Part shown: positions 1 to 42,379 of the stretch, one piece after another
How the letters are laid out: every line of letters starts with the position of its first letter
Position numbering within the stretch: the stretch's first letter is position 1
NCBI GenBank assembly: GCA_016866775.1
Contig: VGLJ01000043.1
Span: 1 to 42,379 of the forward strand
Reading direction: 5' to 3'
DNA length: 42,379 bases
Source of the DNA: Candidatus Rokuibacteriota bacterium
GTDB lineage: Bacteria; Methylomirabilota; Methylomirabilia; Rokubacteriales; CSP1-6
Translations under genes and position numbers: made by a program
Notes under the pieces: model-generated
Seen by the model: the letters and a program-made list of their open reading frames with translations, nothing else
The model's database searches: none
Told to the model about the DNA's origin: nothing

Positions 1-166
1 GTCGGATGGCGCGCGGGTCGCCGTAGGGATTGCTGGTGATTTGACAGAGGATCCAATCACCGCGGCCGGCGTCAGCAAGGGCGATGGCCCGCCGGAGCTT
101 CGCCTGAGAGAGATCAGACAAGGGAACCGGAACGAGAACTATTCCGCCCGCTGAAGGTGCGACCAC
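1..166 (-). CDS. MazF/PemK-family toxin, partial (cut by window edge)
   Basis: The minus strand reads open from a GTG at 166 to the window edge and translates to about 55 residues. It contains IVLVPVPLSDLSQAKLR, then ALADAGRGDWILCQITSN and PYGDPRAI. These match the start of MazF/PemK-type endoribonuclease toxins, whose N-terminus usually reads GDIVLVPFPFTDLS followed by KLRPA and DWILCQIT. Toxins of this family cleave mRNA and are neutralised by a cognate antitoxin. The GTG start lies inside the end of the upstream antitoxin gene (139-354), a 28-base overlap, so the two are probably translationally coupled. The C-terminal half lies outside the window, so integrity cannot be judged. Family assignment is by recognised sequence pattern; the start codon is inferred because no ATG is available in this frame. 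Confidence 0.75.
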   Translation of the reverse strand, partial: MVAPSAGGIVLVPVPLSDLSQAKLRRAIALADAGRGDWILCQITSNPYGDPRAIR

Positions 167-354
167 GCGGCATCTTCCTCGGGACGGCTCCAGTCGGCGA
201 GCGCACGTTCGCTGAGCACTGCGGTCTCCGCGCTTCTGGGTGCGTCTTCAAGGATCGTGACGAGCGCTCTCCGTGGCCCCGGCAACTGAACGTCCTCGAG
301 CAGGCGGACGTTTCCGCTCGCGTCGACGACGGCTTCAACGGTACGGATCATCAT
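139..354 (-). CDS. Antitoxin paired with MazF/PemK-type toxin
   Basis: This 71-residue protein begins MMIRTVEAVVDASGNVRLL and continues with LPGPRRALVTILEDAP, ending in an acidic stretch around SRPEEDAAWSHLQ. This is the layout of small antitoxins often found directly upstream of MazF/PemK toxins: an N-terminal beta-rich DNA-binding or dimerisation part and a C-terminal tail that binds the toxin. The open frame extends further upstream, but the ATG at 354 was chosen because the family begins with MIRT-type residues and a G-rich ribosome-binding stretch lies just before it. The toxin frame begins inside its last 28 bases. Such pairs usually repress their own promoter; no clear operator was seen here. 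Confidence 0.7.
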   Translation of the reverse strand: MMIRTVEAVVDASGNVRLLEDVQLPGPRRALVTILEDAPRSAETAVLSERALADWSRPEEDAAWSHLQRAE

Positions 355-476
355 CGTCACCCCCGGACCTCGATCCTGCCTCAATGCCGTGCTGGGTCTC
401 GCGCGGTGAACCGTGCACGTTGGCGGGCCGATACTCATGGCGACCCTGTTTCAGCTCGCGTCCCTCGAGACTGTTT

Positions 477-868
477 CTATCGGCTGATCGTTCGGCACTT
501 CGACGCAGAGGAATCCCAGTCCTCGCTCGACGGACAGACCCCTGCCGGCGCCATCTCTCCACCACGGTCGCGTAAGGGTCTCTCCACGCGTTGTCTAAAC
601 CACCCCTTGCTCTCCATGCACTTGGTATAGAGCGCTTGATCACATTCCATGACGGTCTCAGTCCGCGGCGCGGCGGCGGCGCGTAAATGATTGTGCCAGC
701 ATGCGGGGCGTAAACTCCGCCTGACTCGCTGGGTTCTTCGACGGTCTTTGTGGCGGAGTACCGGGCATCCTTCGTGCAGGCGTAGTCGTCGACACGGAAC
801 TCGGCTTCAGTTGCGCCTGGCTTCCGCCAAGCATAAGACGAACAGCCAACGAGCACCGCAACAAGCAT
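477..868 (-). pseudogene. Small lipoprotein, interrupted by a frameshift
   Basis: The gene starts at 868 with MLVAVLVGCSSYAWRKPGAT, a short hydrophobic signal followed by a lipobox-like LVGC, so the mature protein would be lipid-anchored at cysteine 9. The first frame continues EFRVDDYACTKDARYS and runs to about 665. There the reading moves to another frame, which carries ETVMECDQALYTKC then MESKGWFRQ, the typical cysteine-rich end of small outer-membrane lipoproteins of this kind, and stops at 477. The switch lies in a run of CGC/GCG repeats at about 655-690, where a base gain or loss is easy. Without the switch the first frame runs on in unrelated sequence to 335. It may be a true pseudogene or a sequencing error; function is unknown. 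Confidence 0.6.
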
Positions 869-994
869 GTGGTCCCGAACTCTCCTTCATGTTTGCCCGC
901 CCTTATCTAGGCTTCGGGCTCTTGACCACGAAACATGCGCGGGGCGACGACCGTCGGAAGGAGGGCGAAGCGGCGAAGCCCCTCTCCGAGGGCG

Positions 995-2064
995 TCAGCG
1001 AGCGATCGGCAGGAAGCAGGTGACCGTCGTGCCCTTGCCGTCGACGCTGTCGACCTGGATCGCGCCGTCGTGCTCCTCGACGATGCGGTGGCAGACGGCG
1101 AGGCCGAGACCCATCCCCGATTCCTTCGTGGTGAAGAAGGGATCGAAGATCCGCGAGCGCAGGCCCGTCGGGATGCCGGTGCCCTCGTCGGCCACCACCG
1201 CCTCGACCATGATCCGCTGGCCGGAGCCCGAATCGACGCGGCCGTACAGCGGATTCATGCTCACGCGCGACGACAGCAGCACGTGGCCGCCGTGCTTCAT
1301 CGACTCGATCGCGTTGCGGACGAGATTGTGGAAGACCTGGACCAGCCGGTCCTCGTCCCCGAGGATCGGCGGCAGGCTCGGGTCGTAGCGCCGGACGATC
1401 GTGATCCCGCGCTCGCGCGCCGCTTCCTCCTGGAGGAGCGCGACGCGCTCGAAGAGCTGGTGGAGGTTCAGCGGCACGCGGCGCACTTGCACCGGGCGCG
1501 CGAGGTCGAGCAGCTGCTCGATGATCCGGTTGACGCGGTCGACCTCGGTGAGGAGCACGCGCGTGTACTCGGTCAGCGACGAGTCGGCCCGGAGCTCGCG
1601 CTGGAGGAGCTGAACGGCGCCGCGGATCGCGCCGAGCGGGTTGCGGATCTCGTGCGCCAGGCCGACGGCCATCCGCCCCGCCGCCGCGAGCGTCTCCCCG
1701 CGCCGCACCTCGCCCTCGAGCTGCTGCAGCCGCGACAGGTCGCGGAGCACGGCGACCGCGCCCTCCACGCTGCCGTCGCGGCCGAAGAGCGGCGCGGTCA
1801 CGAGGCTCACGGGCACGCGGCGGTTGTCGGTCGTCTCCACCGCCGTCTCGCTCTCCGAGCGGCTCTCGCCGGTCGCGAGCGTCTCGCGCAGGCGGCGGAT
1901 CAGCGAGTCCTCGAACGGGAAGAGATCCTTCAGCGTGCGGCCGACGGCGCGGCGCGCCGACCGCGCGATCATCTCTTCCGCCGCGGCGTTCCAGAACACG
2001 ACACGCGCGTCGCTGTCGACGGCGATGACCGCGTCGGGCAGCCCCGCCAGCATCGCTTCGTAGT

Positions 2065-2068
<4 letters not shown>
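995..2068 (-). CDS. NtrB-like PAS sensor histidine kinase
   Basis: This 357-residue protein has an N-terminal PAS domain (about residues 1-115, with VVFWNAAAEEM) and no membrane segments, so it should be cytosolic. A dimerisation/phosphoacceptor domain follows, with the H box GLAHEIRNPLGAI, where His139 is the expected autophosphorylation site. The ATP-binding domain shows the N box (FHNLVRNAIES, Asn248/Asn252), G1 (DEGTGIP) and G2 (GMGLGLAV). The order and sequence resemble nitrogen-regulation sensor NtrB/GlnL and related kinases that act on sigma54-dependent regulators. The start ATG overlaps the tsaD stop by four bases (ATGA), indicating coupling. No response regulator lies downstream; the next minus-strand gene is a broken lipoprotein. 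The signal sensed is unknown. Confidence 0.88.
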
Positions 2069-3069
<1,001 letters not shown>

Positions 3070-3088
3070 CGGGTCGAGAGACTCCGGG

Positions 3089-4336
3089 TCAGCGGACGGT
3101 GGTCTGCGTCGGCGTCGACGCGTGCTCGCCCTGCCGCTCGCCCATCACGCGCATGGTCTTCAGCACGTCGAGGGCGCGTTGCAGCTGCACGTCCTTCTTC
3201 AGATCCTCGACCGGGTCCGTCGACGGCAGCGGGCGATCCTTCGGCGCGGGCTCCTTCGGCACCTCGACGATGATGTCCGGCGTGATGCCCTTGCCGTGGA
3301 TCGAGCGGCCCTTCGGCGTGAAGTACTTCGCCGTCGTCAGGCGGAGGCCCGAGCCGTCCGAGAGCGGGATGATCGTCTGGACCGAGCCCTTGCCGAAGCT
3401 CTGCGTGCCGACGACCATCGCGCGCTGCCAGTCCTGGAGCGCGCCGGCGACGATCTCGGAGGCAGACGCCGAGCCCTGGTTCACGAGCACGACCATCGGG
3501 ATGGGGGGGAACCGCTTCTTGCTGTGCGCGGTGAACCGCATGTTCTGGCTGCGCACGCGGCCCTCGGTGTAGACGACCAGCTTGCCGTCCTCGACGAACT
3601 TCTCCGACACCTCGACCGCCGCCGTGAGGAGGCCGCCGGGGTTGTTGCGCAGGTCGAGGACCAGCGACTTCGCGCCGTGCTTGAGCGCCTTGTCGAGCGC
3701 CGTGTCGAGGTCGTGCGAGGTCTGCTCCTGGAACTGGCGCAGCTTGATGTAGGCGACGCCGTTGCCGAGATCGTGCTCACGCACGGAGTGCACGCGGATC
3801 TGCTCGCGCACGATGTCGAAGTCCTTCGGCTCGGTCCAGCCCTCGCGCACCACGCTGATCGTCACCTTCGTGCCGGGCTTGCCGCGCATGCGCTTGACGG
3901 CGTCGGAGAGCTGCATGTCCTTCGTGGTGAGACCGTCGATCTTGATGATCCGGTCGCCGGTGGTGAGGCCGGCGCGATACGCCGGCGTGCCTTCGATGGG
4001 CGACACGATCGTGAGGATGTCGTCCTTCAGCGTGATCTCGATGCCGAGGCCGCCGAAGCTGCCGGACGTCTCGACCTGCATGTCCTTGTAGCTGTCGGGA
4101 TCCAGGAAGGAGCTGTGGGGATCGAGCACGCGGAGCGTGCCCTTGATCGCCGAGTAGATGATGTCCTTCAGCGGCACCTCGTCGACGTACTGGTTCTGGA
4201 CGATTGACAGCACCTCGGTGAAGAGCCGCAGCTCCTTGTACGTGGCGCTGCCGTCCGTGCTCTTGCTCGCGACGGTGCCGCCGAGCGAGAGCGTGAGCAC
4301 GACGAGGAGCGAGCCGATCACGAACACCTTCTTCAT
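3089..4336 (-). CDS. ctpA: Carboxy-terminal processing protease (S41 family)
   Basis: The 415-residue protein has an N-terminal signal sequence (MKKVFVIGSLLVVLTLSLGG), so it acts in the periplasm. A PDZ domain follows (about residues 90-165, with GGLGIE, then TPAYRAGL and GDRIIKIDG). The S41 peptidase core contains LDLRNNPGG, the serine motif NQGSASASEIV (residues 286-296) and the general-base lysine in SFGKGSVQT (Lys316), so the Ser/Lys dyad is intact. Such proteases trim C-termini and degrade periplasmic proteins, including cell-wall hydrolase partners. It follows envC by 31 bases, and a strong ribosome-binding site (GGGGGAT) precedes the ATG. The order ftsE-ftsX-envC-ctpA suggests a cell-wall remodelling operon. 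The C-terminal tail is short, as in CtpA/CtpB rather than Prc/Tsp. Confidence 0.95.
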   Translation of the reverse strand: MKKVFVIGSLLVVLTLSLGGTVASKSTDGSATYKELRLFTEVLSIVQNQYVDEVPLKDIIYSAIKGTLRVLDPHSSFLDPDSYKDMQVETSGSFGGLGIEITLKDDILTIVSPIEGTPAYRAGLTTGDRIIKIDGLTTKDMQLSDAVKRMRGKPGTKVTISVVREGWTEPKDFDIVREQIRVHSVREHDLGNGVAYIKLRQFQEQTSHDLDTALDKALKHGAKSLVLDLRNNPGGLLTAAVEVSEKFVEDGKLVVYTEGRVRSQNMRFTAHSKKRFPPIPMVVLVNQGSASASEIVAGALQDWQRAMVVGTQSFGKGSVQTIIPLSDGSGLRLTTAKYFTPKGRSIHGKGITPDIIVEVPKEPAPKDRPLPSTDPVEDLKKDVQLQRALDVLKTMRVMGERQGEHASTPTQTTVR

Positions 4337-4367
4337 CTGATCCCCCTGGATCCTCTCTCTTTTCTCT

Positions 4368-5576
4368 CTAACTCCGCTGCTGGCGCAGCCATTGCTCCGG
4401 GTCTTGGGGCTTGCCCTGGTAGCGTACCTCGAAATAGAGCCTCGGGCCTGTCAGAGCCCCGGTGTCGCCCACCGTTGCAATCTTCTGGCCCTGCCTGACG
4501 TCGTCGCCTTCCTTGACCAGGATGTCCGCCACGTGGGCGTAGAGCGTGTAGTAGTCGTTGCCGTGGTCGAGGATGATCAGGTTCCCGTACCCCTTGAACC
4601 AGCCGGTATAGAGCACGTTCCCGGGGTAGACGGCCCCCACGTCCGTCCCCTGGGCGGCCTCGATGTCCACGCCGTTGCGGTACGTTCGGGTGCCGAACCG
4701 GGGGTGCACCTGGGCCCCGAAAGCCGCGACGATCTTGCCTTCCGTGGGCCAGGGGAGCCTCCCGCGGAGGGTCGCGAAGCCCGGTGACGGGGGCTCGATG
4801 CCGGGCTTGGGCGGCGGGGCCTTGGCGACCCGCCGCTGCTTCTCCTGAAGCTCCCGGATGAACGACTCGAGCCGCTTCGCCGCCTCGCTGAGCTCGCCGA
4901 CCATCCGCTCGTGGTAGGCACGATCTTCCCGGACCCGGGCCAGAAGCGCCCGGCGCTTGGCCGCCTCACGGTCGACCTCCGCCTGCTCGCGGCCGGCCTC
5001 CACGCGCAGGGTGGCGAGCTCCGCCTGGCGGACCTCGACGCGGCGCTTGCGGTCCTCGAGCCGGTCCGACGTCGTGCGGAACTCGTCGATGAGGCGCGCG
5101 TCGACCGCGGCGAGGTTTGCCAGCGAGCGGATCGCGGCGCTGCGCCGCATCGGATCGTCGTCGCCGAGCAGGACGGGAATCGCGCCGCCCTGTGCCTGGA
5201 CCTTGTAGAGCGCGCGGAGACGGCGCATGAGCTGCTCTTCCTGCTCCGAGCGCCGCCCCGCGAGCTTTCCGAGGTCGCCCCGCAGTGCCTTCAGGTCGCC
5301 CTCCGCGCGGTCGATGCGCGCGTCGAGCTTCCCCACCTCGGACTTCTTCTCCGCGAGCGACTTGTCGATCGTGTCGAGCTCCGCCAGCAGCGACGTCTCG
5401 CGCTTCTTCGCCTCCGCTGCCTTCGCGCGCTCCTCGTTGAGCTGGCGCTGCGTCTCTTGCAGGCGGCGCTGCTCGGTCTTGAGATCGTCGGAGGGACGCG
5501 GCTTCTGTGCCGGCTGCTGGGCGCCCGCGGACGCGACGGTCACGAGAATCAGGAGCGCCGCCGCGAGCCCGCGCAT
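4368..5576 (-). CDS. envC: EnvC-like murein hydrolase activator (degenerate LytM)
   Basis: This 402-residue protein has a signal peptide (MRGLAAALLILVTVASAGAQ), a long alpha-helical coiled coil rich in Glu, Arg and Lys (about residues 28-245), a proline-rich linker, and a C-terminal LytM/M23 domain (about 275-398). The M23 zinc site is incomplete: the first His position reads Asn301 (RNGVDI), Asp304 and His348 (LYAHV) remain, and the last His is Tyr381 (RLYFEVR). This matches the family knowledge that EnvC-type proteins do not cut peptidoglycan themselves but activate amidases. In E. coli, FtsEX recruits and switches EnvC through its coiled coil. Here the gene directly follows ftsX with an ATGA overlap, supporting the same role in daughter-cell separation. 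Confidence 0.9.
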   Translation of the reverse strand: MRGLAAALLILVTVASAGAQQPAQKPRPSDDLKTEQRRLQETQRQLNEERAKAAEAKKRETSLLAELDTIDKSLAEKKSEVGKLDARIDRAEGDLKALRGDLGKLAGRRSEQEEQLMRRLRALYKVQAQGGAIPVLLGDDDPMRRSAAIRSLANLAAVDARLIDEFRTTSDRLEDRKRRVEVRQAELATLRVEAGREQAEVDREAAKRRALLARVREDRAYHERMVGELSEAAKRLESFIRELQEKQRRVAKAPPPKPGIEPPSPGFATLRGRLPWPTEGKIVAAFGAQVHPRFGTRTYRNGVDIEAAQGTDVGAVYPGNVLYTGWFKGYGNLIILDHGNDYYTLYAHVADILVKEGDDVRQGQKIATVGDTGALTGPRLYFEVRYQGKPQDPEQWLRQQRS

Positions 5577-6460
5577 CACGCCGCGACCCTGCCGCGCGCG
5601 AGCAAGCCTCCGAGCGCGCCGAGTACGGCGCCCGCGACGACGATCGCGCCGATCTGCAGCACGGGCAGGAAGTCGACGCGCCCCAGCCCGAGCGCGGCGG
5701 CCATCAACGGTACCAGCTTCGGCGCAACGAACGCGTGCGCGATCGCCAGCGCGACGAGGGCGAGCGCGGCGCCGAGCAACCCCTGCACCATGCCCTGCAG
5801 CAGCAGCGGGAGCTGGATGACGAGCTCGGGCGCGCCGACGAGGCGCATGATCTCGGTCTCGTGCCGGCGCGCGTGGAGCACGAGCGTCGTCGCCGTCGTC
5901 ACGGTGAGGATCGCAGCGATCCCGAGCACGCCGCCGAAGCCGAGGCCGACGAGCGTCACCAGCCGTTGCAGCCGCGCGAGCTTGTCGACCCACTCCACGC
6001 CGCCCGCGACCTCTTCCGCCTCGGGCAGCGCCGACAGGCGCTCGACGAGCCGGCGCGCGCCCTCGGGTGTCGCGGCGTCCGCGGTCGGTGTCACCTCCAG
6101 CGAAGCGGGCAGCGGATTCGCGGTGAGGTGCTCCGCGGCGCTCGCGTCCTTGCCGAGCGTCTTCTTCAGCGACGCGAGCGCCTCGGCGCGGCTCACGTAG
6201 CGCACGCCGGCGACGCCCGGCATCGCCTCCACCTTGCGTGCGAGCGCGGACGCGGCGGCGGTCGAGGGCTCCTGCTTCAGGTAGACGATGACGCGGAGGC
6301 GGTCGCGCCACGCGCTGACCGCGTGGCCGAGGTTGCCGGAGAGCAGCAGGAAGCTGCCGACGGCCGCGAGCGACAGCATGATGAGCACGATCGCGCTGAT
6401 CGCGACGCGGCCGGCCCGCCGCAAGTCGCGCAACGCTTCACCGACGAGAAAGCCGACCAC
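5576..6460 (-). CDS. ftsX: Cell division protein FtsX
   Basis: FtsX is the membrane half of the FtsEX complex, which transmits cytoplasmic ATP hydrolysis to periplasmic wall hydrolases at the division site. The 294-residue protein has an N-terminal membrane helix (AISAIVLIMLSLAAVGSFLL), a large periplasmic loop (about residues 48-155) and three C-terminal membrane segments, the usual four-helix layout. It begins with GTG at 6460, whose last base overlaps the ftsE stop codon (TAGTG), and it ends overlapping the envC start. This tight coupling indicates stoichiometric production of FtsE, FtsX and EnvC. Confidence 0.93.
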   Translation of the reverse strand: MVGFLVGEALRDLRRAGRVAISAIVLIMLSLAAVGSFLLLSGNLGHAVSAWRDRLRVIVYLKQEPSTAAASALARKVEAMPGVAGVRYVSRAEALASLKKTLGKDASAAEHLTANPLPASLEVTPTADAATPEGARRLVERLSALPEAEEVAGGVEWVDKLARLQRLVTLVGLGFGGVLGIAAILTVTTATTLVLHARRHETEIMRLVGAPELVIQLPLLLQGMVQGLLGAALALVALAIAHAFVAPKLVPLMAAALGLGRVDFLPVLQIGAIVVAGAVLGALGGLLARGRVAA

Positions 6461-7131
6461 TAGCCGTCGTCCTTGACGAGACGGCCCGCTTCGAGCACGA
6501 GCACGCGGCGGCGCAATCCCGTCGCGAGCCGCGCCTGGTGAGTGGCGAAGAGGATCGTGGTGCCGCCCGCGTGGATGTCGCGGATCACCTGGAGGATCTC
6601 GTTCCCCATCTCGTCGTCGAGGTTGCCGGTGGGCTCGTCGGCGAGCAGGAGCGCGGGCCGGCGGACGATCGCGCGCGCGAGGGCGGCGCGCTGCGCCTCG
6701 CCCTGCGAGAGCTGCGCGGGATACGCCCGCGCGCGGGAGTGGAGGCCGACCGCGCGGAGCGCGTCGAACGTGCGCGCGGTGATCTCGCCGCGCGGCGTGC
6801 CGAGCACGCGCAGCACGAACGCGATGTTCTCGTACACGGTGCGGCCGGGCAGGAGCTTCGCGTCCTGGAAGACCACGCCGATGTTCTGGCGGAGCGCGGC
6901 GACACCCCGGCGGCTCAGCTTCGCCAGCGGCTGCCCGAGGACCTCGACGTCCCCTTCCGATGGCACCTCGGTCCGATAGAGGAGCTTGAGGAGGGTTGTC
7001 TTGCCTGCGCCGCTCTTGCCGTGGAGGACGACGAACTCGCCCTTGGCGACCCGGAAGGAGACGTCCGTCAGCGCCGGGACCTTCACGGGCCCAACAGAGA
7101 AGACCTTGCTGACCCGGTCCATCGCAATCAT
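6460..7131 (-). CDS. ftsE: Cell division ATP-binding protein FtsE
   Basis: The 223-residue ABC-type ATPase carries Walker A GKSGAGKTTLLKLL, the signature LSQGEAQRAALARAIV, Walker B LLLADEPTGNLD and the switch histidine in ILFATHQ. The D-loop PTGNLDDE and overall length are typical of FtsE, which pairs with FtsX. It is the first gene of the ftsE-ftsX-envC-ctpA-tsaD run. No ribosome-binding site is visible before the ATG at 7131. Instead a consensus TATAAT box lies only 14 bases upstream (7146-7151), so the message should have a very short leader. A palindrome just upstream of that box may be an operator. Confidence 0.95.
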   Translation of the reverse strand: MIAMDRVSKVFSVGPVKVPALTDVSFRVAKGEFVVLHGKSGAGKTTLLKLLYRTEVPSEGDVEVLGQPLAKLSRRGVAALRQNIGVVFQDAKLLPGRTVYENIAFVLRVLGTPRGEITARTFDALRAVGLHSRARAYPAQLSQGEAQRAALARAIVRRPALLLADEPTGNLDDEMGNEILQVIRDIHAGGTTILFATHQARLATGLRRRVLVLEAGRLVKDDG

Positions 7132-7145
7132 GGTGCGTACTTAGG

Positions 7146-7179
7146 ATTATAGGGGGGAGGGCGATGTAGGCCCTACATC
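7146..7179 (-). promoter_or_regulatory. ftsE promoter -10 box with palindromic operator candidate
   Basis: On the minus strand a perfect TATAAT lies at 7151-7146, placing transcription start near 7139 and the ftsE ATG only about eight bases later. Upstream, at 7163-7179, is a perfect palindrome with 8-base arms around one central base (GATGTAGG-C-CCTACATC, plus-strand reading). It occupies the -35 region, and no recognisable -35 hexamer exists there. The arrangement suits binding of a dimeric regulator that activates or represses ftsE. The sequence features are observed; the regulatory role is inferred. Confidence 0.5.
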
Positions 7180-7227
7180 TGTGGGCGCCGCCTCGCCTGG
7201 CCTTCGGCGGGCAAAGATCGAGTAGCG

Positions 7228-7509
7228 TCAGGCTGAGCCCGGCGGGGTCAGCAAACTCTCAATCGGCCTCCCTGTCACCAGCGAATAGAGAACCAGAGGA
7301 TCCCCAATCTGCTTCGTTCGGCCAACAGATCGTTCCAAGGTCCGCATTGACGCGCACGCGTGCAAAGTACGCGGGATCGCGGAGCGGTTCGAATACCCCC
7401 CGGAAAGACAGAGCCGGTTCGAGATCGATTCGCCTTCGACGCCGTCCTGGAACTGTAGCCAGAGGCGATAGCCGCCGCGATGTTCGACCTTGACGACATC
7501 GTTGAGCAT
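7228..7509 (-). pseudogene. DUF2442-type protein with two compensating frameshifts
   Basis: The frame beginning at 7509 reads MLNDVVKVEHRGGYRLWLQF and QDGVEGE, the start of DUF2442 proteins. It then changes: a second frame gives IDLEPALSFRGVFEPL, RDPAYFARVRVNADLGTI and CWPNEADW, which is the conserved DUF2442 core. The first frame resumes with PLVLYSLVTGRPIE to the stop at 7228. One base change in length near 7425 and another near 7300 would restore a single frame. DUF2442 genes are usually found next to DUF4160 genes, and a DUF4160-like remnant ends eight bases upstream. Function of the family is not established; an antitoxin-like role is often suspected. As it stands, the gene would not make a normal product. 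Confidence 0.7.
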
Positions 7510-7517
7510 TCCTCTCG

Positions 7518-7600
7518 CTACTGGAGCGGCGCGATCCGATTCAAAGGTGCCTCAGCCCGCGCCAGTCGCCAGTCCTCCAACAGCTCGTCGCGATGCTGAG
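7518..7600 (-). pseudogene. C-terminal remnant of a DUF4160-type protein
   Basis: One minus-strand frame reads HRDELLEDWRLARAE then APLNRIAPLQ before a TAG at 7518. This matches the usual end of DUF4160 proteins (HRxELLExW, then PxxxIxPL). The rest of the family, including its normal N-terminal PHFH-type motif, is missing. Upstream in the same frame the sequence reads GQAFLDHLAQ, which instead fits the restriction-type helicase remnant next to it, so a deletion seems to have joined the two. A good ribosome-binding sequence for the following DUF2442 frame (GAGAGGA) lies between them. Confidence 0.55.
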
Positions 7601-8068
7601 CGAGGTGGTCGAGAAACGCCTGCCCGGCGCGGTCGTTCGGCGCCACTGTCGGTGAGCCAGATCAGCGTCTCGACCGCTTCGACCTGGCAGAAGAACGGTC
7701 GGATGTCCACGAACGAATGCTGACGCCAGTGCTGGAGCAGGCGCGCCGTCTCCGGGGTCACCCCTCACGCGCTCGGCTTGGGAATCGCCCGCCATTGGTC
7801 GACGCGCTGCCGCAGGCGATTGATGACCGACGTGGGGTCGTACTGTTGCTCCGCGGTCGAGAGCCCCGCGCCCTCGTCCAGAACGAGCGACTGTTGAGCC
7901 CGATTACGCTTCTGCTTCTTGGGCTTCGGGATCGGGGTGATGAACTTCGCAGGACTGCGGCTCTCGATAATGCGCCGGTGGGCTGGCCGTCGGCGTCGAG
8001 CTCCCAGTGACGCGCCGGATACTCGTCGGCGAGTTCAGGATCGGGCGCTCGAAGAAGCCGCTATCCAT
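7598..8068 (-). pseudogene. N-terminal remnant of a type III restriction-like DEAD-box helicase
   Basis: Pieces of one protein are spread over three minus-strand frames. In order they are: MDSGFFERPILNSP (from 8068); DEYPARHWELDADGQPT; IIESRSPAKFITPIPKPKKQ; LDEGAGLSTAEQQYDPTSV; INRLRQRVDQWRAIPKPSA, then a stop; VTPETARLLQHWRQHSF; RPFFCQVEAVETLIWLTD; and FLDHLA. These fit the start of the large restriction-endonuclease/helicase proteins in which RPFFCQVEAVETAIWLTE precedes the GAGKT ATPase motif. The Walker A and all later helicase motifs are absent. At least three frame changes and a large deletion are needed to explain it, so it is non-functional. It marks a lost defence-type gene between coaD and ftsE. 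Confidence 0.65.
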
Positions 8069-8134
8069 CCGCCGGCCGCCAGTATAAGCGGCTCGCGAGC
8101 CGAGTCGTAACGCCTTCGACCGCGGGACGGTCGC

Positions 8135-8548
8135 TTACGAACGAGCCAGCGCGCGAACGACCGTCGACGAGACGTGCCCGAGGTCCTCCGACGCCGCGAG
8201 GAACATCGTCTGGATCCCCGCGGCGATCCGGCGGTTCGTGACGACCATCGCGAGCTCGTCGCCAACGTCGCGCGCTCCACGAAGCCCTCGCACGAGCACC
8301 GAGGCTCCACGCGCGGCGGCGAAGTCGACGACGAGGCCGTCGAAGCCCTCCACCTCGACGTTCGGCAGATGTGCCAGCGCCTCCCGCACGAGCGCCAGGC
8401 GCTGGTCGAGGCTGCGCTCGGGCGCCTTGTGGCGGCCGATCGCGACCGCGACGACGAGTCGATCGAACAGTCGTGACGCCCGCTCGGCGACGTCGACGCG
8501 GCCCGGCGTGATCGGATCGAACGTCCCCGGATAAATCGCGATGGCCAT
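8135..8548 (-). CDS. coaD: Phosphopantetheine adenylyltransferase-like protein, probably impaired
   Basis: CoaD adenylates 4'-phosphopantetheine in coenzyme A synthesis. This 137-residue protein starts MAIAIYPGTFDPITPGRVDV, clearly of the family, and keeps LVRGLRGARDVGDEL and HVSSTVVRALAR. However, the catalytic histidine of the GTFDPITNGH motif (His18 in E. coli) is Arg17 here. The protein also ends about 20 residues early compared with the usual 155-165. Another frame directly after the stop reads FVSDRPAVEGVTTRLASRLY to a stop at 8061 and could be the lost C-terminus after a one-base deletion. It lies three bases after gatB and is probably co-transcribed with it. It may be inactive, a non-adenylating paralogue, or affected by sequence errors. 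Confidence 0.75.
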   Translation of the reverse strand: MAIAIYPGTFDPITPGRVDVAERASRLFDRLVVAVAIGRHKAPERSLDQRLALVREALAHLPNVEVEGFDGLVVDFAAARGASVLVRGLRGARDVGDELAMVVTNRRIAAGIQTMFLAASEDLGHVSSTVVRALARS

Positions 8549-8551
8549 CGC

Positions 8552-10024
8552 TCAGACCTTCGCGAGCTTCTCTTCGATGAGCGTGTTCACGATCGCCGGG
8601 TTCGCCTTGCCCTGCGTCGCCTTCATCACCTGGCCCACCAGCGACTTCGCGGCCGCGGTCTTGCCGGCCTTGAAGTCGGCGATGGCCTTCGGGTTGGCGG
8701 CGATGACCTGGTCGACGATCGCGGCGATCGCGCCGGTGTCCGCGACCTGCGTGAGGCCCTCGCGCTGCACGATCGTGCGCGCGTCTTCACGCGAGCGGAC
8801 CATCTTCTCGAAGACGTCCTTCGCGATCTTGCCGCTGATCGTGCCGTCGTCGATGAGCGCGATGAGCCCGGCGAGGTGCGCCGGCGGGACCGGCGACTCG
8901 GCGATCGCGCGCTCATCGTCGCCCGGGACCACGCGCAGGAGCTCCGACATGATCCAGTTGGCCACGGCCTTGGCGGACGCGGGCGACGCGGTGCTGCCAC
9001 CGGGCGCGAGCGCGCTCACCGCGGCCTCGTAGTAGCCGGCGAGCGCGCGGCTCTGCGTGAGGATGCCCGCGTCGTAGGCCGGCAGCCCGTACTGCGCGAC
9101 GAACCGCTGCTGTTGCGCGCGCGCGAGCTCCGGCAGCGCGGCGCGGATCCCGTCCACGAACGCGCCCTCGAGCTTCAGCGGAACGAGATCGGGCTCCGGG
9201 AAGTAGCGATAGTCGTGCGCGTACTCCTTGCTGCGCATCGACCGCGTGTAGCCCTTGTCGGCGTCGAACAGGCGCGTCTCCTGCACGATCTTCTCGCCGG
9301 CCTCGAGCGCCTGCGCCTGCCGCTTCACCTCGAACTCGAGCGCGCGCTGCGCGTTGCGGAACGAGTTCAGGTTCTTGATCTCGACCTTCGTGCCGAGCTC
9401 CGTCGCGCCCGGGCGCCGCAGCGAGATGTTCGCGTCGCACCGCATCGAGCCTTCTTCCATGTTGCCGTCGCAGACACCGAGGTACATGAGCACGGAGCGG
9501 AACGCGCGGAGATACGCGGCGGCCTCCTCGGGCGACCGGAGCTCGGGCTTCGACACCGTCTCCATGAGCGGCACGCCCGCGCGGTTGAAGTCGACGCGGC
9601 TCGACGGCGCGGTCTCGAGCGTCCCGTCGTGGATGAGCTTGCCGACGTCCTCCTCCATGTGCAGCCGCTGGATGCCGATGCGCTTCGTGCCGCCCTGGAC
9701 GTCGATCTCCAGCCAGCCGTCCTCCGCGAGCGGCTCCTCGTACTGGCTGATCTGGAAGTTCTTCGGCATGTCCGGGTAGTAGTAGTGCTTGCGCGCGAAG
9801 CGGCACGCGGTGTTGATCCGGCAGTTGAACGCGAGCGCGGTGCGGACGCCGAACTCGATCGCGCGCCGGTTGATCACCGGCAGCGTGCCGGGCATCCCGA
9901 GGCAGATCGGGCACGTCTGCGTGTTGGGGCTCGCGCCGAACGTCGTCGGGCAGCCGCAGAACATCTTCGTGCGCGTGGTGAGCTCGGCATGCACTTCCAG
10001 CCCTATGACGACTTCCCAGGTCAT
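8552..10024 (-). CDS. gatB: Aspartyl/glutamyl-tRNA amidotransferase subunit B
   Basis: GatB is the kinase/transamidase subunit of GatCAB, which converts misacylated Glu-tRNA(Gln) and/or Asp-tRNA(Asn) to the amidated forms. The 490-residue product starts [17 protein letters not shown]. It carries the zinc-type cysteine set [10 protein letters not shown] then [15 protein letters not shown], and later [18 protein letters not shown] and [12 protein letters not shown]. The C-terminal YqeY-like tail domain ends LIEEKLAKV. The start overlaps the gatA stop by four bases. Length and motifs are normal. Confidence 0.97.
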
Positions 10025-11478
10025 GCGAGCTCCGGGCGGCGCGTGCGCCAGGTCGTCGCCTGCTCGTACGCGTACGCGACACGCAGGATCGTCGCCTCGT
10101 CGAAGGCGCGGCCCACGAGATGGAGGCCGATCGGCAGGCCCGACGTCGAGAACCCGCACGGCACCGAGATCCCGGGGTTGCCCGAGAGGTTCGCCGGGAC
10201 GGTGAAGACGTCGTTCAGGTACATCGCGAGCGGGTCTTCCTTCTCGCCGTGCTTGAACGCGACGCCGGGCGTGGTCGGGCCCACGATCACGTCCACGTGT
10301 TCGAACGCCGCGTCGAAGTCGCGGCGGATCAGCGTGCGCACCTTCTGCGCCTTGCCGTAGTACGCGTCGTAGTACCCGGAGGAGAGCGCGTACGTGCCGA
10401 GCATGATCCGGCGCTTGACCTCCGCCCCGAAGCCGGCCGCGCGCGTGCGCGACTCCATGTCGATGAGATCCTTGCCCAGCGCCCGGAGCCCGTACTTCAC
10501 GCCGTCGTAGCGCGCGAGGTTCGACGACGCCTCGGCGGGCGCGATGATGTAGTACGCGGCGAGGCCGTGGTCCGCCGTCGGCAACGTCACCGCCTGCGTG
10601 GTCGCGCCCAGGCCTTTCAGGACGTCGATCGCCGCGGTGACCGCGCGCTGCACGTCGGGATCCATGCCCGCGGTGTCGTACTCGAGCACGCCGACCCGCA
10701 GGCCTCGCATGCCTTCGCCCAGCGACGCCGCGTAGTCCGGCACCGGCACGTCCACCGACGTCGCGTCGGCGGGATCGACGCCCGCGATGGCGCGAAGGAC
10801 GAGGGCGGCGTCGCGCACGTCCTTGGCGAACGGGCCGATCTGGTCGAGCGACGACGCGAACGCCACGAGCCCGTAGCGCGACACGCGGCCGTACGTCGGC
10901 TTCATGCCGACGATGCCGCAGAACGCGCCGGGCTGACGGATCGAGCCGCCGGTGTCCGTGCCGAGGCTGATCGCGGCGAGATCGCCCGCCACCGCGGCCG
11001 CGGGCCCGCCCGACGAGCCGCCGGGCACGCGCGCGAGGTCCCACGGGTTCGCGGTCAATTGAAAGGCCGAGTGCTCCGTGGAAGATCCCATGGCGAACTC
11101 GTCCATGTTCGACTTGCCGAGCGGCACCACGCCGGCCGCCGCGAGGCGCGTCACCACGGTGGCGTCGAACGGCGGCACCCAGCTCTCGAGGATCCGTGAG
11201 CCACACGTGGTCTTCACGCCCCGCGTGGACAGCACGTCCTTGTAGCTGATCGGGACGCCGTCCAGCGGCCCGAGCGGCTTGCCGGCGCGGTAGCGCGCGT
11301 CGGACGCGGCGGCGGCCGCGCGCGCGCGGCCGTCGGTGACCGTGAGGTACGCGCGCACCTTGCCGTCGAGCTTCGCGATCCGCCCGAGGTACGCCTCGGT
11401 GACGGCGCTCGGCGTCGCGGCGCCGCTGCGGAAGGCGTCGGTCAGCTCGTGCGCGGTCAGACGCGTCGGGTCCGTCAC
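10021..11478 (-). CDS. gatA: Aspartyl/glutamyl-tRNA amidotransferase subunit A
   Basis: GatA is the amidase that releases ammonia from glutamine for GatB. The 485-residue protein shows the amidase signature: the lysine in [12 protein letters not shown], the glycine/serine-rich [20 protein letters not shown], and the catalytic serine in [16 protein letters not shown], followed by [17 protein letters not shown]. It starts immediately after the gatC stop codon with no gap and runs into gatB, giving the order gatC-gatA-gatB. Confidence 0.97.
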
Positions 11479-11766
11479 TCAGTCCTCGATGATCCGCGGC
11501 ACCCGGAAGAACTCGCCCGCGCGATCGGGGGCGTTCGCGAGCGCTTCGTCGCGGGGCAGACACGGACCCGGCGCGTCGTCGCGCATCACGTTCACCATCG
11601 GGACCGCGTGCGACGTCGGCTCCACGTCGTCGGTGGCAAGGGCGTTGAGCTTCTCGATGTACGCGAGGATGCCGTTGAGCTGCTCGCGCATCTTCTCGAT
11701 CTCGGCGGCGCTCAGCGCGAGCCGGGCGAGCCGCGCGACGTGCTCCACGTCTTTCCGCTCAATCAT
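11479..11766 (-). CDS. gatC: Aspartyl/glutamyl-tRNA amidotransferase subunit C
   Basis: GatC is a small helical subunit that wraps GatA and stabilises the GatCAB complex. This 95-residue protein has the family opening DVEHVARLARLALSAAE, followed by the conserved helix ending in LNGILAYIEKLNALAT, and VEPTSHAVPMVNVMRDDAPG with a typical C-terminal FFRVPRIIED. Its start lies inside the last eight bases of the helicase gene, so translation may be coupled to the helicase. Confidence 0.95.
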   Translation of the reverse strand: MIERKDVEHVARLARLALSAAEIEKMREQLNGILAYIEKLNALATDDVEPTSHAVPMVNVMRDDAPGPCLPRDEALANAPDRAGEFFRVPRIIED

Positions 11767-14700
11767 GGCCGTCGATCTCTTCCAGGTGAGCGTACTGCAG
11801 CGACAGGCGCTTCCGCCCGACGCTCGCGAAGCGCACGGTGACCATGACGTCCTCGCCCTCGCGCTCCACGCCGACGACGAGACCCTCGCCGAAACGGGCG
11901 TGGCGGACCTTCGCGCCGACCTTCATCGGCAAGTCGTCGTCGCCGGGCATGGGAAGGGGCGGACCCGGCGAGCCGTACGACGCGCGCGGCTCCTGGAACG
12001 TCGGCGGCTCACGCCGCGCGTTCACCATCACCAGGTGCTCTTCCGGCATCTCGCGCAGGAAGCGCGAGGGTTCGCCGACACCGTAGCCGTGCAGGCGACG
12101 ATGCAGCGCCCACGAGAGCGCGAGCTTCTCCTTCGCGCGCGTGAGACCCACGTAGCAGAGCCGGCGCTCCTCCTCGACTTCCTCCGGGGAGTCGAGCGAG
12201 CGCATGTGCGGGAAGACGCCCTCCTCCAGTCCCGTGAGGAAGACGAACGGGAACTCGAGCCCCTTGGCCGAGTGCAGGGTCATCATCGTCACCCCGCGGG
12301 ACTCTTCGGGCATCTCGTCGACGTCGGCGACGAGCGCGACGCCGTCGAGGAAGGTCTCGAGCGAGGGATCCGGCTGCGTGCGCTCGTGGTCCTCGGCGGC
12401 GGCGATGAGCTCCTCGAGGTTCTCGAGGCGCGCCTGCGCCTCGGGCGAGCGTTCCTGCTCGAGCGCGGCGCGGGAGCCCGTCGTGTCGAGCACGAGGTCG
12501 ATGAAGGCGGGGAGCTGGGCGCCGGCGCGCTCGCTGCGGAGGCGCGCGATCAGCGCCGCGAAGTCTTCGAGCGCGCGGCGCTGCTTGCCGCTGACGTCCA
12601 CCGGCGGCGTCGCGGCCAGATCCAGCAGCGCGCGGCGCTCACGAACGGCGACGTCGTCGAGCCGCGTGAGCGACGTCTTGCCGATGCCGCGGGCGGGCGC
12701 GCCGATGGCGCGGCGGAAGGCCACGTCGTCGTCGGGGTTCACGATGAGCCGCAGGTACGCGAGGACGTCCTTGATCTCCTTGCGCTCGTAGAACCGGACG
12801 CTGCCGACGATGACGTACGGGATGCCGGCCCGTCGCAGCGCGTCCTCGAGCACGCGCGACTGCGCGTTGGTCCGGTAGAACACCGCGACGTCGCTGAACG
12901 CCGTGGCCTCGCCGCGCGCCTGCACGATCGACTGCGCGACCCAGTTCGATTCCTCGTGCTCGTCCCACGCGCGATAGACGCGGACCGCCTCACCCTCCGC
13001 GTTCTGCGTCCAGAGCGTCTTCTCCTTCCGCAGACGGTTGTGCCCGATCACGCCGGCCGCGAGCGCGAGGATGCGCCGGGTCGATCGATAGTTCTCCTCG
13101 AGGCGGATCACGCGCGTGCCGGGATAGTCGTTCTCGAAGTCGAGGATGTTGCCGAGATCCGCGCCGCGGAACTTGTAGATCGAGTTGTGCACGACAATGC
13201 CACCGGCGACGTAATTGCGCAGTTCCCCGACGGTCAAGTCATAGACGAAGCCGGTGTATCCCTCGACATTAACGGACGCGACGCGCGCCTCTTCGATGTG
13301 CCCGTCCCGGAGAATCGGAAGAACCATCCCTGGACGGATGTGACTCGCCGGCATGAACTGGAACGCGCGGCGCGGCGTCAGGCGCGCGCGACGCACGAGA
13401 TCAAGCTCGCCAATCTGCGCGAGACTGCGGACGAAGTCGAGACCCTTGTCGTAATCTTGTCGCGCCGTCTCGATCCGCCAGTCAGCCCGCCTTCCCGCAC
13501 GCGTCGGCGCAACGAGTGAAAGCGCCTCGCGCAATCGCTGGTCTGAGCTTACGAGCTGAATCTTGTGTTCCGCGCGTCCATAGCTTCGTGGATATCCGAA
13601 CATCGTGAAGTAAACGAGCTTGCGCGAATTCCGTCCGAGATTGATCGCCTGGGCGCGGTGATGTGGGTACTCGGGAAACAGGAGGAGGTCGTTCATCAAG
13701 AGTCGTGCCCGGGCGCGCGTATCGATATCCCGATAGAGGCGATCGATGGCTTCCTGAGTCACAGCCATCCGACGACCGCACCCATGGAACACAAGGGTCG
13801 GTAGACCGTATTGCGCGGCGAGGTAAGACTCCCAGTACCGCGCCTCCGCATAGGTGTCGCACGCCTTCAAGACCCAGCAGCCATCGGCGTGCTCACCGTT
13901 CGTCCGCATCTGTAGTCCAGAAGCGCGCTTGCCCCGATCGTCACCCGCACGAACGCCCCGCGTGACGCCGATCCGATATCCGAGGGCCGAGTGATACATC
14001 AAGTAGACAAGATGACGGTTCGCGTCGGGCTCGATGCGCGCGAACATCATGTGATTCGGCGTTGCCGTGAGACGCCGCCCGTCTTCTGTCGTGATCTCGA
14101 TCACGGAGCCGTCGTAGTGGCTCTTCTTGACCGCTTCGACGAGGGCTTCTCGGCTCTTGCCCCACCCGCTACCAGCGACGATCCGGTCCCCAGCGCGTAT
14201 GCGTTCGATAGGCTTGAGCCCGTCGACGGTCTCGACGGTTGTTCCTTCGACCAGGCACTGGTCGGGATCCCCGACCACGCAGACGTTGCGATGCTTCGAC
14301 GTCAGCAGGCGGATCATCCGGTACTGCACGCGGTTCGTGTCCTGGTACTCGTCGACGAGCACGTGGTGCCAGAGCCCGCGATACCAGTCGAGCACGCTCG
14401 GCGCTTCCTGGAAGAGCCGCACGACGAGCAGCAGCAGGTCGTCGAAGTCGACGGCGCCCGTGGCGCGCAGCCGCTCCTCGTAGCGCTTGTAGATGAGCGC
14501 GGCCTCCGCCTCGCTCGGGCCGCGCGCGTTCCTCGCCATCTCGTCGACCGACATCATCCGGTTCTTCGCCGAGCTGATCCGGTGGACGATCGCGGAGGCC
14601 GTGAGATTGCGCTCGTCGACGCCGCGCTCGCGGAGGCACTCCTTCACCAGCGAGAGGCGATCGTCCTCGTCGTAGATCGTGAAGTGCGGCTTGTAGCCGA

Positions 14701-15019
14701 GGTGGTGCACGTGCTGGCGCAGGATGCGCACGCACGCGGAGTGGAACGTCGCGACCAGTGGCGCCCGCAGACCGACGGGCGCGAGCAGCGCGTCGACCCG
14801 GCGCGCCATCTCGCCCGCCGCCTTGTTGGTGAACGTCACGGCGAGCACGTGGCGATCGTCGATGCCGCGCACGCCGATGAGGTGCGCGATCCGATGGGCG
14901 ATCACGCGCGTCTTTCCGCTCCCGGCGCCCGCGAGGACGAGGAGCGGCCCATCTCCGTGGGTGACGGCGTCGCGCTGCGGCGGATTCAGGCGGGTGAGGA
15001 GGACTTCCGGGTCCAGCAC
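11759..15019 (-). CDS. pcrA: UvrD/PcrA-family DNA helicase containing an intein
   Basis: This superfamily 1A helicase unwinds DNA in repair and removes obstacles from DNA. From a GTG at 15019 (GGAGGG lies 12 bases upstream) the open frame gives 1086 residues, 358 of them an intein, leaving a 728-residue helicase of normal size. The frame is open to an ATG at 15082, but the family begins near LDPEVLLTRLNPPQRDAV, favouring the GTG. Motifs: Q motif and Walker A LAGAGSGKTRV, motif Ia AVTFTNKAAGEM, motif II VLVDEYQDTN, motif III GDPDQ/SIYKFRGAD (split by the intein), motif IV VIRLEENYRSTRRIL, motif V MTLHSAKGLEFPFVF and motif VI CYVGLTRAKEKL. The C-terminal tail has the PcrA-type KVGAKVRHARFGEGLV segment that can contact RNA polymerase. 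The last eight bases overlap gatC. Confidence 0.95.
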   Translation of the reverse strand: MLDPEVLLTRLNPPQRDAVTHGDGPLLVLAGAGSGKTRVIAHRIAHLIGVRGIDDRHVLAVTFTNKAAGEMARRVDALLAPVGLRAPLVATFHSACVRILRQHVHHLGYKPHFTIYDEDDRLSLVKECLRERGVDERNLTASAIVHRISSAKNRMMSVDEMARNARGPSEAEAALIYKRYEERLRATGAVDFDDLLLLVVRLFQEAPSVLDWYRGLWHHVLVDEYQDTNRVQYRMIRLLTSKHRNVCVVGDPDQCLVEGTTVETVDGLKPIERIRAGDRIVAGSGWGKSREALVEAVKKSHYDGSVIEITTEDGRRLTATPNHMMFARIEPDANRHLVYLMYHSALGYRIGVTRGVRAGDDRGKRASGLQMRTNGEHADGCWVLKACDTYAEARYWESYLAAQYGLPTLVFHGCGRRMAVTQEAIDRLYRDIDTRARARLLMNDLLLFPEYPHHRAQAINLGRNSRKLVYFTMFGYPRSYGRAEHKIQLVSSDQRLREALSLVAPTRAGRRADWRIETARQDYDKGLDFVRSLAQIGELDLVRRARLTPRRAFQFMPASHIRPGMVLPILRDGHIEEARVASVNVEGYTGFVYDLTVGELRNYVAGGIVVHNSIYKFRGADLGNILDFENDYPGTRVIRLEENYRSTRRILALAAGVIGHNRLRKEKTLWTQNAEGEAVRVYRAWDEHEESNWVAQSIVQARGEATAFSDVAVFYRTNAQSRVLEDALRRAGIPYVIVGSVRFYERKEIKDVLAYLRLIVNPDDDVAFRRAIGAPARGIGKTSLTRLDDVAVRERRALLDLAATPPVDVSGKQRRALEDFAALIARLRSERAGAQLPAFIDLVLDTTGSRAALEQERSPEAQARLENLEELIAAAEDHERTQPDPSLETFLDGVALVADVDEMPEESRGVTMMTLHSAKGLEFPFVFLTGLEEGVFPHMRSLDSPEEVEEERRLCYVGLTRAKEKLALSWALHRRLHGYGVGEPSRFLREMPEEHLVMVNARREPPTFQEPRASYGSPGPPLPMPGDDDLPMKVGAKVRHARFGEGLVVGVEREGEDVMVTVRFASVGRKRLSLQYAHLEEIDGHD
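13184..14257 (-). other. Intein within the helicase (358 residues, motif III insertion)
   Basis: The insertion splits helicase motif III between GDPDQ and SIYKFRGAD. Its first residue is Cys (CLVEGTTVETVDGLKPIERI, block A). Block B is RLTATPNHMMF with the expected Thr and His. The C-terminal blocks read VYDLTVGELRNYVAGGIVVH then Asn, followed by Ser as the +1 extein residue. All residues needed for the standard splicing chemistry (Cys1, block B TxxH, penultimate His, terminal Asn, +1 Ser) are present. The central 230 residues have no clear LAGLIDADG motif. A segment reading DTYAEARYWESYLAAQYGLP recalls insert domains seen in other UvrD/PcrA inteins. The base composition is visibly less GC-rich than the flanking helicase, suggesting transfer. 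Confidence 0.93.
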
Positions 15020-15113
15020 TCGTCGATTGTACCCTCCCCACGCCTGCCCGACGATGCGCCCCGTGACCGATGCGTGCGCCACGGGGGCATCGTAGACCAG
15101 ACCGGCGTGCGCG

Positions 15114-15491
15114 CTACCAGTGCCAGATCTGGTCGTGCTCCTCCAGGAGGCCGGCGATGTCCGCGCGGCGGATCGGCTGCGCCGCGCTGACGCACTTCTG
15201 CTTGTCGATCCCGCGCTCGTCCAGGTCCTCCTGCACGACGAAGACGCGCGCGCCCTTGGCCTCGAGCCTGGCGAGATCCTCGCTCGGACGGGCGGGGTGG
15301 TTCACCGTCGCCTTGCCGATGCTCAGCGGCGGGCACGTCTGGACGACGGCATAGTTCACGGCGTTGCCGCGCAGCAGCACGTGCACGTCGCCGCCCGCGT
15401 TGCGGAGCGCGCGGGTGAGCCAGAGGATCGTGTCGTCCTGCTCCTCGAGCGTGGCACGGTACGCGGTCTCCACGATGTTGAGGATCTTCAT
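15114..15491 (-). CDS. DsrE-family sulfur-relay-like protein (third of cluster)
   Basis: This 125-residue protein ([20 protein letters not shown]) has the DsrE/DsrF-like fold pattern: a short first strand, a helix-rich region with [20 protein letters not shown], and [14 protein letters not shown] with a cysteine, plus a second cysteine in [20 protein letters not shown]. DsrE-type proteins often carry persulfide sulfur between partners or sit in complexes that do so. It ends with DQIWHW, a C-terminal aromatic patch. It follows the second DsrE protein by nine bases and precedes the helicase gene by 94 bases. Which cysteine is reactive cannot be said. Confidence 0.75.
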
Positions 15492-15500
15492 GACTCCCCC

Positions 15501-15905
15501 TCACTTCGTCGGGATGACGAGCGTGCGCGTCGACTCGCCCGCCATTTTCAGAAAATCGGCGGGGCCGCCGCGCTTGACGCCCTCGATCCAGTTGCCGGCG
15601 CCGCGCTCGTCCACGCAGAGCCCGCAGTTGACCCACGTGAGCTTCGGCTCGCTCTTGCCGAGCTCGACCAGCGCCGCGACGAGGTCCTTCGTCGTCGGGT
15701 GATCCTCCTCCTCCACGCTCGTGCCCTTCACCGGGTTCGCGTGCGGCGCCTGCTCCTTCATGGTCAGGCTCACCGCGCCCTCGTACGCGAAGACGTTGAC
15801 GTTGATGCCCTTCTCCAGCGCGGCGGCGATGATGCGGAACGCCGTCGTCGAGGCCGCGGCCTCGTACGGGGCGTCCATCAGTGCTACGGTCAGTGTCTCA
15901 GCCAT
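15501..15905 (-). CDS. DsrE-family sulfur-relay-like protein (second of cluster)
   Basis: The 134-residue protein starts at MAETLTVALMDAPYEAAAST; this ATG was chosen over one 45 bases upstream because AAAGGAGAAGGG lies just before it. It carries GINVNVFAYEGAVSLTM and a likely redox or persulfide pair in WVNCGLCVDERGAG, matching the position of the active cysteine in DsrE/TusD-type proteins. Length and pattern fit sulfur-reduction-associated DsrE proteins. It sits between two other DsrE-like genes with gaps of 52 and 9 bases, so the three proteins probably form a complex like DsrEFH or TusBCD. Exact orthology is uncertain. Confidence 0.8.
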   Translation of the reverse strand: MAETLTVALMDAPYEAAASTTAFRIIAAALEKGINVNVFAYEGAVSLTMKEQAPHANPVKGTSVEEEDHPTTKDLVAALVELGKSEPKLTWVNCGLCVDERGAGNWIEGVKRGGPADFLKMAGESTRTLVIPTK

Positions 15906-15957
15906 ACCCTTCTCCTTTGGACATGGGGCCCCACTCCTGGAGGACCCCAAACCCCTC

Positions 15958-16293
15958 TCAGTGCCACAGCGTTTTCGTGTCGGGCTGCACCACGAGATCC
16001 ACGAGCGCGCCGATGGAGGCCTCGCGGACCCCCGCCGACAGCTCGCCGCGGTCGATGCCGCGCTCGCGCGGCGAGAACTCGTCGGCGAGCACGGTGACGC
16101 CGGCCTTCGTCAGCGACGGCACGTGCGAGCCGCGCGCCCCGGCCCGCGTGGCGAGCACGCCGTTCTGCACGAAGTAGACGGTCACCGCGCGGCCGCGCTT
16201 GCGCAGCGACGCCGCCGTGTCCGAGACGAACGCGGTGTCCGCGGAATCGAACGGATCGCGGGATTCGATCACGACGTAGCGACTCTCGGTCAT
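15958..16293 (-). CDS. DsrE-like protein lacking cysteine (first of cluster)
   Basis: The 111-residue protein begins MTESRYVVIESRDPFDSADT and has the DsrE-like pattern, with AVTVYFVQNGVLATRAGAR and a late helix ASIGALVDLVVQPDT, ending KTLWH. It contains no cysteine at all, so it cannot itself carry sulfur and is more likely a structural partner of the two neighbouring DsrE proteins. Its start overlaps the stop of a small upstream gene by four bases (ATGA). Family assignment rests on the fold-like pattern and the gene context. Confidence 0.7.
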   Translation of the reverse strand: MTESRYVVIESRDPFDSADTAFVSDTAASLRKRGRAVTVYFVQNGVLATRAGARGSHVPSLTKAGVTVLADEFSPRERGIDRGELSAGVREASIGALVDLVVQPDTKTLWH

Positions 16294-16466
16294 TCTCCTG
16301 CCCTCCTCGAGAGCATCTGTTCGATCACGCCGCCGAGACCCTCGGCGCCGGTGAAACGTTCCTGCTCCCCGATCTTCACGCGCTCGACGACGCCGTGCAC
16401 GCGGCCGCGCGCGTCGCGCGACACGCGCACGATGAACGTCACGCCGTGCGCGGTGTCGTCACTCAC
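16290..16466 (-). CDS. Small conserved-looking protein heading the DsrE cluster
   Basis: A GTG at 16466 opens a 58-residue frame that ends overlapping the first DsrE gene by ATGA. The protein reads VSDDTAHGVTFIVRVSRDAR, then GRVHGVVERVKIGEQERFTG and AEGLGGVIEQMLSRRAGE. It has two beta-strand-like stretches with alternating hydrophobic residues and a C-terminal helix, and no cysteine or membrane segment. The tight overlap and sensible codon use support it as a real gene. I do not recognise a family; a partner or regulator of the DsrE proteins is an inference from position only. Confidence 0.6.
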   Translation of the reverse strand: MSDDTAHGVTFIVRVSRDARGRVHGVVERVKIGEQERFTGAEGLGGVIEQMLSRRAGE

Positions 16467-16511
16467 GGGCGGCAGTCTGCCCCGCGCCCGTCACCAGGGT
16501 GTGATCGCGGC

Positions 16512-17600
16512 GTGAACGCTCGGAGCCGCGTCTTGACGGTCGCGCGGCGCGGGTGCCGGCGGGTGGGCGACGCCGTGCAGCTCGTTCCCGCGGTCCTCGG
16601 GCTGGCGCAGTTCTACCTGGTCCGCGCCGAGCTCCGAACGCGCCGGGAGCTCGCCGAGGAGCTGCTGGAGTTCGCGGAGCGCGAGCAGAGCGGCGCCGGG
16701 CTCGCGGTCGCGCACTGGCTGCTGGCGAACACGTCGTTCCATCTCGGCGACCCGGCGGTGGCGCACGAGCACGCCCGTCAGCGCGATCTCGCGCTCCGGC
16801 AGTCGCCAGGGCCGGCGTCCCAGCTCTTTCCCAAGGACTTCGGCGTGTACGCGCTGTGCTACGAGGCGTCGATCGTGTGGCTGCTCGGCTACCCGGAGCG
16901 CGCGGAGCGAGCGAACGACGGCGCTTGCGGGCTGGCGCGCGAGCAGGCGCACCCGTTCAGCGAGGTCATCGGCCTGATCCACGGCGCGCTGGTCCACCAG
17001 TACCGTCGGGAGCCGGACTCGTGCCGGGAAGCGGCGGAACGCGCGCTCGCGATCGCGCGCGAGCAGGGTTTCACGCACTACGTGCTTTTCGCCACGCTGC
17101 TGCGTGGCTGGGCCCTCGTCAAGCACGGTCAGGTGCACGAGGGCATCGCGCTGCTGCGCGAGGGCCTGGCGGGAATGCGCGAGACCGGCGCGGATCTCCG
17201 GCGGCCATACTTCCTGACCATGATGGCCGAGGCGCAGGGGCACGGTGGCGACGTCGACCAGGGTCTGGCGGCGCTCGACGAGGCGATGGCGGTGAGCGAG
17301 CGCACCGGCGAGCGCTGGGGGGAGGCAGAACAGCATCGGATGCGAGGCGAGCTGTTGCTGCGACACGTGAACCCCGATGAAGCCGGCGCGGAGGCCAGCT
17401 TTCGCACGGCCCTTGCCGTGGCGCAGCGCCAGCAGGCGCGATCCCTCGAGCTCCGCGCGGCGGTGAGCCTCGGGCGCCTGTGGCAAGCGCGGGGCAAGCG
17501 TGAAGACGCGCGGCGGCTCGTGGCCGAGGTCTACGGCCGCATGACCGAAGGCCTGGACACGCCCGACCTACGGGACGCCCAGGATCTCGTTCGCGCGTGA
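16512..17600 (+). pseudogene. 5'-truncated TPR region of a large ATPase/cyclase-type regulator
   Basis: The plus-strand frame encodes tetratricopeptide-like helical repeats (for example LAVAHWLLANTSFHLGDPA, AHEHARQRDLALRQSP, EGIALLREGLAGMRETGA). It ends GRLWQARGKREDARRLVAEV then YGRMTEGLDTPDLRDAQDL. This is the characteristic C-terminus of large proteins that join an adenylate cyclase or DNA-binding domain, an AAA/NB-ARC ATPase and TPRs. The expected upstream parts (cyclase domain, Walker A and B) are absent: homology seems to begin near 16563, and the sequence before it belongs to the minus-strand DsrE operon. A GTG at 16512 could start it, but no ribosome-binding site is seen. It is most likely a relic, although the remaining frame is intact for 363 residues. 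It is the only plus-strand gene within this long minus-strand stretch. Confidence 0.65.
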
Positions 17601-17606
17601 CGCGAG

Positions 17607-17619
17607 GGGGCGCAGCCCC
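17607..17619 (-). terminator. Weak hairpin after glmS
   Basis: A short inverted repeat (GGGGC-GCA-GCCCC) lies 12 bases beyond the glmS stop on the minus strand, between glmS and the convergent TPR remnant. No T-run follows, so an intrinsic terminator is only a weak possibility. Confidence 0.25.
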
Positions 17620-17630
17620 GCTCCGAGCAG

Positions 17631-19469
<1,839 letters not shown>

Positions 19470-19471
19470 GC

Positions 19472-20869
19472 TCAGCCCTTCTTCTTTTTGGCGGCGCGCA
19501 TCGCCGACCGGCGCGCGCCCCACCCGTCCTTGACGACGGCTGCCGCCCGTTCCACCACGAGCGCGCCGGGCGGCACGTCCTTGGTGACGGTGGAGCCGGC
19601 CCCGATGTAGGCCTGCGCGCCGATGGTGAGGGGCGCGACCAGGCTGGCATTCGTTCCGATGAAGGCCTCGTCCTGAATCGTCGTGGGATGCTTGTCGAGG
19701 CCGTCGTAGTTGCAGGTGATGACGCCCGCGCCGACGTTCACGTCGTCCCCGATCGTGGCGTCGCCGAGGTACGCGAGGTGGCTCGCCTTCGAGCGCTTGC
19801 CGAGCCGCGTCTTCTTGAGCTCGACGAAGTTGCCGATGTGGGCGCCCGCGCCGACGTGCGCCTGCGGGCGGAGGTGGCAGAACGGCCCGAGGATCGCGTC
19901 CTCGTCCACCACGCTCTCGGTGATGACGCAGTAGGGCCTCAGCGCCACGCGGTCGCCCAGCGTGGCGCGCGTGAGGTGGCAGCCCGCGCCGATCGTGCAG
20001 TCGCTGCCGACGACGCTCGCGCCCTCGATGACCACGTTCGGATACACCACCGTGTCGACGCCGATCGTGACCGTGTCCTCGATGTACGTCGTCGCCGGGT
20101 CGAGGATCGTCACCCCGCCTTCCATCAGGCGGTCGAGCGTGCGCTCGCGCTGCACGGCGGCGGCGGCCGCGAGCTGCTTTCGGTCGTTCACGCCGAGCGC
20201 CTCGCGCGGATCGGCGACCGCCACGCCCTCCACGCGCGCGCCCCGGCGGTTGAAGATGCCGATGACGTCGGTGAGGTAGTACTCGCCCTGGTCGTTGTCC
20301 GGCTTCACCTCGGCCAGCGTCGACCACAGCCGCGACGCTTCGAAGCAGTAGATCGAGGTGTTGATCTCCGTCACCTTCTTCTCGTCGTCGGTGGCGTCGC
20401 GCTCCTCGACCACGCGCTTGACGCGGCCGCCCTGCCGCAGCACGCGTCCGAGCCCGTGCGGGCGATCGACGACGGCCGTGAGCATCGTCGCCGCCGCGCC
20501 GGTCGTGCGGTGGTGGCTGACGAGCCGTTCGAGCGTCTCGGCGGAGATCAGCGGCATGTCGGAGGCGAGGACGAGGATCGTTCCGTCTCCGCACTCGTCC
20601 TTCGCCTGGAGGACGGCGTGGCCGGTGCCGAGGCGTTCCCGCTGCTCGACCACCCGGACGTCAGGGGGAATGTGCTGGCGCAGCGCCGGCGTGTCGGGCG
20701 GCGCGACGACGACGAACCGATCGGCGAGGGCGTGGGCCGCGCGCAGAGGATAGGCGAGGAGTGGGCGGCCGCAGAGCGGGTGCAGGACCTTGGGCTGGCG
20801 CGACCGCATCCGCTTGCCTTCGCCCGCGGCGAGGATCACGACGGTCAGGCGGTGCACGACGTTGTCCAT
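19472..20869 (-). CDS. glmU: Bifunctional GlcNAc-1-P uridyltransferase / GlcN-1-P acetyltransferase
   Basis: GlmU acetylates glucosamine-1-phosphate and couples it to UTP, giving UDP-GlcNAc. The 465-residue protein has the N-terminal pyrophosphorylase domain with VVILAAGEGKRMRSRQPKVL and GTGHAVLQAKDE, and a C-terminal left-handed beta helix of hexapeptide repeats (about residues 255-445) containing HLAYLGDATIGDDVNVGAG and TCNYDGLDKH. Both active sites look intact. It ends in a lysine-rich tail (AAKKKKG). The ATG at 20869 has no obvious ribosome-binding site; a large hairpin lies just upstream (20883-20937). Confidence 0.96.
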   Translation of the reverse strand: MDNVVHRLTVVILAAGEGKRMRSRQPKVLHPLCGRPLLAYPLRAAHALADRFVVVAPPDTPALRQHIPPDVRVVEQRERLGTGHAVLQAKDECGDGTILVLASDMPLISAETLERLVSHHRTTGAAATMLTAVVDRPHGLGRVLRQGGRVKRVVEERDATDDEKKVTEINTSIYCFEASRLWSTLAEVKPDNDQGEYYLTDVIGIFNRRGARVEGVAVADPREALGVNDRKQLAAAAAVQRERTLDRLMEGGVTILDPATTYIEDTVTIGVDTVVYPNVVIEGASVVGSDCTIGAGCHLTRATLGDRVALRPYCVITESVVDEDAILGPFCHLRPQAHVGAGAHIGNFVELKKTRLGKRSKASHLAYLGDATIGDDVNVGAGVITCNYDGLDKHPTTIQDEAFIGTNASLVAPLTIGAQAYIGAGSTVTKDVPPGALVVERAAAVVKDGWGARRSAMRAAKKKKG

Positions 20870-20882
20870 TCTAGCAAAGGGA

Positions 20883-20937
20883 GGGGCAAAGGGCGTGCCA
20901 GATTTGCCTTTTTCGGTGGCAACGCCCTTTGCGCCCC
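20883..20937. promoter_or_regulatory. Long inverted repeat upstream of glmU
   Basis: In the 93-base gap between rluD and glmU, GGGGCAAAGGGCGT (20883-20896) pairs with ACGCCCTTTGCGCCCC (20922-20937), with a two-base bulge near the base of the stem. The 25-base loop contains a run of T (plus strand) and a smaller TGCC/GGCA pair. On the minus strand the structure ends about 13 bases before the glmU start. It could be a terminator for rluD, an attenuator or a leader structure controlling glmUS. The repeat is directly visible; the role is inferred. Confidence 0.5.
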
Positions 20938-20962
20938 GTGGCGACGCATCGCGGTGGACGAT

Positions 20963-21886
20963 TCACCGCGCGCCGGCCTCTGGAGTGTTGCGCAGGTGAC
21001 ACAGGAGCGCCTCGATGCGCGGGGGGATAGATGCGGTGAACTCGTGCATGGCTTGGGAAGCGGGATGCACGAACGTCAGGCCCGCCGCGTGGAGGGCCAG
21101 ACCGTCGAGCGGGATCGGCGGCTGCAGCTTGCCGCCGTACGTGCGGTCTCCCACGACGGGATGGCCGATCGACGCCATGTGCACGCGGATCTGGTGCGTC
21201 CGTCCGGTCTCGAGCGTCACGTCGAGATGGGTGAAGTGCGGGAATCGTTCCACGACGCGCCAGCGGGTCACCGCGCGTTTGCCCTGCCCCGCGGGCCGGA
21301 CCGCCATGCGCTGGCGATGCCGCGGATCGCGTCCGATCGCCGCGTCGACCACGCCGGTGGCCGCGCGCGCGCGGCCGTGCACGATCGCGACGTAGCGGCG
21401 CTTCACCGTCCGCGCCGCGAGCTGGCGTGTCAACGCATCGTACGCGCGGGGCGTCTTCGCGATGACGAGAAGGCCGGACGTATCCTTGTCGAGCCGGTGG
21501 ACGATTCCCGGCCGGCGCGCTCCGCCGACCGAGGCGATCGCCGGGGCGTGAGCGAGCGCGGCGGCGGCGAGCGTCGCGTTGGCGTGCCCGGCACCCGGGT
21601 GCACGACCATGCCCGCGGGCTTGTCGACGACCAGCACGTCGTCGTCTTCGTGGACGACCGTGAGCGCGATCGGCTCGGGCTCGAGCTCGTCCTGCGTGCG
21701 CGGCGGCACCTCGAGCTCCACGCGCTCGCCGCCCTGCAGACGATACGCGCGCTTGCGCGCGCCGCCGTCGACGCGCACGACGCCGCTGTCGATCAGCTCT
21801 TGTAATCGCGCGCGCGAGACGTCGGCGACGCGCGCGGCGAGCCAGCGATCGAGCCGCTCGCCCGCCGCGCTCGCGTCGACGATCAG
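20963..21886 (-). CDS. rluD: Ribosomal large subunit pseudouridine synthase, RluD type
   Basis: RluA/RluD-family enzymes make pseudouridines in 23S rRNA. The protein has an N-terminal S4 RNA-binding domain (GERLDRWLAARVADVSRARL) and a synthase domain with VVDKPAGMVVHPGAGH, the catalytic aspartate motif PGIVHRLDKDTSGLLV, and LETGRTHQIRVHMASIGHPV. The start is odd: between the end of lspA and the first conserved residues there is no ATG, GTG or TTG in frame. A CTG at 21886 overlaps the lspA stop (CTGA), copying the ATGA couplings seen elsewhere in the window, and gives 307 residues. The first in-frame GTG lies inside the S4 domain. The N-terminus is therefore tentative; the enzyme identity is secure. 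Confidence 0.9.
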   Translation of the reverse strand: MIVDASAAGERLDRWLAARVADVSRARLQELIDSGVVRVDGGARKRAYRLQGGERVELEVPPRTQDELEPEPIALTVVHEDDDVLVVDKPAGMVVHPGAGHANATLAAAALAHAPAIASVGGARRPGIVHRLDKDTSGLLVIAKTPRAYDALTRQLAARTVKRRYVAIVHGRARAATGVVDAAIGRDPRHRQRMAVRPAGQGKRAVTRWRVVERFPHFTHLDVTLETGRTHQIRVHMASIGHPVVGDRTYGGKLQPPIPLDGLALHAAGLTFVHPASQAMHEFTASIPPRIEALLCHLRNTPEAGAR

Positions 21887-22347
21887 GAGCGTGATAGCAG
21901 CAGCCTCACCGCGAGCAGCACGACGCCCACGCTGATCGCGGAGTCCGCCACGTTGAACGCCGGCCAGTGATAGCCGCGCGCGTGGAGGTCCACGAAGTCG
22001 ACGACGGCGCCGAAGCGGACGCGGTCGATCAGGTTGCCGATCGCGCCGCCGAAGATGAGCCCGATCGCGGCGTGATCGAGACGACTGCCGCCGGGGAGGA
22101 CACGGAGCGCCACGCGCGCCAGCACGATCAGCGCGGCGACCGACAGCACCGCGACGATCCACCGCCAGCCCGACGGCACGCCGCCGAGGAGTCCGAACGC
22201 GAGGCCGGGATTCATCACCAGCGTGAGCGTGACGTAGCCGTCGACGATGTCGATGTGCGTGCCGGGCGCGAGGTGGCGGAGCACGACGGCCTTGGTGAAT
22301 TGATCGGCGGCGATCACGAAGCCGCCCAGGATGAGAACGCGAATCAA
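21883..22347 (-). CDS. lspA: Lipoprotein signal peptidase LspA
   Basis: LspA cleaves the signal peptides of lipid-modified prolipoproteins in the inner membrane. The 154-residue protein starts with TTG at 22347, overlapping the ileS stop codon (TTGA), with four membrane segments. The two catalytic aspartates lie in the conserved GGAIGNLIDRVRFGAVVDFV and FNVADSAISVGV. The family opening FVIAADQFTKAVV is also present. The order ileS-lspA-rluD is common in Gram-negative bacteria. Confidence 0.94.
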   Translation of the reverse strand: MIRVLILGGFVIAADQFTKAVVLRHLAPGTHIDIVDGYVTLTLVMNPGLAFGLLGGVPSGWRWIVAVLSVAALIVLARVALRVLPGGSRLDHAAIGLIFGGAIGNLIDRVRFGAVVDFVDLHARGYHWPAFNVADSAISVGVVLLAVRLLLSRS

Positions 22348-25166
22348 GTGCCGCTGACGACGGGGGCGCACCGCTCGCACAACGTCGGGTGGCTCGCCAC
22401 CTCGCCGACCCGTTCGCTGTAGACCCAGCAGCGCTCGCACTTCCGGCCCGGCGCGCGATCGACGGCGACGACGAAACCCGGGATCTCCTGGCTCTCGTAG
22501 ACGACGGCGCCTGACGCCGCGCCGCTCAGCTCCACGCGCGACACGATGAAGAGCGTCTTCAGGAGGTCGCGCTTCGCCGCGAGCAGCGCGGGGATGTCCT
22601 CGGGCGCGCTCGCGACCCGCACGGAGGCTTCGAGCCCGCTGCCGATGAGCTTGCGCGCGCGCGCCGTCTCCAGCGCCTTCGCGACCTCGCGGCGCACCTC
22701 GAGCAGACGATCCCATTCCGCCTTGAGCCGGTCGTCGATCCACTCCAGCGGCACCTCGGGGAAACGCTCGAGATGCACCGACTCGCCGTGCGCGCCCGGG
22801 AGGTGGCGCCACCCCTCCTCGGCGGTGAACGTGAGGATCGGCGCCATCAGCCGCAGCAGCGCGCTCAGGATGTCGAAGCACGCGGTCTGCGCGGCGCGGC
22901 GCCGCGGGTCGTCGGCCGCCGACGTGTAGAGCCGGTCCTTGATGATGTCGAGGTACTGCGCGGACAGGTCGACGGCACAGAAGTTGTGCACGGTATGGAA
23001 GACCGCGTGGAACTGGTATTCCTCGTACGCGCGCGCGACGCGGTCGACCAGCCGCGCGAGCCGGTCGAGGATCCAGCGGTCGACCTCGTCGAGCCGCGCC
23101 GCGGGCTGGCGGTGGCGCGCCGGATCGAAGTCGGCGAGGTTGCCGAGCAGGAACCGGTACGTGTTGCGGATGCGCCGGTACGCGTCCGCGAGCCGGTCGA
23201 GGATCTCCCACGACACGCGGATGTCCTCGGTGTAGTCCTCGGCCGCGACCCAGAGGCGCAGCATCTCGGCGCCGCACTTCGGCAAGAGGTCGTCGAGGCT
23301 GATGACGTTGCCGAGGGACTTCGACATCTTCCGCCCCTCACCGTCGACGAAGAACCCGTGCGTGATCACCGTGCGGTACGGCGGCGCCTCGCGCGTGCCG
23401 ACCGCTTCCAGCAGCGAGCTGTGGAACCATCCGCGGTGCTGGTCCGAGCCCTCGAGGTACATGTCCGCCGGCCACTGGAGCTCCGGACGCGTCTCGAGCA
23501 CCGCCGCGTGGCTGCAGCCCGAGTCGAACCACACGTCGAGGATGTCGGTTTCCTTGCGGAACTCCGAGCCGCCGCACTTCGCGCAGCGCGTGCCGGGCGG
23601 CAGGAGCTGCGCGGCGGTGCGCGCGTACCACTCGTCGGCGCCGTGACCGTTGCGGAAGATCGCCGCCACGTGCTCGACGATGCGCTCTTCCAGCAGCAGC
23701 GCGTCGCAGCCTTCGCAATAGAACGCGACGATCGGCACGCCCCAGACGCGCTGGCGCGAGATCGTCCAGTCCGGCCGGTGCGCGACCATGTTGTAGATGC
23801 GCTCGCGTCCCCACGCGGGGATCCACGTGACGTCGCGCTGGATCGCCTCGAGTGCCCCGCGCCGCAGCCCGTCCGCGTCGAGCGCGATGAACCACTGCTC
23901 GGTGGCGAGGAACAGCGTCGGGTTCTTGCAGCGCCAGCAGTGCGGATACGTGTGGTCGAACGGCAGCTCGGCGACGAGCGCGCCGCGCTCGCGCAGCAGC
24001 GCCGTGATCTTCGGGTTCGCCTCCCACACCGAGAGCCCCGCGAAGTGCTCGATCTCCGCGATGAAGCGGCCGTTGTCGTCCACGGGGTTGTAGATGCGCA
24101 GCCCGAGGCTCTTGCCGAGATCGTAATCCTCCTCGCCGTGGCCGGGCGCGATGTGGACGAGGCCGGTGCCGGTGTCCATCGCGACGAAGTCCGCCGCGGC
24201 GACCTTGCCCGTGCGATCGATCCACGGGTGGCGATACTCGAGGCCCACGAGCGTCTGGCCGGGGATGCGCGCGATCTCGCGCACGGGCGCGAGCTTCGCG
24301 ACGCCGATGAACGCCTCGGCGAGCTTGCTCGCGACGACGAGCGTCTCGACTCCATTCCCCGCGGGGGCGGGGCTCTCGAGCGCCACGTAGTCCTCGTCGC
24401 CATGCACCGCGACCGCGAGATTCGCGGGAAGCGTCCACGGCGTCGTCGTCCAGACCACCAGCGAAGACCGCGTCGCGTTCGGCACGCCCGGCAGGGCCGC
24501 GACCAGCGGAAACTTCACGTACACCGACGGCGTGCGCTGATCCTCGTACTCCACCTCGGCCTGCGCGAGCGCCGTCTTGCAGTGCATGCACCAGTGGACC
24601 GGCTTCAGGCCCTTGTAGACGATGCCGCGGCCGACGAAGCGCCCGAACTCGCGCGCGATCACCGCCTGGTACGCGGGCGCCATCGTCAGGTACGGGTTCT
24701 GCCAGTCGCCGAAGACGCCGAGCCGGCGGAACTCCTCGCGCTGGATGTCGATGAACTTCTGCGCGTACTCGCGGCAGCGCCGGCGCTTCTCCACCGGATC
24801 CATCGCGCGCCGCACGTCGACGGACGCCGTGTCGAGCCCGAGCTCCTTGTCGACCTGATGCTCGATCGGCAGCCCGTGACAGTCCCAGCCCGGCACGTAG
24901 ACCGCGTTGTTGCCGGCCATCGCGCGTGCCTTGACGATGACGTCCTTCAGCACCTTGTTCAGCACGTGGCCGAGGTGGATGTGGCCGTTCGCGTACGGCG
25001 GCCCGTCGTGGAGGATCCACAGCGGCCGATCGGATGAGGCCTCGCGCAGGCGCTTGTAGATGCCGATCTCGTCCCACCAGGCGAGCATCTGCGGCTCGCT
25101 CTGGATGAGATTCGCCTTCATGGGAAAGGCGGTCTTGGGAAGGTTGAGCGTCGCCTTGTAATCCAT
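22344..25166 (-). CDS. ileS: Isoleucyl-tRNA synthetase
   Basis: IleRS charges tRNA-Ile and edits misactivated valine. The 940-residue protein contains the HIGH-type motif (PPYANGHIHLGHVLNK), the editing domain around VVWTTTPWTLPANLAVAVH, the LDVWFDSGCSHAAVL segment, the KMSKSLGN motif (GEGRKMSKSLGNVI), and a C-terminal zinc-binding set CERCWVYSERVGEV then LCERC. Length is normal for the bacterial type with the C-terminal zinc ribbon. It begins 16 bases after the retropepsin-like gene and overlaps lspA. Confidence 0.97.
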   Translation of the reverse strand: MDYKATLNLPKTAFPMKANLIQSEPQMLAWWDEIGIYKRLREASSDRPLWILHDGPPYANGHIHLGHVLNKVLKDVIVKARAMAGNNAVYVPGWDCHGLPIEHQVDKELGLDTASVDVRRAMDPVEKRRRCREYAQKFIDIQREEFRRLGVFGDWQNPYLTMAPAYQAVIAREFGRFVGRGIVYKGLKPVHWCMHCKTALAQAEVEYEDQRTPSVYVKFPLVAALPGVPNATRSSLVVWTTTPWTLPANLAVAVHGDEDYVALESPAPAGNGVETLVVASKLAEAFIGVAKLAPVREIARIPGQTLVGLEYRHPWIDRTGKVAAADFVAMDTGTGLVHIAPGHGEEDYDLGKSLGLRIYNPVDDNGRFIAEIEHFAGLSVWEANPKITALLRERGALVAELPFDHTYPHCWRCKNPTLFLATEQWFIALDADGLRRGALEAIQRDVTWIPAWGRERIYNMVAHRPDWTISRQRVWGVPIVAFYCEGCDALLLEERIVEHVAAIFRNGHGADEWYARTAAQLLPPGTRCAKCGGSEFRKETDILDVWFDSGCSHAAVLETRPELQWPADMYLEGSDQHRGWFHSSLLEAVGTREAPPYRTVITHGFFVDGEGRKMSKSLGNVISLDDLLPKCGAEMLRLWVAAEDYTEDIRVSWEILDRLADAYRRIRNTYRFLLGNLADFDPARHRQPAARLDEVDRWILDRLARLVDRVARAYEEYQFHAVFHTVHNFCAVDLSAQYLDIIKDRLYTSAADDPRRRAAQTACFDILSALLRLMAPILTFTAEEGWRHLPGAHGESVHLERFPEVPLEWIDDRLKAEWDRLLEVRREVAKALETARARKLIGSGLEASVRVASAPEDIPALLAAKRDLLKTLFIVSRVELSGAASGAVVYESQEIPGFVVAVDRAPGRKCERCWVYSERVGEVASHPTLCERCAPVVSGT

Positions 25167-25182
25167 GACCCGGGCGCGAGCG

Positions 25183-25800
25183 CTACTTCTTGACGAGCTT
25201 GACGATGCCTTCGTTCGAATCGATCGTCACGTTGAAGTGGCCGAGGAAGTCCTGGCCGAGCAGGCCTTCCACCTCGCCCGCGTCCATGTCGTAGGACGAG
25301 ACGAGCATGCGGCCCACGCGCGCGCCGCCGACCTCGAGCGAGTCGACGGCGACCTGCACGACGTCGACCTCGACGTCCTTCGCGACGCCGCGTGTCCTGG
25401 CGGCGCGCGTGCCGCGCGTGAGCGACACGCCGGACGCGGCCAGCGCACGCGGGCTGATCAGCGTGGCGCCGGCGCCGGTGTCGAGGATCAGCTTCACCGT
25501 GGGCCCGCCGTTGATCCGCGCGTCCACGATGATGTGGCGGCCGGGCACGAAGCGGACCTCGGCCGCGCCTCCCGTCGCCGCGGTCGCTCCGCTGACGGGC
25601 GACTCCGAAGCGGCCGGGCTGTTGCGCATGCCGAGCGGCACGGCGACGGACCGGTAGCGCTGCGGGACGTTGTCGATGCCCTCGGCGTAGTGCGCGTTGC
25701 CCTTCTCGTCGATCCACCGGAAGAATTGCGCCGCCGCGGGCGACGGGGTGGAGGCGATCCCGACGAAGAGGATGGCCACGAGGAGCAACAGGCGAGTCAT
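25183..25800 (-). CDS. Secreted retropepsin-like aspartic protease with DUF4124-type N-terminus
   Basis: The 205-residue protein starts MTRLLLLVAILFVGIAS, a signal peptide, followed by a DUF4124-like segment (QFFRWIDEKGNAHYAEGIDN). A clan AA retroviral-type protease domain occupies about residues 85-205: VKLILDTGAGATLIS carries the active DTG triad, and GLLGQDFLGHFNV is the conserved loop near the end. Enzymes of this bacterial family act as homodimers in the periplasm; substrates are mostly unknown. Its stop precedes the ileS start by 16 bases. An alternative ATG 18 bases upstream exists, but the chosen one places the signal peptide at the N-terminus. Confidence 0.85.
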   Translation of the reverse strand: MTRLLLLVAILFVGIASTPSPAAAQFFRWIDEKGNAHYAEGIDNVPQRYRSVAVPLGMRNSPAASESPVSGATAATGGAAEVRFVPGRHIIVDARINGGPTVKLILDTGAGATLISPRALAASGVSLTRGTRAARTRGVAKDVEVDVVQVAVDSLEVGGARVGRMLVSSYDMDAGEVEGLLGQDFLGHFNVTIDSNEGIVKLVKK

Positions 25801-25807
25801 TCCAGCA

Positions 25808-27289
25808 TCATACCGCACAGCGCTTGAGGCGGTATACGACCATCTCGTCGGCGCCGGACACTTCGTTGCGATCGAGACGCACGCGATAGCGCACCTCGAG
25901 GAGGTCCTCCCGGGCGGACAGGCGGGGGAACCACGCCGGAAAGATCACGAGGTGGTCGGGACACGTCTCGGCGAGAAAGCGCACCACCCCGCCCTCGCCT
26001 TCCCGGCGGTACGGAATGATGGCGGGCGTCACCAACCCCATGAGGTCGACGATCTCCCGGCGCGAGAAGTACGCGATCGCGCCGATGTCGTTCACCGCGA
26101 TCCGGGCGCCGCGGGGCAGCTCGCGATCGAGCCAGTGCCCGAGATGGACCTGCATCGCGTTGATGTTCTGCACTGCCCAGGCGTAGCGCGTCGCCGCCGG
26201 CGCGAGCGCGGGCAGCGCGAGCGCGAGGTAGAGCAGCGCGAGCGCGCCGGTCGTCCGCGGCGACGCGCGCGGCACGACGGCGGCGAGCACGACGAGCGCG
26301 AGCGGCAGCAGGTGCAGCGAGTAACGACCCTCCTGGAACTCCGGACCGCGATACGCCGCGAGCAGCGCCATCGCGAGCGGGTGGACGAGCAGGACGAGCG
26401 CGGGAACGGCGAGCGCGCGGCCGCGTCGCCACCAGACCGCGACAAGCGCGACCGCGAGCATCACGGGAAGCAGCCAGTGCGTCAGGGCGAGCCAGCGCAC
26501 CCACTCGCGAAGGAACGCCCACGGCCGCTCGAGGAACGTCACGCGCGCGGGCTCCGCGACGCCGGCGAGCCACCCGACGAGCCCGCCTTCCACCTTCGCG
26601 GCCGCGGTCGCGGGCAGCGGCGTGCCGACGGTCGCGAGGCAGAACGCGACGAACGGCGCGAGCGCGAGCAGCGTGACACCCGCGAACACGAGGGTCCGTC
26701 GCGCACCAACCGGCTTCGCGAGGAGGAGTGCCGGCACGAGCAGGATCGCCTCGGGGCGCGCGAGCGTGGCGAGCGCGGCGAGGGCCGCGGTCGCGGCGCG
26801 GCCGTCGGACGCATGCGCGAGGAGCGCGGCGGCGACCAGCGCGGCGGCGAGCGAGACCTCCATGCCGGACAGCGCGCCCCACGTCAGCGCGCCGGTCCAG
26901 ACGAGCGCGACGCCAGCCGCGAGCGCGACGGCGGGCGCGGCGCCCCAGGCGAGGGCCGCGCGGCGCGTGAGCACGCCAGCGGCCACGGTCGCGGCGACAC
27001 CGAGGACCTTCGCGAGCACGAGCGACGCGCCGGCGACGAACGCGCCGGCGGCGAGCAGCAGCGTCCACAGCGGCGCCGTCGATCCCGCGACGGGAACGCC
27101 GGGGTTGTAGGAGAAGCCGGCGCCCTCGGCGAGGTTGCGCGCGAAGTGGAGATGGATCCACGAATCGTCGAGCGGAAAGCCGGCCGCGCCCGCGATCTGT
27201 CGCTCGCGCAGCAGGAAGAGCGTCAGCGGAACGGCGGCCGCGGCGACAACGATCAGGTCAGCGAAGCGGGCTCGCCAGCGGGCGCCCAC
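25808..27289 (-). CDS. GT-C-type membrane glycosyltransferase
   Basis: The 493-residue protein has around ten hydrophobic segments and, after the first, the acidic loop motif GFPLDDSWIHLHFARNLAEG, typical of GT-C glycosyltransferases that use lipid-linked sugar donors (ArnT/dolichol-phosphate-mannose type). The segment GFSYNPGVPVAGSTAPLWTL is also characteristic of this bacterial group. The C-terminal part is a soluble region. Its start overlaps the end of the next GT-C gene by 32 bases, so the two probably act in the same pathway of surface or cell-envelope glycan modification. Substrate and acceptor cannot be read from sequence. Confidence 0.8.
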   Translation of the reverse strand: MGARWRARFADLIVVAAAAVPLTLFLLRERQIAGAAGFPLDDSWIHLHFARNLAEGAGFSYNPGVPVAGSTAPLWTLLLAAGAFVAGASLVLAKVLGVAATVAAGVLTRRAALAWGAAPAVALAAGVALVWTGALTWGALSGMEVSLAAALVAAALLAHASDGRAATAALAALATLARPEAILLVPALLLAKPVGARRTLVFAGVTLLALAPFVAFCLATVGTPLPATAAAKVEGGLVGWLAGVAEPARVTFLERPWAFLREWVRWLALTHWLLPVMLAVALVAVWWRRGRALAVPALVLLVHPLAMALLAAYRGPEFQEGRYSLHLLPLALVVLAAVVPRASPRTTGALALLYLALALPALAPAATRYAWAVQNINAMQVHLGHWLDRELPRGARIAVNDIGAIAYFSRREIVDLMGLVTPAIIPYRREGEGGVVRFLAETCPDHLVIFPAWFPRLSAREDLLEVRYRVRLDRNEVSGADEMVVYRLKRCAV

Positions 27290-28904
27290 GACGGGGCGGA
27301 TCCTCCTTCACGAAGGTGTAGCCCGCGTATTCCATCGGGCGGCGGCCGAGCGGCAGCACGTAGAGGAAGCGGCCGTGCGGCAGCTCGATCTCCGTCATTC
27401 CCGCGGGCCGCTCCGCCGTCGGGTTCCAGTGATCGACGAACCACACGAGCCGCTTGACGGTCCACGGCAGGCGGATCTCGCTGTCGGGCGTCGGGATCAT
27501 CGCGGAGGAGAGCTTCGGCGCGTAGAAGCCGAGCAGGAGGCTGCCGACCCGCAGGTCGTAGATCTCGTAGTCGGCGAGGTAGTACATCGCGTGGCGCATC
27601 CACGGGTACGACCGCGGGTTGCCGAGCTCGGTCACGACCACGGTGTCGGCGGGCTCGTAGAGACCACGGATCGCGGCGACGAACGTCTGCACCACCGCCT
27701 CGTGCTCGCGCAGCGCGGCCGCGGTGCGGCTGAAGATCCAGTCGAACGCCTCGTCCTGCGCGCGCTGCACCCAGCCCGGCTTCGAGGTGTCGAAGTCGCG
27801 CGGAGCCGGACGCGCGCTCACGAAGAAGGAGCCGTTCACCAGCACGACGAGCGTCACGACGGCCACCGCGACGGCGGCACGCACGCGCGGCCGCGGCGCG
27901 AGCGCCGAGGCGAGCGCCACGAGCAGCACGTGCGAGAGGAGGATCACGAGCGCGGGCAGGAACGTGAGCACGTAGCCGGCCTGGCCGAAATGCACGAGCG
28001 TGTAGACGAGCACGGGCGGCGTGGCCCACGTCACGAGGAACCACTCGCGCGCGCCGAAGCCGTAGCGGCGCCAGTACCACGGCACGAGGACCACGGCGAG
28101 GACGAGCGGGCCGAGGCCGACCACGATCGACTCGAGCATGTAGCGGAGCATGCGCAGCGTCGCGTCGCCCGCGCCCACGCCGAGGATCGACGTCGGCTTG
28201 ACGACCGTCTCCGCGAGGTCGATCGAGGCCTCGATGTACCGCGTGAGGCCGCCCGTGATCCAGATCATCGGCAGGAACCAGGCGAGCACGGCGAGCGCGA
28301 TGACGAGGACGCCGATGAGCAGCGCGCGCAGGCGGCGCACGCCGAAGACGATCGCGCCCAGCCAGAGCGGGAACAAGAGGACGAGGACCGACTGGCGGAG
28401 GCCGCCGGCGAGCCCGAGATAGCCGGCGGCGAGCCACGCATCGGTCTCGCTCCCACGCAGCGCGCGGAACGAGAAGTAGGCGACGATCGTGGCGGCGAGC
28501 GCCTCGCCCGCGTAGGTGAGGCCGACCGAGCCGTAGAACCAGAACAGCGGGCTCACCGCGAGCAGCGTGGCGGAGGCGAGCGCGGTCGCGCGGTCGTAGA
28601 CGGCTCGCGCGAGGAAGTAGACGACGAACGTCGTGAGCCCGCTGAACGCGACCGCGAGCACCACGTAGGCGGCGGTCGGATCCCCGAGCCAGTGGTTCAC
28701 CAGGCGGCCGAGTGCCACGTAGAGGATGTAGCCGGGCGGGTGCGGCTGGTGCTTCACGACGTCGTACTCGTTCAGCGCGAGCGCGAACTGGACGGCGTCC
28801 CAGTTGTAGAGCATGCGCGCGCGGTACGGCAGGCGGGAGACGACGGTGAGCGCGGCGAGGACGAGCGCACACGCGACGTCCAGGCGGTCGGTACGCCCGT
28901 TCAT
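27258..28904 (-). CDS. GT-C-type membrane glycosyltransferase (second)
   Basis: The start ATG at 28904 (MNGRTDRLDVACALVLAALT) gives 548 residues with about ten membrane segments. The first periplasmic loop contains YNWDAVQFALALNEYDV and KHQPHPPGYILYVALGRLVN, a pattern of polytopic glycosyltransferases of the DUF2723/PMT-like type. The C-terminal soluble region includes TVVVTELGNPRSYPWMRHAM. It is the upstream partner of the 493-residue GT-C gene and overlaps it. The open frame extends 60 bases further upstream, but that stretch lacks the typical start. Function beyond glycan transfer is unknown. Confidence 0.78.
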   Translation of the reverse strand: MNGRTDRLDVACALVLAALTVVSRLPYRARMLYNWDAVQFALALNEYDVVKHQPHPPGYILYVALGRLVNHWLGDPTAAYVVLAVAFSGLTTFVVYFLARAVYDRATALASATLLAVSPLFWFYGSVGLTYAGEALAATIVAYFSFRALRGSETDAWLAAGYLGLAGGLRQSVLVLLFPLWLGAIVFGVRRLRALLIGVLVIALAVLAWFLPMIWITGGLTRYIEASIDLAETVVKPTSILGVGAGDATLRMLRYMLESIVVGLGPLVLAVVLVPWYWRRYGFGAREWFLVTWATPPVLVYTLVHFGQAGYVLTFLPALVILLSHVLLVALASALAPRPRVRAAVAVAVVTLVVLVNGSFFVSARPAPRDFDTSKPGWVQRAQDEAFDWIFSRTAAALREHEAVVQTFVAAIRGLYEPADTVVVTELGNPRSYPWMRHAMYYLADYEIYDLRVGSLLLGFYAPKLSSAMIPTPDSEIRLPWTVKRLVWFVDHWNPTAERPAGMTEIELPHGRFLYVLPLGRRPMEYAGYTFVKEDPPRRGRPLASPLR

Positions 28905-28923
28905 ACAGCGAGCGCCGCGAGCT

Positions 28924-29322
28924 TCACAGCCAGTTTTCGGTACTGAGCCCTGGCACACGGGCAAAATGCCGCGTGTTGTTCGTCACAAACGTCAGTCCCA
29001 ACGACAGGGCGTGCGCGGCCCTGAGGGTATCGAACGTGCCGATCGGCGTGCCGCGTCGTGCCAGTGATACCGCGACGGTGGCGAACCGGTCCGCCGCCCT
29101 CCGATCGAAGGCAGCCACCTCCACGGACTCGACGAAGGTGGCGAGGAGGCGATGAAGCCGGCGAGAGCGTCGCGTCTCGGCGCCGAATCGTAGCTCGGCG
29201 AGCGTGATCGAGCTGATGCAGAGCTGCGACGGGCGGTGGTCGAGAAGACGCGCGGCGACACGTCCGAGGCCGCGGAGGGCAAAGCTCACGGTGTCCGTGT
29301 CGAGCATGTACTCGGGCATCAA
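28924..29322 (-). CDS. vapC: VapC-type PIN-domain ribonuclease toxin
   Basis: This 132-residue PIN-domain protein keeps three acidic active-site residues: Asp8 in EYMLDTDTVSF, Glu43 in SITLAELRFGA and Asp98 in GTFDTLRAAHAL. The end shows VTNNTRHFARVPGL followed by ENW, as in the VapC subgroup. VapC toxins cleave tRNA or rRNA and block translation when free of VapB. Its ATG overlaps the vapB stop by four bases, so production is coupled to the antitoxin. Confidence 0.88.
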   Translation of the reverse strand: MMPEYMLDTDTVSFALRGLGRVAARLLDHRPSQLCISSITLAELRFGAETRRSRRLHRLLATFVESVEVAAFDRRAADRFATVAVSLARRGTPIGTFDTLRAAHALSLGLTFVTNNTRHFARVPGLSTENWL

Positions 29323-29558
29323 GCGAAGGGATCGCGAAGGTCACGCAGGCGCGTCTGCTTCGGGCGCAGGATCTTGCCGCGCCAAGCGCCGAGGCAGGCC
29401 CGAAACTCGTCCGACCATTCGTCTGCCGCTTCGATGATGACGCGCCGACCTTCGCGCCGCACGAGGACTTCGCGCTGCGGCGCGAATCGGCACTCCTTCG
29501 GGAGGCGGATGGCCTGGCTGCCACCGTTCTGAAAAATCTTGGCGCGGCTCCCTTTCAT
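29319..29558 (-). CDS. vapB: VapB-type antitoxin (AbrB/SpoVT fold)
   Basis: The 79-residue protein reads MKGSRAKIFQNGGSQAIRLP then KECRFAPQREVLVRREG, the swapped-hairpin DNA-binding fold of VapB/MazE-type antitoxins, with a C-terminal tail (WSDEFRACLGAWRGKIL) that would fit into the VapC active site. It is the first gene of the pair and begins right at a predicted transcription start, implying leaderless translation. Antitoxins of this type repress their own promoter together with the toxin, and an inverted repeat lies in the promoter. Confidence 0.88.
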   Translation of the reverse strand: MKGSRAKIFQNGGSQAIRLPKECRFAPQREVLVRREGRRVIIEAADEWSDEFRACLGAWRGKILRPKQTRLRDLRDPFA

Positions 29559-29564
29559 GCGGCG

Positions 29565-29593
29565 AGTCTAGACATGCGTCTATACGTCGTCAA
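29565..29593 (-). promoter_or_regulatory. vapBC promoter with overlapping operator
   Basis: On the minus strand TTGACG (29593-29588) and TAGACT (29570-29565) are separated by 17 bases. The expected start point, six to seven bases after the -10 box, coincides with the vapB ATG at 29558, so the mRNA is probably leaderless. An inverted repeat TAGAC-ATGC-GTCTA (29569-29582) overlaps the -10 box and spacer, the right place for repression by VapB or VapBC. Confidence 0.6.
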
Positions 29594-29621
29594 GCCGGCA
29601 CGCAGTCCCCTCCGCGGCGAC

Positions 29622-30566
29622 CTATCGTGCGGAGCCGCGCGCGAGGAGGGCGGCGCCGACCACGCCGCTCCAGGCGCCGAGGCGCGCGCGCTCGATGCGC
29701 AGCACCTCGCGCGCGAGGATCGTCGTCAGCGGCGGGATGCCGGCGGCGGCCGTGTCGAAGAGCGCGGGGACGGTCTCGATCACGCCCCCGCCGAGGACCA
29801 GCACCCGAGGGTTCACGACCGTCACGTAGTTCGCGAGGGCGACGGTGAGGTGGTGGACGGCGTCGTCCCACACGCGGCGGGCGAAGGCGTCGCCGTCGTT
29901 CGCCGTCTCGTAGACCATGGACGCGGTCAAGCTCGCCCCGTCGCCGCCGGTCCGCGCGTCGAGCGCGGTGTCGGTTCCGGCCGTGCGCGCCTCGCGCAGA
30001 CGCTGCTGGAACCCGTTGCCCGACACGTAGCGTTCGAGGCACCCGCGCGCGCCGCATGGGCACGCGATGCCGCCGGGCACCACCTGCGTGTGACCGACTT
30101 CGCCCGCGGCGTTCGACGCGCCGGCCCACAGCCGGCCGTCGATCACCGCGCCGGATCCGAGGCCCGTGCCGACGAAGACCGCGATGAGGCTGTCGCCCGC
30201 GTGCCCGCCGCCCGCGATGAACTCGCCCCACGCGGCGGCGCGCACGTCGTTCTCGACGATGACGGGCAGATCGACCGTGTGCCGGAGCTCGTGCGCGAGC
30301 GGAACATTCGTCCACCCGAGATTCGGCGCCTGCACGACGACGCCGGTGGCGGCGTGGATCTGGCCCGCGCACGCGACGCCGAGGCCCGCGATGTCGTCGA
30401 GCGACGGAGCGAGCTCGGTGATCGTCCGGCGGAGGGTCTCGAGCACCGCCGCGGGGCCGCGGCGGGCGTCGCTCAGCGTCTCGGAACGGGCGAGGAGGCG
30501 GCCGTCGTCGTCCACGGTGCCCGCGCGAATGCGGGTACCCCCGAGGTCGACGCCGATGAAGCGCAT
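29622..30566 (-). CDS. ROK-family sugar kinase (glucokinase-like)
   Basis: The 314-residue protein begins MRFIGVDLGGTRIRAGTV, the phosphate-binding motif of actin-fold kinases, and shows VENDVRAAAWGEF with the catalytic aspartate, GTGLGSGAVIDG, and the ROK zinc site GEVGHTQVVPGG with CPCGARGCLERYVSG. Members phosphorylate glucose, N-acetylglucosamine, N-acetylmannosamine or related sugars; the substrate here is not certain. It lacks the N-terminal helix-turn-helix of ROK repressors, so it should be an enzyme. It lies 21 bases after tatA. Confidence 0.88.
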   Translation of the reverse strand: MRFIGVDLGGTRIRAGTVDDDGRLLARSETLSDARRGPAAVLETLRRTITELAPSLDDIAGLGVACAGQIHAATGVVVQAPNLGWTNVPLAHELRHTVDLPVIVENDVRAAAWGEFIAGGGHAGDSLIAVFVGTGLGSGAVIDGRLWAGASNAAGEVGHTQVVPGGIACPCGARGCLERYVSGNGFQQRLREARTAGTDTALDARTGGDGASLTASMVYETANDGDAFARRVWDDAVHHLTVALANYVTVVNPRVLVLGGGVIETVPALFDTAAAGIPPLTTILAREVLRIERARLGAWSGVVGAALLARGSAR

Positions 30567-30587
30567 CGCACCAGGATCACCAGGCCT

Positions 30588-30779
30588 CTAGGCCTTCTTC
30601 TCTTCTTCCTTCTTGGCGGCGGCGGTCGTGTCGTCCTTCTGCGCCTCGTTCACGCCTTTCTTGAACTCCTTCACGCTGGAGCCCAGCGAGCGCGCCAGCT
30701 CGGGCAGGCGATTCGCGCCGAAGAGGATCAGCACGATGACGAGGATGATGAGCAGTTCCTGGTAGCCCAACCCAAACAT
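30588..30779 (-). CDS. tatA: Sec-independent protein translocase subunit TatA/TatE
   Basis: The 63-residue protein MFGLGYQELLIILVIVLILF has the single N-terminal membrane helix, the FG motif (GANRLPELARSLG) and an amphipathic helix, then a charged lysine-rich tail, as TatA requires. It assembles into the pore for folded, twin-arginine substrates. A perfect AAAGGAG ribosome-binding site stands six bases before the ATG at 30779; the longer open frame to 30848 lacks one. TatB and TatC are not in the window. The neighbouring selenocysteine genes are of interest because exported selenoproteins such as formate dehydrogenases use Tat. Confidence 0.93.
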   Translation of the reverse strand: MFGLGYQELLIILVIVLILFGANRLPELARSLGSSVKEFKKGVNEAQKDDTTAAAKKEEEKKA

Positions 30780-30813
30780 TTGATGCTCCTTTGGGCGCCA
30801 CCTTAACGCGCCC

Positions 30814-32736
30814 CTACCCCCCACGCAAGACCCGGCGCTCGCCGACACGCTGGGTCACACGGCGCCCGTCGAAGTACTCCAGCAGCGGGATCGCGTACTT
30901 GCGGGAGATGCCGAGCAGGTCCTTGATGTCGGCGGGGCCGATCTCCTTGCGCTCGCGGAGGAGCGTGACCAGCTTGTCCTCGATCGTCTCGAGCGCCTCG
31001 GTGTGGAAGAAGAGCGATTCCTTCACTCGCACGAGCTTCTTGCCCTCGACGAGCACCTGGAACAGCTCGTGCTCCTCGTCGCCGCCCACACCCGCGCGCG
31101 CGAGCGCTTCCTCGGGGCTCGGCGGCGCGGCCGCGGCCCCGCGGAAGTCCGCTTCGACGCGGTCGACCACGCGCCGCTGGTCGTCGCTCAGCGTGACCTC
31201 GTGGGTCGCGAGGCGCACCTTGTCGCGCTCGGCCTTCACGAGCCCCTCGCCCTCGAGCGTCGTGACCAGGTGCGCGAAGAGCTTCTCCTCGGCGTTGCCC
31301 GCACGCCCGCGCAGCTCCTCGCGCGACATGCCGGGACGCAGCGGATTGGCGCGGTGGAACGCGGCCAGCGCGGTGAGCGTTGCCTCGCGCAGCTTCGCGT
31401 GACTCTCCGCGTGCACGTACCAGTCGCGGTCGACGGCGATCACGCGACCGGTCTTCAGCAACGCCGCGAGGAGCCCGCGTAACGCCTCGGGGCCGAACGG
31501 CACGCGTCCCGACAACGCGGCGACGCGCGCGCCCGCGGCGCCGCGCTGACGGATGTGCTCCTCGAGGACGTCCTCGGGCGTTCCGCGCTCGAGCAGCGCG
31601 AGGTGCGCGAGCAGCACCGGGCCCTTGCGGCGCATGCGCGGCGGATCGACGTCGAGCAGTGTTCCGCCGCCGATGGTCACGATCGGCGAGTACGAGCGCG
31701 CGACGAAGCGGTCGCCCGGCGCGGCGACGACCGGCGCCTCGAGCCGGATGCGCGCGAACGCGCGCTGGCCGGGCTCGAGCTCGGTGCGGTCGAGGAAGAG
31801 CACGCGCGCCATCACCTCGCTGGTCCCGACGTGGAACCTTATGCGGTCGCGCGTCTTGAGCGGGCGGGGCGCGGCGGCGAGCAGCTCGAGTGTCCCGTCC
31901 ACCGTCGAGGCGGCCACGAGTGATCCCGCGAGCCCGACCACGTCGCCGCGCTCGATCGCGGCGCGCTCGAGCCCCTGCAGGTTCATCGCGGTGCGCTGGC
32001 CCGCGCGCGCGTCGGTCACGGTATGGCCGTGGGTCTGGAGCCCGCGGATCTTCGCCTGGAGTCCGCGCGGGAAGACCTCGATGCGGTCGTCGACCCCGAA
32101 GCGTCCGGCGGCGAGCGTGCCCGTGACGACCGTGCCGAAGCCCTTGATCGTGAACACGCGATCGATCGGCAGCCGCGGCAGCTGGTCGGCGGAGCGCGGC
32201 GGGATCTTGGCCGCGAGGTCGCGCAGGGTGGCGCGGATCGCGTCGAGCCCCGCGCCCGTCTTCGCCGACGCCGACACGATCGGCGCGCCTTCGAGGAACG
32301 TCCCGCGCACGAGGCTCGCGACGTCGTCCTTCACGAGCTCGAGCCAGTCGGCCTCGACGAGATCGGCCTTCGTGAGCACGACGAGGCCCGCGCGAATGTG
32401 CAGGAGCGCGCAGATCGCCAGGTGCTCGCGCGTCTGCGGCATCACGCCCTCGTCGGCGGCGATCACGAGCATCGCGAGATCGATGCCGCCGACGCCCGCC
32501 AGCATGTTCTTCACGAAGCGCTCGTGGCCGGGGACGTCGACGATCTCGATGGTGAGCCCGGGCTCTTCGAGGAACGCGAACCCGAGGTCGATCGTGATGC
32601 CGCGCGCCTTCTCCTCGGGCAGGCGGTCGGTGTCGATGCCCGTGAGGGCTTTCACGAGCGAGGTCTTGCCGTGATCGATGTGGCCGGCGGTGCCGACCAC
32701 GACGTGACGGGCGGCGCTATCGGGCGCCGGCGACAC
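30814..32736 (-). CDS. selB: Selenocysteine-specific translation factor SelB
   Basis: SelB is the EF-Tu-like GTPase that brings selenocysteinyl-tRNA to ribosomes stalled at UGA next to a SECIS hairpin. The 640-residue protein begins with GTG at 32736. It has [20 protein letters not shown], switch [29 protein letters not shown] and the TKAD base-recognition motif, then beta-barrel domains. The C-terminal half (about 400-640) carries winged-helix domains that read SECIS RNA, ending [16 protein letters not shown]. The start overlaps the last 20 bases of selA. Confidence 0.95.
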
Positions 32737-34117
32737 CGGTGAGCGCCTTCGCGAGTGCTCCGACCTGGGGCGCGAGGACCGTCCGGCAGTCGAGCAGGAG
32801 CCGATCGTCCGCGATGCGGCCGATCACCGCGGGCTCGGTGACCCGCAATGCCTCGTCGATCGCGCGCGCGCTCAGGGCCGCGCCGCCGACGGCGACCGCG
32901 GCCGTCGGCAGGACCACCGTCGGAAGCGCACCGCCGCCGACCTGCGCCTGGTCTTCGACGATCCGCGCATCGAGCCGTGTGCGCGCGGCGGCGGGCAGCC
33001 CGCGCAGCACGCGCCGCGCCCGGTCGCGCACGCTCGAGAGCGGCTCGGTGAGCATCCGCAGGGCGGGGATCGTCTCGCGCGGGTCGCCCGCCTCGTACGC
33101 GTAGAGCGTCGCCTCGAGACTGGCGAGCGTGAGCTTGTCGATCCGCAGCGCGCGGTTGAGCGGGTTCTTCTTGAGCCGTCCCATCTGCGCCTTGCTGCCG
33201 ACGACGATCCCCGCCTGTGGCCCGCCGAGCAGCTTGTCGCCCGAGAAGCTGACGACGTCGACACCGGCGGCGACGACCTCGGGCACTGTCGGCTCGTACG
33301 GGAAGCCGAAGGGGCGGAGATCGACGAACGAGCCGGAGCCGAGATCCTCCATCACGGGAATCCCGCGCGCCCGGCCGATCTCGACCAGCCCGCGCGACGA
33401 GACCTCGGCGGTAAAGCCGACCACGCGGTAGTTCGACGTGTGAACCTTGAGCAGGAGCGCGGTCTCGGGTCCGATGGCGTCGGCGTAGTCGCGGGGGTGC
33501 GTGCGATTCGTGGCGCCCACCTCGACGAGCCGCGCGCCGCTGCGCCGCATGATGTCGGGAATCCGGAACTCCCCGCCGATCTCGATCAGCTCGCCGCGCG
33601 AGACGATGACGTCCTTCCCCTTCGCCAGCGTCTCCAGCGCGAGCAGCACGGCAGCGGCGTTGTTGTTCACGACCAGCGCGTCCTCGGCGCCGGTGAGCCG
33701 ACGGAGCAGCGGCTCGACGTGGCTGTAGCGCGAGCCGCGCTCCTTCGTCGCGAGATCGAGCTCGAGGTTCGAGTACGCGGCCGCGGCGGCGGCGAGACGC
33801 TCCACGGCCAGCGGCGAGAGCAGCGCGCGGCCGAGGTTCGTGTGGAGCACCACGCCGGTCGCGTTGATCACGGTGCGGAGCGAGAAGACGCCCGCGCGGC
33901 GCGTCGCGTCCACCACCCGCGTCGCGAGCGCGTCCGCATCGAGCGCGCCGGCGTCGCCGGCGAGGAGGCGGCGGCGCTCGCGGTCGAGGACCTCGCGCAC
34001 CGTCTCCGTGAGGCGCGCGCGCGGCACGTCGGCGACCTCGGGGCGGCCGGCGATCACGCGCAGGATCTGGTCGACGGAGGGGAGCTTCCGGAGGGCCGCG
34101 GCGCGCTCAGCGCTCAC
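32717..34117 (-). CDS. selA: L-seryl-tRNA(Sec) selenium transferase SelA
   Basis: SelA converts seryl-tRNA(Sec) to selenocysteinyl-tRNA(Sec) using selenophosphate and PLP. With a GTG start at 34117 the product is 466 residues and begins VSAERAAALRKLPSVDQIL, matching the family; the open frame extends to 34204 but adds only a basic, untypical stretch. Conserved parts include INATGVVLHTNLGRALLS, NNNAAAVLLAL and the PLP lysine in FSGDKLLGGPQAGIV (Lys295). The GTG lies within the end of the preceding 93-residue gene, and selB starts inside its end, so the three are translationally linked. Confidence 0.95.
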   Translation of the reverse strand: MSAERAAALRKLPSVDQILRVIAGRPEVADVPRARLTETVREVLDRERRRLLAGDAGALDADALATRVVDATRRAGVFSLRTVINATGVVLHTNLGRALLSPLAVERLAAAAAAYSNLELDLATKERGSRYSHVEPLLRRLTGAEDALVVNNNAAAVLLALETLAKGKDVIVSRGELIEIGGEFRIPDIMRRSGARLVEVGATNRTHPRDYADAIGPETALLLKVHTSNYRVVGFTAEVSSRGLVEIGRARGIPVMEDLGSGSFVDLRPFGFPYEPTVPEVVAAGVDVVSFSGDKLLGGPQAGIVVGSKAQMGRLKKNPLNRALRIDKLTLASLEATLYAYEAGDPRETIPALRMLTEPLSSVRDRARRVLRGLPAAARTRLDARIVEDQAQVGGGALPTVVLPTAAVAVGGAALSARAIDEALRVTEPAVIGRIADDRLLLDCRTVLAPQVGALAKALTGVAGAR

Positions 34118-34388
34118 GGAGGCTCGCCTCGACCTTTTCACGGACACGCGCGATGACCTCGCGCGTCTCGTGCCGCCACGCCTGCGCCGTCCACTTGCCG
34201 TCACCGGGCACGCGCTGGCGCAGGGCGTCTTCCGTGAGCGCCGCCCACAGCTCGTCGAGGTCGGTCGCCGTGAGGCGCTGGCCGCGCAGCGCGCGCGTCC
34301 ACTCGGTCGCGACGGCGTCGATCAGGCGGTCGCGCTCGGCCGAGAGGCGGCGGGCGCGGCGGACGAGGTCGGCGAGGCGCGAGGCCAT
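34107..34388 (-). CDS. Uncharacterised 93-residue protein between DUF3105 gene and selA
   Basis: The protein reads MASRLADLVRRARRLSAERD, then RLIDAVATEWTRALRGQRLT and a C-terminal half with WRHETREVIARVREKVEAS. It is predicted to be almost wholly helical, rich in Arg and Glu, without cysteine, signal peptide or membrane segment. It ends 11 bases inside selA and starts 4 bases after the DUF3105 gene, so it belongs to the selenocysteine operon. I do not recognise a family. A tRNA- or SelA-binding role is conceivable but only from position. Confidence 0.65.
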   Translation of the reverse strand: MASRLADLVRRARRLSAERDRLIDAVATEWTRALRGQRLTATDLDELWAALTEDALRQRVPGDGKWTAQAWRHETREVIARVREKVEASLRER

Positions 34389-34392
34389 GGGC

Positions 34393-34941
34393 TCAGCGCT
34401 TGTGGTGGTCGATGCCCTTGTAGGCGTCGATGAAGCGGCGGACGCGGCTCTCGTCGAGCTGGTCCATCGTGTCGATCCGCGTCCACGCGGTGAGCGCGAT
34501 CTTGGACTTCATGGCCGGGTACGGCGCCAGGACCACGAAGTGATCGTACTTGTTCACGATGTCCCGCAGCTTGGCGACGATCTCGGGGCACTCGCAGTTG
34601 TACTGGACCATGACCCCGCCGTCCTCGAGGTTGTGGACCTGGAGCTGCTTCGAGATCGGCCGCGTGTGGACCCCCCACGGCGCGATGTACGGGAGGTGCG
34701 GGCCGGACGTCGGCGGATCGGAGTTGTAGGGCTCGTGCGGCGTGGTCTCGGTGGCGATGTGGAGGTTGCCCTGGTCCGCCATCTTGGTACCGGGCAGGTC
34801 AGCGGCGGCGCGATAAGCGAAGTATCCGACCACGACGGCGACCACCACGGCGGACACGACGAGGATCGCGCCCCGGTTCCTGCGCACCATGCGCGGCAGC
34901 CCGCCGCTGCGCTGTTGCTTCCTCGCGTCACGCTTCGCCAT
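34393..34941 (-). CDS. DUF3105-type membrane-anchored protein
   Basis: The 182-residue protein begins MAKRDARKQQRSGGLPRMVR, a basic cytoplasmic end, followed by one membrane helix (GAILVVSAVVVAVVVGYFAY). The extracytoplasmic domain carries NSDPPTSGPHLPYIAPWGVH, then VHNLEDGGVMVQYNCECPEI, with conserved His and Cys residues that could bind metal, and KIALTAWTRIDTMDQLDES. This is the DUF3105 pattern; the function of the family is not established. It lies directly after the tRNA-Sec gene (28 bases) and before the selA operon genes. The ATG at 34941 was chosen because the longer frame would run towards the tRNA gene. Confidence 0.8.
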   Translation of the reverse strand: MAKRDARKQQRSGGLPRMVRRNRGAILVVSAVVVAVVVGYFAYRAAADLPGTKMADQGNLHIATETTPHEPYNSDPPTSGPHLPYIAPWGVHTRPISKQLQVHNLEDGGVMVQYNCECPEIVAKLRDIVNKYDHFVVLAPYPAMKSKIALTAWTRIDTMDQLDESRVRRFIDAYKGIDHHKR

Positions 34942-34969
34942 GCTGCCTTTCGTTCCAAGCCCCCCGAGG

Positions 34970-35067
34970 TGGCGGAAGCGTGTGGGAGTCGAACCCACCT
35001 CCGACTTGTCTAGAGCCGGACACCGGATTTGAAGTCCGGGAGGCCCACCGGGTTCCTAGACGCTTCC
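34970..35067 (-). tRNA. selC: Selenocysteine tRNA (anticodon UCA)
   Basis: The minus strand folds as a tRNA-Sec of 98 bases including an encoded CCA. The acceptor arms are GGAAGCGT and ACGCTTCC (8 base pairs), followed by discriminator G. The anticodon arm is CCGGACTTCAAATCCGG with anticodon TCA, which reads UGA. A long variable arm (around GTCCGGCTCTAGACAAGTCGG) precedes the T arm GTGGGTTCGACTCCCAC. The eight-pair acceptor stem, long variable arm and UCA anticodon together define tRNA-Sec. selA and selB follow downstream. The 5' end overlaps the last 12 bases of the MoaD/ThiS-like gene. Confidence 0.96.
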
Positions 35068-35358
35068 AAGAGCCTTTGGAGTGTACCACCCGGCTCCGGC
35101 GCGTCCGCGCGCCGCCCCGGAGCCGCCCGCGAGCGGCGGGAACACGTCGACGGTGTCGCCCGGGCTCAGCCGGGTGTCGTCCTCGACGTCGTGGCCGTTG
35201 ACCAGGACGACGCGCGAAAGCTCGGGCGGGATGGCGAGCCGGCGGATCAAATCGCCCACGCTGGCGCCGTCGGCGAGGTCGATGACGGCCAAGCCATCGC
35301 GGCTCTCGCGCGGCAGATACGGAACGAGAGTCGCGTGAAGCTGGACTTCCACCCGCAC
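35056..35358 (-). CDS. MoaD/ThiS-family ubiquitin-like protein with C-terminal extension
   Basis: The 100-residue protein MRVEVQLHATLVPYLPRESR has the beta-grasp pattern of MoaD/ThiS sulfur carriers, with ELSRVVLVNGHDVEDDTRLS then PGDTVDVFPPLAGG. In ordinary sulfur carriers the Gly-Gly is the C-terminus, activated by adenylation and thiocarboxylation. Here it is followed by a further 21 residues (SGAARGRAGAGWYTPKALGS then V), so the protein must either be trimmed or have lost the carrier function. The stop lies inside the tRNA-Sec gene. The DNA encoding the extension contains GC-rich inverted repeats (35095-35127). It follows the lytic transglycosylase gene by 16 bases; there is no molybdopterin gene nearby. 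Confidence 0.8.
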   Translation of the reverse strand: MRVEVQLHATLVPYLPRESRDGLAVIDLADGASVGDLIRRLAIPPELSRVVLVNGHDVEDDTRLSPGDTVDVFPPLAGGSGAARGRAGAGWYTPKALGSV

Positions 35359-35374
35359 GGACGAAGGGAGGCTT

Positions 35375-36592
35375 TTAGGGGCGCTTTTCGGTGATGCGGA
35401 GTCGGTCGCCGGGGCCGATGCGATCGTGTGTCTCGAGGCTGTTCATCCGGAGGACGTCGTCCTTGCTGATGCCGTAGCGCTTGGCGATCGACGTGACGGT
35501 CTCGCGCGGGCGGACGACGTGCACGTGCCCGTCGCCGGCAACCCGGGTGGGCCGGCCACCCTGGGCGACCATCGTCCGCCGCGGCGCCGGAGAGAGCGCC
35601 GTGAGGACCTGCTCGCGGCTGCCGACCGGGACGTTGAGATCCCACGTGCCGCCCGGAGGGGTCACGCCGCGGACCAGGACGGGGTTGAGCGAGCGGAGCG
35701 TGTTGGACGACATGCCGGCCGCGTTCGCCAGGCGCCCGAGATCGGTCGCCGCGGGCACCGAGATACGCTCGATCCGCGCGGCCTCGAAGTCCTTGAAGTC
35801 GAACCCGTACCGCTCGGGATCGCGGCCGATGATGACCGCCGCCTGGATCTGCGGGACGAAGTCCTTCGTCTCACGTCTGAGATGGACCGTGTGGGTCAGA
35901 GGCCAGAAGTCCTTCGAGCCGCTCGCGCGCAACGCCTTGATGACCTTCATCTCGCCGGCGTTGTACGCCGCCTGGGCCAGCGTCCACGAGCCGAAGATCG
36001 CGTGCAGGTCCCGGAAGTATGCCGCCGCGGCGCCGGTCGCCTTCTCGGGATCGAGCCGCTCGTCGACCCACTGGTCGACGCGGAGGCCGTACCGCCGCGC
36101 GGTCCCCGCCATGAACTGCCAGAGGCCCTTGGCGCCGGCGCGCGACACCGCGAGCGGATTGAAGCCGCTCTCGATCATCGCGGTGAATGCCAGATCCTCG
36201 GGAAGCCCGTTGCGGCGGAGGATGCTCCGGATCATGTCGATGTACTTCCCGCCCCGGCTGATCCAGAGGTCGATCGCTTCCCGCCGCTCGTTGGTGAAGC
36301 GATCGAGGAAGAAGCGCACCTGGTCGTTCATCACCAGCGGATAGGGCGAGAGATGCGCGCGCGGGCTGGGGGCTACCTGACGGGCTTCGCTGATCGCGTC
36401 GGCCCACGGATCGCCATCGGCCCAGGGCTCGGGCTCGGGCCGGACGACACTGGATCCGAGCTCCCCCGTAGCCGGTTCCACCAACGCCTCGAGTCCCCCC
36501 GGGTCCTGGGGAGAAAGCTCCGCAACCGCCGGCATGGGGCTACCGGCGAGGGTCACGTAGAGCGCTGCGGCCGCTACGAGGAAGGGCTTCAT
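35375..36592 (-). CDS. mltD: MltD-like lytic transglycosylase with LysM domain
   Basis: The 405-residue protein has a signal peptide (MKPFLVAAAALYVTLAG), an SLT/GH23 domain (about residues 100-240) with the catalytic glutamate in FTAMIESGFNPLAVSRAGAK followed by GLWQFMAGTARRYGL and AQAAYNAGEMKV, and a C-terminal LysM domain (HVVRPRETVTSIAKRYGISK then DVLRMNSLETHDRIGPGDRL) that binds peptidoglycan glycan strands. A second degenerate LysM-like segment may lie around ISVPAATDLGRLANAAGMSS. No lipobox cysteine is seen, so it is probably soluble in the periplasm. Such enzymes cleave between MurNAc and GlcNAc to give anhydro-muropeptides. Confidence 0.92.
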   Translation of the reverse strand: MKPFLVAAAALYVTLAGSPMPAVAELSPQDPGGLEALVEPATGELGSSVVRPEPEPWADGDPWADAISEARQVAPSPRAHLSPYPLVMNDQVRFFLDRFTNERREAIDLWISRGGKYIDMIRSILRRNGLPEDLAFTAMIESGFNPLAVSRAGAKGLWQFMAGTARRYGLRVDQWVDERLDPEKATGAAAAYFRDLHAIFGSWTLAQAAYNAGEMKVIKALRASGSKDFWPLTHTVHLRRETKDFVPQIQAAVIIGRDPERYGFDFKDFEAARIERISVPAATDLGRLANAAGMSSNTLRSLNPVLVRGVTPPGGTWDLNVPVGSREQVLTALSPAPRRTMVAQGGRPTRVAGDGHVHVVRPRETVTSIAKRYGISKDDVLRMNSLETHDRIGPGDRLRITEKRP

Positions 36593-36647
36593 CGGCTTCG
36601 AAGCTGGGTCATTTTTACCATACCGATCGGCATGGAACCAACGAACC

Positions 36648-36676
36648 TTGACAAGCCGTTACGCGGCACGTCATAG
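36648..36676 (+). promoter_or_regulatory. Possible promoter of the small secreted protein gene
   Basis: A perfect TTGACA (36648-36653) lies upstream of the plus-strand gene starting at 36718. The -10 region 17-18 bases later (TCATAGA) matches the consensus poorly, so the assignment is tentative. The 125-base gap is also expected to hold the promoter of the divergent mltD gene; no convincing one was found. Confidence 0.4.
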
Positions 36677-36717
36677 ATGGGAAATCCCTCAGGAATCCCG
36701 CAGGAAGGAGCCTCGTT

Positions 36718-37092
36718 GTGAAAACGCTCATCGCGCTCGGCATCCTCGTCGTCCTCGGTACCGGTCTGACGGCCCACGCGCAGACGGCCGCCCCATCTGC
36801 CGACAAGACCCCGGCCAAGCAGGCCACCCGGAACATCAGCGGAACCGTGCGGTCCTCGACCCCCGAGACGGTCGTCGTGACCGGCCGGGACAAGGGCAAG
36901 GACGCGGAGTGGACGTTCGCCGTCGAGCCGGTCACGAACATCCGCAAGGGCAGCAAGTCGATCACGGCCGGCGATCTCAGGGCGGGCGACGCGGTACAGG
37001 TCCGCTGTCTGGAGCGTGACGGCAAGGCGACGGCGCTGTCGATCCTCGTGAAGGCGCCGCGCAAGGACGCGAAGAAGACCGACTCCAAGTAG
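36718..37092 (+). CDS. Small secreted protein of unknown function
   Basis: A GTG start with AAGGAG seven bases upstream gives a 124-residue protein with a signal peptide (MKTLIALGILVVLGTGLTAHAQ). The mature part holds a short beta-rich domain: RNISGTVRSSTPETVVVTGR, then WTFAVEPVTNIRKGSKSITA and GDLRAGDAVQVRCLERDGKA. This recalls DUF5666-like or OB-like periplasmic domains whose strands read SGTV, VTV and GD.V.V. The C-terminus is lysine-rich. It stands alone on the plus strand, divergent from mltD and ending one base from the convergent lpxL-like gene. Confidence 0.75.
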   Translation: MKTLIALGILVVLGTGLTAHAQTAAPSADKTPAKQATRNISGTVRSSTPETVVVTGRDKGKDAEWTFAVEPVTNIRKGSKSITAGDLRAGDAVQVRCLERDGKATALSILVKAPRKDAKKTDSK

Positions 37093-37093
37093 G

Positions 37094-37954
37094 TCAGCGC
37101 GCCTCGCCCGGCGGGCGCGTCCTCCACCGGTCGTGCGCCCAGAGCCACTGCTCGGGGGTCTCGCGCACGGCCGCTTCGATCACCTGCGTGCATCGTGCGG
37201 TGACGGTCTCGATCGCCGCCGGATCCGCCGTCTCCGGCAGCGGCAACGCCGGCTGGATGGTGATCCGGTGCCGGCCGGGCGCGAGGCGCCGGGTGAACGC
37301 CGGAACGACCGGGGTGCGGGTGCGGAGCGCCAGCACCGCGACCGCTCGCGACGTGCTGGCGAGCCGCCCGAAGAACGGCACGAATACCGCCTCACGTCGC
37401 GAGGCGTTCTGATCCAGAAGCACGCCGACGAGGCGCCCGCGACGCAAGGCTTCGAGCACGGGCCGCAACGCCTCGCGCTTGTCGACGACCTCGACGCCCG
37501 CGGTCCGGCGCAGCCGCGTGGCCCACACGTCGAGCGCGGGCGAATCGAGCGGCCGGGCGACGACCGTGAGCGGATAGCCGGTCAGCGCGGGGGCGAGCGT
37601 GAGCAGCTCCCAGTTGCCGAGATGCGCGGTCAGGACCAGCGCGCGCCCGTGACGCTCGATGACCGTGCGCACGTGCTCCTCGCCCTCGAGCGCGATCTGC
37701 GCCGTCACCTGCGCGAGCGGACGCCGCAGGACGAAGCAGCCTTCGGTGAACACCGTGCCGAGGTGCTGGAACGATTGCCGGGCGATGCGGCGCCTCGCGC
37801 CGACGGCGAGATCCGGGAAGGCCTGCCGCAGGTTCGCCAGGGCCAGCCGGCGGCGGCGCGGGAGCAGCGCCCAGCCGAGGTCTCCGAGCCGGCGCCCGAG
37901 CCAGGCCGACGCGCGCACGGGCAACGCGGCGACGAGCGCCGCGACGAGCCGCAG
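37094..37954 (-). CDS. LpxL/HtrB-family lipid A acyltransferase
   Basis: These membrane-associated enzymes add secondary acyl chains to lipid A precursors. The product (about 286 residues) contains ANLRQAFPDL, the HxxxxE-type catalytic motif in VLTAHLGNWELLTLAP, PLTVVARPLDSPALDVWATR, GVLLDQNASRREAVFVPFFG and the ending PEQWLWAHDRWRTRP, all typical. The start is unclear: no ATG, GTG or TTG exists in frame near the expected beginning (LRLVAALVAALPVRA). A CTG at 37954, two bases after the dedA stop, gives the best length; TTG at 37924 or GTG at 37918 would shorten it by 10-12 residues and lack a ribosome-binding site. Other members act on other lipids, so the exact substrate is open. Confidence 0.88.
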   Translation of the reverse strand: MRLVAALVAALPVRASAWLGRRLGDLGWALLPRRRRLALANLRQAFPDLAVGARRRIARQSFQHLGTVFTEGCFVLRRPLAQVTAQIALEGEEHVRTVIERHGRALVLTAHLGNWELLTLAPALTGYPLTVVARPLDSPALDVWATRLRRTAGVEVVDKREALRPVLEALRRGRLVGVLLDQNASRREAVFVPFFGRLASTSRAVAVLALRTRTPVVPAFTRRLAPGRHRITIQPALPLPETADPAAIETVTARCTQVIEAAVRETPEQWLWAHDRWRTRPPGEAR

Positions 37955-37956
37955 CG

Positions 37957-38604
37957 CTAGGCCGGCCGCCGTCGGCGCTCCTTCACGACCTCGAAGACGA
38001 TGGGGAGCACGGACAGGATGATGACGACGATCACCACGATGTGGATGTGGCGGTTGATGCCCGGGATCGCCCGGCCGAGCAGGTAGCCCGCCCACGTCAT
38101 GCTGACCACCCAGCCGATACCGCCGACGACGTTGTACGTGAGGAAGCGGCGGTAGTTCATCATCCCGACGCCCGCCACCACCGGCGCGAACGTGCGGACG
38201 ATCGGCACGAAGCGCGCGATCACGATCGTCTTCGCGCCGTAGCGCTCGTAGAAGAGGCGCGTCCGCTCGACGTGCTTCGGGTTGAAGAGGCGTGACTTCT
38301 CGCGCGTGAACAAGGCCGGGCCGAGGCGCCGCCCGATGGCGTAGCCGACGCTGTCCCCGATGATCGCCGCCGCGCAGAGCAGCAGGTTGAGCCACCAGAT
38401 GTTCAGCGCGCCCGTAGCGGCGACGAGCCCGGCCGTGATCAGCAGCGAGTCGCCGGGCAGGAAGAAGCCGATGAGCAGCCCGGTCTCGGTGAAGACGATC
38501 GCGGTGAGGACGACGTAGCCGCCCCACCGCACGAGGACGTCGAGCGACGTCTGTCCGGTCAGGACGCCCCAGAGGAGGTCCAGGCCGTCCCGCAGGACCT
38601 CCAC
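37957..38604 (-). CDS. DedA-family membrane protein
   Basis: The 215-residue protein starts with GTG at 38604 and has about five membrane segments. The family motifs are present: an acidic residue in VFTETGLLIGFFLPGDSLLI, GDSVGYAIGRRLGP, and the arginine motif ARFVPIVRTFAPVVAGVGMM, both in re-entrant loops. DedA proteins take part in undecaprenyl phosphate or phospholipid translocation and in membrane homeostasis, depending on proton motive force. It lies three bases after hppA and two bases before the lpxL-like gene, forming an envelope-related operon with a proton pump. Confidence 0.92.
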   Translation of the reverse strand: MEVLRDGLDLLWGVLTGQTSLDVLVRWGGYVVLTAIVFTETGLLIGFFLPGDSLLITAGLVAATGALNIWWLNLLLCAAAIIGDSVGYAIGRRLGPALFTREKSRLFNPKHVERTRLFYERYGAKTIVIARFVPIVRTFAPVVAGVGMMNYRRFLTYNVVGGIGWVVSMTWAGYLLGRAIPGINRHIHIVVIVVIILSVLPIVFEVVKERRRRPA

Positions 38605-38607
38605 CGA

Positions 38608-41115
<2,508 letters not shown>

Positions 41116-41174
41116 GGTCGGCTTGTCCTCCGAAGGCCTCTGCCCGAACGGGCGTACGTCGAAGAATCGGTCGG

Positions 41175-41203
41175 AATTTACGCGTCGCGTCGCGCCAAGT
41201 CAA
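41175..41203 (-). promoter_or_regulatory. hppA promoter
   Basis: On the minus strand TTGACT (41203-41198) and TAAATT (41180-41175) are 17 bases apart, each one base from the sigma70 consensus. Transcription would start near 41168, giving a leader of about 52 bases before the hppA ATG at 41115. Confidence 0.65.
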
Positions 41204-41225
41204 CGGTATCACGGCGGCGCGCGCG

Positions 41226-41255
41226 TTGACACGCTTCGAGCGCGCTGAGTACGAT
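41226..41255 (+). promoter_or_regulatory. Promoter for the rhomboid transcript
   Basis: TTGACA (41226-41231) and TACGAT (41250-41255) are separated by 18 bases on the plus strand. The start point would be near 41262, about 35 bases before the short YacG-like frame and about 98 bases before the rhomboid ATG. It is divergent from, and 23 bases away from, the hppA promoter. Confidence 0.6.
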
Positions 41256-41295
41256 CGCCGTCATACCCGATGGTCATCGACGACGTGACGCCCGC

Positions 41296-41370
41296 GTGAG
41301 CCGCCGCGTGCGATGCCCGACGTGCGGCGCGGCGACGCCGTGGCGCGATTCGCCTACGTATGTTCCGTAA
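41296..41370 (+). pseudogene. YacG-like N-terminal fragment (24 residues)
   Basis: A GTG opens a 24-residue frame reading VSRRVRCPTCGAATPWRDSP then TYVP before TAA. It matches the first half of YacG-type zinc proteins (CPxCG then W.D.P..P), which inhibit gyrase, but the second cysteine pair (FCSxRC) is missing. It overlaps the rhomboid start by 11 bases. No ribosome-binding site is visible. It may be a relic of a yacG gene or a short leader peptide for the rhomboid gene. Confidence 0.4.
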
Positions 41371-42190
41371 GCCGACCGGCGCGATCCTCTGTCCGCGCTG
41401 CGGACGCCTCACGCATCCCGACGCCGCGGAATGCCTCGTCTGCGGCCTGCAACGCCCGGGGCGGTGGCTCTGGGCGGCGCGGCTCGGGCGTCTGTGGCGC
41501 ACGGGCCGCTTCACCGACGTCGTCACCGTCACGTGCATCGTGGTGTACGTCGCGAGCCTGCTCATCGATCCGGCGGGGGCGCTGCGTCCGCAGGGGCTGA
41601 TGGGCTTCCTCTCGCCCAGCGACCGCGCGCTGGGGCAGCTCGGCGCCGCCGGCGCGATCCCGTGGCGTTACGGCCACTGGTGGACGCTCGTCACCGGCAT
41701 CTATCTCCACGGCGCGCTGCTCCACATCCTCTTCAACGTGCTGTGGATCCGGCAGCTGGGACCGGCGGTGGAAGAGCTCTACGGTCAGGCGCGACTCGTC
41801 ATCGTCTTCACGCTGTCCGGGGTTCTCGGGTACGCGCTGTCGAACTTCGTCGGCATTCCGTTCACCATCGGCGCGTCCGGATCCATCTTCGGGCTGCTCG
41901 GCGCCATGGTGGCGTACGGGCGCAAGCGCGGTGGCTCCTTCGGCGCGATGGTGCTGCGCCAGTACGGCATGTGGGCGGCGATCCTCTTCGTCTTCGGGCT
42001 GCTGCCGGGCACCGGCGCGAACAACTACGCGCACGCGGGCGGATTCGTCGGCGGGCTCGCCATGGGATTCGTCCTCTCGTTCGAAGACCTGCGGCGCGAG
42101 AGCGTGCTCGAGCGCGTGATCGCCGGCGTGCTCGTCGCGCTCACGGCGCTCGCGTTCGTGCTCGCGATCGGCAGCGCGGTCCTCGGCTGA
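41360..42190 (+). CDS. Rhomboid-family intramembrane serine protease with N-terminal zinc ribbon
   Basis: The 276-residue protein opens with a zinc ribbon (CPRCG and CLVCG; Cys11, Cys14, Cys25, Cys28), then six or seven membrane helices. The rhomboid motifs are complete: WWTLVTGIYLHGALLHILFN, the nucleophile in TIGASGSIFGLLGAM (Ser173) and the partner histidine in NNYAHAGGFVGG (His225). Rhomboids cleave membrane proteins near or within the bilayer; substrates here are unknown. The ATG at 41360 has no strong ribosome-binding site. A perfect 12-pair hairpin follows the stop. Confidence 0.93.
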   Translation: MFRKPTGAILCPRCGRLTHPDAAECLVCGLQRPGRWLWAARLGRLWRTGRFTDVVTVTCIVVYVASLLIDPAGALRPQGLMGFLSPSDRALGQLGAAGAIPWRYGHWWTLVTGIYLHGALLHILFNVLWIRQLGPAVEELYGQARLVIVFTLSGVLGYALSNFVGIPFTIGASGSIFGLLGAMVAYGRKRGGSFGAMVLRQYGMWAAILFVFGLLPGTGANNYAHAGGFVGGLAMGFVLSFEDLRRESVLERVIAGVLVALTALAFVLAIGSAVLG

Positions 42191-42203
42191 GGGCGAACAC
42201 AGA

Positions 42204-42231
42204 AAGGCCCGGGTCTTTCGACCCGGGCCTT
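42204..42231. terminator. Bidirectional intrinsic terminator between rhomboid and 5S rRNA genes
   Basis: A perfect 12-base-pair stem (AAGGCCCGGGTC with GACCCGGGCCTT) encloses a TTTC loop. It lies 14 bases after the rhomboid stop on the plus strand and about 33 bases after the 3' end of the 5S gene on the minus strand. On the minus strand it is followed by TTTCTGTGTT, a moderately U-rich tail, so termination of the rRNA operon is the stronger role. Confidence 0.8.
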
Positions 42232-42264
42232 CGTGCCGAGGCGCATCGCGCCTCGTTGAATTAA

Positions 42265-42379
42265 CCCCGGCAGCGACCTACTCTCCCACGCCGTTACCAG
42301 CGCAGTACCATCGGCCCAGGAGGGCTTAACTTCCGTGTTCGGTATGGGAACGGGTGTGGCCCCTCCGGCATCGCCACCG
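42265..42379 (-). rRNA. rrf: 5S ribosomal RNA, 5' end at or just beyond the window edge
   Basis: The minus strand reads CGGTGGCGATGCCGGAGGGG at the window edge, then the conserved CCCATACCGAACACGGAAGT and TAAGCCCTCCTGGGCCGATG, ending GTAGGTCGCTGCCGGGG. CGGTGGCG pairs with CGCTGCCG to form the terminal helix; the extra 3' GGGG implies that about four bases of the 5' end lie outside. Upstream 23S and 16S genes are expected beyond the window. Confidence 0.95.

Follow-up and report, generated by a model that had tools for sequence, protein, structure and literature searches.

A class-1 intein with a predicted GIY-YIG-like nuclease domain in the PcrA/UvrD helicase of a Rokubacterium

The window analysed here, a stretch of 42,379 nucleotides from a Candidatus Rokuibacteriota bacterium, encodes a PcrA/UvrD-type helicase whose motif III is interrupted by a class-1 intein that we predict to be able to splice. 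From sequence comparisons and a structure model, we consider it very likely that this intein is mobile and that the homing endonuclease nested in it belongs to the GIY-YIG superfamily, and not to the LAGLIDADG or HNH types. Intein nucleases are mainly of the LAGLIDADG type, and rarely of the HNH type. The features of the locus are as follows, with residues numbered from the first residue of the intein unless stated otherwise.

11759-15082, minus strand: precursor gene, an SF1A helicase of the PcrA/UvrD type that contains the intein; 1107 aa counted from the first GTG, with a second possible GTG start at precursor residue 22
14258-15082, minus strand: N-extein, 275 codons, ending CVVGDPDQ (motif III)
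13184-14257, minus strand: intein, 358 codons, from Cys1 to His357-Asn358, followed by the +1 Ser
14033-14257, minus strand: N-terminal splicing half, residues 1-75, blocks A and B, TPNH with His69
13793-14014, minus strand: predicted GIY-YIG-like nuclease domain, residues 82-155 (alignments, hhalign, AlphaFold model, BFVD fold search)
14003-14005, minus strand: Tyr85 codon (YLM), aligned to the GIY Tyr
13967-13975, minus strand: Arg95-Ile96-Gly97 (RIG), aligned to YIG with Arg for Tyr
13904-13906, minus strand: Arg118 codon, aligned to the conserved Arg of GIY-YIG helix 1
13829-13831, minus strand: Glu143 codon, aligned to the metal-binding Glu of GIY-YIG helix 2
13373-13780, minus strand: helices 168-177 and 180-190, then a second small domain (about 200-295), in long members only
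13184-13366, minus strand: C-terminal splicing half, residues 298-358, ending VVHN
11759-13183, minus strand: C-extein, starting SIYKFRGA, stop codon included

The reading frame is open throughout its 1107 codons, and NCBIfam assigns the host protein to PcrA/UvrD with an E-value of 1.6e-239. Minus the intein, which makes up precursor residues 276-633, the helicase has 749 aa when counted from the first GTG and 728 aa should translation begin at the GTG of residue 22. The spliced length of 728 residues proposed in the sequence-only reading is thus consistent with this second start. Directly downstream and on the same strand (8552-11766) are apparent gatC, gatA and gatB genes, judged by eye from their translations.

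The splicing set of the intein is complete (Cys1, the block B motif TPNH with His69, the penultimate His357, Asn358 and the +1 Ser), and the Pfam model Intein_splicing (PF14890; E 5e-14, 52.8 bits for a cut-off of 35.8) as well as the NCBIfam models intein_Nterm and intein_Cterm (TIGR01445 and TIGR01443) all exceed their cut-offs. When the whole AlphaFold model is searched against the PDB, both splicing halves align with solved intein structures, with the Hint fold. The insertion falls exactly between the Gln of GDPDQ and the Ser of SIYKFRGA, and 34 relatives carry an uninterrupted GDxxQ[SA][IV]Y at this same point. The sequence-only reading had described a 358-residue intein at this very junction of motif III, and we come to the same result on both counts. 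One outcome that it had named as telling against it was the finding of homologues that reveal the block as an ordinary part of the helicase; the splicing residues and the intein models speak against this, the empty sites in the 34 relatives rule it out, and we give it next to no probability. The lower GC content noted in that reading is confirmed as well (61.8% for the intein versus 69.5% and 70.1% for the exteins), and is found again at third codon positions (GC3 of 0.72 versus 0.93), a composition that fits a late arrival without proving it.

The endonuclease place of the intein is occupied by a module (residues 82-155) that is common to well over 100 inteins of phages, plasmids and bacteria, and that sits at the same place in nearly all the relatives collected, with the pattern xVYLMx(6-9)[YFW]R[IV]Gx[TS]...R...ExA(D/E)xxW[IV]L...A...E...YG[IL]P. 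These relatives were drawn from the same bacterial family, from GTDB contigs, from named phages and plasmids, and from IMG/VR contigs. A scan of viral contigs with a single sequence returned no relatives, and a search of the IMG/VR contigs with alignment queries returned more than 100. Part of the sample was retrieved with patterns taken from the module itself; a larger set, obtained through a pattern of the C-terminal splicing block, has the same conserved module residues. Conservation was assessed on 72 representatives, less than 80% identical to each other. Cys1, His69, Tyr85, Met87, Arg95, Gly97, Arg118, Glu143 and Asn358 are invariant in all 72. Mean pairwise identity is 0.38 in the module, versus 0.30 and 0.35 in the N-terminal and C-terminal splicing blocks, and dN is well below dS in the nuclease-like domain of Rokubacteria pairs. 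These values, together with the invariance of the predicted catalytic residues, go against the suggestion of the sequence-only reading that the domain may be decaying. Likewise, the segment DTYAEARYWESYLAAQYGLP, which had looked repeated, is in the alignment a single helix of the conserved domain and holds the predicted catalytic Glu143, which rules out an internal repeat. No free-standing copy of the domain was found in the phylum, where 23 of 23 matches are inside long reading frames, apparently intein precursors, so that there is no bridge sequence to a free-standing nuclease.

Tyr, Gly, Arg and Glu, in this order, are the signature of GIY-YIG nucleases. The module was compared by hhalign with a reference profile of 12 GIY-YIG domains from related genomes (YhbQ-type), giving a P-value of 3.6e-6 (probability 87.5%, score 33.2) in a register that aligns all four residues; the counterparts of the GIY Tyr, the YIG Gly, the helix-1 Arg and the helix-2 Glu are present in every one of the 72 members. 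As controls, 200 column-shuffled profiles reached at most a score of 19.2 against the GIY-YIG profile, and the best of 37 unrelated real profiles scored 11.7. When accepted GIY-YIG families are compared with one another in the same manner, the P-values are 2.7e-5, 2e-5 and 4e-3; by this measure, the module stands as close to GIY-YIG as accepted families do to each other. Its relation to the profiles of UvrC (P 3e-3) and MUG113/T5orf172 (P 8e-4) is weak. The YIG Tyr position is Arg95 throughout (72/72); T5orf172/MUG113 proteins have a Lys there, so members of the superfamily can do without this Tyr. ICP1 Gp88, of the T5orf172 type, is an active nuclease that depends on its Glu (PMC8263062).

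None of the Pfam, NCBIfam, PHROGs or PDB profiles significantly identified the domain as GIY-YIG, the best sub-threshold matches of single members being MUG113 (E 0.084) and GIY-YIG (E 0.27, below the Pfam cut-off). With the insert as a single sequence, the PDB and Pfam matched the splicing domain alone, and the domain profile had one PDB match at chance level (E 0.079). A Pfam match to Pertussis_S2S3 (E 0.005), below the cut-off and seen in one member only, was taken as chance. Missing the Pfam cut-off lowers the claim of GIY-YIG membership without excluding it, since this criterion depends on the library. We use the label GIY-YIG-like for residues 82-155, as a predicted nuclease domain and with good but not complete certainty.

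A structure prediction of the middle region had been proposed in the sequence-only reading, and the AlphaFold model of the intein, built with 57 sequences, is confident (pLDDT 93.8, pTM 0.91). Its nuclease-like part consists of strands 82-89 and 93-100, helix 114-121, strand 126-133 and helix 136-150, followed by helix 168-177, and this beta-beta-alpha-beta-alpha-alpha order is that of GIY-YIG. In the viral structure library BFVD, the top matches of the insert are the helicases of its own family and a methyltransferase, and among the weaker named matches are many GIY-YIG or Seg-type endonucleases, with weak E-values. The unrecognised endonuclease domain suspected in the sequence-only reading finds support in the hhalign P-value, the conserved residues and the model, its activity being a prediction.

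What follows the nuclease-like domain depends on the member. The short ones (271-304 residues, such as that of SPO1) have no second domain, and the long ones (333-413 residues), found in Rokubacteria, Anaerolineales, Justusliebigvirus and phages like it, carry some 100 extra residues after the nuclease, arranged as beta-beta-alpha-beta-alpha-beta. Residues from about 160 to 295 are probably the DNA-recognition part. The second domain scores 16.0 against the LAGLIDADG_3 profile, for a maximum of 13.8 in 150 shuffles and an hhalign probability of 1%. We take this weak score, together with the PDB fold matches given below, as a hint, and as a lead only, that it could be a LAGLIDADG-like saddle devoid of active site.

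This hint is also an argument for reading the whole insert as a diverged LAGLIDADG endonuclease, one that has lost its motifs in the way of decayed inteins and contains nothing of the GIY-YIG type. Such a reading would be in line with the Foldseek search of the insert against the PDB, in which LAGLIDADG meganucleases head the best 50 matches listed, at probabilities of up to 0.92 and E 0.05, and no GIY-YIG entry is named among them, and with the fact that ordinary LAGLIDADG inteins are common in the phylum. Domain 82-155, however, scores only 14.9 (P 0.047) against LAGLIDADG and 33.2 against GIY-YIG, the six invariant residues would not be expected in a decaying domain, and the DGD/LAGLIDADG motif is absent from the aligned members, in keeping with the sequence-only reading, which had seen none in the middle region. 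We thus judge a diverged LAGLIDADG endonuclease to be very improbable. The window intein is not among the LAGLIDADG_3 matches listed for its genome. Four other such matches there (G000:C18, C32, C57 and C89), in long reading frames, are probably ordinary inteins, and LAGLIDADG_3 matches occur in 65 of 94 genomes from the phylum.

The other alternative accepts the GIY-YIG-like fold and holds that the domain is no longer a nuclease, being instead a structural or regulatory insert in an intein that either descends vertically or has a role in the conditional splicing of PcrA. The replacement of the YIG Tyr by Arg and the lack of any known activity would agree with this, as would the correlation of intein and extein divergence in Rokubacteria (r 0.76) and the partial agreement of some trees; since the two divergences track each other there, vertical descent does also occur. 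Against it stand, besides the invariant active-site set and the Lys of the T5orf172 proteins with their active member, several signs of movement. In the bacterial family, the pcrA site is occupied in 11 genes and uninterrupted in 34 (45 genes), and on the pcrA tree this patchy occupancy needs 9 changes, 8 of which are forced by well-supported branches, about the same as with shuffled labels. Genomes G078 and G079 share an intein with 97.6% DNA identity (dS 0.058), far more similar than their exteins, both at 89% (dS 0.29-0.33), which is what a recent copying of the intein from one lineage to another would produce. In phages, the alleles with and without the intein differ precisely by the intein itself: 825 bp between flanks that are 95.9% identical for SPO1 (with it) and Goe9 (without it), and 1038 bp between flanks that are 97.9% identical for PaulScherrer (with it) and EmilieFrey (without it). 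With its patchy occupancy, intact empty sites and exact phage allele pairs, the family is mobile-looking, and we regard a domain that has lost its nuclease function as unlikely.

A mobile intein with a GIY-YIG-type nuclease, the reading that we prefer, would go through the following cycle. The precursor helicase would be translated and the Hint domain would splice itself out by means of Cys1, His69, His357, Asn358 and the +1 Ser, leaving an active PcrA. The freed intein would then cut an intein-less pcrA at or near the GDxxQ/SIY codons (the slash marks the insertion point), with Tyr85, Arg95, Arg118, Glu143 and a metal ion as the proposed active site and with the helices and second domain (about 160-295) conferring DNA specificity. 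Repair templated by the occupied allele would finally copy the intein in.

The extein junctions of the 72 representatives fall in genes of two unrelated types, at motif III of UvrD or in DPPY-type DNA methyltransferases, and the sequence that follows the junction is in either case often [SC][ILVFW]Y.[FW][RK]. Similar codons at this place may allow the nuclease to jump between helicase and methyltransferase genes. In a broader picture, which we put forward as a doubtful though not negligible possibility, this class of inteins in phage and bacterial helicases and methyltransferases would move by means of its GIY-YIG nuclease and might jump between unrelated genes, the long members combining a GIY-YIG head with a LAGLIDADG-derived DNA-binding saddle without an active site of its own.

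Several observations concern the diversity of the family. Within helicase motif III, at least three insertion points are used, namely GDxxQ/SIY, GD[SP]/CQ and Q[QA][IL]Y/SWRGA (L100, L101, L109, L110, L026, L027). A second group of Rokubacteria inteins, of 361 aa, follows VADDDQ in a different UvrD paralogue, where it occupies the corresponding site (loci L007-L014, in G008, G016, G023, G027, G029, G030, G031 and G037). This group has a shorter nuclease domain (RIGVTNDLxxRL), which seems to come nearest to the textbook GIY-YIG pattern, and G016 has both groups. In Klebsiella phage KP13-16 (L024, 740-4336), a helicase reading frame annotated as a hypothetical protein apparently contains two inteins, of which the first interrupts the Walker A motif (GTGKAQP...HNTST) and the second, of the GIY-YIG type, is in motif III. 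In four phage loci (L085, L089, L092 and L094), the C-terminal junction is GN and not HN, and this penultimate Gly may slow Asn cyclisation.

With LAGLIDADG class-1 inteins such as PI-SceI, PI-PfuI and the VMA inteins, the window intein shares the Hint domain, the usual nuclease place between the splicing halves and the in-frame location in a conserved motif of an important protein, but its nuclease is GIY-YIG-like and lacks the acidic LAGLIDADG motif. The GIY-YIG homing endonucleases I-TevI and Seg have the same fold order, the same Tyr/Gly/Arg/Glu signature and a nuclease head with a separate recognition part; they are, however, encoded in group I introns or by free-standing phage genes, whereas the window domain is nested in an intein and has an Arg for the YIG Tyr. 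T5orf172/MUG113 proteins (e.g., ICP1 Gp88/Odn) resemble it in having a basic residue at this position (KIG there, RIG here) and the conserved Arg and Glu, but profile similarity is weak and flanks and context differ. The AceL NrdHF split class-3 intein is also associated with a GIY-YIG homing endonuclease, which is a separate ORF between the split halves (PMC7891396), while the nuclease-like domain described here is part of an unsplit class-1 intein. The UvrD helicase inteins of SPO1 (gp34.33), CampHawk and the E. coli phage PaulScherrer belong to the same family, with the same motif III site and invariant residues; they are deposited as 'intein' with no endonuclease named in the annotation tables consulted, and the SPO1-type ones lack the second domain.

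A survey of the GIY-YIG superfamily in 2006 found none in inteins (PMC1564403), and reviews count GIY-YIG among the homing endonucleases, but the type that they describe as usual for inteins is LAGLIDADG (PMC7765530, PMC3943268). Our full-text literature search, which left most subscription journals and the InBase compilation outside so that an earlier notice is possible, returned no report of a GIY-YIG, MUG113 or T5orf172 domain fused in an intein. An intein with a fused GIY-YIG-type nuclease is apparently an unreported variety. If the prediction holds true, it would be a further case in which a homing nuclease and protein splicing have come together independently, and would explain many phage inteins that are now annotated without an endonuclease, and the near-identical laboratory phage pairs with and without the intein would offer a direct test ground for homing.
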